Source: Pocillopora verrucosa
Taxonomy: Eukaryota > Cnidaria > Anthozoa > Scleractinia > Pocilloporidae
Reading direction: 5' to 3'
Length of the DNA: 64,000 nt
Assembly: GCF_036669915.1 (NCBI RefSeq)
Contig: NC_089312.1
Location: 14,923,890 to 14,987,889 of the forward strand
The first letter of the stretch is position 1. Each line of letters begins with the position of its first letter. Made by a program: the position numbers and the translations under genes. A model generated the notes under the pieces. The model ran no database searches. It saw only the letters and a list, made by a program, of their open reading frames with translations, and was not told the DNA's origin. Below are positions 1 through 64,000 of the stretch, one piece after another.

Positions 1-12846: not shown

Positions 12847-15684
12847 TCAGCTGGGATTTAGCCTATAAACTGTGCATGAAAACTTTCTTGAACAGAACTG
12901 GTAGTCCTTGATGATATGAACTATTGTGTCTTTTTCCATCATGATCGAATGATCAGCATCTTCTACCCAGTTACTGACAGTTGTTTCTTGAATAAGCAAT
13001 CCAGTTTGATTATCATAGAGTCCTATAACTCCACAGGGTGTATCACTTGATGCATTTGTAGAGAGAACAACCAGAACATCCAGTTCATCTTCATAATCCA
13101 CGTCTAAAATTGTTTCAAAGCCAGGATTGTTGAAAACTTGATCTGTCCTGGCTTTAATTTCCCGACCAGAAGAAGTGAACTTGGGTCCTTCACTTGCACT
13201 TTCCTCCTTTTTTAGATCAAGCACAAAACAGTGTCTGAGTTCAAATCCTGGTGTCATGGGCTCTGTTTGACACAGTTTCAAACACCTGTGACATATAATA
13301 ATAAAAACAATTACTTTATTGATTTACTTGCAATAGTTGGACAGGCTGGCCCGTTTCAGCTTAAAGCTGATTTGAATGTGGGCCTGTATAAATGATAACA
13401 AGGCCAGACAATTACATCTGGAGCTATATTCCTTATTCTTTGTGAGACATGTGTGGGTACAGTACATTACAGAGAATATGCAATAGACAGGGCCTACCAT
13501 TAATTGTCCACATTCAAGAAGACTAAAATGTCTAACCATTTGGGAATGTCATAGCAAAGGCAGCACATTCTCCTCAGTTGATTTAACCCTTTTACTCCCA
13601 GAAGTGATCAACATGAAACTTCTCCCTATAATATCCTTACATTATCCAGCAAACAGTTAATGAGAATATTCAAACTTATCTGGTAGAATTTGTTATTGTG
13701 ATCTAACATTAAATTCTCATGACTAATTTACAAGGAAATGTGTGGCAGGGAGAGAGGAGAATTAACAATCATATCTTGGGAGTTAAAGAGTTAAGACCTG
13801 AGTGTTAGTTCGGCCTGGGGCTTGAACCCTTTATCTCCTGCATAGCAGTCTAGCACTATACAACATGGGTTGACCATTTGAAACAAGTTTCCAAGTTTTC
13901 AACATAAAAAAAAATAAAAATGTTATGCTTGTAACTGTTTACACCCGACCATCAGCATGACTGTTCTCTACACTGTTCTATGCATTTCCTATAGTAGTGA
14001 TGGAGGAAGTTTCTTCAACAATCAAAAGTCAAAAGCATCTTCAGTTGGTGATCATTTCTTATATTCTCATGACTTCAGATGTTTGATTCACCCGTTACAT
14101 TTGGTGAGAAAATAAGATGCTAGTCTGTGACTCTCAGGAGTTGGGAAGGAGGTTAGTTCATAGGGTAGCAATAAGCAATTGTCCCCAGCCCCCTTTTTAA
14201 TCCCAATTATTACCCCTTTCAATGCCATGAGGATTAATCAGAAACTTTTGCCATCAAAGAGAAATCTATAAGTTGAAAGAGAAACCTTGGACTCACCATC
14301 CAGAAAATTTGAGACTAAAGAGCACTTATAATAGTAAAAGGGGTAAGTTTGTAAAGAAACTGTGGTGCTGCATCAGTGGGAGAGTATAACAGGGTAATTT
14401 AGTATATCAACCAAGTTGATAGTGTAAATTGGCCACTGTAAAGAGTTTAAAAGCTGATGCTTTGAGTGCTAGCCCTTTGTCAGAGCAATTAGCCTTCCCT
14501 CTAACATTTGGAGAATATCCATATTGATGTTAGGGTGTTAAGGGTAAACAAGGTTGCCAGGCCCTCTCCTCTTACCTTATTTCATGGGAACCGATGTGAA
14601 GAATACGTCCACTGTTATCAGCATGAAAGTATGCCTGGTCCGGTTCAACTGATAAAATATTCATTTCCAATATTCCTCTCTTTGCAAGTTTCAAATCTCT
14701 CACTGAACAAACATGAAATGCACTGCTGTGAGGCTGAGGGCAAGAAATGTAATGCCATGGATATCCTCCAAATGAGATGACATGCTGATTGCTAGAAATC
14801 TCAAACAAGACCACAGGCTTTGAACTAAATGATACATTTACAGGGAGCCCATCTGGATAACTTCCAACGATAGATGATCCTTCTGATGACTTAATACTTT
14901 GACCCAGTTTTGTAACGAAACTGTAGTTCTCTATGACTTCTAGCATACTGTAAAATTTAATTCTGTTTGAATGATGCATAATCACCAAAAATCCATTACT
15001 TGCAGCTGCATCAACAATATCCTGACCGAAGATAGATTTTTCAACAGGCACGAGAGCCTGGAACTCTAAAGGAGCCATGGAGAAAATTGATAAAAACATT
15101 AAAGGTCTGCTCTGTGAGAGGACATGGACTGATTTTAGCACAACTCGCTGCAAATCAGACTCCCAAAGTAGATGTTTGAATCTGTAGTTTTTTGACAAAT
15201 AAACTTTCTGTAAAACATCTCCGGTTTTTAAATCATGACGGACTAACCAGCCGTCTGCAGTAACTGCTAGCAAGCAAGGTTTATAACCCTGATATTTAGT
15301 GCAGTTCAGATACGAGTGCTGATCAACAGGGCTTTCAAAGACAAGCGCAGATTCGATCTTCTTAGAAGTGTCACAAGCGTCAAGTTTGTAAAGCAACTCC
15401 GGTTTTCCTTCTGAACCAAACGTGGTGTAGCACGTCCTGAATTTGTCGAAAAACAAATGTTGACTGTCGAATCCAACAGGATGCTTAGTATTATTTCTCC
15501 AGACTTCAATAAATTTAGAGCCTTCTTTCTGTACCATAGATCGAATAATTTTGAGATCTCTTCGAACGGAGGATCCATGCACGTGTAAAGATCTACGAAG
15601 AACTTGATAACATATGTTGTTTCTCTTCGCGTTTTTACGACCAAAAGGTAGGTTCTGATAAACACCAAATGACGCATCCATCAT
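12847..15684 (-). CDS. DCAF17: DDB1- and CUL4-associated factor 17
   Basis: Coding exons are 15684-14576 and 13285-12847, joined by a gtaaga donor and a cacag acceptor; the joined frame is 515 residues, close to the human length of about 520. The N-terminal exon holds the family's WD40-like/beta-propeller-type segments, e.g. TADGWLVRHDLKTGDVL (near residue 135), and the conserved stretch IGGHPWHYI-type seen here as SFGGYPWHYIS. The second exon carries VDYEDELDVLVVLS and the C-terminal FSCTVYRL. By family, DCAF17 is a nucleolar/ER-linked substrate receptor of the CUL4-DDB1 ubiquitin ligase; human mutations cause Woodhouse-Sakati syndrome. The start MMDASFGVYQ is the first Met of the open frame. 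It faces SNRPG head-to-head. An intron of 1,290 bases separates the exons and contains a TTAA element. Confidence 0.93.
13587..13790. mobile_element. TTAA-type MITE with intact target duplication
   Basis: The element lies between TTAA at 13583-13586 and TTAA at 13791-13794. Its ends are ccctttta-ctccc on the left and gggagttaaagag on the right, an imperfect inverted pair. It is about 204 bases long with no coding frame. TTAA duplications are typical of piggyBac-type transposition. It sits in the DCAF17 intron. Confidence 0.85.
13798..13865 (-). repeat. tRNA-derived SINE fragment
   Basis: On the minus strand the stretch reads like the second half of a tRNA-type head, with a B-box-like gggttcaagcccc and a preceding gctagactgctatgcaggag. 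No complete tRNA cloverleaf is present. Confidence 0.4.
14335..14490. mobile_element. Copy of ttggccactgtaaagag repeat family
   Basis: The stretch contains gtgctgcatcagtgggag, then tcaaccaagttgata, taaattggccactgtaaagag and gccctttgtcagagcaa in the order seen in the copies at 17.5, 20.2, 29.1, 31.8 and 32.6 kb. It is one arm only. Confidence 0.7.
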
Positions 15685-15901
15685 GAACCATTAATAAACT
15701 GAAGGACAAACCAACAATTGGTAAAAAGTACAGCCTGATTTGAAAACTGCGAACGGTTGCTTTCGGAGCAATGACATGAAGCAGGCGCTGCGACGTACAA
15801 TTACCGCAACACGTTGAGCCTGTCGGCTCAAGAACGTCTGTGAACGTTTTTGAACTAGAAACAACACACTCAGCGCGTAGCTGAAATCGCTTGAATCAGC
15901 C
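15685..15901. promoter_or_regulatory. Short bidirectional promoter, DCAF17/SNRPG
   Basis: The two start codons point away from each other with 217 bases between them. No other gene fits in this space, so both transcripts must start within it or very near. I see no clear TATA box; the stretch is of mixed composition with a few CpG (gcgctgcgacgtacaattaccgcaacacg region). Confidence 0.65.
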
Positions 15902-17934
15902 ATGAGTAAGACGCATCCGCCTGAATTGAAGAAGTGAGTATGTTTTTGTATGATTCCTCTTGTCTATCTGAATGTTCTTTAGTCCAGAAAATGTCAGATT
16001 TTGTGATAATGTGACAGCGAGGTAAAGACAAATGTGCGTCGTTACCAGGTTCAGGTTGATGACGGCGTCGATTGTCTCTGATCTTTCGTTGAAAATGGTT
16101 GAAATAGCTTGTAGCCAATTTTTCATGACTAGAGCTATAATGCTTGCCTAAAAATTCAAAATCTTGCTTTTGTTCTTTTGGAAGCGACTGGAGTGTTTAC
16201 ACTTGTTCAAGATTTGCCACAAGCTGCGTGTGTGCTCTGACATGTGTGATTAGTGCATTTTTCTGTGTTTGTAATCTTATCATGACCAAAGAACCTTATC
16301 TGCTTCTTTTCAGGTACATGGACAAGAGATTATCTCGTAAGTGCATCATTACAATGTAGTTTCTTTTTGTACAATCGTTAAGAATCAGGATAAATCAGAA
16401 ATCTCGATGGTTTAATCTTGACAAGTAATAATGGTTCAGTGCTCATTGCAATAACATTCTATGCTACAGTAGGTAGAGGAAAGGCAATATTATTGCAGCC
16501 ATTAACAGGATATGCGTAAGGTGTTGATCTCGTGTCGTATTGCGTTTCGTTGGTATGGTTAAGAATGGACTGAAGGAGGGCTTTGGAGAAATTGCATGGC
16601 GCCTTAACCCCTCAATCCCTACGAGTGGTTGGCTTCTAATTTGTCCGTACAGTATCACTGTTGATTCAAACATTAAAGTCATGAGAATAAGGGAAATGAT
16701 CAACCACCAGAGAAGCCCTTGATTTTTGAACAAGTTCTCCATAACATTACCTTAGGAAATATATAGAGAACAGTATGGAGAATATGTATACTGATGGTAG
16801 GGTGTAAATGTTTAACAATCAATCGCACTCATGTACTCTAAAGCAGCGGCCACCCAATGAATAATTTTGCAGATGAATGAATAAATGATGAATAAAGTCA
16901 GTGGAGAAGGACATACCACAGGTGTTACAGTTGCAAGTTTCAAATCTCCCTTACCTAGAGAATGAGAGTTTCTGTTGACTCACTAGGAGGTATAACAGGT
17001 TTGGATGCATGGGGTTCAAACAAAATTTTTAATTTTAGTGAAATCAATGGTGGCAGACATGTGACTGGAGTACTCAGAGGATTTGATCCTTTTATGAACC
17101 TTGTGTTGGACGAGGCAGTGGAAGAGGTATCAGCACAGGAAAAACATAACATCGGAATGGTGGTAAGTGATGAGTAACTAAGGTTAGACCAGGAATCAAT
17201 TTATGAGTTACCATAGTGACGCAATCTTTTCTTGTTGGTGGCAAAATAAAGGAGTGTAAATTTAGCCATTCAGTATACATAAACCAAAGATGGCATGCAG
17301 GGTTTTGCTAAAAGCTGGTTACTGGCAGTCTACCATGGTCTATAAAACCTCCTACCACTTGTTTTTAGCCTGCGAACAGGTTAATGTGTTTGGGTCTTCC
17401 CTTAAAGTCCCTTTTCTGGGGACAGGTGCTTATTACACCATCCACAGCCATGTATGGTAAAAGCTAGTAAAACCCCTGATTATGTGGCTCTGTACAAGTA
17501 TGATAAATTTGGTTTTATCAACTGAGTTGATCATGTACCTGTAAAGTGGCTGTGGTAAAGAGTTTCTTTAACTGACATTTTCAGTTAAAGCCCTTCATCA
17601 GAGCAAGAAAGGCCATTAACAATGTTTCAGTTAGTTCCCAATACATGGTGATTATGATGGCCAATTTATGTTATCAACTCAGTTGATAAAATGAAAATAT
17701 CTAGTTATACTCCCTACTAATGCAGCATCACAGTTTCTTTAGAAACTTACCCCTTTTTTATATTTTATATCACCAAGCATAATGCTGCCTCCAGGATATC
17801 TTTTAATTGCAATTAAATGTTTTTAAATGCTCTATCCATTCAGAGGTTACCATTAAATGTTTGTGCGTGTCCCTCTCCAGGTGATCAGAGGAAACAGTAT
17901 TGTGATAATGGAAGCACTGGATAGAATATCATGA
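15902..17934 (+). CDS. SNRPG: Small nuclear ribonucleoprotein G (Sm G)
   Basis: Four exons are read: 15902-15933 ([10 protein letters not shown]), 16314-16336 (YMDKRLS), 17039-17162 and 17881-17934 ([17 protein letters not shown] and stop). They match the Sm fold family member G along its whole length of about 76 residues, with the Sm1 core [17 protein letters not shown] and the Sm2 core IRGNSIV. By family it is part of the heptameric Sm ring on U1, U2, U4 and U5 snRNAs. The splice sites are canonical. However, joining exon 2 (..TCTC) to exon 3 (TGAAATC..) leaves the Sm core one base out of frame. The family has SLKLNGGRHV here, and one extra A in the AAA run would restore the match. This is either a sequence error or an unusual donor (gtgcat, four bases downstream by cut after TCTCGTAA). 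A polyadenylation signal lies at 18094-18099. Confidence 0.88.
16608..16811. mobile_element. TTAA-type MITE, acaccc family
   Basis: It is flanked by TTAA at 16604-16607 and 16812-16815 and is 204 bases long. Its ends are cccctcaatcccta and gtagggtgtaaatg. It lies in SNRPG intron 2, and related copies lie at 30.65, 36.26, 38.36, 43.15 and 57.7 kb. Confidence 0.8.
17505..17765. mobile_element. Fold-back copy of ttggccactgtaaagag family
   Basis: Two inverted arms are visible: ttttatcaactgagttgatc followed by ctgtaaagtggctgtggtaa on the left, and ccaatttatgttatcaactc ending in ttagaaacttacccc on the right. The arms share the gcccttcatcagagcaag segment at the centre. It sits in SNRPG intron 3. 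Confidence 0.7.
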
Positions 17935-18093
17935 AAAGACTCAAACTACTCGACCAGGTCTCTCTAACTTTGTTTTTAGATATAATCACCATCTTTCCTT
18001 GTAAATATCTACATGAGTGTGTGTGCAAGTTTTTGCAGAAATGTCTTACTGTCCTAGAAAAATATCATTTCATGCTTTCATTCAGAAGTTTGT

Positions 18094-18099
18094 AATAAA
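18094..18099 (+). terminator. SNRPG polyadenylation signal
   Basis: An AATAAA hexamer lies 160 bases after the stop codon, followed by an AT-rich stretch with TG-rich sequence near 18175. Confidence 0.6.
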
Positions 18100-19083
18100 G
18101 CTCTTTAACAGAAAAAAAGATTATTGTCGTCAGTACACATATGATATGTAACACAACATTTACTCTATGTTTCTGTATTATTTAAATGAATTAAAAAAGG
18201 TAGCTTTTGTTGTATTCAATGGGTTTTATTTGTAGAAGAATTCAAAAGATTAGCTGGAATTTTCAAACCCTTGTGTCAATGCATCATTTAAACCCTAACC
18301 TCCCATGAGTGACCAAGACAGAATTTCTCATTACAATATCGATACAGTAAAAAGTACACAAGTCACTAATTCACTAAGGGATTATTAGTTGATCCAATAC
18401 CAAATTCTCCTAACTGACTTTATTAAAATTGTTATGGCAGACAGTAAGAGAATTACTCCAGAGATCTTGATAGTGGAAGGGTATCAAGCCCATTCTCTCA
18501 AAGAAAAAAAACCTTAAACTACAACACCTTGTCACAAGTGTGGGACCAAGAAAAAAATTCTCAGTCCCCATGAGGGGGAATTTATTTATTGAGTACCCAA
18601 AGGAAACCTTTGATACCTTGTTCCTGAATATTTTATTTCTTCTGATAAAAAAATTACATTTACATGGTACACTTGACATGGCAAGGAAGTCCTGAAGTTG
18701 TCAGGAAATATAAGAAAGCTTTAGAAACTCTAAACATGCTCATTTTACCACATTTATTTAAAAAAAAAAAAAAGATTGGGAGAATTTTGATTTTATCAAC
18801 ATCAGTCTCCCCATATGTCAGCCTGTCGCATCTTTTCTTCTTGTCTTTTTGCTGGGGAATATGGAAGAAAAATCAAGTTATGAAGTGATCATGGTGTGAG
18901 GCAATCTGCCAGTACATCAGTTTCATGAAAAGATCCACTGAGAGAAAAAACTGAGAGTTAGACAGAGTTGAAATGTTAATGAAAACTAATTTCCATGGTT
19001 CTCCTATCTCCTTTGCACAAAACAATTATCCTTAAAAGCCCACAGTAACCAAAATTCTTTTAAATTTTATTTTAGATTTTGAC
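18100..19083. other. Tail-to-tail intergenic stretch with repeat debris
   Basis: This separates the 3' ends of SNRPG and the R3HCC1-like gene. It contains a decayed, inverted-orientation TTAA element (about 18289-18417) and a SINE-like piece near 18480-18620 with the motif gtccccatgaggggga. No gene is seen. A minus-strand AATAAA (tttatt on the plus strand near 19063) lies just after the stop of the R3HCC1-like gene. Confidence 0.5.
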
Positions 19084-22000
19084 TCACTTTTTGCTTCCTG
19101 AGTTTTTCTCTCTCTTGGCCCTCTCCTCTCTGGTCATCTTCGACTTCACTCCAAGTACTTTTGTAACCAGCGTATCAGCTAGCAGCTTACTAGTCTGTGG
19201 TCTTTCCTTATATGGCTGCAGCAGGTCTGAAAGATTTGTCATTGAACTCCAGAAGTTAGTAATGTGTACTTTTAGTGTGAAGATTATGGACAAAATAGCA
19301 GTTTGTTCCCTGTTGTGAACAGAAACGGGAGAAAGTGCAGTTTATGGAGGTCTCACCCCATTGCAAGTTTGCTACTAACCACTTTTGCGATTTTGTCCTC
19401 TGAAGTAAATCAAGTCCCCCCCCACCTTAACTAGCTTGTTCCTGAATGTTACAACTTGTTTCCTTGCAGCAGAACATATTCATTTTCTACTGAAAGCATA
19501 ATATCTTGTGACTTACCAAAACACCTGCTAGCTTTCTTCTTTGACTCTGATGTTCCTTCACAAACAGGCCGCAGTTTCATTAGTGGACCTGAGCACAACT
19601 TTATGGCATCTTGAGCTACAATTACAATTTGATGAATACATAGAAATTAAATCATTCATTAGGTGTTCAAGATTCATTCTATAAATTGCACTAAACAATT
19701 TAAATGGATTGAGTAGCATCAATATAAAAAAAAGTGTCACCATCTTTCATTACGAAGAAGGCCAAGAAAAAATGAACAGCTTCAAATTTAATTGAAATTT
19801 CACTTCTCTCTGACTTCTTTTACAGAACTGAAGTAATTTTATCTAACCCTAAGTGAAATTCCCAAACTTTTCCCTAATCTTAGAGATTTTATTTCCCCTG
19901 ACTTTTTCCTAACATATGGCAACCACAGATTTTAATTTTCCCAAATTTTGCTTACAAAACCTCTTCACAGAGCCCAACCCCAGGAATACTGGTAAAATTT
20001 TGATGATGATAGCATCAAAGAAAGCAAACTTGCAAAATGAACTCAGTTAAAGGCCTGAGTATTAAGAGAACTGCCCATGGAGGAGAAGGGGGTTTTACTG
20101 ATACAGTTTCAATTAGAAGGAGGGCTCTAATAAATAAGCCAGGGAATTACATTTGGGAAATACAGACTCAGCAAGTTATACCAATGTGAATGTGTACATA
20201 AATCTATAGAGGGGGTAAGTTTCTAATGAAACTGGTGCTGTGTCAGTGAGTGATTATAACAGGATGATTTAGTATTATCACCAGAGTTGCTGATGTAAAT
20301 TGGCCACTGCACATAGTTTCAAAGCTGACGTTTTGAGCATTAACCCTCCATTGGAGCAAAACAATCACTCATTCAGCCCTTGCTGATGAAAGGCTAATGC
20401 TTGAAACATAAGCTTTGAAACTCTTTACAGTGGCCAATTTATGTTATCAATTCAGTTGATAATACCAAATCACCCTGTAGATAAATCTAACCCGCATGCC
20501 GACTTGAAAACACTGCTAGAGCATGTGTGTGATCCACCCATTTGATGTCAAATCCTTTGCTTCTGAAAATAAGGGTTATTTTGCACTTTAAAGCTTAAAA
20601 CTGAATTATAACCAATTGGAGTTATTCTGAACCAATACCAATACAAATTTGAGATGTTTAGAATTAATCAAACCACATAATTATGTTTTATTATTCTTAA
20701 TTCTGGTAGATATGCATGGTAAGTTACTACACATTTGTACAATTTGGTAAAAATTAAATAATAGAAAAAGGGACAAGGTTCTGTAACTTCCATAAGATAC
20801 TAATGAGAACAAGGTAAGAATATTTGTAATATCTCTGGGTTCAAAATAGAGGATGAAGATTTTAGGTAACTAAAATCATCCTTTCACTTCAGCAGGCCAT
20901 ACAGTGAAATATGACTTGCTAAACTAACCAATATCACACATACTAATTTGAGATAATGATAAAGTTGGGTTTTGGATGGGGCTTGTCTTTTGCTTTGCTA
21001 CGTATGCAAAGAAAAACTGCATGCTTAGAAAGGAAATTTTCCCACTGTAAATGCCCAGTATGGTTTCTGTTTGAGCCTGAAAAGGTGGGAAAACTAATGA
21101 AAATATTTGCCAATACCCATTTTCACTTGGCTATTGAAGCCATATTTAAATTGGATAGAGCTATGCAAATTACCTGAAAGAACTTAGAGCTTGCATCAAG
21201 TCTTGAGTCCTTTAAATCAGGGGAAAAGTTGTAGATTTCCACAATGTGCCCAAAACTCTAAGAAACAGTTGATCAAGTTAAAAGAACTACCGTACATAAA
21301 AAAAATAACAAAGAAATGTCAAGTGTTATTAATAGCTTTACACTGTGCTACAATCCATGAGTATGGTGTTGGAAATTGCAGATTAGTGATTGGTTTTGCT
21401 TGGGTCATGGCAAGAAGGTCTGGGTTCAGGTTTTGGCTGGGTCATGGTTTTGTGATCTTAAGACACTTAGCTGTTCACCATTATTGGGAGTCAACCTTGG
21501 GATGGAGTGCTACTGAAACTGGGATAGCTTGGCAAGATGGGCTTGGTGACCCATAAGCTCACTTTTCACCTTCCTTGTTTGACAAAAGAAGCCACATCAT
21601 GATTCATTGGTGTCAACACTCATTCTAATAATAAATCCAAGTGGAATTTAAAAAAAAGCACAAACCTTCATCATCCAGTTCAACTTCCTTTGGCGTTAAG
21701 GAGTAAAAATCAAACTGAGTCTTATGAACATCAGGATTAGCTATTCCAGTCAATCTTGTTAGCTAATAGATTGACAAAAAGGTTGAAAGATATTACTTTG
21801 AATGATTTTAATATTAATGCCAGTTATTTTGAAAAATAGCACAATTAAGTTTGAAATGTTAGGTCCAATAGATGTAGTTTTAGTAAATGATACTATTAAA
21901 TTAAGGGCCTGTATTTGACACATGCCATAATTAAAGATAAATAACAACAACTGGTAGTTAAGATTAATAGAACTTTGGAACACTAAATCCTTACAACAAA

Positions 22001-25000
22001 ACGAGTCTTAGCTGCAAGCTAGAAAAGCTCATGCATATTGTAACTTCCTTAATCAAGCAACCATTCAGGAAAAACCTTTTAAATGAACTCTTAATTTAAG
22101 AAGACCAAAAGTTGCTGTTACTCTACTGCAAATGGCTAAATGTTCTTCCACTTCCAATCAATTACCTTCTGTCACAAATACATACCTCTTCAGAGTGCTC
22201 TGGATTGAGACAATCTCCACTCTCACTAAAATTTGATTCCCAGTGTCATCATCATCTTCACTATCATTGTCCTTCTTTTCTATAGACGATCCTGCTTGAG
22301 GCTTTATTTGAGTAGTAGTTTCTCTCTCAATTACCTTACCACATGCGTTTAAATCTTCTGTATCCCCTTGCTTTGGGGATTCTTCCTTGCTTTTTGATTT
22401 TTTATGCTTTTTCTCCTTTTGTTAGAATCGAAATTTTCATCTTTATCACATTTTTCTTTTGAATTTTTTCTTTTCTTTTCTTTTTGTTTTTTCACCCTTT
22501 TCCTTGGATTTTGATTTATTCTCCTTAACATCCTTATCTTTCTTTCGTTTCTTCTTCTTTAATGTCTTATCATGCTGGCATCTCAGGTTCACCAACATTT
22601 TCATTCAACTCTGTCACTGATAAATTTGAAACACCATGTTTATTTTCGCACATCTCATGGGCTTCCTCACCAGTAATTTCAGTTTGAGTATGCAACTCTT
22701 CAGCGTTCTCATTTAAAGTTCCTACATCTAATTTAAATCTCTGTGATGCTGAATCTTTTTGAAGGACCAAAGAGGTTGGACTAACATCCAATGTTCTTGA
22801 TGGTTGATTCTCACAATTTTCAGCATCTTCACACACTGATGCTGAAGTCATTTCCATTGATTTTATCCCTGCTCATCAAGTCTTTCTTCCTTACTCCATA
22901 CTTGGCTGACTCTTACCCAATTCCACTGGTGTAGCATCTTCATCTAGTTCTGCATTATAATTACTAATTGGCAGACCTTGGTGATCAATTTTGAACATTC
23001 ACTGGATATGTTTGTGGGCCAATTCTTACTACAGGCATATCACTTGTTGCACCACAAGGCTGTGATAATCCTTCACCAAAAACAGAACTGGATTCCACAC
23101 CCTCTAAGGTTGCTTCTGGTTGAGTATGATCATCCAAAAATTCTTTGTTCATTACTTTTTCCTCTTGCTGATCACTTACCAGGATCTGACAAAACATTGT
23201 AGCCTTCTTCTATTACAGAATCAAGATTTACACTATCACTTTCATTGTGAAGTGCAGCTATTCCAGTCCTTGCCTCATTTGCATTATCACCTCTGCTCAG
23301 AATAGATATTGCGGGTTCAAAGTCATCAACTGGTAAATCTAAGTCAGTACATCTTTTCTCAACTCTACCTTTAGTCTCTGCCTTTTGTTCATCAAAAGGA
23401 GGATCATAAAATTTCCTTTAGAAATAGAGTCTTCCTTAAGGATTGAGTTTCATTTCTCAGTAGGTTTAAATTGTCTGAATCATTTTCTGTTGAGTTAACA
23501 GTACCTTGATTTTGCCCTGATACAATCTTCTCTTCCATTTCAATGCAACTGTCATGTTTAGTGTCTACAATACATTTGCCAATTCTTTGTTTGTAAACTG
23601 TTCCATTACCTGTTGTTGTGAATGTCTGGGAAAAGACCATTTTCCAACCCAACATCTTTGTCACAACAATTTTCCTGACTGAAAGACCTACTCTGGCTGG
23701 AAGTGTCAAAGTTTGATCATTTCATTGATTACTTTTGCTAACGAATCAACTGATTCTTTGTCATAAGCTTCACTGGAGCTCTCAGGAAATTCTATCTTGT
23801 TACTGCTGTTGGGCAGAGCTATTTTCTCCCATTCATCCCCAATACAAACATTCTGCAATCTCTCATTTACAGACAAATCTGATGCCATGTTTGTACGTGC
23901 ATGTTCCATATTACCCACCAAAGATGTACTATCTATTTCTGACTGCAATGTCATCCACCAGTTCTTCAGTACACAGAGGTATATCCTGACATAGTGTATC
24001 ATTCAATTTGGATTCACATGTTAGACGTGACACTGTTTTTCCTGTTGGGGTGACTGTCATCTTTTGGAGCACATGGGTGTTACACCATCGTTGATTGTCA
24101 CTATTTATCTTAGAAATTCTGAAGAAGCACTCTCCTTCTATTTGCGTCATTCTTTGCTTTTCCACCAGTGCTCCCTGACACGCGTACATTACAGTGCTGA
24201 TCTGGCATCTTGGTCCTCCTACAGAGATAATGTCAAGCACCAAGAGTGATATCAGTAGGTTGTGTGGGCTAGTTCCTCAACAATAAATGGTATGTACAAA
24301 GTCATGGAAACGTTCAAAAAAAAAAAATAATGAGCGCTGTACAACTTGCATGTCTCAGTTCATTTTCAATCGGGCAGGAAGAGAGAATCTTTGTTCATTC
24401 AAACAAGCTGTATCAATTTCAAGTATTTCATTAAAATATTCTGGGTTTAGAGAAGGACATTTCAAATAAATTAGCATATTACCAATTTCTAATTCCCTGC
24501 CTCTGGCCTCTTCCAAAAGTAACGGTCTGTGTATGCTCTTGACTGGGGTTGAGTCATCTTATGAGAATCTCTAGACAACCAAAATAAAACATACTTTATA
24601 GCGCACAATAGAATTGTGCTTTTCATAAAAATTTACATTCACCAATTGGTGATTTGTGTTTAAAGCAAAAACACAATGCCCTTGAGAGTCAAGGCTGTTT
24701 ATGTTATCACACAATCCAGTGTTGTAAAATACAGGGAGTCAATGATCCATTGGTAATGTGAGAACAAACTGGAAATGTCTGCTAGATCTTGTTTATAATG
24801 ACATGGTCAGAGTTCTGTGGTACACCTGGAAAGATTGATGCCAGAAAAAGAGCAACATCAAATACACTCAGCAATGCCATCAAAACCCAGAGGAGCATAG
24901 GATATGACAAAAAATAGTCATATGCGTAACGGTGAAGTTGCTCCACTAGTAAGTTTGCCCCTATCACCTTTGTAAATTTTTGTAATTTGTAGAATCTTTG

Positions 25001-27204
25001 TAATCTGAATTTACAAAACCATGTACAGGATAATAATATTAATCATGAAACAAAGGTTACACTTTCAACTAAACTAAGTCAAGTGGCTTGCATTGTCAGG
25101 GTTTAAGTTGGTAGGAGACTTACAACTTTCAATAACCTAGAACAAGTGTTTGCCAAAATGTTTTTCATGCAATGCTTGTGAAGTTTTTGGTCAAGGGCGG
25201 AAATTTGAAGGTAGGATGAAGTCACCAGTCCTTAGAAACTGTTGCAAACCAAATCACAAAATTGCATTAAACCTGTTAGATTAAGACTGGAGTTGTGGCA
25301 GATTAGCATTATTTATGCATTATTGTGCATTTTAACATGGTTTGGAATTTGCATATTGATTGAAACTTTTTGAAGGTTTTATTATACATTCTGTGGTAGG
25401 GAAACAAGTCAAAAGATTTGGGGGTGAAGTGTGTGGTAAGGGTGGGGTGGGCTTGTTTCACATTATGGGGCTAACTCACAAAGGTGTTATAGGGCAAACT
25501 TGCAGTGAAACGGATTCACCTATAAACCTATTAAAAATATATCCTAGAATACATACAAAACTGAGGGGGATCAGATAATGACAAAAAACTTATGTTTATT
25601 TGATAATTGTTGAGTCACTAAGTCAAGTGGCTTGCCTTGTCAGGGTCTAATGCCCCATTCACACCAAAGCTTAAACATGTTTTAAAGTTGTTTTGTTAAA
25701 CACAGTTTAATTTTTTTTTTCTTCATAGAAACTATTTAGCCGAATATTTTTGACTTGAATGTAGCACATTGGAAATGCAAGTTAGCAAGTACTTGAATCC
25801 AATGGAAAATCAAGTTTTTCAGTTCTCTGTTTATAATTTTCATTCAATGAAAACCAGTTTAACAAAACATGTTTTGCTGGTGTGAATGGGGTATAAGTTG
25901 GTAGAGACTTACAACTTTCAATAACTAGAAGTGTTTGCCAAAATGTTTTCATGCAATACTGTTGAAGTTTTTGGTCCAAGGGGGAAATTTGAAGGTAGGA
26001 TGAAGTCACCAGTCCTTAGAAACTGTTGCAAACCAAATCACAAAATTGCATTAAACCTGTTAGATTAAGACTGGAGTTGTGGCAGATTAGCATTATTTAT
26101 GCATTATTGTGCATTTTAACATGGTTTGGAATTTGCATATTGATTGAAACTTTTTGAAGGTTTTATTATACATTCTGTGGTAGGGAAACAAGTCAAAAGA
26201 TTTGGGGGTGAAGTGTGTGGTAAGGGTGGGGTGGGCTTGTTTCACATTATGGGGCTAACTCACAAAGGTGTTATAGGGCAAACTTGCAGTGAAACGGATT
26301 CACCTATAAACCTATTAAAAAATATATCCTAGAATACATACAAAACTGAAGGGGGATCAGATAATGACAAAAACTTATGTTTATTTGATAATTGTTGAGT
26401 CACTTTAGAGCAATGCCTTAGTAACGTATGTTCCTTTAACTCTAAATATCTGATAGACAAATCCTTTCCTCCATGCAAGCTGCTATAAATTTCTCATAAA
26501 TTTGTTATAAGAATTTGGTTTAACATTAAGGGGACAACCTCCAGCTAAAAGGCACAAATTTTTTAAAAAATAGGTACTCATTGCAAGGAGGACATAACAA
26601 TTCTGCAAAGAGACATGACCCATTAAAATCTCATCACAGCTCATGTCTTTGTTTGGCATTTGCTCTGGCATACCCTTCCATGGGTGAGCTTTCAAAGTCA
26701 AAATACATTGCATATCTTGTTTGCCAACTCAGTTTATTTCATAGAATACATTGTGTTCTCCTTTATTTTAAACACAACAGATAGAAGAAATTTTCAAAAA
26801 AGCAGAAAAACCTGTTAATAGTTGAATTTTCAAGAATTCCAAGTGATTTCAGATGGTAATAAGAGGTAGTATACTAATAAACAGTTAATTTTACTTGTCA
26901 TCATCTGAAAAGGAGAACACTAAGAATACCTTTTAGAGGTGAAGTAGACCACAATCCTTCTCTGTCTCCCCTGCCCAACTGACACTGTCTGAAGTCTAGA
27001 ACTTTCCCCTACAAGCTGGTGAATAAGGAAGCGATAGTGAGCATCCAATGGAGGGAAGACAAGAACACTGTTATCTCGGAGTCCACAAGAATTACAAAAC
27101 TTTGTTATTTCTTCCTCTGCTTGCTCCAGGAATTTTTGTTCAATGGCTGATTTGTATCGTCCATGGAAGTGGCAAACCATTGGACATTTTACCCTCTTGT
27201 CTAC
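19084..27204 (-). CDS. R3HCC1L: R3H and RRM-like protein, R3HCC1/R3HCC1L family, frames broken
   Basis: Exons read on the minus strand: 27204-26930 with an R3H domain (VFPPLDAHYRFLIHQLVG, containing R-x3-H); a long exon 24218-22186 encoding a Ser/Glu-rich middle and a Lys-rich block; 21762-21666; 21257-21174 with HIVEIYNFSPDL; 20562-20492 with KGFDIKWVDHTHALAVFSS; 19615-19517 with LMKLRPVCEG; and 19226-19084 with LQPYKERPQTSK. The last five blocks match, in order, the RRM-like C-terminus of vertebrate R3HCC1/R3HCC1L. The family's job is poorly known; RNA binding is inferred from R3H and RRM. Odd: the middle exon switches frame at least five times (near 24105, 23940, 23700, 22985 and 22435), and exon 21257-21174 has one surplus base before TTGATGCAAGC. 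N-terminal exon(s) upstream of 27204 are not found. It is either a decaying gene or a stretch with sequencing indels. Confidence 0.8.
20215..20485. mobile_element. Full fold-back copy of ttggccactgtaaagag family
   Basis: It starts with gggggtaagtttctaatgaa and holds two inverted arms that meet near 20350: gtaaattggccactgcacat then gtttcaaagctgacgtttt on the left, and gcttgaaacataagctttga then tacagtggccaatttatgtt on the right. It lies between R3HCC1-like exons. Confidence 0.75.
25077..26401. repeat. Recent tandem duplication, about 544-bp unit
   Basis: The block 25077-25620 (from aagtcaagtggcttg to attgttgagtcact) is repeated from 25621 to 26401 with very few differences: single-base indels and one substitution in the first 30 bases. 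The second copy is longer only because a 243-bp element is inserted in it. The unit sits in the intron between the R3H exon and the long exon of the R3HCC1-like gene. Confidence 0.92.
25650..25892. mobile_element. MITE with ccccattcacacca ends, TA target
   Basis: The ends are an inverted pair: tgccccattcacacca on the left and tggtgtgaatggggta on the right. A second inverted pair lies inside (aaacatgttttaaagttg and aacaaaacatgttttg). Comparing with the uninterrupted first copy of the duplication shows the insertion point, flanked by TA on both sides. It inserted after the tandem duplication. Confidence 0.85.
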
Positions 27205-29094
27205 CTAGAAAGTAGATTAAAGTATTTCACACACTAACTCTTCCTGTAATTTTGGAGCCTCCTTGTTCTCAATGACCTGTAAAAGCAAAATGATCATGTA
27301 GTCTAACAGTATAATGAGATTATCCCATGAAGTCAAGCCATGCAGCTCACAACTGGATCTGTTCATTGCAAGACCAAACACTGAAGCCCTTGAAAAGTTT
27401 TCGGTTTAGCGGAAAAACCCCAATAAATGAGGCTAAACAGGCCACTTGTCAAAGCAACTTTTATTCAATAATAAATTGAATAGAATCTTTTGCAATATAT
27501 TTTAATGTAAATTTTTTAGGCAAATGAAGTCTTTAACTAATGATAATTAGAGTGCTATTTCACTAATCGTAGTTGTAGTGCACGGCTCCTTGGTAGAGCA
27601 TTTAGTGATGATAGATACCGTGGGTAAATAAAGTTTCTATTCATTCAGTCTGATTCTTGTCGCTCGCATTGCTTTTTTCTCATAATTATAGGTAAAATCC
27701 CCGAGATATCCACGAGAAAAACTGAAATCAATTCCCACCCAAAACTTTACAGTAAATGTCACAATAAGCTACAAGGTCACTGCTAGTAAAACAACTACAT
27801 CATGTCACCTAGCTTCCGGACAAGGTTGTCATATGTTTTAAATGATTGGAAAATTCGCGAGACCTAGAACTGATGAAAACCTTCCTCACCACGTTTCACT
27901 TCTCATCTCCAATACTGATCAACACCAGGTTCGACGACGATGTACTCTTCAGTTAAACGAAGAACTCCTTTTGGTTATAAGCACGACAAAGCAGGCACCA
28001 TTTTGGATGTTTCTTTTTTTAGGTATGTACGTTATATATGTTACATTATATGTACCAATGCCAAAATGCCTCTTCTTCCCGATCTAAGAACGAGACGTGG
28101 TGAGAAGTATGAGTATGAGTATGCTAAGTATAATAGTAAGGCCGCTCTCTGGGACTTAACAAGACTTTAACTGACAAGGAGTTATATTCCGGTCGTTGAA
28201 CTCTCTATGCCGTGCCCTGTGTTAGGTTTGATCCCAGGCTGCCGCATACGTAACTGCTGGTCAGAAAGTTTTTGATGACCCTCTTAGTTAAAACCAGTGC
28301 AAGAGAATGGGCGTGGTTCAATCTTGATTCGACCCCATTCGGTTCTAAATCAGTAATTGTTAGACTGGACAACCGGGCAGCATGAAAAAACGCTATAAAG
28401 TTCTGCCGTAATAGGTCATTGATGACGTGATATTGGAGTTATGAGTTGAAATATTATTCAGGAGAGGAACTGAATCCTTCATTTCCCTCATCTTTCAGTT
28501 TTCCTTCCCTATCAAGGCCTACACTTTAAATTCCAATGTCTCCCAAATCGTCAGACTAAAAGCCCCTGCTAAGAAGTACACAAGCCAAAATCCAATCATG
28601 CATTTTTTAATTTAAGGACATTCTTAAGATTTGCTGTTTCTGAAGAAGTGGATAATAATCCCTTGAATCTTATCTGGGGTGTTTTTGATAAACTTGGCAA
28701 AAATATTATACAAACACTAAACAATCTGTGAAGAAAAACAAAGTACTGATTAAAACATTCACTCGTGAAATAACAAGGAAGACAGTCTGTACAAAACTAT
28801 CACTGAACTGCACAAAGCAAAGAGATACAATTTTATTTTTAGTCACGTATAGTTGTTAACAGCCTGACTTTGAATTAAACATGCACTCCAATTTTGATGG
28901 ATTTGACTGAAATAGTCAATATGGTTTCTTCCTGGAAAATAAATAGGGTGATATGCTACTTACATAAAATATCAATTTACTTGTATACCATCAATTTGAA
29001 TTATCCATCTTAACCATCCTTTATTCTGAATCAGGACTCGTTAAACAATTAAATCTATGATGCCACTTCACAACAGACAGCCTTTGTCAGGCTC

Positions 29095-29580
29095 TTAGAA
29101 ACTGCAATAATTTTGTTATATCATCAGAGTTGATAATGCAAATTGGCCATTGTAGAGAGTGTCTAAAGCTGATTTTTCAAGTATTTGCCTCTTGTCAGAG
29201 TAAAAAGAGAAGGAGTAACACTTGAAACATCAGCTTAGCAAACTCTTAGTGGCCAATTTACATTTATTTCTTTAGCAACTCTGTTGGTAAAAGAAAACTA
29301 CCTTGTAATCCCCCCACCAAAGCAGTGACATAGTTTCTTTAGCCCTTTCACTCCCAAGACCTTATTAGTAATTCTCCTTACTATCTGCCATACAATTCTT
29401 ATGATTTTAGTTCAGAGAATTTGGTATTGGATCAACTAATAATCCCATGATTGATATTCTTCTCTATTCTCATCACCTGCCCACTTGATATTGTATTGAT
29501 ATTGTAAGGAAAAATTATCTCTTGATCACTTGTGGGAATGAAATGGTTAAAAAAACCTTACCCCCTTTATCTTAGTAACT
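29095..29580. mobile_element. Fold-back element interrupted by a TTAA MITE
   Basis: The outer element is a ttggccactgtaaagag family copy (arms around 29110-29170 and 29235-29290, then gcagtgacatagtttcttt). At 29341 it breaks into a TTAA-type element that begins agccctttcactcccaagac and ends gaatgaaatggttaa at 29550, after which the outer sequence resumes as aaaaaccttacccccttt. Confidence 0.75.
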
Positions 29581-30649
29581 GCAGTCAACCTAAAAAGAGG
29601 GCAAGCAAAGACAGCCTGTATCTGATTTGGAAATTTATTTTTCACCTTGCCCTTCTGCAAAAGGAAAGCCAGTTGTTGTGCTAAAATACATGCCATTTGA
29701 CTAACTCTCACCAATCAGGCAGAGTGAATGATGATAGTACAAGTTCTTGATGTAAATACACCAATCAAAGGCTAAGTCAGGAGCTTGTGTACCTTTGAAA
29801 AACTTCTTACATGTCAAGTTTTTCTCACTTTTCTCCACACCCTAGATATATCTTTGCTCACCAACTTTTTCAGTTATCACAACTAACTGTGAGCTTAGCA
29901 TGTGCTAGGCAACAGGCCAGTGATTGTTTCCATCTGCTAGCTGACAATAGATAAATCTAATAAACAGATCCATCTAACAAACAGATTGAAGAAATTTGAA
30001 ATTGTTTCTTGAAACAAGTCACAACATGACTTAGCCTGCATTCACTAATCAAATGAGAGGCTACAAGATCTTTAAAAAGCTGGTTTTCTTTCCGAAAAGT
30101 ATGCCTTTTGCACAAGGATAACTAAGCATAATGATACTATAAAGAAAAGCTACAAGTTCTCACCTCAAGGGGTTAAAGCTTTTAAGGTTTATTGATATCA
30201 TAAAAAAACTGATGGACATCCATATCTACTCTTGTCTACCTTAAAGCTGACTTAAGTTCATAGTTTTTAACAATGCTTTTAAGTTCAATGCTTTCCTGTG
30301 GTACACAGTGGCTTCCTATTGATGTTTTAAGTATTACATTATATAACTGATAGCTACAAGCTCAAGTGTACTGGTATTTACATTCTGAAAATCTGGGTCA
30401 CTTGCACAATACTCAACTATACATCAAATGAAAACAATCCATAAAACTATCATCTAGTACTCTGTACTGTGGAAAAAAACAGCATCTGTAAACAGAAAAG
30501 TCACAGTTAAGTCAAAATGGTAGGAAGGTTGTCACATTACCAAATACATATAAACAAGCACAATGCATGTACAATGCATTTACATGTAAATTTACATTAA
30601 TCAATAGCCAAAACAAAATTTCAAGCACTAAATTAAATGAACCTCACTG

Positions 30650-30863
30650 CCTTTCCCCTTTGATCTCTAAAAGTGACCAGCATCTCATTTCTCCTTACAG
30701 TATCACCCCTGAATCACACATTAAGATCAGGAGAATAAAGGAAATGATCACCAATTATAGAAGCTCGTGATTTTTAAACAAATTCTCCTTGTCAGCATGG
30801 TAAGAAATGTACAGAGAAAAGTGTAGAGAATATGGATACTGATGTGAGGGTGTGAAGGATTAA
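30650..30863. mobile_element. TTAA-type MITE, acaccc family
   Basis: The interior tracks the intact copies (gtgaccagcatctcatttct, then gaatcacacattaagatc, then atggatactgatgtgagggt). The right flank TTAA is at 30860-30863; the left end is degraded. Confidence 0.65.
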
Positions 30864-31300
30864 CTCTGCCATTGGTCTAGAAAACTTGCAACACTTTCTC
30901 AAGGCAAGAAGAGAAAAAAATCAAAACAAAGGCCACCAAGTCATCCTTTTTCCTTCAGTGGACCTCTTCATTTTGTATGTTTTGTTTACCCATTTCAGGT
31001 CATTTGATAATACTCTAGAGAAATGTTTCTTTCAGATTTCCTCTAACTCGCATGCATATATACGCATAATTTATAAAAGATAACGATTGGAATTCCTTTG
31101 AGACCTAAATTGGTTGACAAAAACAAACAAGCTCAAGAGGTCCACTGAGATATACCACAAACACTCTACATGAGTTCTCACTGACTTCTTGTAATATTCT
31201 TCTTTGCTGTTAAGAGGAGATATGTGCAATAAGTTTCCTTAAGGAAAATTGATGAACAGATGCAATTCTGAGGGTAAGAAGTTTAAATCTAATAATTACC

Positions 31301-33076
31301 TTATTCTGTTTGCTCAGGACCTTGGGGGGTCATCTGCACTCTGTTTGATTCAGGAGCAGGAACAACATTGCTGTAGGCATGTTCTTGGGCACTGTGTTCT
31401 TGTGTTGGAACCATCCCTTCCTGATAAACCTGACCTTCTCCAGTGTCCTCCTCTTGAACAATTGTCCCATCCTCATTTGTTTTTGTTATAAATCTACCAC
31501 CATTGCTGCGACGTCTTCGGCATGCATGCTGGTGTCTTGACTCATGGAGATATTTCTAACAAATACAAGTAACTTTTGAAGCTAAACAACATTGCACTGC
31601 TTTTTTTCTTCATTAGTCTACAGTTACTTTGTGGTCATAAAAACATCACACACAAGTGTGAAGTTCTTTTAAATTAATGACAATTTGCTATTTGGATTGC
31701 TCACATGAAAGAACCAACCAAAAATAAATTCAGCAAAATAAAACATGCTATGTGCAGTGCAGTGGTTTGATCAAGTCAGGAAAAAAAAACATCTAATGCA
31801 CACTTTTACAGTCACTAAACACTATCTAAAGAAACTGTAGTGCAGCGCTGGTGGGAGAGTAATTTAGTATTATCAACTGAAATGATAACACAAATTGGCC
31901 CTTCGTCAGAGCAAATGACAAAGAGCTGATGCTCCAAATGTCAGTTGCATTTAATCCTTATACTCCCAAAATCTGATTGTTGATTTTCCCCTTTAGCTGC
32001 TACACATTTCCTTGTAAATTAGTTCCAAGAATTTGGTGTTTAATTATTCCCAATCATGACCTCTTAGCTGGATAATGAATAGATTTTAAAAGAGAAGAGT
32101 TACATGTCACAATCACTTTTGGGAGTCAAGGTATTAGAGTAGTTCAGAAACAGATTTAGATCAAGCTAACCTTTCGAGTTTTGGGTATTTTTCCCTCAGC
32201 TTCAAGCTTTGCCCTTGCTTGCCGTCTTTTTATTATTCTATGGTACTGCTTTGCATTTACATAAAGGGGTTCATCCAAAGTTTCCATGGCAACTGGAAGT
32301 CTCTGAGCTCCAAGAGCCTGGCCATTCATCTGTTACAAACAAAATAAAGAGAAGTTTGGAAACATGTCAAAGGAAATCTTAATTTGTACATTCAGGGGTT
32401 CTTCAAGCTGCTTCATTTCTTCAAACTAATCATTTCAAGGGCAGCACAAAGTTGCAGCAGAACATTATCACATACTCCAAAAAAATTATCAATTTTTGCC
32501 ATTCACTATTTCAGTAACCATTTAAAAAATAAACCAGTTAGTTGGAGTCAATAACAAATTTCACCAGACATGGGTCTGCAGTGTACATTCAGCAAAAATT
32601 ACTACAATAAGTTACAAAAGAGTTAGATAGTTTGGTCTGATCAACTGAGATGATAATGTAAGTTGGCCACAGTAAATAGTTTCTAAAGCTGATGTTTGGA
32701 GCTTTTCATCAGAGTTTTAATGCACAATACGTCAGCTTTGAAACTCTTAACAGTGGCCAATTTACATCATCAAGTCTGTTGATCAAACCAAATAAACTTG
32801 TAATATCCCACCAATGCAGCACCATAGTTTCTTTACCCTTTCACTCTCACAATCTGACTGTCAATTCTCCCTTTCAGCTACTACATATTTCCCTTAAAAA
32901 ATATATGTATTTATGTATCATACTAGAAGTTTTAGCATGTAGTATCGCCAAGTATTTTTACTCACTGTTTGTATTTTGACTTACCCTACAGGCTTGGCAA
33001 AATACAACACAACTTGTAAAAATACACAGTGATACTACACACCAAAACTTCTAGTATGATATATATATATATAGTA

Positions 33077-33137
<61 letters not shown>

Positions 33138-34405
33138 GTTCCACCGTGCTTAAATGTACTATAAATAAATTATATTTTTCAGTTTGTCGAAAGATGTGAA
33201 TAATGCTTGCCTCTATGATATTTTTTAGTGTAAATTTAATTTTATAGGCAAGTTTAACCAGCAATACTAAAGAGTGAAGCTGAGTTAGGAGGGCGAAAAT
33301 AACAAAGAAGTTTCCCGATGGTCCTTTGTGACAAACTGATATTAAGATAGAGTCACAGTGTTCGTTCAATTTTTCGAAAACTTTTTAGACAACTTTCTAT
33401 CGATGGTCAGTACGGAAAACTGTAAATGTATTTTAAACCTTATTAAAGTAATCCTCGATATTTTAATCATCGTTACGCGATAAGAGAGCGATAAACTGGG
33501 ATTACCTAAAAACAAAAATACACATGTATATTGCTCACATTCAAAAAACAGCTGTTCCGTTTATTAAATTCAAGGCACGAAAACTACGATTCACGAAAGA
33601 TAAGAGGGCAGTTTTCGTGAAGAGCGGACTACTGGGAAAATGTTCTTTCCCTTAGTACAACGAAATCAATTACATGTGATCATTATGTCAAAATCCATCG
33701 ATGTAAGTTCCTTTTCAGATGCGCGTTTACTCATTTCAATACAAACAAAAGTCCACTCATGCACATTGCCAGAGCTTAGACCAATAGGGGCGCAGTTCGG
33801 GCGATATTTCTCGATTGGACGGTTTTAAATTCACGACTTTCAGCGACAGGTTCAATTTATAGAGACCAGGTAAACTCTAAAGCTCACAAAAATTAGTGAT
33901 GTGATGGGTTTCATTCGTGGTCCATGCGAAGAATTCACGCCGCTAGCCCTCAAAATGGCGCACAACAACAGTACCGCATCTTTGGGAGAAGGATCGAACA
34001 CGAGTCGACTATTTCCCTCGCCATTTCCGACGTGATTTCTATTGGCCTAAAACTCTTGTTGAATGTGAGAAGCTATTTAACAGTACTTACCATGGTTATT
34101 TGTCCATTTCCATTAGAAACAGCGGTTGTGGTTATTGTTCCGGCCGTAGGATTAAATTCAACGGGGTTCGCCATAAACGTTCTCTGATCAGGACTTCCGA
34201 ACATTTGTAAGGCATGTTGCTGGGAAGGATCGACGATATAGAGACCTTTTCCCTGATCAGGCTGAATGAGATTTACAGTTGTATGCGATGCAGGGACCGT
34301 GTGAGTGACTGTCGCGGTATTCTGCGCAGCATAGTTTGTCAGTTGCGGGGAAGTTGGAGCCGCTTCCATCGCCATTTTTGAAGTTTCTCCTATGTCTAAA
34401 CTCAT
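31301..34405 (-). CDS. NFYA: Nuclear transcription factor Y subunit alpha
   Basis: Three coding exons: 34405-34091, 32329-32171 and 31555-31301, all joined in phase 0 with GT-AG sites, giving 242 residues. Exon 2 holds the NF-YB/NF-YC-binding subdomain (PLYVNAKQYHRIIKRRQARA) and the linker to exon 3, which opens with the DNA-binding subdomain KYLHESRHQHACRRRRSNGG. By family, NF-YA joins the histone-fold dimer NF-YB/NF-YC and reads CCAAT boxes in promoters. Exon 1 is Thr/Gln/Ser-rich, as in the activation region. The protein is shorter than human NF-YA (about 347), so Gln-rich exons may be missing here or unseen in the 1.76-kb intron. Another in-frame ATG lies at 34426. The stop TAA is followed at once by an AG|gtaatt site, so an alternative 3' exon is possible. 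Confidence 0.92.
31815..31945. mobile_element. One-arm copy of ttggccactgtaaagag family
   Basis: The piece runs from taaagaaactgtagtgcagc to gcccttcgtcagagcaaatg and then joins directly to a TTAA-type element. It lies in the second NF-YA intron. Confidence 0.6.
31951..32140. mobile_element. TTAA-type MITE, actcc family
   Basis: A left TTAA at 31951 is followed by tccttatactcccaaaatctg, and the right side ends in ttttgggagtcaaggtatta. The interior ttagctgctacacatttcct matches the copy at 57842. Confidence 0.7.
32625..32930. mobile_element. Fold-back element with TTAA MITE at the same site
   Basis: Two arms of the ttggccactgtaaagag family lie at 32640-32715 and 32720-32800. The copy then reads gcagcaccatagtttcttta and at about 32835 passes into ccctttcactctcacaatctg, the start of a TTAA-type element that is truncated near 32890. 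Confidence 0.65.
33056..33131. repeat. (AT)n microsatellite
   Basis: An almost pure AT dinucleotide run with one tagtatg interruption near 33075. A short flank (tactagaagttttagcatgtag and its inverted copy at about 33035) surrounds it. Confidence 0.95.
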
Positions 34406-36021
34406 GAATATTTGATTGATAACCAATGTAATATGACAGGAGACTGGGAACTAAATCGCAGTTTTCTTCCATTTCACCACCGAACATTTTCTTCCATTTC
34501 CTTGTATAAATATGATAAAAATAAGGAACAAAAATAAAAAAAGGACACTAGATTTGTTAGGTAAACATTAGCCTGAAAAGACTCTATAAGTTGGAATCTT
34601 ATATTAACAGACCTTGACACATGCCTACAACCACAATAATATTATTCAGAGCAAGTTTTCTGTCACATGGAGCCACTCTTTTCCTAATCATTAATTTTTT
34701 TTGTTATTTACAAAACAAATTTGTATCAAGTATTTCAGTAATTTTATTAAAATCATTAGTAAACTTAGTTTGTCATGGTGAAAGTGAATTATACGACCAG
34801 CCCTTTATTTTTGATGACAGCTTCCATCAGAGCATGTCAACATTAATTTTTTAGGAGCTGTTTTTGATCATAATTGTAAAAAGGATTTTTACTCCAACCC
34901 TTTTACCCTTCACCCCTAAGACATTAATTACCAGTTTATGTGGCCATTCTCTCCACAAAGAGTGACCGCAAAGAGTGACATATTATCACTACCTTCATTT
35001 ATTCTGAAGAGAAAAATAACTAATTTCAAATGATAATTAAAGGTAAATTAAGAAATGTCATGCATCACGGTTTGAAAATTACAAAAAGAAAAATTTCAGG
35101 TGTGATGACACTGCAGGAACACCACAGGAAGAAATAACTGTTAACCTTTGCATACCATCCGCTGTTTAGAACAGCTGCAAAGGAGACCAGAAAATCCTTA
35201 GACACTAGAACTATTTCTGGATTGATGCTGTATGGAAAAGGGGCCGATCAGACCCAAGATAACAAAACTGTAAGGCAGCAACAATAACTAGAGTACAGTT
35301 TTGTGGTTCTCTAACATGTCTTGATTTCCAGTGTAATTGCTCATGACATGGTAATCACAATATACAGTATTCTGAGTTCAACAGCAAATGTTTCTCTAAC
35401 TTACCTCATTCAAAATTGACCCTAACACCAGAGACATGATTAAGAATCAAAGTTTTCAGAAATGCTTTATTTTTTGTTTTTCAAAATAATGTACAGTTAT
35501 ATACAATGCTGGCCTTGAAAATTTTATAACAAGGAAATGAGGCATAAAGCTATAGTTACTAAAGAAAAAGTGGCCATGAGTACCACAGTTTGAAACAGAG
35601 ACAACAAAAAACAAACAGATTTTGAAAAACAGCAAATGAAAAGGGTAGAACATTAACCCTTCAACTACAAAAAAATTGACTACACCTAGAACTTCTCTTT
35701 TCTAAATTAATCAAGAAAGTTAGGTCAAGGTACAACATAGTACCGTTTGGCTGACAGGTTTGTTTCTTTTTCACTATCTTCTTCTTCCATAATACATTGA
35801 AAATTTGGAAGAAACTCCAGAGAGTTTGAGGGTTAAAATATTTTGAAAAGGTGATATGAAACATATTCAAAAACAAAAAGGATTGAGAATAGTGTGCCCT
35901 AGATTTCTGTTAGTTAAAACCTAACTACAACATCAGTTCAAAAGAGAAATATGGATGGAACTCATGACAGACCCACTTGCTTGCCCTGAGTGACTTGGAT
36001 GTACAAAAAAACAAGAACTAA
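34406..36021. other. Intergenic stretch between NF-YA and SNRNP27
   Basis: This should hold the NF-YA promoter and 5' UTR and the SNRNP27 3' UTR. I see no further exon. A minus-strand AATAAA candidate (tttatt at about 35466) lies about 550 bases beyond the SNRNP27 stop. Confidence 0.45.
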
Positions 36022-39000
36022 CTAATTAACATAGTCTAGTGGTCTGTTGAACCCTCCTCTTCTGTTCATGTATTGTCTGTTGAAGAAGAAGCAACACAAA
36101 ATGAATATGAATATGACACAGTCAACCTTCTGAAAAATGCAAAAGAAAAAATCTGCTCAATTCTCCTGGGAGCCAAATATTTGTTTTGCAATGATCCTCT
36201 CTTCTACCAAGGGAAATATTAATTCTTGAAACCCTTGGGGTGACCAACACATAATTTATCCTTACAGTAGTAGTATTTTCTCCTTACAGTTATACTTCTC
36301 TCCTCTTTTATCAAATCATTCATTGGGATCATGAGAATATAGGAAATAATCACTAACGTCAGAAGCCTTTATTGTAAAAAAAAATTCTCTATGTCAATAC
36401 CAAAGGAAATGTATAGAGAAAAGTATGGAAAATATGGATACTGATGTTAGGGTGAAAAGGATTTATTGTTGCTTGATCAATGTGACTCATGATTCTTTCT
36501 TCTACTTGCAACAGAATCATGTTATATCAAGAGTAAAATCCTCTTTCTGATGAACTTAAGCATTCTTATTAGGTACCTGTTTCCAGGATAATGTACTGAT
36601 AGTGCTAGGAGAAATTACATGTTGAACACACAGGCCAGTTGTTAAGGGTTAAAATATTAAAATAAGAAGACATTAGACTTATACTTGTATGCAGTTACCT
36701 GTATTTGTTAGCTTTTTTTACACTGGAGTAGCTTGAATTACATGCTCCTGCCACATGTTTACCCTGGAAAGGAAACACAATCATTGTAAAAGTCTTTTAG
36801 TTTGCTTTCTTGTGAAGAAATGCCTCCATTTACTGTCAAACCTTGATTATCTGGACCTCAATTATCTGGACCCTGATTATCAGGACCTTGATTATCAGGA
36901 CCTTGATTATCAGGACCTTGATTATCTGGACCTTGATTATCTGGACTTGCTCTGGTCCCATTATCTACGAACAATTATAAGCTAACTGCACTCTCCATGA
37001 TCCAAACTTTAAGCCCAGTCCCCACAAGTCAAGATAATCGAGGTTTGACCCTATTAGGTACTAAGTTAAAATAACTGGTGTATTGAAGATCACAACAACC
37101 TTAGTTGAATCAAAATTGGAGAATCCCATCATTTTCATCATGGCTTCTTCATCTTCATTAGGAATCTCTTCAACATCTGAAAAGGAAAGAAATACATAAC
37201 TCATAAATGGGAAATAATCATAATGACGAGTGTAAAGGATCACTAATGTTTAATGCCAACTGAAGGACAGATTATGCAATGTCCTGGTTACATTAAATGA
37301 TACTGTTATTGAATAACACAGGGTTGTCATCAAACAATGTAATAGATGCATGATCTGAACTGAGTAGGTGGCTTAATTGAATTACGTTTGTGTAGCAAGC
37401 ATGGCATGTTGCAAAGCAAACTGCCTGTCTAGGGGGGTCTGAAAAAAATGTAAAATTTGAAACTCTCTAAAGTGCAATGTCTAGCATCCTGGACAATATT
37501 TGAGTAACTTTTTTTAAGCCAGACACTAGTGTTAGAATCAGTTCAAAAGTACTCATTTTCTGTCTAATCACAATTTACAAAATAGCTGGTGCAATAATTG
37601 GTCTGACAGCTGGCAGTTTCTGCAATCTACTGGGTTCTAATGACAACTCTGTAACAATTCCATTTCAAGGAGTGTTCAGTCTGTGATAAAATTACCTTAA
37701 TTTGAAAAAAAAATCTGTAAAAAACAGACAGGTAGAGAATTAAAAAAATCACCTACAAAGGGACATTCGCATCACTGACCAAAAAAAGAAACATATTAAC
37801 ATGAGTTAGAGAATTTACCTTCTGATGTCATGGGTTAAAGGTCTAAGAGTATGTCCATACCTGCTGAGGCTTCTGTTCTTTTGTCACCCTCTGTTGATGT
37901 ATCATTTTTATCTGCCTTCCTTTTCTCTGCAGACCTGACCACAACAGAAATAATTGTCCAATTTAGAATCACTACTTTAGCCATTCTTAGATCAGGGGAA
38001 ACAAAGGTTAGATGAGGAGGTAACAATAAGGAGAAAATCGGCTTTGTTATTTTAAAGCAGGAGGTTAAAATCCACTCACTGTGAGTTAATGGTTTCAAAC
38101 TAATTTTTATATGAATACTTATTAACAGTACAGTCTGCACTTGAGCCAAGTAACTCATTCAGCCAGTGCTTAATCATCCTAGATTCTGTAGCAATTCTAA
38201 GCATTGCTTCCCCACAAAATGAGATGCTTGTCCAATACCCATTTATACTCCTGGGTGGAGAGGGAAACCATGAGAGTTGTGTCTTGCCCTAGAACACAAT
38301 ACAATGACCCCGCTATGTCTCCAAAGCAGACCTCTCAACCCTAAGTCTATTATATTAACCCTTTAATCCCTGCAAGTGACTAGCATCTAATTTCTCCTTT
38401 TAATTTTACCCATGAATCAAACATCAATGTCATGAGAATAAAGGAAATGATAATCAACTGAAGAACCTCTTGATCGTTAAACAAGTTCTCCTTGCCAGCA
38501 CATTGGGAAATGTATAGAGAACAGTATAGAGAATATGCACACTGATGTTAGGGTGTAAAGGGTTAACCATTAAGCCAGCGCATCTCCAATTTTATAAACT
38601 TTATGTTGGTAAATATCACTTTGATACAATCATACAAAAAATATAATATAGGGGCTTTTAAAGCACCTGGAACACAGATTTGTCAAACACTCACCTTGAA
38701 CGTGATCTTTTGGAGCGCCTAGGTGATGATGATCTAATAGAATCATAAAACCACAATTGAAAACTGAACAAGTATAAATGAGTCCCAATATTTAAAGAAA
38801 TTTTCCTGGAAATCTTCATCTCAGTGGCAAAAGTTGTTGTCATATGGTCAAAAAACTAGATTTGAAGTAGTTCCCCCACCATGATAAAATGAAAATACAA
38901 TCAATATACACAAATATGAAGTTGACATAAATCAAACTCCATGTAAAATATCTTCAGGTTTGTCACCCTATGGCCAAGGGTTGCCTTCATTCCTGACTTT

Positions 39001-42000
39001 TCAAGGCCCTTTCTTTAGCATATGACTATTGGCATGGTCTTTTATTTTGCCTCACCTGGACCTCCTTCTCCTTGGAGACTGTGATCTGCAAATAGAGTAA
39101 CAAAGAATTAGTAATCAACTAATATTGTAAGCCAGTTGATGAGTACTTTTTTTTTATCACTTAGTGCATGAAATTTCTAACAGCGGTAGGTTTTTGTCTT
39201 ACATAATGGCTGATCGAGAGCTCAACCTGGTTTCAGAAGCAAGAAGTATAGTATCCTTATTCCCATTGCAAAGAATGGATAGAGTATTAGACCATCACAT
39301 GGAACCCATGTAGACATTTTTAAGTTTCCCAGACAGTTTCCTGGTTTCCATTTCTACTCCTGAGTGGCAGAATTCAAAGTAAATCACACAGTCAGAGCTT
39401 GAATGTGAATCTCTGAAACTGTGTCCAGTATGTGAACCATCATAAAGCCATGATTTCCGTTGGCAAACCTAAAATTATTCACAAAGGGGTTGCCATCATG
39501 CAGCAAAAAAGACTGGTCTTTAATATACAACTATATCTAGCACTGAAAAAGGTTAAAGCCATCTAGATTAACCTGATTTGCCTGTGTCCTCAAACCTGAA
39601 ATAAACATTTTAACATGATATTGACTTTACCAAAAATTATTGTAGGTCAAAGAGGAGTACTGGGCAACCCACACCCCCTCTCCCCTCCCTAATGACCGAT
39701 TCTGTGTTGACTCAGCTTGTGGATAATTTGTGAAAAAACTTTACATAACAGCAGATACTTTGTCTGTTCTTCAAAACATACCAAGTGGATATCTGATGGA
39801 CAGCATTGTCCACACATTGAAAAACCATGGCGTAGGTGATATTCATGGCTTTAAACACTTGTTGTAAGCCACTCAAGTGGCTAGAAGAATCAAGAGATAC
39901 TTCAGTGTTAAATATGAATAGCTGGCTTAAAAGTAAACTGCCAGTTGCAACAATAAGGTTAAATTTAGAGAGAAATAATTCAGGAAAGGAACTTTTTTAA
40001 AGTACAATTCCTTCTTTTATGTCCCATATCTGGCAAAAAATATCTGAGAATGAAAAAAAGGTGTAAGGCACTCAGTTCAAGATAACCTAACTTAATTGGC
40101 AACCTGAAGAATGCAACTAGTTACAAAGGTTTGATCGAAAAATGTGAATTCATATCATTTGTTTGCCAGTCTTTTCATTTCCACTCTTCCAGGTAGTAAG
40201 TTGGCATAATTTTGTCCTCCACTTACCAAATAGTTTTGTAGCTTTTAGGTAAAAAACAACCAGCATAGGACCTGGTGCTATATGACTTAATACCTCATGG
40301 TACATGTAAGGACAGAATTTAAAGATATTAAACTCATAATGAAGGCAGTATAAGAGATGATGCATTTGCAAGACTGTCTGCCTCTCTCTTTCATGGTTGG
40401 GGTTCAACTTAGTCATTTCTAGGTTAAGCACCATCTTCATTTTTATCCGTGCTATGATGAGTTTTACTTAGAATCTCCTGTTTCCCTCCATTAAAGACAA
40501 AAAGGGAAAGATTTACGCAGAAAGAGATTCTATATGTAGTTCTGCCAGTGTAAAGTCGTATTCAACTACAAATTAAAATGTATTTACCTTCTGTGTCTTC
40601 TTGGGGAAGGGGATCTAAAACAAAAGAGGAAGAAGATTTAATTTCGAAAAAACATACATTCAAACCTCTCTTCTTTACCACTTTTTACACGTGACTACCT
40701 CATTTCCAAATCACAAATTTTTCTTTTGAATACACTGTGTTTGAAAACTCCTATTAAATACCCCTCAAAGATGACCATGACTGAAAACTTTTATGTACAA
40801 TATGAGTAAGCTTTTTAGGTTAAGATGGATCTTAACATTTAAAATGGTGTGTCCTTGTCTCTAAAAACCATGATACTATTAGCCTACATCCATTCAGATG
40901 CAAAAAAAAAGAGAGAGGGAATGAGGCCCTTATTGATAAACATTTATCCCTAAAGCTTGCTCAATAAAAGATTTTTTTAACATGCTTAACAGGGTTGTCA
41001 AAAAGCACCAGCAACCGGCAATATCACCGGCTACTTTTTCAGTTGCGCCGGCTACAGTTCATCGGTTAAAAAAAAAAAAAAAAAAAACGGAAGGAAAAAA
41101 GAAAGGTTTTGAATTTACTGAAACCAAGAATGAAGTGCCTCATATTGTGGAGTAATGATAAAGAAAAAAAAACACACATACTGTAGTGTTTTGTATTACC
41201 GAACGCTTCTCAATGATTTTCACAAGATGTGATCCAATGCCCGCCGACACGACTAGATGCAAAATGGTTGCCTGTAGTTTTCTGTGTGCTAATTGGATTA
41301 GTTTGTTTTCCGAATTTCTTTAATTCACTAATGCTTGATACTAATTTGGTATCTCACTTAAAAACTAAATGGGAAATAATCTTGAACTAGCACTTTCTGA
41401 GTCATTTGCACTTTGATACAATTCTGAAATTCACCATTGTTTTGATAAGCAACATCACGTCAAATAATTTCTCATGGTCAAAATACGATAAAGATTTCAA
41501 GTTGTACTGATGGCAAGATAGCAACAGTATTTTTGAGTCATAGGAAAAATCAAAAGAAGATGGAATCCTGTTTGGAACCAGTAGTCTCTTTCAATTCTAC
41601 ACTTACTGTACACTTTGCAGGAAAGCACTGGTACTCCAAATTTTTTTTCTTTCACAAAAAAATTTGTGCTGTGTGTCACATGTGACTACTAAACTGACTG
41701 ACTGACTGACACATGACTACTAAATTGTTTTTTTTGAACTCACTAATAAAAATGTTTAAATCTTCTTAGAGTGGTAAAAGGAATGTTAACTGTTGCCAGT
41801 TAGATTAGTGCAAACATATGAAAATTGTTTCAAGGAGAGGCAATTTCAGCTGGTGGAAAAACCCTACATTCATTTTGCTTCAGGCGCCACCGCCCCTGTA
41901 CCCTGCTGGGGGCCTCAGTGGCCCCAGACCCCCCACCTAGCATGGGAGGCCTTTGACCCCCAGTGCCGCCTACTTTCTCACATTCTCCTTCTACTTTAAA

Positions 42001-43731
42001 TCTTTTTGACAACCCTGCTTAAAATATTTCACCACATAATTGCCAATTATAAAAATAATATCAAACACATTAGAGCTTTCTTTGATTTGGATATATATAG
42101 ATGTGTTTAAGACTCTTTTGTTACCCAAACTGCCCAAAACATTTATTCACATGATAAAAAAAAGTTGGCCAAAAGTTTTGAAGTATGTGATTAAGCTATG
42201 TGTAGGTAACAGGATTAATGTTGATAATGAGGTGGGCACTCTGTAAGCCAATTAAAACATAAGATTCCCTTTATCATGCCTGCTTGCAAATCCAACCATA
42301 TGATTTATCTCCATTGCCTGAAATTGTCTAACTGTCTTAACCTCCAAGAAGCAAGATAATTTTATAAGCCTTTCAAAATGATATGAGATTCTCATTGTGA
42401 TGTTCTACTGGTTCAGAAACCATAAATCATAAAGTATTTAGGGTTAACACATGCATTTGAAAATTAATTAGACTCCAAAGTGAAAACAATCTATGACCTA
42501 AAATTAAGAGCCTATAATGTACAGTTCAACTTCTCATGGAAAATGACCAGTGGTGAGTGACAGCAAGGGTATTTACTCACAGAAGGTTTGGCTGCCTACT
42601 CCTAATATTGCATTTAATTAACAACACACATTATGTTTAATGTTTATCTTTGATTAAGATATTTTTCATGGTGGTATATGATAACAGTTTAATGCAACAC
42701 AGGAAATAAAAATCTGAACCACAAATATCCAAGGCTTTTTCAAGACAAAATCGTCTCTACTTAATCACAAAACTGTCATGCTGACAAACTAAAATTATGC
42801 ATCTGTCACTGCACCTTGAAAAAGAGCGATGTCTTCGTCGCTTTGGTGACCTGGATCTGCTTCGTCTGCGATCTACTAATGAAATGGCCATATATAAGCA
42901 AGGTGAATTTAAATAGTGTTGATCCACAAGATGAAATTTTAAAATCTCACTTTAACATTAGATTTAGCCATTCAAGGAACAAATGTCTTATTTCAATTCT
43001 GATGTTAAGGGCCCTTGTTTCTTGTTTTAAATTTCTTGATTAAAAAAAAAACATCAAAAACAAGTTTAACTCCTCATTTCTAGAAATACTTCACATAAGG
43101 AAGATTAACCAAGATTTCTTGTGTCCAAAATCATTCTTATACTTTAACCCTTTACACTCGAACATCAACATCCATATTCTCCATACTCTTCTCAATACAT
43201 TTCCTTTGGTACTGACAAGGAGAATTCTTTTAACAATGATGCTTCTTAGATTGGTGATCATTTTCCTTTATCCTTGTGATCTTAATGGCTGATTCAGCAG
43301 TATAATTGTAAGGAGAAATTAGATTCTGGTCTAACTCTTAGGGGTTTAAGGGTGAACACGTTTTACATTTTTTTTAACCCTTATTCAAGGACCCATTTCC
43401 TTTTTTAATTTTCAAAATGACGATCACATTTCCAACTTTCTGAGAAAATAACTTAGCTCGAGTGTCCAAAGAGCAGATCTTAATCAGAACTATCCAATTT
43501 GGGTACTTACCATCTTTTCTTCGTTCTTTTGAACGTGATCGACTACGTCTACGTTCTGTAAAAACTGTCAAAGTAGGATATGAAAGCATAACGCTGAAGA
43601 GAGCTTTATTTCTTTCAATTACGATTACAAATAATTCCTCTTCTCAGTTGAGAAACAAAAAAAAATACTTGATGTTTTCGAGACTTACCTCTGCCACGGG
43701 GAGAGCGGCTACGACTTCTACTCCGCGGCAT
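36022..43731 (-). CDS. SNRNP27: U4/U6.U5 tri-snRNP 27 kDa protein
   Basis: Ten coding exons give 171 residues (human about 155): 43731-43689, 43555-43511, 42875-42815, 40614-40588, 39085-39056, 38733-38695, 37934-37861, 37176-37100, 36763-36699 and 36076-36022. The N-terminal half is an RS domain (MPRSRSRSRSPRGR, then RRRSRSRSKERRKDG and RSRSRSPKRRRHRSFSR). The C-terminal half is the conserved tail: an acidic helix ending MMKMMGFSNFDSTK, then a segment corresponding to the human GKKVDGSV region, and QYMNRRGGFNRPLDYVN. By family it is a nuclear splicing factor of the tri-snRNP that helps in 5' splice-site handover before activation. All junctions are in frame. The donor at 37099 (gttgtt) is weak. 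The first intron is only 133 bases. Confidence 0.93.
36256..36461. mobile_element. TTAA-type MITE, acaccc family, decayed
   Basis: The interior (gggatcatgagaatataggaaat, then atggatactgatgttagggt) matches the intact copy at 38359-38562. The ends have lost clear TTAA flanks. It is in the last SNRNP27 intron. Confidence 0.55.
36846..36960. repeat. 15-bp minisatellite
   Basis: About eight tandem units of the type gattatctggacctt and gattatcaggacctt. It lies in an intron of SNRNP27, 80 bases upstream of exon 36763-36699 in transcript order. Confidence 0.9.
38170..38340. repeat. Dispersed repeat with cttgccctagaacac motif
   Basis: The stretch carries tacccatttatactcctggg and gtgtcttgccctagaacaca, then a remnant of a B-box-like end. 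A related, more decayed copy lies at about 39235-39450 (tccatttctactcctgagtgg, then acagtcagagcttgaatgtg). Such segments are common dispersed repeats in invertebrate genomes; the class is uncertain. Confidence 0.45.
38359..38562. mobile_element. TTAA-type MITE, acaccc family, intact
   Basis: It is flanked by TTAA at 38355-38358 and 38563-38566 and is 204 bases long. The ends are ccctttaatccctgc and gttagggtgtaaaggg. It is in a SNRNP27 intron. Confidence 0.85.
40990..42018. mobile_element. 1.03-kb non-autonomous element with TTAA flanks
   Basis: The ends are a 16-base inverted repeat: cagggttgtcaaaaag at the left and ctttttgacaaccctg(c) at the right. TTAA stands at 40986-40989 and 42019-42022. 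Inside are a ccggctac-rich piece (41025-41065), an A run and a GC-rich piece (41883-41970). No transposase frame is present. It lies within the SNRNP27 intron of 2.2 kb. Confidence 0.8.
43148..43355. mobile_element. TTAA-type MITE, acaccc family
   Basis: A TTAA at 43144-43147 is followed by ccctttacactcgaacatca. The right end reads ctcttaggggtttaagggtg with the flank changed to gaac. It sits in a SNRNP27 intron. Confidence 0.75.
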
Positions 43732-46700
43732 ACCTTTAGATAATATCCTTAGCTAACTAGAATTAAGAGTAACGTACTCAAACCTGCGATGAATCGAAAC
43801 GTTTTTGAAAATTTTATAAAACGACAAAGGGTCGTGGAAACATCAAGGATACACGAGCTGAAGGCTCGCATTTGGACTAGCGGTTACTTACTTCAACCTT
43901 ATGTGTACGCCTATTTTCAGAACACCTCATGTATTACGGGCTCATATATAGGCATCATCAGCTGACAGAGCAAAGACGACTGAGATCACAATCAAATCAC
44001 AATTTTCGTAACCTACCTCCGACTCATAAAGCTCGTAAAACCTTTTGAAGCTCTCTACAAGCGAACTAGACCCTGTGAGCAGGGTAACTGGGATACCTGG
44101 GTGGTACTGGATCCTTGGAATCAAGTGTAGTGATACTACGGGTGTCGAACTAGTATACTGAAATAGTGAGCTCAAGTCTAGCCAAGTTACTTTTTGTAGG
44201 CTGGGTGGATTACTTGAAATATTGTAAATGGTCTACATTATTACAAAAGGAAAGAAGAGTATTAACGCGGAAAAGAACGAAAATGTCGAATTACCTTACA
44301 CACAGGTATTTTGTGGTAGATTGTGTGTGTTGTGCGAATAAATGTAACCAAAAATTAACTGTATTGGTGCCACGGATACCTGTTAGTACAAACTGCAGAC
44401 AGCAGACCGGATACGAAATATAGACTGCAGAATGCAGAGTTGGTACAAAATGCAGACTGAGAATCTGAAGAGTTTTTACGTCTGGTATATAATAACATGT
44501 TATCTTGCAGCTTACCGAGCGTCACGCAATCGCTTTTCCGCGATCAGCCTTCACGATTATTTGCACTATTGTGGAAAATTCCTGGCCCATTACTTGATGA
44601 AAATCGATCGTAATATAATTTCAAGCCTTCAATATAGTCTTCTTACTTTGCACGCGAGTTGGTTGGTGTGATGTACAGATTTTACCAACGTAATAAAAGT
44701 AGATTACGTGAATAACAGTGATGGTAAAGCAAGCTTAAAACGGCAGAAATCGCCAGAAACTACAACGGATACACAGGGTATGAGTAGTTTTTATTGATTT
44801 TACGAGAAAAATTTTCATGTTTCGAAATATTTATCGTTGTAAATCGACTATATTTCGTTTCCTATACTATTCTTTATAACGTGTTCAAATTTTCAACTGT
44901 TCCTCTCGTAACTTAACACTGAGTCACACAGCGCGTGACGCGTTCATGAATTAATCGTTGGCTTTTTCTCGAGGCGTGAGCATGGGCCGCCTGTGACAAG
45001 ACAATTGCGTAAACAATACTTAACATAATAACATTATACACAAAAAACACAGGATTTTGGATCATGTATTTATTAAAAAGGAATATCCATACAACTACAA
45101 TGAAAACAAACATAAGATTAACCTTTCTGATCGTGAAATATTGAAGAAATGTAAAATGGTTTCCGTGTTTACATAGCCTGATGTAAACACGCGGGAGGTT
45201 GGGAGAACACGAGATAAGCGTGTAAAATAACTAATGAAAGAGGAACGAAAACCGTGTTTACATACGCTCATATAAAATGGTTTTATGGCCAATCAGAGCG
45301 CGCGTACTATTTGAATTATTTTATAAAATATATATATAAACTCATTTAGTCAGTTTAGGCGGACAACCAGAGACTGGAGACATTCGTGTATTTCACCGCA
45401 GACAGGAATGGCTCCAACTCATGCGTATATTAATTTTTTTTTCGTTCTGGCTAAATAATTCATACACTGAGATAAAAACTGAAAGAGCGATTTATTAGGT
45501 TCTTCTTAAGTTGAAGTCTACAGTGCTGGCAAATGAAGCCCTCTTTTCTAACTACAGGGCTTCCTAAGTTTTAAAATAATGCAGCAACTGCATCTCACGT
45601 TTGGAAAATCACGCAATGTTGTGTGACGCTGCGACCGATGTTTTTAATTTACAGTATGCTCTGCTGGAGAAATATGGCTTAGCCACAATCGAGGGAGTTT
45701 TTTTTTCGTGGAAAACTGATTCTCTAGGTTATTGTTCACATGAAGGACAAATCCATTCATCGGGCTCTTCATCTGTTTTAAAACTACTGCTCGCACAGCG
45801 CTGCTCACTAGTTTAGTTTTAAATTTTTTTTTTCCAAAACTGTTTAAAAAATTATTTTAAAATTATTGAAAAAAAATTATTAAAATTGAGTTGGAGCTAT
45901 TCCTGTCTGCGGTGAAATACAGTAATGGCTCCAGTCTCTGGTCGTGCGCGTGAACTGACTAAATGAATTTAGTCAGCGGAGCTAGTCAGCAGATGACTTT
46001 TCCATCGCCGGAATATCGCTGAACGACCTCGCTGAACAAGCTAGACTCTGCCTTCTCTTCATTATGTATGCCATTAAGTAGCCATTTCTTGTTTGACTCA
46101 TCGGTGTTTTCACATTGATATTTCATTGTTCCGCTTCGAGACACGCGGTTAACCATACTCACGTGTAAGGAGTTAAGATATAAGTTATTAACTTTTACTA
46201 TTTTTATCATCCAATCACAGGTCGGATCCATTCCTGTATTTAGTCGCTTGTTTCACAAGCAGTTTGCATCCATTAGAGTTTTGTTCTTCAGTCTCACGGT
46301 AGTAGTGTTGTTCAGTAGATTGCACAGAGTATATGCAGTTTGGTTTCAGATTTCAGAATTTGCTTTTTACAACAAGTGTACGTTTTTCAACTAAGACGTT
46401 GGCATACTTGGCATACAAGGCATACAAGGCATTCAAGGCTTTAATAGCTTTCAAGCGTTCACGACTCAATCCGTTCCAAAATTACCGCTCAATAACATCT
46501 TTTAGTGTGGATTGACCGCGAACAATACGACTTGTGTATGCGTCTGTAAGTATTTTGAGCGTTTGCGCCATAATGCTCTAGGTGGTTGTAATTCATACAC
46601 GTTGAAATACAAAACGACAGACGAAAGAGTCTTTACAAGCAAACATCTCGTGGTTCGTCATGTGACCCGGCCCTGTCCGTGCATGACAACGTCAATCATC

Positions 46701-48293
46701 ATCAAGATAACACGCGTGATCAGCATGTGAACACCTCATTCGATCACAGTTAGTTGTCATGGTGTTGAGGGCCCAATGACCACTGGGTACTATTGCGCAA
46801 TTTTTCCATTTTGTGGCGGAGGAAAAAAAATAGACGACAAAAAAAAAGGCATTTTATGACTGGGCTACCACAGGTATCCCAGTAACAAAAATGGTCTTAC
46901 AGCAATTAAGCTAGAATGAAACTGAATTATGCTACCTAACGAGTTTGGTTTCGGTCATTCAGTCATATGGCTTGGATTAGGGCGGGAGAAGGCACTAGAA
47001 TCGAGGAATGAGATAGATACAAGACCAGTGCTTGTATATGCAAGGCAAACCAAGCCTACGGAGCCACAAGTAAAAACGGAAAATTTTAAACCTCCCATCG
47101 AGGTGGCTCTGAACTTTGTCGAATCGCATTACCCGTTGTCACAGTAATAAATTTTTTACGTCATTCAGTCATGAGTCCGTCAATTAACAGAGGCGTTCTT
47201 AATATTCTTACACCAATTTAGCATAAATCTACGAGCTTTCACTTACAGATGCTGCTATCTGATTGGCTACGCTATATATTCTGTTAAAGATCATGGTTGT
47301 ATACGCAATAAAATCAAAACGTGAGCCTGTTTTTATTTTTTGGTGCATTTCTATTGGAACAATTAGTTTATTCTTTCTCAATTTCTTTGCGTGATATTAA
47401 TTTGGGCATCGCCCTCTTCAGGTATCACGCGATATAATTTATCTCATAATTTAATCGTTGATTAGTTGATGAGTGACAGCTTTGAATAGTAAAGATGGAA
47501 CATCGTACAAAAAAACCAAATTGTTGTACTACTGCCAATACTAACGCGGTGCCCTCTTTGCACCTAACTTCGGGTCATTGCATTTTTTCAAGCACTTGTT
47601 ACGGTCTAACTGCAATCATAAACACAGATCATTGTCCAGGCTCCACGATGTCGCCCAGAAGTGACAATTACTATCCAGGGGCAGTACTTATCAGAGTCAA
47701 TGCGACTTAAAGTTCTCTTTTGCGCAGAAACACCACACGTAGTTGGAGTAGATACTCTTTTTTCTTAGTAATAACTGACTCCTCTGAGAAAAGCCAAGCC
47801 ACTTGCCAAGCTCAAGGTAATTTAAAGATAATTAATCATGTTGAAGTCCATGATGTAAAATTAATTTAATTTTATCGCGTTGAAACGCACTTCTAAGCTA
47901 TGATAGTTTCTCTCCTTCACACATGTTTTCTTGGCACCCGTCCAGACATGACCTCGAAGTTATCTTTCCGCATGTTAATTTAAATAAGGAAGTTCAGATT
48001 ACGGTAAAACTTACAGAGAAAATATCGATCGGATTTCACATAGATAAACGGATTTATTCAGTATGATTTGTTTTGCCAACGGATCAACTTAATGATCTTA
48101 GTTCGTCAACAGATTGAATTGATCCCTGCTGCGTTAGAAGGCAAACAATGCGGCTTTATGTTACATTCTCGTGAGAAAACTTGGAAGTGTCTTGATTGAA
48201 TTTTGTCTTCCAGGCCCCGTTGAAATAACTTACGAGTCTCACTGATCGCGAGATTAGACTGTTAAAGACAACGGATCTGATCTTTCTTTAATA
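43732..48293. other. Intergenic stretch rich in repeats, no gene seen
   Basis: This holds the SNRNP27 promoter on the left and that of the SEA protein on the right. Between them are a fold-back element (45342-45966) and other repeat-like DNA, including cacgcggg-type sequence with ccaatcagagcgcgcg at about 45150-45310 and short cattcaaggc repeats near 46410-46440. Small frames occur but none resembles a protein family. Confidence 0.4.
45342..45966. mobile_element. 625-bp element with about 80-bp inverted ends
   Basis: The left end runs tcatttagtcagtttaggcg, then accagagactggagacattc, then tatttcaccgcagacaggaa and tggctccaactca. The right end is its reverse complement with few changes (tgagttggagctattcctgt, then ctgcggtgaaatacag, then ccagtctctggtc and gactaaatga). 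The interior has no transposase. A tail aatttagtcagc beyond the right end repeats part of the terminus. Confidence 0.85.
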
Positions 48294-50208
48294 ATGGAAA
48301 AATTCGTTTGGCTGCTGTGGAATGTGGCAATTCCCTTGTTAATCCTTTTTAGAGGTAAGATTGCTGAAAACTGTCTCGCTCAGTAGAAGTACTGTGTTAA
48401 ATACATTAGGATCTTTTTTCAGTCGTTTAAGAGATGCAAAAGGAATCCAGCCAGCAGTTATAAATTACCAGCTAAGTAGCTCTATGAGTCAAGATAGTCA
48501 GCTAGACAAAAATGTCTCACGTCGATGATAGAATTTTCTGTAAATAATAAGAAAAATAATTAAGGTCGGGCGGGTCGAGCTCACGACTAGACCCATTGTG
48601 TCAAGAGAAAGGTTCGAATCAAATCGAAATGATAAATTTGGTAAGATGATTTTTTTTACCTTGACTGAGCTAAAATTAGGTCTACCTGATGACTATAATT
48701 ATGTGTCGTGGTCTAATGCCAGACTACTAAATTCAGAGGTTAGCTGTGAAAATATTCTCACCAAATTAGTTTCCGGCCTTGTTCTTTAAGTCGCTCAGCT
48801 GAGATCGCCATGTTGAATCCTCGCACAAGTGAGCTGCACGTCACAAGCGATGAAATCCTTGCTCTATACTTGCGATAAAAACAATACTTAATTTTTTTGT
48901 CTAGGACGCTAAGTGTCTGATAAATATACTTTTTAAAGAGAAAACCGATTAAAATTTCACACAAACTATCTGTCTTAGATACATACCTAGCAGAGTCTAA
49001 CATGATAACAAAAATTCAGGGATAGAAACGCATGGAAACCACGGGTTTCGTAAGTAAAAAACAGACGAGAAAAATTTTAACTTGCGTGTCAGTTAATCTA
49101 TTTTTTATTCAATCATAGACAAAAAGCCAAGGGGCTTTGTTTTCTCGAGTCTTCGGTGAGACAGAAACAATATTACGCAATTACCGACTACTTAAGTTAA
49201 AAATGTCTATTTACTTATCGTATGGGACTTAAAACAATCGTGACTTGTCCGTGGAGCTTATGATGCAAATTAATGGCCACTTGACAATAGCTCATTCATA
49301 TGTTCTTCACGGTAATTATAATAAGACCACTTGTAAAAGAACCCGGAACGTTCCCTCTAAATCTAGGACGACCAAACTTATTCATGATTAGAGAGAAAGA
49401 AAAAGATTGTCATTTTTGCAGATTATGTAACGATTTTGTTTGATTTCATTATGAAAACCGATCTACCAATTTACGCTGTCCTTGTTTATAGGAGTCACCG
49501 CCTTTGGCGGAGATGGTTCGTTGGTTTCTCATTCTCATTCTACCGGCTCCACTGAACCCAAAAGTGGACAGCTTGGAATATCGAGTCGACTGCCATCCAC
49601 TACATCGATGTACCTTGAATCGACCACGATGGTGATTCGTACCAGTGGTACAGAAAAACCCACCAGTCCAACACCCAGTAAAATGTGGAGAGCAAAGCTT
49701 ACAATCATAAACATGGAATTTACTGAGGGATTAACCGATCCTTCTTCGGAAGAGTTTGCGAAATTAGCAAATGATTTAGAAGACGTATTGGACAATATTT
49801 TTAAAGAAGTATCTGGTTTTCTTTCCGTGAAAGTTGTTAACTTTACGAAAGGAAGCATCGTATGTAATTACCTTATTCACACGAACTTGGAATCTACAGC
49901 AACATCGGATGAATTTAATAAAATCTTGTCAGAAAAGAGAGGAAAAATCGGAAAGTTTGAGATAGAGACATCTTCATCGTCATTTTCATCCTCGTCTTCG
50001 CATTTCTCCTCCTCGTCATCATCATTGTTGTCAATGTCCTCGTCGCCGTCTATTCCCCCGTCGTCGCCATCTTCCTCCTCCTCCTCATCATCATCATCAA
50101 TGTCACCATCTCCATCATCGATGATATCGATTTCCGCTTGGTCATCTTCCTCGTCATCATCATCGTTGTCAGTGTCCTCGTCGCTGTCTATTCCCCCCTC
50201 GTCGCCGT

Positions 50209-50239
<31 letters not shown>

Positions 50240-50358
50240 ATCATCATCAATGTCACCATCTCCATCATCGATGATATCGATTTCCGCTTGGTCATCTTCC
50301 TCGTCATCATCATCGTTGTCAGTGTCCTCGTCGCTGTCTATTCCCCCCTCGTCGCCGT

Positions 50359-50389
<31 letters not shown>

Positions 50390-52316
50390 ATCATCATCAT
50401 CAATGTCACCATCTCCATCATCGGTGATATCGATTTCTGCTTGGTCATCTTCCTCGTCATCATCATCGTTGTCAATGTCCTCGTCGCTGGCTATTCCCCC
50501 GTCGTCGCCATCTTCCTCCTCCTCCTCCTCATTATCATCATCATCGATGTTACCATCTCCATCATCGGTGATATCGATTTCTGCTTGGTCATCTTCCTCG
50601 TCATCATCATCGTTGTCAATGTCCTCGTCGCTGGCTTTTCCCCCGTCGTCGCCATCTTCCTCCTCCTCCTCCTCCTCATCATCATCATCATCGATGTTAC
50701 CATCTCCATCATCGATGATATCGATTTCTGCTTGGTCATCCTCCTCGTCATCATCATCGTTGTCAATGTCCTCGTCGCTGTCTATTCCCCTGTCGTCGCC
50801 ATCTTCCTCCTCCTCCTCATCATCATCATCATTATCATCGTCAATGTCACCATCTCCATCATCGGTGATATCGATTTCTGCTTGGTCGTCTTCCTCGTCA
50901 TCATCATCGTCGTCGCCATCTTCCTCCTCCTCATCATCATTATCATCAATGTCACCATCTCCATCATCGGTGATATCGATTTCTGCTTGGTCATCTTCTT
51001 CGTCATCATCATCGTTGTCAATGTCCTCGTCGCTGTCTATTCCCCTGTCGTCGCCATCTTCCTCCTCCTCCTCATCATCATCATCATTATCATCGTCAAT
51101 GTCACCATCTCCATCATCGGTGATATCGATTTCTGCTTGGTCGTCTTCCTCGTCATCATCATCGTTGTCAATGTCCTCGTCGCTGTCTGTTCCCCTGTCG
51201 TCGTCATCTTCCTCCTCCTCCTCCTCATCATCATCATCATCAATGTCGCCATCTCCATCATCGATGATATCGATATCTGTTCGGTCATCATCGTTGCCCC
51301 TCTCATTCCTACAACGTCTTCCCTCATCAACACCATCCCCATCATCCTCGGCAGCACCGTCAAAGAAGTTTGTATCATCTCCTTCATTATCGTCAACTAC
51401 ATCGATGTACCTTGAATCGACCACGACGGTGATTCGTACCAGTGGTACAGAAAAACCTATCAGTCCAACACTCAGTAAAGTGTGGAGAGCAAAGCTTACA
51501 ATCATAAACATGGAATTTACTGAGGGATTAACCGATCCTTCTTCGGAAGAGTTTGCGAAATTAGCAAGTGATTTAGAAGACGCGTTGGACAATATTTTCA
51601 AAGAAGTATCTGGTTTTCTTTTCGTAAAAGTTGTTAACTTTACGAAAGGAAGCATCGTATGTAATTACCTTATTCACACGAAATTGGAATCTTCAGCAAC
51701 GTCGGATGAGTTTAATAAAATCTTGTCAGAAAAGAGAGGAAAAATCGGAAAGTTTGAGATGGAGACAGAGGAAGAAGAAGAAGAAGAAGATGGCGTCGCG
51801 GCTGTTAAAGGGACACAGCCACGAAAGAACGAGTTTCCTTTAAAAGTGTTCGCTGCCGCAGCGTTTGGGGGTTTGGTAGTTATGGTCATTGGCTTCGTAC
51901 TATACAAGGTTAGTATTTACAAATGCTTCGTTGACCGTTAGATTCGCAGGGTGGGAGATGAGGCAAGAGAGTTATAACGAATTAGAATATACTGAAGTAG
52001 TGAATGCGTTGAAGGCGCGCTCTGACTGGCTATACTCAAACTCCGAATATCCTTTGCTATTCACCTCCGAGCGAAGCGCGGGATTTGCGCCCGAAAATAT
52101 TGTACTTGTTGCAGGAATATGTAAGTTATAATCATCTTCGTGTGATATAATCTCACTGTTTTAGTTTGTACTAAAACAAATATTCACCTCAGTGTCCGTG
52201 GCTAGCGATGGATTTCTATCCGGCTGCTTGACGGCTCGGTAAATATCCACAACTTAACTTTGGTTAATAGTTCTTAAGTAAATCAAGTCTTGTTTGAAAA
52301 TTATTTTTTTTTCTGT

Positions 52317-52355
<39 letters not shown>

Positions 52356-52909
52356 AGAGAGGGGGGGGAGAGAGGGGGAGAGAGATGTAATTTTTAGTTG
52401 GTGCATCTCAACGCCAAACAAATTTTGATTAAGGACGGACAAGTTACCTCAGACGGAAACGATCCAACTATGTATATGATGCAGCTTTGTCGCTTTCTTC
52501 CTAAATCTTACGTGAGCGTTGCAAGTATAGAATTTTTTCATAATCGGATCTATGAAGTCTATAAACATTAATATAGGACAGACAGAGAACGGTCTTTATT
52601 TTAGAGAGGGGTACTTTGGCTATGTAGCGATAAAATTATGGAGAAGAACATGTTATTGAATGCAAATTTCTTCCATTCTTCTTAAATTACCAGAAAATCA
52701 GCCAAAAAAGAAGAGAACGTGAGGGCTTTAAAAATACAAAGGATATATTTGCGTTGAACGACTTCAATTCACCAAATGATAATGAGGAGGAAGAAAGAGA
52801 GCTTGCCTCACAGAAAATGCGAATCAGTGTCTACGAAGACAAAGAGGAAGATGAGGACGAAATAACACCATTTTGCAAACCTGGCGTCAAGAGAATGAGT
52901 ACTATGTGA
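48294..52909 (+). CDS. SEA-domain, serine-rich mucin-like membrane protein
   Basis: Three exons: 48294-48354, 49492-51908 and 52694-52909; all junctions are in frame and the product is 897 residues. Exon 1 encodes a signal peptide (MEKFVWLLWNVAIPLLILF). Exon 2 encodes a first SEA domain (about residues 85-180, WRAKLTIINMEFTEG to KGSIVCNYLIH), a serine-rich stalk of about 475 residues, a second SEA domain (about 685-780) almost identical to the first, a run of seven glutamates, and a membrane helix (AAFGGLVVMVIGFVLY). Exon 3 is an acidic cytoplasmic tail ending KPGVKRMSTM. In each SEA the G-S-I-V motif lies where mucin-type SEA domains self-cleave, as known for MUC1-like proteins; cleavage here is inference. 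The stalk would be dense with O-glycans. The layout suggests a cell-surface mucin or adhesion receptor. No orthologue is recognised. Confidence 0.85.
49968..51330 (+). repeat. Roughly 150-bp tandem array coding the Ser stalk
   Basis: The landmark gatatcgat recurs at about 50123, 50273, 50426, 50570, 50717, 50870, 50975, 51122 and 51268, so nine units of mostly 144-153 bases, one about 105. Each holds tcctcc, tcatcatca and tcgtcg runs that vary in number. The array stays in the SEA-protein frame. Plus-strand units read as Ser with ISAWSS, MSPSPSS and SIPPSSP islands. Confidence 0.95.
52321..52385. repeat. (GA)n with poly-G interruptions
   Basis: A purine-only run of ga dinucleotides broken by three runs of g. 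It is in the last intron of the SEA-protein gene. Confidence 0.95.
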
Positions 52910-55900
52910 TATTAATTTAGCAATTAATTAATTATAATTATTTAAGTAATTTGGAAGTCAAAATTTCCCGTCTTGTTTTCATCCAGTTAGCCAATGATGT
53001 CGCTTTGTAATCAGCTTTAGATAAAAAAGCGCTTGCTTTTGATCTGTTAAATTGCAACCAATTAGGTGCAAGATTTTTCCGCGCTTAAGGATAATCAAAT
53101 TTATTAGCCTTGCATTTTTTTTGCGCTTTGGCTTTTTTTTAATAGGAAAAAACTGTCTTAGTGGAGCACAAGACCTGAGCATCCGACTGTTTCATTCGAA
53201 GGATACGGAAAAAAGGTTGCTTAGCAACTAAATACCATCGATGGAAGGAGTTCTTTATGACGAGTTAGGAAGTAATTGTTTTTAACGTTGTATAGAAGAC
53301 AACATTTAATTTTTAACAGTAGGTGTCCTTTTTAAAGGTAGTTTTAGACAAGATGATAATTTTTAAGCATAACTTAAGTTTCATTTGGAAGGAAGTCGTT
53401 GGAGTCTATTATAGTTTGGATTTGTTGCTTATTTCTAGTTTTTTATTATTAATTAGTTGCACCAAGAGTGGACAGACTACGTTCACTGAGGGTGATCGGG
53501 TTTTCCTCATTCAGTAGAAGCTACATATAAAAATTTTAGGGAGCCAAGAATGCAGCCTCATAGAAGCATAACAGCGTTGGGTAGACTTGAAAAAAAATTA
53601 TGCATAATAAAGAAGACATCAAACTGGAATTCCTTATCCTAGTTGTTAGATTTTAAGAAAATCAACGTAAAGTACAGCTCAACGTGAGCTTGTTAGTTGT
53701 TTTGCAGGGGGAAGCGCACATTGTGTCGTAAACGGTGAAGTGCAAGTCCTATTTTAAACTAAACTAGTCCCTTGCTTTGGTTGTATACGTTTGAATTGAG
53801 AGAGGGGCGTATCTCAGACTCCTATGACGTTCGCGCCCTCCTTACTCTCACCTAAAAAAGGTCTAGCTACACCCTCGGTAACAAATTCACTTTGTGCCGT
53901 TTCGTTTATACAATATGGCGAGGAAAACCTGCGGAATCTGTGTCGAGGTACCAAAGGGGTTGTCCTTTTGGCCAAGAGAGGGCTGTAGGTATTCTATCAT
54001 GGCTCCCGATCAGTAATTTGCTTTGACTCACATATACTTACAAAATGCATCTGACATCTGTCATGTCTGGCCCTCTACAGAGAAGAGCGACCTCCATTAG
54101 GTGACTTCATCCATAATGTGTATCTGAACTAATTTGCTGCTTCTATATTTCAAACATCCTAACCTAAACTGTTAGAATATCTTTGGAGAACATTAGTACT
54201 AAGATCATAGCTGGGATTTTTCCGAATGAGGCTGTTACTACTGCTTTAGCTTGTTTATCAGGGGGTTCGTATTCACGTGGTGCAAAGGACTGGTCATATC
54301 CAACCAATAAATCAATATCCAGCAGATAAAACACTATCTAGCAGATAATTTTTGACAAATTGTAGTGGGTTACCCACTGGATCAAGATTCCCTTTGAGTG
54401 AGGATAACAACTTGTCTTTTAAAACAAATCTGTTGTCAATTATATGAAATTTTTTTTGTATCGTACACCCTTTTGTCACAATAAAGAGTGTAATTTAAGG
54501 ATCAGAGCCAAATCTATTATCAAAGCTCTGTTATGTGGAATGAAAGCATTGTAGATTTGCATTGCTATTAGGAATGCAAAGCAGTTGTACTGAATTGCCC
54601 TTAAAAATATGACCCAGTTGATAATGTTATCCATCCATTAAACAACTGGGGCCTGAATTATAAGGTTTGCGTATTCTTGATTCAAAATAATGGGTGGGGA
54701 GGGGGGGTATGGGCACCAGGACCCCCCCTTAGTTTGCCCCTTAGCACACACCATTCATCTTCTGCTCGGCAAACTTGGTACCGGGTAATCAGGCTCCCAG
54801 TTTAAACAGCAAACTCAACAAAACCTTGCTACTTTATCGGATCTCATAGATCCATCTCTTTTTAATGGCTATATTCTGTAACACCTTACCATCACCCTTT
54901 CACACTTGCCTTACTTTTTGCATCAAATGGACACTCTTTAAGATACCTGCAGACTCTTACAGCTTTCTTTTTTACATGAATTCACTCATGAAACTTGGAT
55001 ATAATATAGAAATGAATACTTACAGTCCTTTAATAGCCATTAAGTGTGGTTTCCACACAAGATTTCCCTAAGTGAGATTTAAACATTAAGTTAAGAGGAC
55101 TTAAAAAAATATTGAGCTTAAAAAATTAACTCCTAACTATGTAAATATCTCAAAAAGGCAGCCTAATGGAAGTTTCTTGCTAACTGGTGAACACAAAATA
55201 GATCTTAAAATGGTGTACTGCTTCATGTTTGACATGTAGGCACTCTATTCATTACTGCACTAACTAAAGATAAATAAGAATCATTCAAGGCTTATTTGAC
55301 ACTACATGCCATTGATGTTGCTGACAGAAATTTATTACATTACTGATATTATAATGATTTGAGAAAAACAGGCCAGGCCAATGATTAGCACCTTGTACAC
55401 AAGATGAAAGGGTTTACAACTGAGTCTTGCAGTAAATTTACAGGAAAAAAGCCACACAAAATCTAAGAAATAGTAATGCGGTTCTTATCACAAAAATCAG
55501 TGTATTCTGTAACTTTTCCTGATATTTTCAAGGTTTGAATTTTAAAACTATCAAGAATGCCATATTGGCAACCAAGATACAACTTTTAAGGACTTGTAAG
55601 GAATGCTTTTGAAAAGTTGGCCCCTGATCAGAGTCATTGTTTTCTTGAGCAAGACACCTTATTCTGACAGTGACTCTTTCCATCTAAAATTAAAAAGCAG
55701 AACCAACAAATTGTCAAAACCAACTCATGACATGAAACACTGGGGTACATGAACTGTTATGGACTAGCTTCCCATCCAAGTGCGGGATGGGAATCAGGAA
55801 ACAGAAATGGAAAAGTTGTGTCATCTGGGGTGAGTGGTCTACTCTTGCATATGTAAGAGTGTGTCGCACTAACATGAATACAATATATATTTATAGCTAC

Positions 55901-56104
55901 TACATGACTCAACACATAGTTATAATTCTGATATTAATTAAAATTTATACTAACAGTAAACAAATACCATAATTCATTATCATTCTTATTATCACGTTCC
56001 TGCCAACTTTTTTAATGTCTAAAATGCATGAGGTTTCTTTTGGGAGATGAGTTAATGTCTGGGGACATGAATGCGTGAATGCATGCTCCTGTATTATTAT
56101 TGAT
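52910..56104. other. Intergenic stretch, no gene seen
   Basis: It follows the stop of the SEA-protein gene and precedes the 3' end of the TRIM-like gene on the other strand. An AATAAA lies at about 53604. I see no exon with family similarity; the stretch is AT-rich with a short g-rich/c-rich patch near 54690-54735. Confidence 0.4.
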
Positions 56105-57490
56105 TCAGTTTAATCCAAAGAAGTCAGTTGACTGTGGGTTGATGTAGGGGCGTATAGGAGAATGAATTCCACCCCAGTGATCCATCTCATGTGAACGCTG
56201 ATTGTAGATCACAAGTTGCTTCGAATCCAAATCAAGGTAAAACAAGAACAAATCCCCGCACTGCCAGTTGCTGATTGTGCTGACAATTGCTGAGGAATTT
56301 GGGTAGTACTTCATACCATTACTCCAGCGCCAAGTACGATGACCATCAGTGACACCCACTTCAAAGACATGGTGGTCAGAAGATCTTTTGAGCTTGTCAG
56401 GTGTAAGAATTCGCACTTGCCAGGAATGGCAACCTCGTTTGAACCAATACCCTGTCAAGGACTCCTTGTCCTGGTCATATACTTCTGGCGGGAGAGTAGC
56501 ACATGTTGAATCAAGAATGTAGAATGAAGATTCCACCTTCCACTTGACTGGTTCATTGGTGATGCAATGCCCGGTCACATACACGTGTATAGTGTGGGTT
56601 CCCATCACACTAGGGTGGTAAGAGAAGGTGTGGTGTTCAGCTTTACTCCCCATGATGGCATTTTGTAACTCACCATCTCCTGGTGGTTTTATGTTCACCT
56701 TCACCTGGTTTACTCCAACTTTGCAGTTCCTTCCTTGGCTGTCCTTGACAGAAACAATGAAGTAGGCATTCTGATGACATCTGGAAGAAAACATCTGTCC
56801 ATTCTTTCCTCCGAGCATGCTGAGAACATACCGATCATGCTGTTGACTATCTTCATCCCTAACACAAGCCATCTTGTCAACGATGAGGTCAACCATCAAG
56901 GATTTATTCACATCTATGTAGAAATTACTGGTGCGACATGGCTCCCCTTGCAAAGCAACTTCTTTGAAATCAGGTAGACCAGACAATTTGCTCCTGCTGG
57001 TTAGCAACTCCAAGTCAGACATTTGACACAGTGCATGTTCAGTGCATTCTACCTTATTATGGATTTCCTCAAAAGCAAGACTCATTGTCTTCTCTTGATT
57101 TAGAAGCTGTTGGACTTTCTCATCATGCAACACAGCAATATCTCTTTTCAACTGTGCTCGTTTACGTTCCAAGGCTGCTATATTTTCATCAATAAGATGA
57201 TCAACCTCCCTTTCTGACTCCAAAGCCCTCACCTCTACTTGCTTCTTCACTTCTGACACCAAGAGAATTGATCTTTGAAGACCAGATAATTTCTGCTTTG
57301 CATCTTCAAGGCCTTGTTGGATTGCTTCCCTTTCCTTAGCACTTGCATTTTGAATGGACATGTACTTATGGTTTCTGTGACCTTCCCTAACAACACAGTT
57401 TCTACAGACTACATCATTACAGGTTTGACACAAGAACTTGGCAAGCTCTGCAGGATGGTCCTTACAAGAAGGCTCACTTCCTGAAGCCAT
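56105..57490 (-). CDS. RING-less TRIM-like protein: B-box, coiled coil, filamin, SPRY-like
   Basis: A single coding exon of 461 residues, starting MASGSEPS. The B-box lies at residues 9-49 with the expected ligands (CKDHPAELAKFLCQTC, then CRNC, then HRNH). A coiled coil follows to about 165, rich in E, K, Q and L. Residues about 188-320 match a filamin-type Ig repeat as in TRIM45/TRIM2-type proteins (VSVKDSQGR, HHTFSYHPSVMGTHTIHVYV). The last 130 residues look SPRY-like (HSWQVRI, HVFEVGVTDGHRTWRW, LFLFYLDLDSKQLVIYN). There is no RING finger before the B-box, so ubiquitin ligase activity is not expected on its own; binding or scaffold roles are inferred. A cag acceptor near 57586 and a gtaagt donor near 59532 on the same strand suggest a spliced 5' UTR. 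Confidence 0.88.
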   Translation of the reverse strand: MASGSEPSCKDHPAELAKFLCQTCNDVVCRNCVVREGHRNHKYMSIQNASAKEREAIQQGLEDAKQKLSGLQRSILLVSEVKKQVEVRALESEREVDHLIDENIAALERKRAQLKRDIAVLHDEKVQQLLNQEKTMSLAFEEIHNKVECTEHALCQMSDLELLTSRSKLSGLPDFKEVALQGEPCRTSNFYIDVNKSLMVDLIVDKMACVRDEDSQQHDRYVLSMLGGKNGQMFSSRCHQNAYFIVSVKDSQGRNCKVGVNQVKVNIKPPGDGELQNAIMGSKAEHHTFSYHPSVMGTHTIHVYVTGHCITNEPVKWKVESSFYILDSTCATLPPEVYDQDKESLTGYWFKRGCHSWQVRILTPDKLKRSSDHHVFEVGVTDGHRTWRWSNGMKYYPNSSAIVSTISNWQCGDLFLFYLDLDSKQLVIYNQRSHEMDHWGGIHSPIRPYINPQSTDFFGLN

Positions 57491-57700
57491 ATGGTTACCC
57501 TCTTGTAACAGGTTATTGTTTTTATGGGAGTATTAAGTCCTCTCAAATTTACCAGTCAGTGATTTGTTTTAGTACCAATACCTGCCAAGACAAAACAAAA
57601 TAAAATATATTGGTTACTAGTAAATTTCTGGCACACGCACAGCTCCAAATAAAGGTCTTAGAAAAAATCTACTTAGCATGTGATTACAATTTTACCTCTC

Positions 57701-58113
57701 AACCCTTGGCACCCTAACATCAGTATGTACATTCTCCCTACTGTTCTCTGAACAATTCCTAACATGCTGATGAGGAAAATTTGTCTAACAATCAAGAGCT
57801 TTTTTAGTTGCAGATCATTTCTTTGATTCCTGTGACCTTAACCCTTTAACTCCCAAGACTTGATTGTTAATTTTCCCCTCTTGCTCCTCACATTTCCATG
57901 TAAATTTATCACCAGAATTTGGTGTTACATCAAAATAATAACTTCTTCCTGATAAGTTTGAATATTCTCATGACCTGTTTGCTGGTTAATGTAAGAATAT
58001 TACTAGGAGAAGTCTCATGTTGATCACTTCTGGGAGTTAAAGAGTTAATGTTTGATTCAGGGGTGATATTGTAAGGTGAAATTAGAGGCTGGTCACTTTT
58101 AGAGTTTAAAGGG
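57701..58113. mobile_element. Two nested TTAA-type MITEs
   Basis: The outer element (acaccc family) starts aacccttggcaccctaacat at 57701 and ends gtttaaagggttaa at 58113-58117. At 57838 it is split by an inner element of the actcc family, 57842-58044, with TTAA at 57838-57841 and again at 58045-58048. Removing the inner element and one TTAA joins gaccttaa to tgtttgattcagg, which is the sequence in uninterrupted copies. Confidence 0.92.
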
Positions 58114-58117
58114 TTAA

Positions 58118-61100
58118 TGGCAGTGAACCAGTGGGCCCACATTCTAAGAGGACTTTCAAAAGACATCTACAGGAGCCTTATGCATGTTAATAATAACTTT
58201 TTAAGACGAATTCTGATATATATTTTTGACAAAATAATCATAACTACTAAAACAGATTTAATATTAAAAGCTGGGAATTGATATATTTTTTGCTGCTCTC
58301 TAGAAATGAGTTAAAGAGATGGAATTGTTCGATTTTCCTTCAAGATATCAACTGAGGCGCAGATTTTTGTTTGTGTAGGTGAAAGCGTGAAAATCATAGG
58401 AACATGTACAATGTTGAATGTTGCCTAACAGAACTTGGAAAATATTGCTTAATATCCTGTTTTCAAAGCGTGAATTGCACTGATTATAATATAAATGATA
58501 TACTTTGGTTGATCCTGGTTCATCAAAGCACTATTTATGGAAAAAATACCCAATAAACTTATTCGAGCGTACACGTAAAATAATTTGAAAACAATATGGC
58601 CGAATCAGACTAACTTGCAGTTGACCGTTTCTTTATCTGAAACAATAAAAGTACTGATACAGGTAATTTTAAATTCTGCAGATCGCCCCAAGATGAGGGT
58701 TGACGAAAAAGTTATGTCGTCTTCAAAAGATAAAGATTAACCCAGAGGGGACACATGCTGAGCCAAACAATTAAATTGTGGGATTGTTGGGGGTGTGTTC
58801 AGCCATTGTAAGAAAAACACCAATAGACGGTCCGGAAGGAGGAGTTGAAAATCTGTTCGTTTTGGCAACTGTAAGTCGTCTGTCTTTTGGCCTTGAAAAC
58901 TACTTATAGGCATGTCGAAAACCAATGATAAAAGAAAGATATGATTGTAAGAAACTGCCCAGAAACAGAGCTTTAACACCTTAGAGGAAATCTGGAATCG
59001 TCACGAAAACTAAAATATTCAAACGAGATAAGGTAGATGATGTAGTGTCGCAAGTTGGACGGCAGAATTTCCTTCAACCAGCTGAACTTTGTACATAATC
59101 AGACAATCAAAGTTCAATGAAAGTATTACTTTTCAAATTTTGGAAACTGAAAATCGCTCGCTTCACAATAACACGTAGAAACATAAAATATGCACTAAAA
59201 AAATATGCAAATCACTTTATGCCGTAAACACATACATTATAATTATTCGCCTGGCACTTTTACCGTCTGGTAGATTGTTTGTTCACAAAAAGCAAGTTTC
59301 AGCTCACAACTCTCCAATAATCTTACTAAATTTGTCCTTATTAGTCGCTGGCGCCGTGGAAAATAGCTAATGTTCGAGCGGCCATATCATCGAAACCGAA
59401 AGTAATCGTAGAAATTCAAAATACAGCCCTCCAGGCCTAAGCATTACGCAGACAAACTTCAACTGACAATTTTAAAGTCAGGAACACAGCTAAGTATTTA
59501 GGAAAATCGGTGACAGAGATATTAAACTTACCATATATCTGGTATGGATGAAATCACGTATCCCTGATGCGCGCACATAAGTCAACATCAGCAGCTGTAA
59601 GGAATTACTTCATGATATTTATTGATCTTTCTGTTAGCGTAAGGGGACTGGGATTGAGTGGCAGCTTTAGAAAAACATTTGCTACTTTAACATGAAAGCC
59701 TCTCACGAAATCCTATCAGAAGGACATTTCTTCAGCAATTTTATCGAGAAATTTGTGGGGATTAAAAAAAAAAAAAGGGGGAACGTTGTCCAAAAAAAGG
59801 AGTAAAATGAAATTAAATAAACGGAAGCAAGACTATCTGCGAAAGCAAGAGCGAGAAGAGCTGTAACCGAAAGCAGCCAGATGATTGCCTAATAAAGTGA
59901 GGTACAACGGCACTGATCATAAATTTTAGATAATAAATCGGAAATCCGCGCTTCAGTCGTTCTTATTAAGCTCCTGGTTATATACAATCATATTACTACA
60001 GCTTCTGTTAACAAAAACTACGTAGCCTTAATTCAAGGAATGGCTTCAACGAAACTTGTTTTAAAAGCTGTTCCCGTAACTCCATGTCTGGCTTCAGCTA
60101 AACTGACGTACACAGCATGCAACGATACAGAATTAATTGATGACAGAACAAAAACGAAAATACAGCTCTGCAAATACGAAGCGCTTCATCAAAAATCTCG
60201 AACTTCACTCTTACTCTTTAAAACATGAATAATAGTGATTTATCATAAGGAAGTAGCGTTTGTTATGAAATCTTGAAATTTTTCTTCACTGCATTTGGTT
60301 AACCGTGGGGGATTGTGCTGTTCAAAAGCTTTGAAATATGGCTACGTTTCGCTATGAATGCGATAGGCACTTTCAGTGGTTCTCAGAATACGTACAAGTG
60401 TACAAACATCATAAACCAGGAAACTAAAAATTTACCTCCAAATTAAAGCGTTTAAATAAGTGTGCAAACATTATGATGAATCAGCAAACTAAAAATTTAC
60501 CTCCAAATTGCAGCGGAATCTAAGTTCTCCTTTCCTTATCTATGTGTTTTTTAACTGGCAGACATCAAACAAAATCAGCGGTTTCACATTATCATGATAC
60601 AAGTTGTCATATCATGGTTTGAGGGCAATTGAGGAACAGTCGACAGTTAATAAGTTCAACCTTCAGACCAGCGACGCGGTACACCGAGTATGTTAATTGT
60701 CCCGCTTTTCCAGACGCTTTCTTTGTGGTATTGTAAACACTGCGTAATCTATTTTTAATGACTTTTTCGACGAAGCTGACAGTGGGAACTTGCCTATTAA
60801 ATTTCAATTCTTTTTTGGATGTCGAGCTCCTCTGAGTTAATTAGAAAAGAAAATAATAGTTGCTGATACCACACAATGTTTAAGGATTTTACGCGCTGTA
60901 AAATGTTCATATGCGAAAACATATCGTTGCTCGAGCGATTATTTTAATAAATGATCGTCTGTCAGTGATCGTATGGGTGAGAGTAGTCCGGGAGAAGACT
61001 TTTTCCACGGCCTTATGTCTGGGTGGAGGGGTGGGGTACGTACTGGATTAATCTTTGCTGGATATCTGCCGCTGGTCTCTCACCACCCCTCCCCCCAATT

Positions 61101-61410
61101 ATAAGTATAATCTATTCTTTTGGCCAATTATAGACCCCATCTTAGTCAATTTTGGTAATTTGGTAACAACTCCATAACGGTGAATCTTTCCATTTTAAAA
61201 CCCCACTTACCAGAAGGCCTGGGAAGGAGTAAGTTAAAAATACTTTGCCTTTACATGACGTACTAACTTGAGCAGACATCTTCGAAGATTAACTGGAAGA
61301 TAAGGAAAGGAAATTATTAATAGTTGGAATTGACCTCTTTCTAGAACCGAATTTTGGTGCTACTTGTATTGAGAAGTATTTAAGCTTCGACTGGTGGAGC
61401 AGGTTTTGAT
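58118..61410. other. Intergenic stretch between two divergent genes
   Basis: The TRIM-like gene runs left and PBDC1 runs right. A probable non-coding first exon of the TRIM-like gene ends at about 59533 (donor gtaagt on the minus strand). No other exon is recognised. The stretch 60040-60228 has a plus-strand frame but nothing ties it to a family. Confidence 0.4.
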
Positions 61411-64000
61411 ATGGACGCCGACAAATACACGAACGACGTAAGTACAACTTAATACTTGCACGTGCCAAATTGTCAACTGCAAAAGCATGCTTTCCATACA
61501 TTCGGACTGTCTTTCTTTTTATAATAGAATTACCCCAAAAACGTCAAATGTCGAATACAATAAAGAATAGCCGTAGCACAATACACAGGATACGAGAAAA
61601 GTTCGAATTGCAAATTTTAATTTTTCTGGTCTTTGAGTGGGTAACACGCTTGAAATGCATTTTCTTCAAGGAATATTCCACTTGTTCATGTGTATTTATT
61701 ACCATGCTCTATCCATATAAGATGTAAGATAGCTTCCCAGAGCTGGTAAAATTTCCGCACAGCCCCATACTACATTATGCATTCAGTTCTTGGATTGAGA
61801 AAACAATGACAAAAACAATAGATTGCCATTGGGAAAACAGATTTGTTTTACAATAGTATGGGGCTGTGCGGAAATTTTACCCCAGAGCTCTCAGGCAGCG
61901 ATTCATACACATAATTATGAAGATCAAACCCAGTTATTGAATGATTTTAATCATCCAGTGATTAACTGAAAATTGAATTAATGAACTTAATTATCAAGAA
62001 ATAATCACGATTTAACCTTCTCACTTCCAAGGCCTATTTGTTACAATGTTAATTTGGAGAATTTGTTATTGGATCAATTAATAATCCCCTTATTGATTGA
62101 TAGTTTTCTTTATTCTCATTTCTTGTCTGCGTAATATTGTATTGATATTGTAAGGAGATATTCTGTCTTAGTTGCTCATGAGAGGTAAAGGTTTAATTGT
62201 GTCTTGTATGTCAATCATATACCTCAACACTTTTTCAGAGTATTTATCTACTTGGCACTGATAAACATGATATTTTGCTGACCTGCATACAGTTTTCATT
62301 ACCTCTGATAATCAATATCCATTTAATGGATGAGAATGTTGTGACCTCTTAATAGTTCTATACTCATAAAATCCTTAATCATTCTCACTCTAAACCTGTA
62401 GTTATTTAGTTCATTAAGCAATCACTGGATGGATCATATTGTGTTCAACAAACCCCAGGAAATGGAATTTTTCACCTTATAATTTGCCGTTTTTTTTGTA
62501 AGCCTAAATATATTTGTGAGGTGCTGACAAGGAGAATTTCCTAAACAATAAATGGCTTCTTTAGCTGGTGATCCAGGATGACCATTTTTCTCTTTTTTTT
62601 CAGTAGGCCATTTTACAGTTGTGTACTTGGTTGCTAAGCCTTTGATTTAGAGTGAAGCTGAAGGTGACCTTGTTGTGATAGAGACCAGTATTTAGTGAGC
62701 ATGATAACAAAGCAATTTACATTTGAAAAGCAGCAACATTTGTAACATAACAAGGTCACCTTCAGCCTCACTCCTGTTTAAAGGCTTGACAACAAAGTAT
62801 GCAACTGTAAAGTGGACTGTTAAGACAACCATCATAATATTTTATGGGAAGTCTTATTTTAAAGTTCTCTTGCAGGCTCAAACAGAGATGCTCTGGGCCA
62901 TTAAGGCTCATCACCATGCTGAAACATACTTCAAGGTGAGTGGTTTTACAGTTTAGGAAGTTTGTTTAAGTGTTGGTTTTTTAGTTAAACAGCCACTTAG
63001 TCATGTATTTTACCTTTTCAAAGGATAGTTAAAGTTAACATGATGATTTTTTTATCAAATTAAATTCAAATATTGGGTTTATTTATTTATTTTCTGTCAA
63101 AGAATGCTTTCATATTTTGGTATCAGTAGCCTGGTCATGTGGGATAAAGGAGATTTCTAACACTATAAAATCAACCCTAAAAACAATAGAAAATGATGAA
63201 TGAGTTTAATAAAAGTCCCTCTCTGGACTTAATGCACCCTCACATGGGTGATCAGATTTCAGAATCAAATGTTACTCCCAAACTCCAAACCATTTACTGT
63301 AGAATTACTGTAGAATTAAGATTATAGTGAGCAAATGTCATGCTTCTATTATCATAAAAACAGAAAATTTACTTTCATTCTGTGAATTTTTCTGGTTTCA
63401 TTGTTATTTTTGGATAGGGACAGGCATTTGCTCATGGTCAGTCATGAAGTAATTTTGTCAGAAACTATTTCCCCTAGTCTGTAAGATTTATTCTGGAGGT
63501 AAAATAAAATGGGCATAAAATAGAAAGTGCTATGATGAGCGCAATTTTCTCTAGTTCTGATAGTAACTTTCTGGTAATTTTTGTGTGTTGTTTCAGCTCA
63601 TTTCCCAAGTAGATGCCTCAAGACTTCGTTTAACAAAGTAAGTTGATTACGGCTAAAAAATTGTAGACATTTCAGAAAGGATGATCAGTTGTATTTCATC
63701 TGCAGGTTAATATGATTTATTTCATATCACAGAGATAAGTTTCTTTTGTAGAAGTAAAGTACTTAATACTTAACTTGCCTCTTTCCTAATGTTGTCTTTG
63801 TTACTCAGTTGGTAGTAGCACCTAACTATTATCTGGAAGGCACAGGTTCCAATACCATCAAAGCCTGAATTTTTGCAAGCTTCTTTTCGGCAATTTCTTT
63901 GATTGCAGGACACATTTTCAAAACCAAGCATGTTTATGCATGGTTTTGAATATGGACTTGAATATGGAGAAAAAATTATTATCCATGAAAACTTTTTTCT
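61411..64000 (+). CDS. PBDC1: PBDC1-like protein, 5' part
   Basis: Three exons are in the window: 61411-61437 (MDADKYTND), 62876-62935 (AQTEMLWAIKAHHHAETYFK) and 63597-63637 (LISQVDASRLRLTK, then two bases). The joined sequence matches the N-terminal part of PBDC1 (human YGNDPDIEMAWAMRAMQHAEVYYKLISSVDP-type region, here shown only in part). All junctions are canonical and phases agree. The rest lies beyond the right edge. The family is small, cytosolic and conserved from yeast to human; its function is not well settled. Two MITE-like elements lie in the first intron. Confidence 0.85.
61736..61890. mobile_element. 155-bp MITE with 33-base inverted ends
   Basis: The left end is ccagagctggtaaaatttcc then gcacagccccatac; the right end is gtatggggctgtgc then ggaaattttaccccagagc. 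The interior has no coding frame. It is in PBDC1 intron 1. Confidence 0.88.
62016..62192. mobile_element. TTAA-type MITE, ttattggatcaa subfamily
   Basis: TTAA at 62012-62015 and at 62193-62196 flank ccttctcacttccaagg and catgagaggtaaagg. The interior ttggatcaattaataatccc matches 29341-29546 and, inverted, about 18289-18417. Confidence 0.75.
62645..62778. mobile_element. Small fold-back element
   Basis: The ends gagtgaagctgaaggtgacc and ggtcaccttcagcctcactc are inverted copies, with ttgttgtga and taacataac following. The spacer is about 80 bases. It is in PBDC1 intron 1, 98 bases before exon 2. Confidence 0.8.
63800..63920 (+). repeat. tRNA-derived SINE
   Basis: The head reads gttactcagttggtagtagc (A-box type) and caggttccaataccatc (B-box type), followed by aagcctgaatttttgcaag and a cttcttttcggcaatttctt tail. 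It fits a tRNA-derived SINE rather than a working tRNA, as the stems do not close. Confidence 0.7.

Follow-up and report, generated by a model that had tools for sequence, protein, structure and literature searches.

A predicted SEA mucin-like membrane protein gene and the reading frames left open by the serine codons of its stalk array

One repeat array of about 150-bp units can be read through in two frames on the plus strand and one on the minus strand, which raises the question of which frame belongs to a gene and why the others are open at all. The array lies within a 64-kb window (C1:14923890-14987889), which is the whole stretch of DNA that was analysed, and comparisons were made with the genome that contains it (353,415,432 bases searched, 52 contigs). 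Judged from its sequence, the locus is very probably a three-exon gene for a type I membrane-tethered SEA mucin-like protein, and of all the frames over the array the serine frame alone joins a gene model. Among the papers listed in a literature search, none was recognised as describing this locus.

Results

The spliced three-exon model (48294-52909, plus strand) gave a predicted protein of 897 amino acids. Exon 1 (48294..48354) is open, with a start codon followed by a signal-peptide-like hydrophobic stretch (MEKFVWLLWNVAIPLLILF; Kyte-Doolittle peak 1.91), and its donor, GAG|GTAAGA, scored 10.0. Exon 2 (49492..51908) is a single uninterrupted frame that carries a linker, SEA 1, the Ser stalk, SEA 2, an acidic tract and the transmembrane segment, and splice sites fit both of its ends (acceptor 9.8, donor 8.4). 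Exon 3 (52694..52909; acceptor 6.5) contributes the cytoplasmic tail and the stop codon, and its frame completes the gene model. All splice-site scores are on a simple consensus scale. The order of elements in the predicted protein is a hydrophobic N-terminus, SEA 1, the stalk, SEA 2, the acidic tract EEEEEEED (51768..51795, plus strand, directly after SEA 2), a transmembrane-like segment and a charged tail. Hydropathy peaked at residues 1-25 (signal-like) and 801-829 (transmembrane-like); the signal peptide and transmembrane calls are made from these hydropathy peaks. By hydropathy and Pfam the model thus has the layout of a membrane-tethered mucin, with signal peptide, SEA, transmembrane segment and cytoplasmic tail. 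A scan of IMG/VR with the SEA-to-transmembrane protein returned 600 pattern matches and no relative among them.

Neither Rfam (0 matches) nor ARAGORN (0 genes) returned anything within the 64-kb window. Elsewhere in the window, a 475-aa open frame (56105-57532, minus strand) with a B-box zinc finger and a filamin repeat by Pfam was TRIM-like, and two frames at 12847-15690 (minus strand) matched consecutive parts of DCAF17. A 72-bp tandem repeat of 2.9 copies was located at 1927-2132, and the first 4 kb had a GC content of 46-51%, above most of the window.

Both SEA domains passed the Pfam PF01390 cut-off of 26.4 bits, SEA 1 with 55.1 bits and SEA 2 with 50.5 bits. They occupy the two copies of a 375-bp direct duplication (SEA copy 1 at 49596..49970, SEA copy 2 at 51393..51767, both on the plus strand), which differ at 17 of 375 bases with no gaps (95.5% identical) and border directly on the two ends of the array. 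Eleven of the 17 changes were nonsynonymous compared to 11.9 expected (P = 0.40), and three methods gave dN of 0.035-0.039 and dS of 0.067-0.092. These counts do not demonstrate purifying selection on SEA, and they speak for selection in neither direction. The cleavage motif G|S(V/I)V is present in both copies as GSIVC, at protein positions 141 and 740, with its loop position taken from sequence only. In an alignment it falls opposite GSIVA of ADGRF1, whose solved 57-residue fragment 8hc0_B has the G of the motif as its last residue. According to an excerpt of PMC6954182, a GSVVV or GSIVA motif leads to autoproteolytic cleavage.

The Ser-rich stalk array (49971..51392, plus strand) consists of eight full units with flanking partial and degenerate stretches. 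When split at a common anchor the units measured 150, 153, 144, 147, 150, 105, 150 and 144 bp, each length divisible by three; together they span 50123 to 51265, with the partial unit before and the degenerate stretch after. TRF reported a 150-bp period with 5.7 copies and 93% match at 50073-50914, and overlapping rows reached 51289. Serine accounted for 312 of the 473 codons at 49971-51389, every one spelled TCN and none AGY, and proline for 46 of 473, so that the Ser/Pro stalk of about 474 residues is 66% Ser, 10% Pro and 0% Thr. A PTS region is defined, in an excerpt of PMC9080433, by more than 40% Ser plus Thr and about 5% Pro, and the stalk reaches this composition threshold through Ser alone. 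An earlier sequence-only reading had proposed that the roughly 150-bp array between the two SEA domains, read in the spliced plus frame, encodes a stalk rich in Ser, and Pfam, the splice sites and the unit split all agree with it.

Several units were nearly identical. Outside a low-complexity tract, units 1 and 2 differed at 1 of 113 positions, units 3 and 4 at 2 of 113 and units 5 and 7 at 2 of 113; the remaining pairs among the seven full units showed 6-10 differences per 113, and pairs with the short unit 6 showed 4-6 per 77. At a larger scale, a 248-base block of the array had 7 differences from the block 255 bases on. The near-identical pairs show that units were turned over by duplication in the past; they do not prove that the array is polymorphic today. 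Given this turnover it is plausible that individuals differ in their number of units, one assembly having been examined.

The same stretch could alternatively be an intron or an assembly artefact instead of a coding stalk. The plus strand is pyrimidine-rich, and an acceptor near the end of the array (51355) scored 6.0, nearly as much as the exon 3 acceptor (6.5). Of the donors listed in 49900-51392, however, the best reached 3.0, whereas the two exon donors scored 10.0 and 8.4, and the Ser frame runs without a stop through the array and links both SEA copies. Direct repeats can be created by assemblies, and the 95.5% identical repeat at the locus has this shape; however, searching its own assembly yielded no further copy of the locus. 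We therefore consider an intron or artefact quite unlikely and retain the coding stalk.

Two further frames run over the stalk. A V/I/L-rich frame of 425 codons lies at 50138..51415 on the plus strand and an Asp/Glu-rich frame of 592 codons at 49877..51655 on the minus strand; both had been pointed out before as a hydrophobic and an acidic frame, and their coordinates and lengths hold, with stop-to-stop lengths of 484 aa and 595 aa, respectively. Neither is thought to be a gene. Over 49971-51389 the plus strand contained 0 stops in the Ser frame, 9 in the second plus frame and 0 in the V/I/L frame, and the three minus frames contained 127, 0 (Asp/Glu) and 6.

By enumeration, a TCN repeat reads TCN, CNT and NTC on the plus strand and NGA, GAN and ANG on the minus strand. 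Since Ser is spelled TCN here, the NTC frame reads I/L/V/F and the antisense GAN frame reads D/E, and in a pure TCN array a stop is possible in one of the six frames only, NGA, where it arises from TCA. In 500 of 500 random pure TCN arrays of 474 codons, five of the six frames contained no stop, whereas in 500 base shuffles of the array no frame was ever open (0 of 500 for each of the six). In 2000 trials in which the order of the array's 473 codons was randomised, the V/I/L frame came through without a stop in 70% and the Asp/Glu frame in 71%. When the protein was kept and Ser was redrawn from TCN only, the values were 69% and 63% (2000 trials); when codons for the same protein were drawn evenly from all synonyms including AGY, they were 0% and 56% (2000 trials). 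The AGY-allowed control closed the V/I/L frame, and the hydrophobic shadow therefore depends on TCN-only spelling.

Repeating a unit that has no stop and a length divisible by three introduces none, so a single unit is effectively what is tested. Both shadow frames stayed free of stops in 5000 of 5000 trials with consensus units that were codon-shuffled and repeated nine times, and every such array had between three and five open frames. One unit explains the openness, and the 425 and 592 codons are thus not independent evidence. The openness of the frames exceeds base-shuffle chance, yet its cause is the Ser codons. The V/I/L and Asp/Glu frames are shadows of Ser spelling and are ordinary; the view that three readable frames would be unusual was not borne out, being predicted by the TCN-only codons.

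Substitutions were counted in eight of the ten array segments, with the partial first and the degenerate last left out. Among 29 unit changes, 16 were synonymous in the Ser frame compared to 9.1 expected (P = 0.008, uncorrected for six frames), 10 in the Asp/Glu frame compared to 7.4 (P = 0.18) and 6 in the V/I/L frame compared to 9.0. Part of the Ser-frame excess inside the low-complexity tract may come from slippage between TCC and TCA runs and not from substitution. For the 19 changes outside the tract the synonymous counts were 10 in the Ser frame (6.0 expected, P = 0.044), 9 in the Asp/Glu frame (5.5 expected, P = 0.07) and 3 in the V/I/L frame (6.1 expected). The Ser and Asp/Glu frames are inseparable outside the tract because the wobble base is common to both.

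These counts bear on the idea of a true gene for an acidic protein on the minus strand, of which the Ser frame would partly be the mirror image. The 9 of 19 synonymous changes would fit such a gene, as would 592 codons open from an ATG and the differences between the SEA copies, of which 7 of 17 are synonymous in the minus frame with the fewest stops (2) and 6 of 17 in the Ser frame. However, the ATG lies inside antisense SEA 2 and the frame ends inside antisense SEA 1, and its openness is expected in any case. Neither shadow frame passed a Pfam cut-off (the best for the Asp/Glu frame was NhaB, E 0.072, 12.4 bits compared to 27), and the unit proteins of both shadow frames matched their own genome at no site other than this array (all 8 matches in each case). 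An acidic gene is accordingly very improbable. Ribosomal or genomic frameshifts that convert the stalk into a membrane-like segment, a hydrophobic V/I/L form, would agree with the tendency of frameshifted short tandem repeats to gain hydrophobicity (excerpt of PMC12871928) and with the I/V/A-rich proteins that single-base losses in the DSPP repeat produce in human disease (excerpt of PMC2803795), but such a form is hardly credible, as all eight units are multiples of three (though triplet slippage alone also gives that), synonymous changes in the V/I/L frame are fewer than expected, and this frame stops 23 bases into the SEA 2 segment, so that SEA 2, the transmembrane segment and the tail would be lost. 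The antisense acidic gene, the frameshifted membrane form and the array as intron were all rejected, and the Ser stalk between two SEA copies is the reading that we retain.

A search of the same genome with PF01390 gave 17 matches, all above the cut-off, and besides the frame in the window four long frames of 1966, 1179, 717 and 685 codons carry at least one SEA match. Eight of the 17 matches lie within about 300 kb (G000 C8:9611966-9911862), which looks like a SEA gene cluster. The 1966-codon frame (L023 2197-8094, on G000 C8) contains 33% Ser and 15% Thr, SEA domains and a hydrophobic segment after SEA, and its repeats are 99 bp long with 14.1 copies in one array; by its look it would be a second and larger tandem-repeat membrane mucin. 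It spells Ser both as TCN (445 codons) and as AGY (198 codons), and the longest of its shadow frames runs to 174 codons; such short shadows with mixed Ser codons are the expected contrast to the TCN-only array. This paralogue is Ser/Thr-rich whereas the stalk array has no Thr, a difference that counts against the mucin-like reading of the locus. The 1179-, 717- and 685-codon frames were far poorer in Ser/Thr (Ser 9-12%).

The same frame triad is found with roles reversed in L025, an unrelated acidic open frame, where an antisense Ser-rich frame is open for 138 codons and an I/L/V frame for 140 codons. At the DNA level the array unit had 25 matches in its own genome, of which the 16 outside the array were 69-100% identical over 30 to about 120 bases; these look like low complexity and were rejected as evidence. 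Four of the 16 were inspected: L025, L027 and L028 contain Asp-rich open frames of 195 aa, 260 aa and 631 aa, respectively, and L026 contains Ser-, Ile- and His-rich frames and no clear gene.

The first 28 bases after SEA copy 2 (51768-51795), which form the acidic tract, match the inverted array at 23 of 28 positions and share a GATGGCG end; in direct orientation the acidic tract and the array have 6 matching bases only. With the GA tract fixed and the remainder shuffled, 1.1% of 2000 trials reached 23 of 28 (P = 0.011), a post hoc value that is optimistic because the idea was formed after looking. It is a doubtful but conceivable origin that a GAR-rich acidic tract was copied inverted between the SEA copies and then amplified into the Ser stalk, Glu/Asp codons becoming Ser codons on the other strand. 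If true, an acidic linker would have been converted into a serine mucin stalk in a single step.

Discussion

Long open frames over TCN/GAN triplet arrays are to be expected on both strands, and caution is needed that such frames are not counted as overlapping genes without transcripts. As a SEA-stalk-SEA membrane protein, the locus offers a compact example of a membrane mucin whose stalk has grown by unit duplication. We propose that growth would combine slippage of TCN triplets with duplication of 150-bp units. If the gene is expressed, the stalk would probably be O-glycosylated and would keep SEA 1 at a distance from the membrane. Each SEA domain may be cut at G|SIVC, with the halves remaining associated until force or another trigger acts, and their separation would shed the outer part. 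The result would be a surface stalk with two putative break points, one per end.

The SEA domain of ADGRF1 (PDB 7wxu, 8hc0) resembles those described here in having GSIV(A/C) at the equivalent place. In contrast to ADGRF1, the gene model at this locus is without a GPCR part.

MUC1 and MUC16 are the model of membrane-tethered SEA mucin architecture. As far as the excerpted descriptions go, mucins of this type share with the predicted protein a signal peptide, a low-complexity S/P-rich region, SEA, a transmembrane segment and a cytoplasmic tail. In the sea anemone Actinia tenebrosa, mucin1-like proteins have a signal peptide, PTS-rich regions, SEA and a transmembrane domain, and PTS domains are described as highly variable tandem repeats (both from an excerpt of PMC9080433). 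The locus differs from the membrane-tethered SEA mucins in that two near-identical SEA copies flank the stalk, and in that the stalk is Ser/Pro-rich without Thr.

DSPP has, to our knowledge, neither SEA nor a transmembrane stalk. Within the excerpted part of PMC2803795, its dentin phosphoprotein is, like the array, a Ser-rich triplet repeat that lengthens through slippage and unequal exchange; the repeat changes length by slippage, and in DSPP as in the array a single-base loss gives a hydrophobic reading, which in DSPP is I/V/A-rich. The proteins are unrelated, and the DSPP repeat derives from AGC AGC GAC (Ser-Ser-Asp) whereas the array is built of TCN (same excerpt of PMC2803795). Across 50 proteomes, frameshifts in tandem repeats, short ones especially, raise hydrophobicity and arginine content, and longer repeats become less hydrophobic on frameshift, as stated in an excerpt of PMC12871928. 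As far as these excerpts go, the stalk and its hydrophobic shadow both have precedents.
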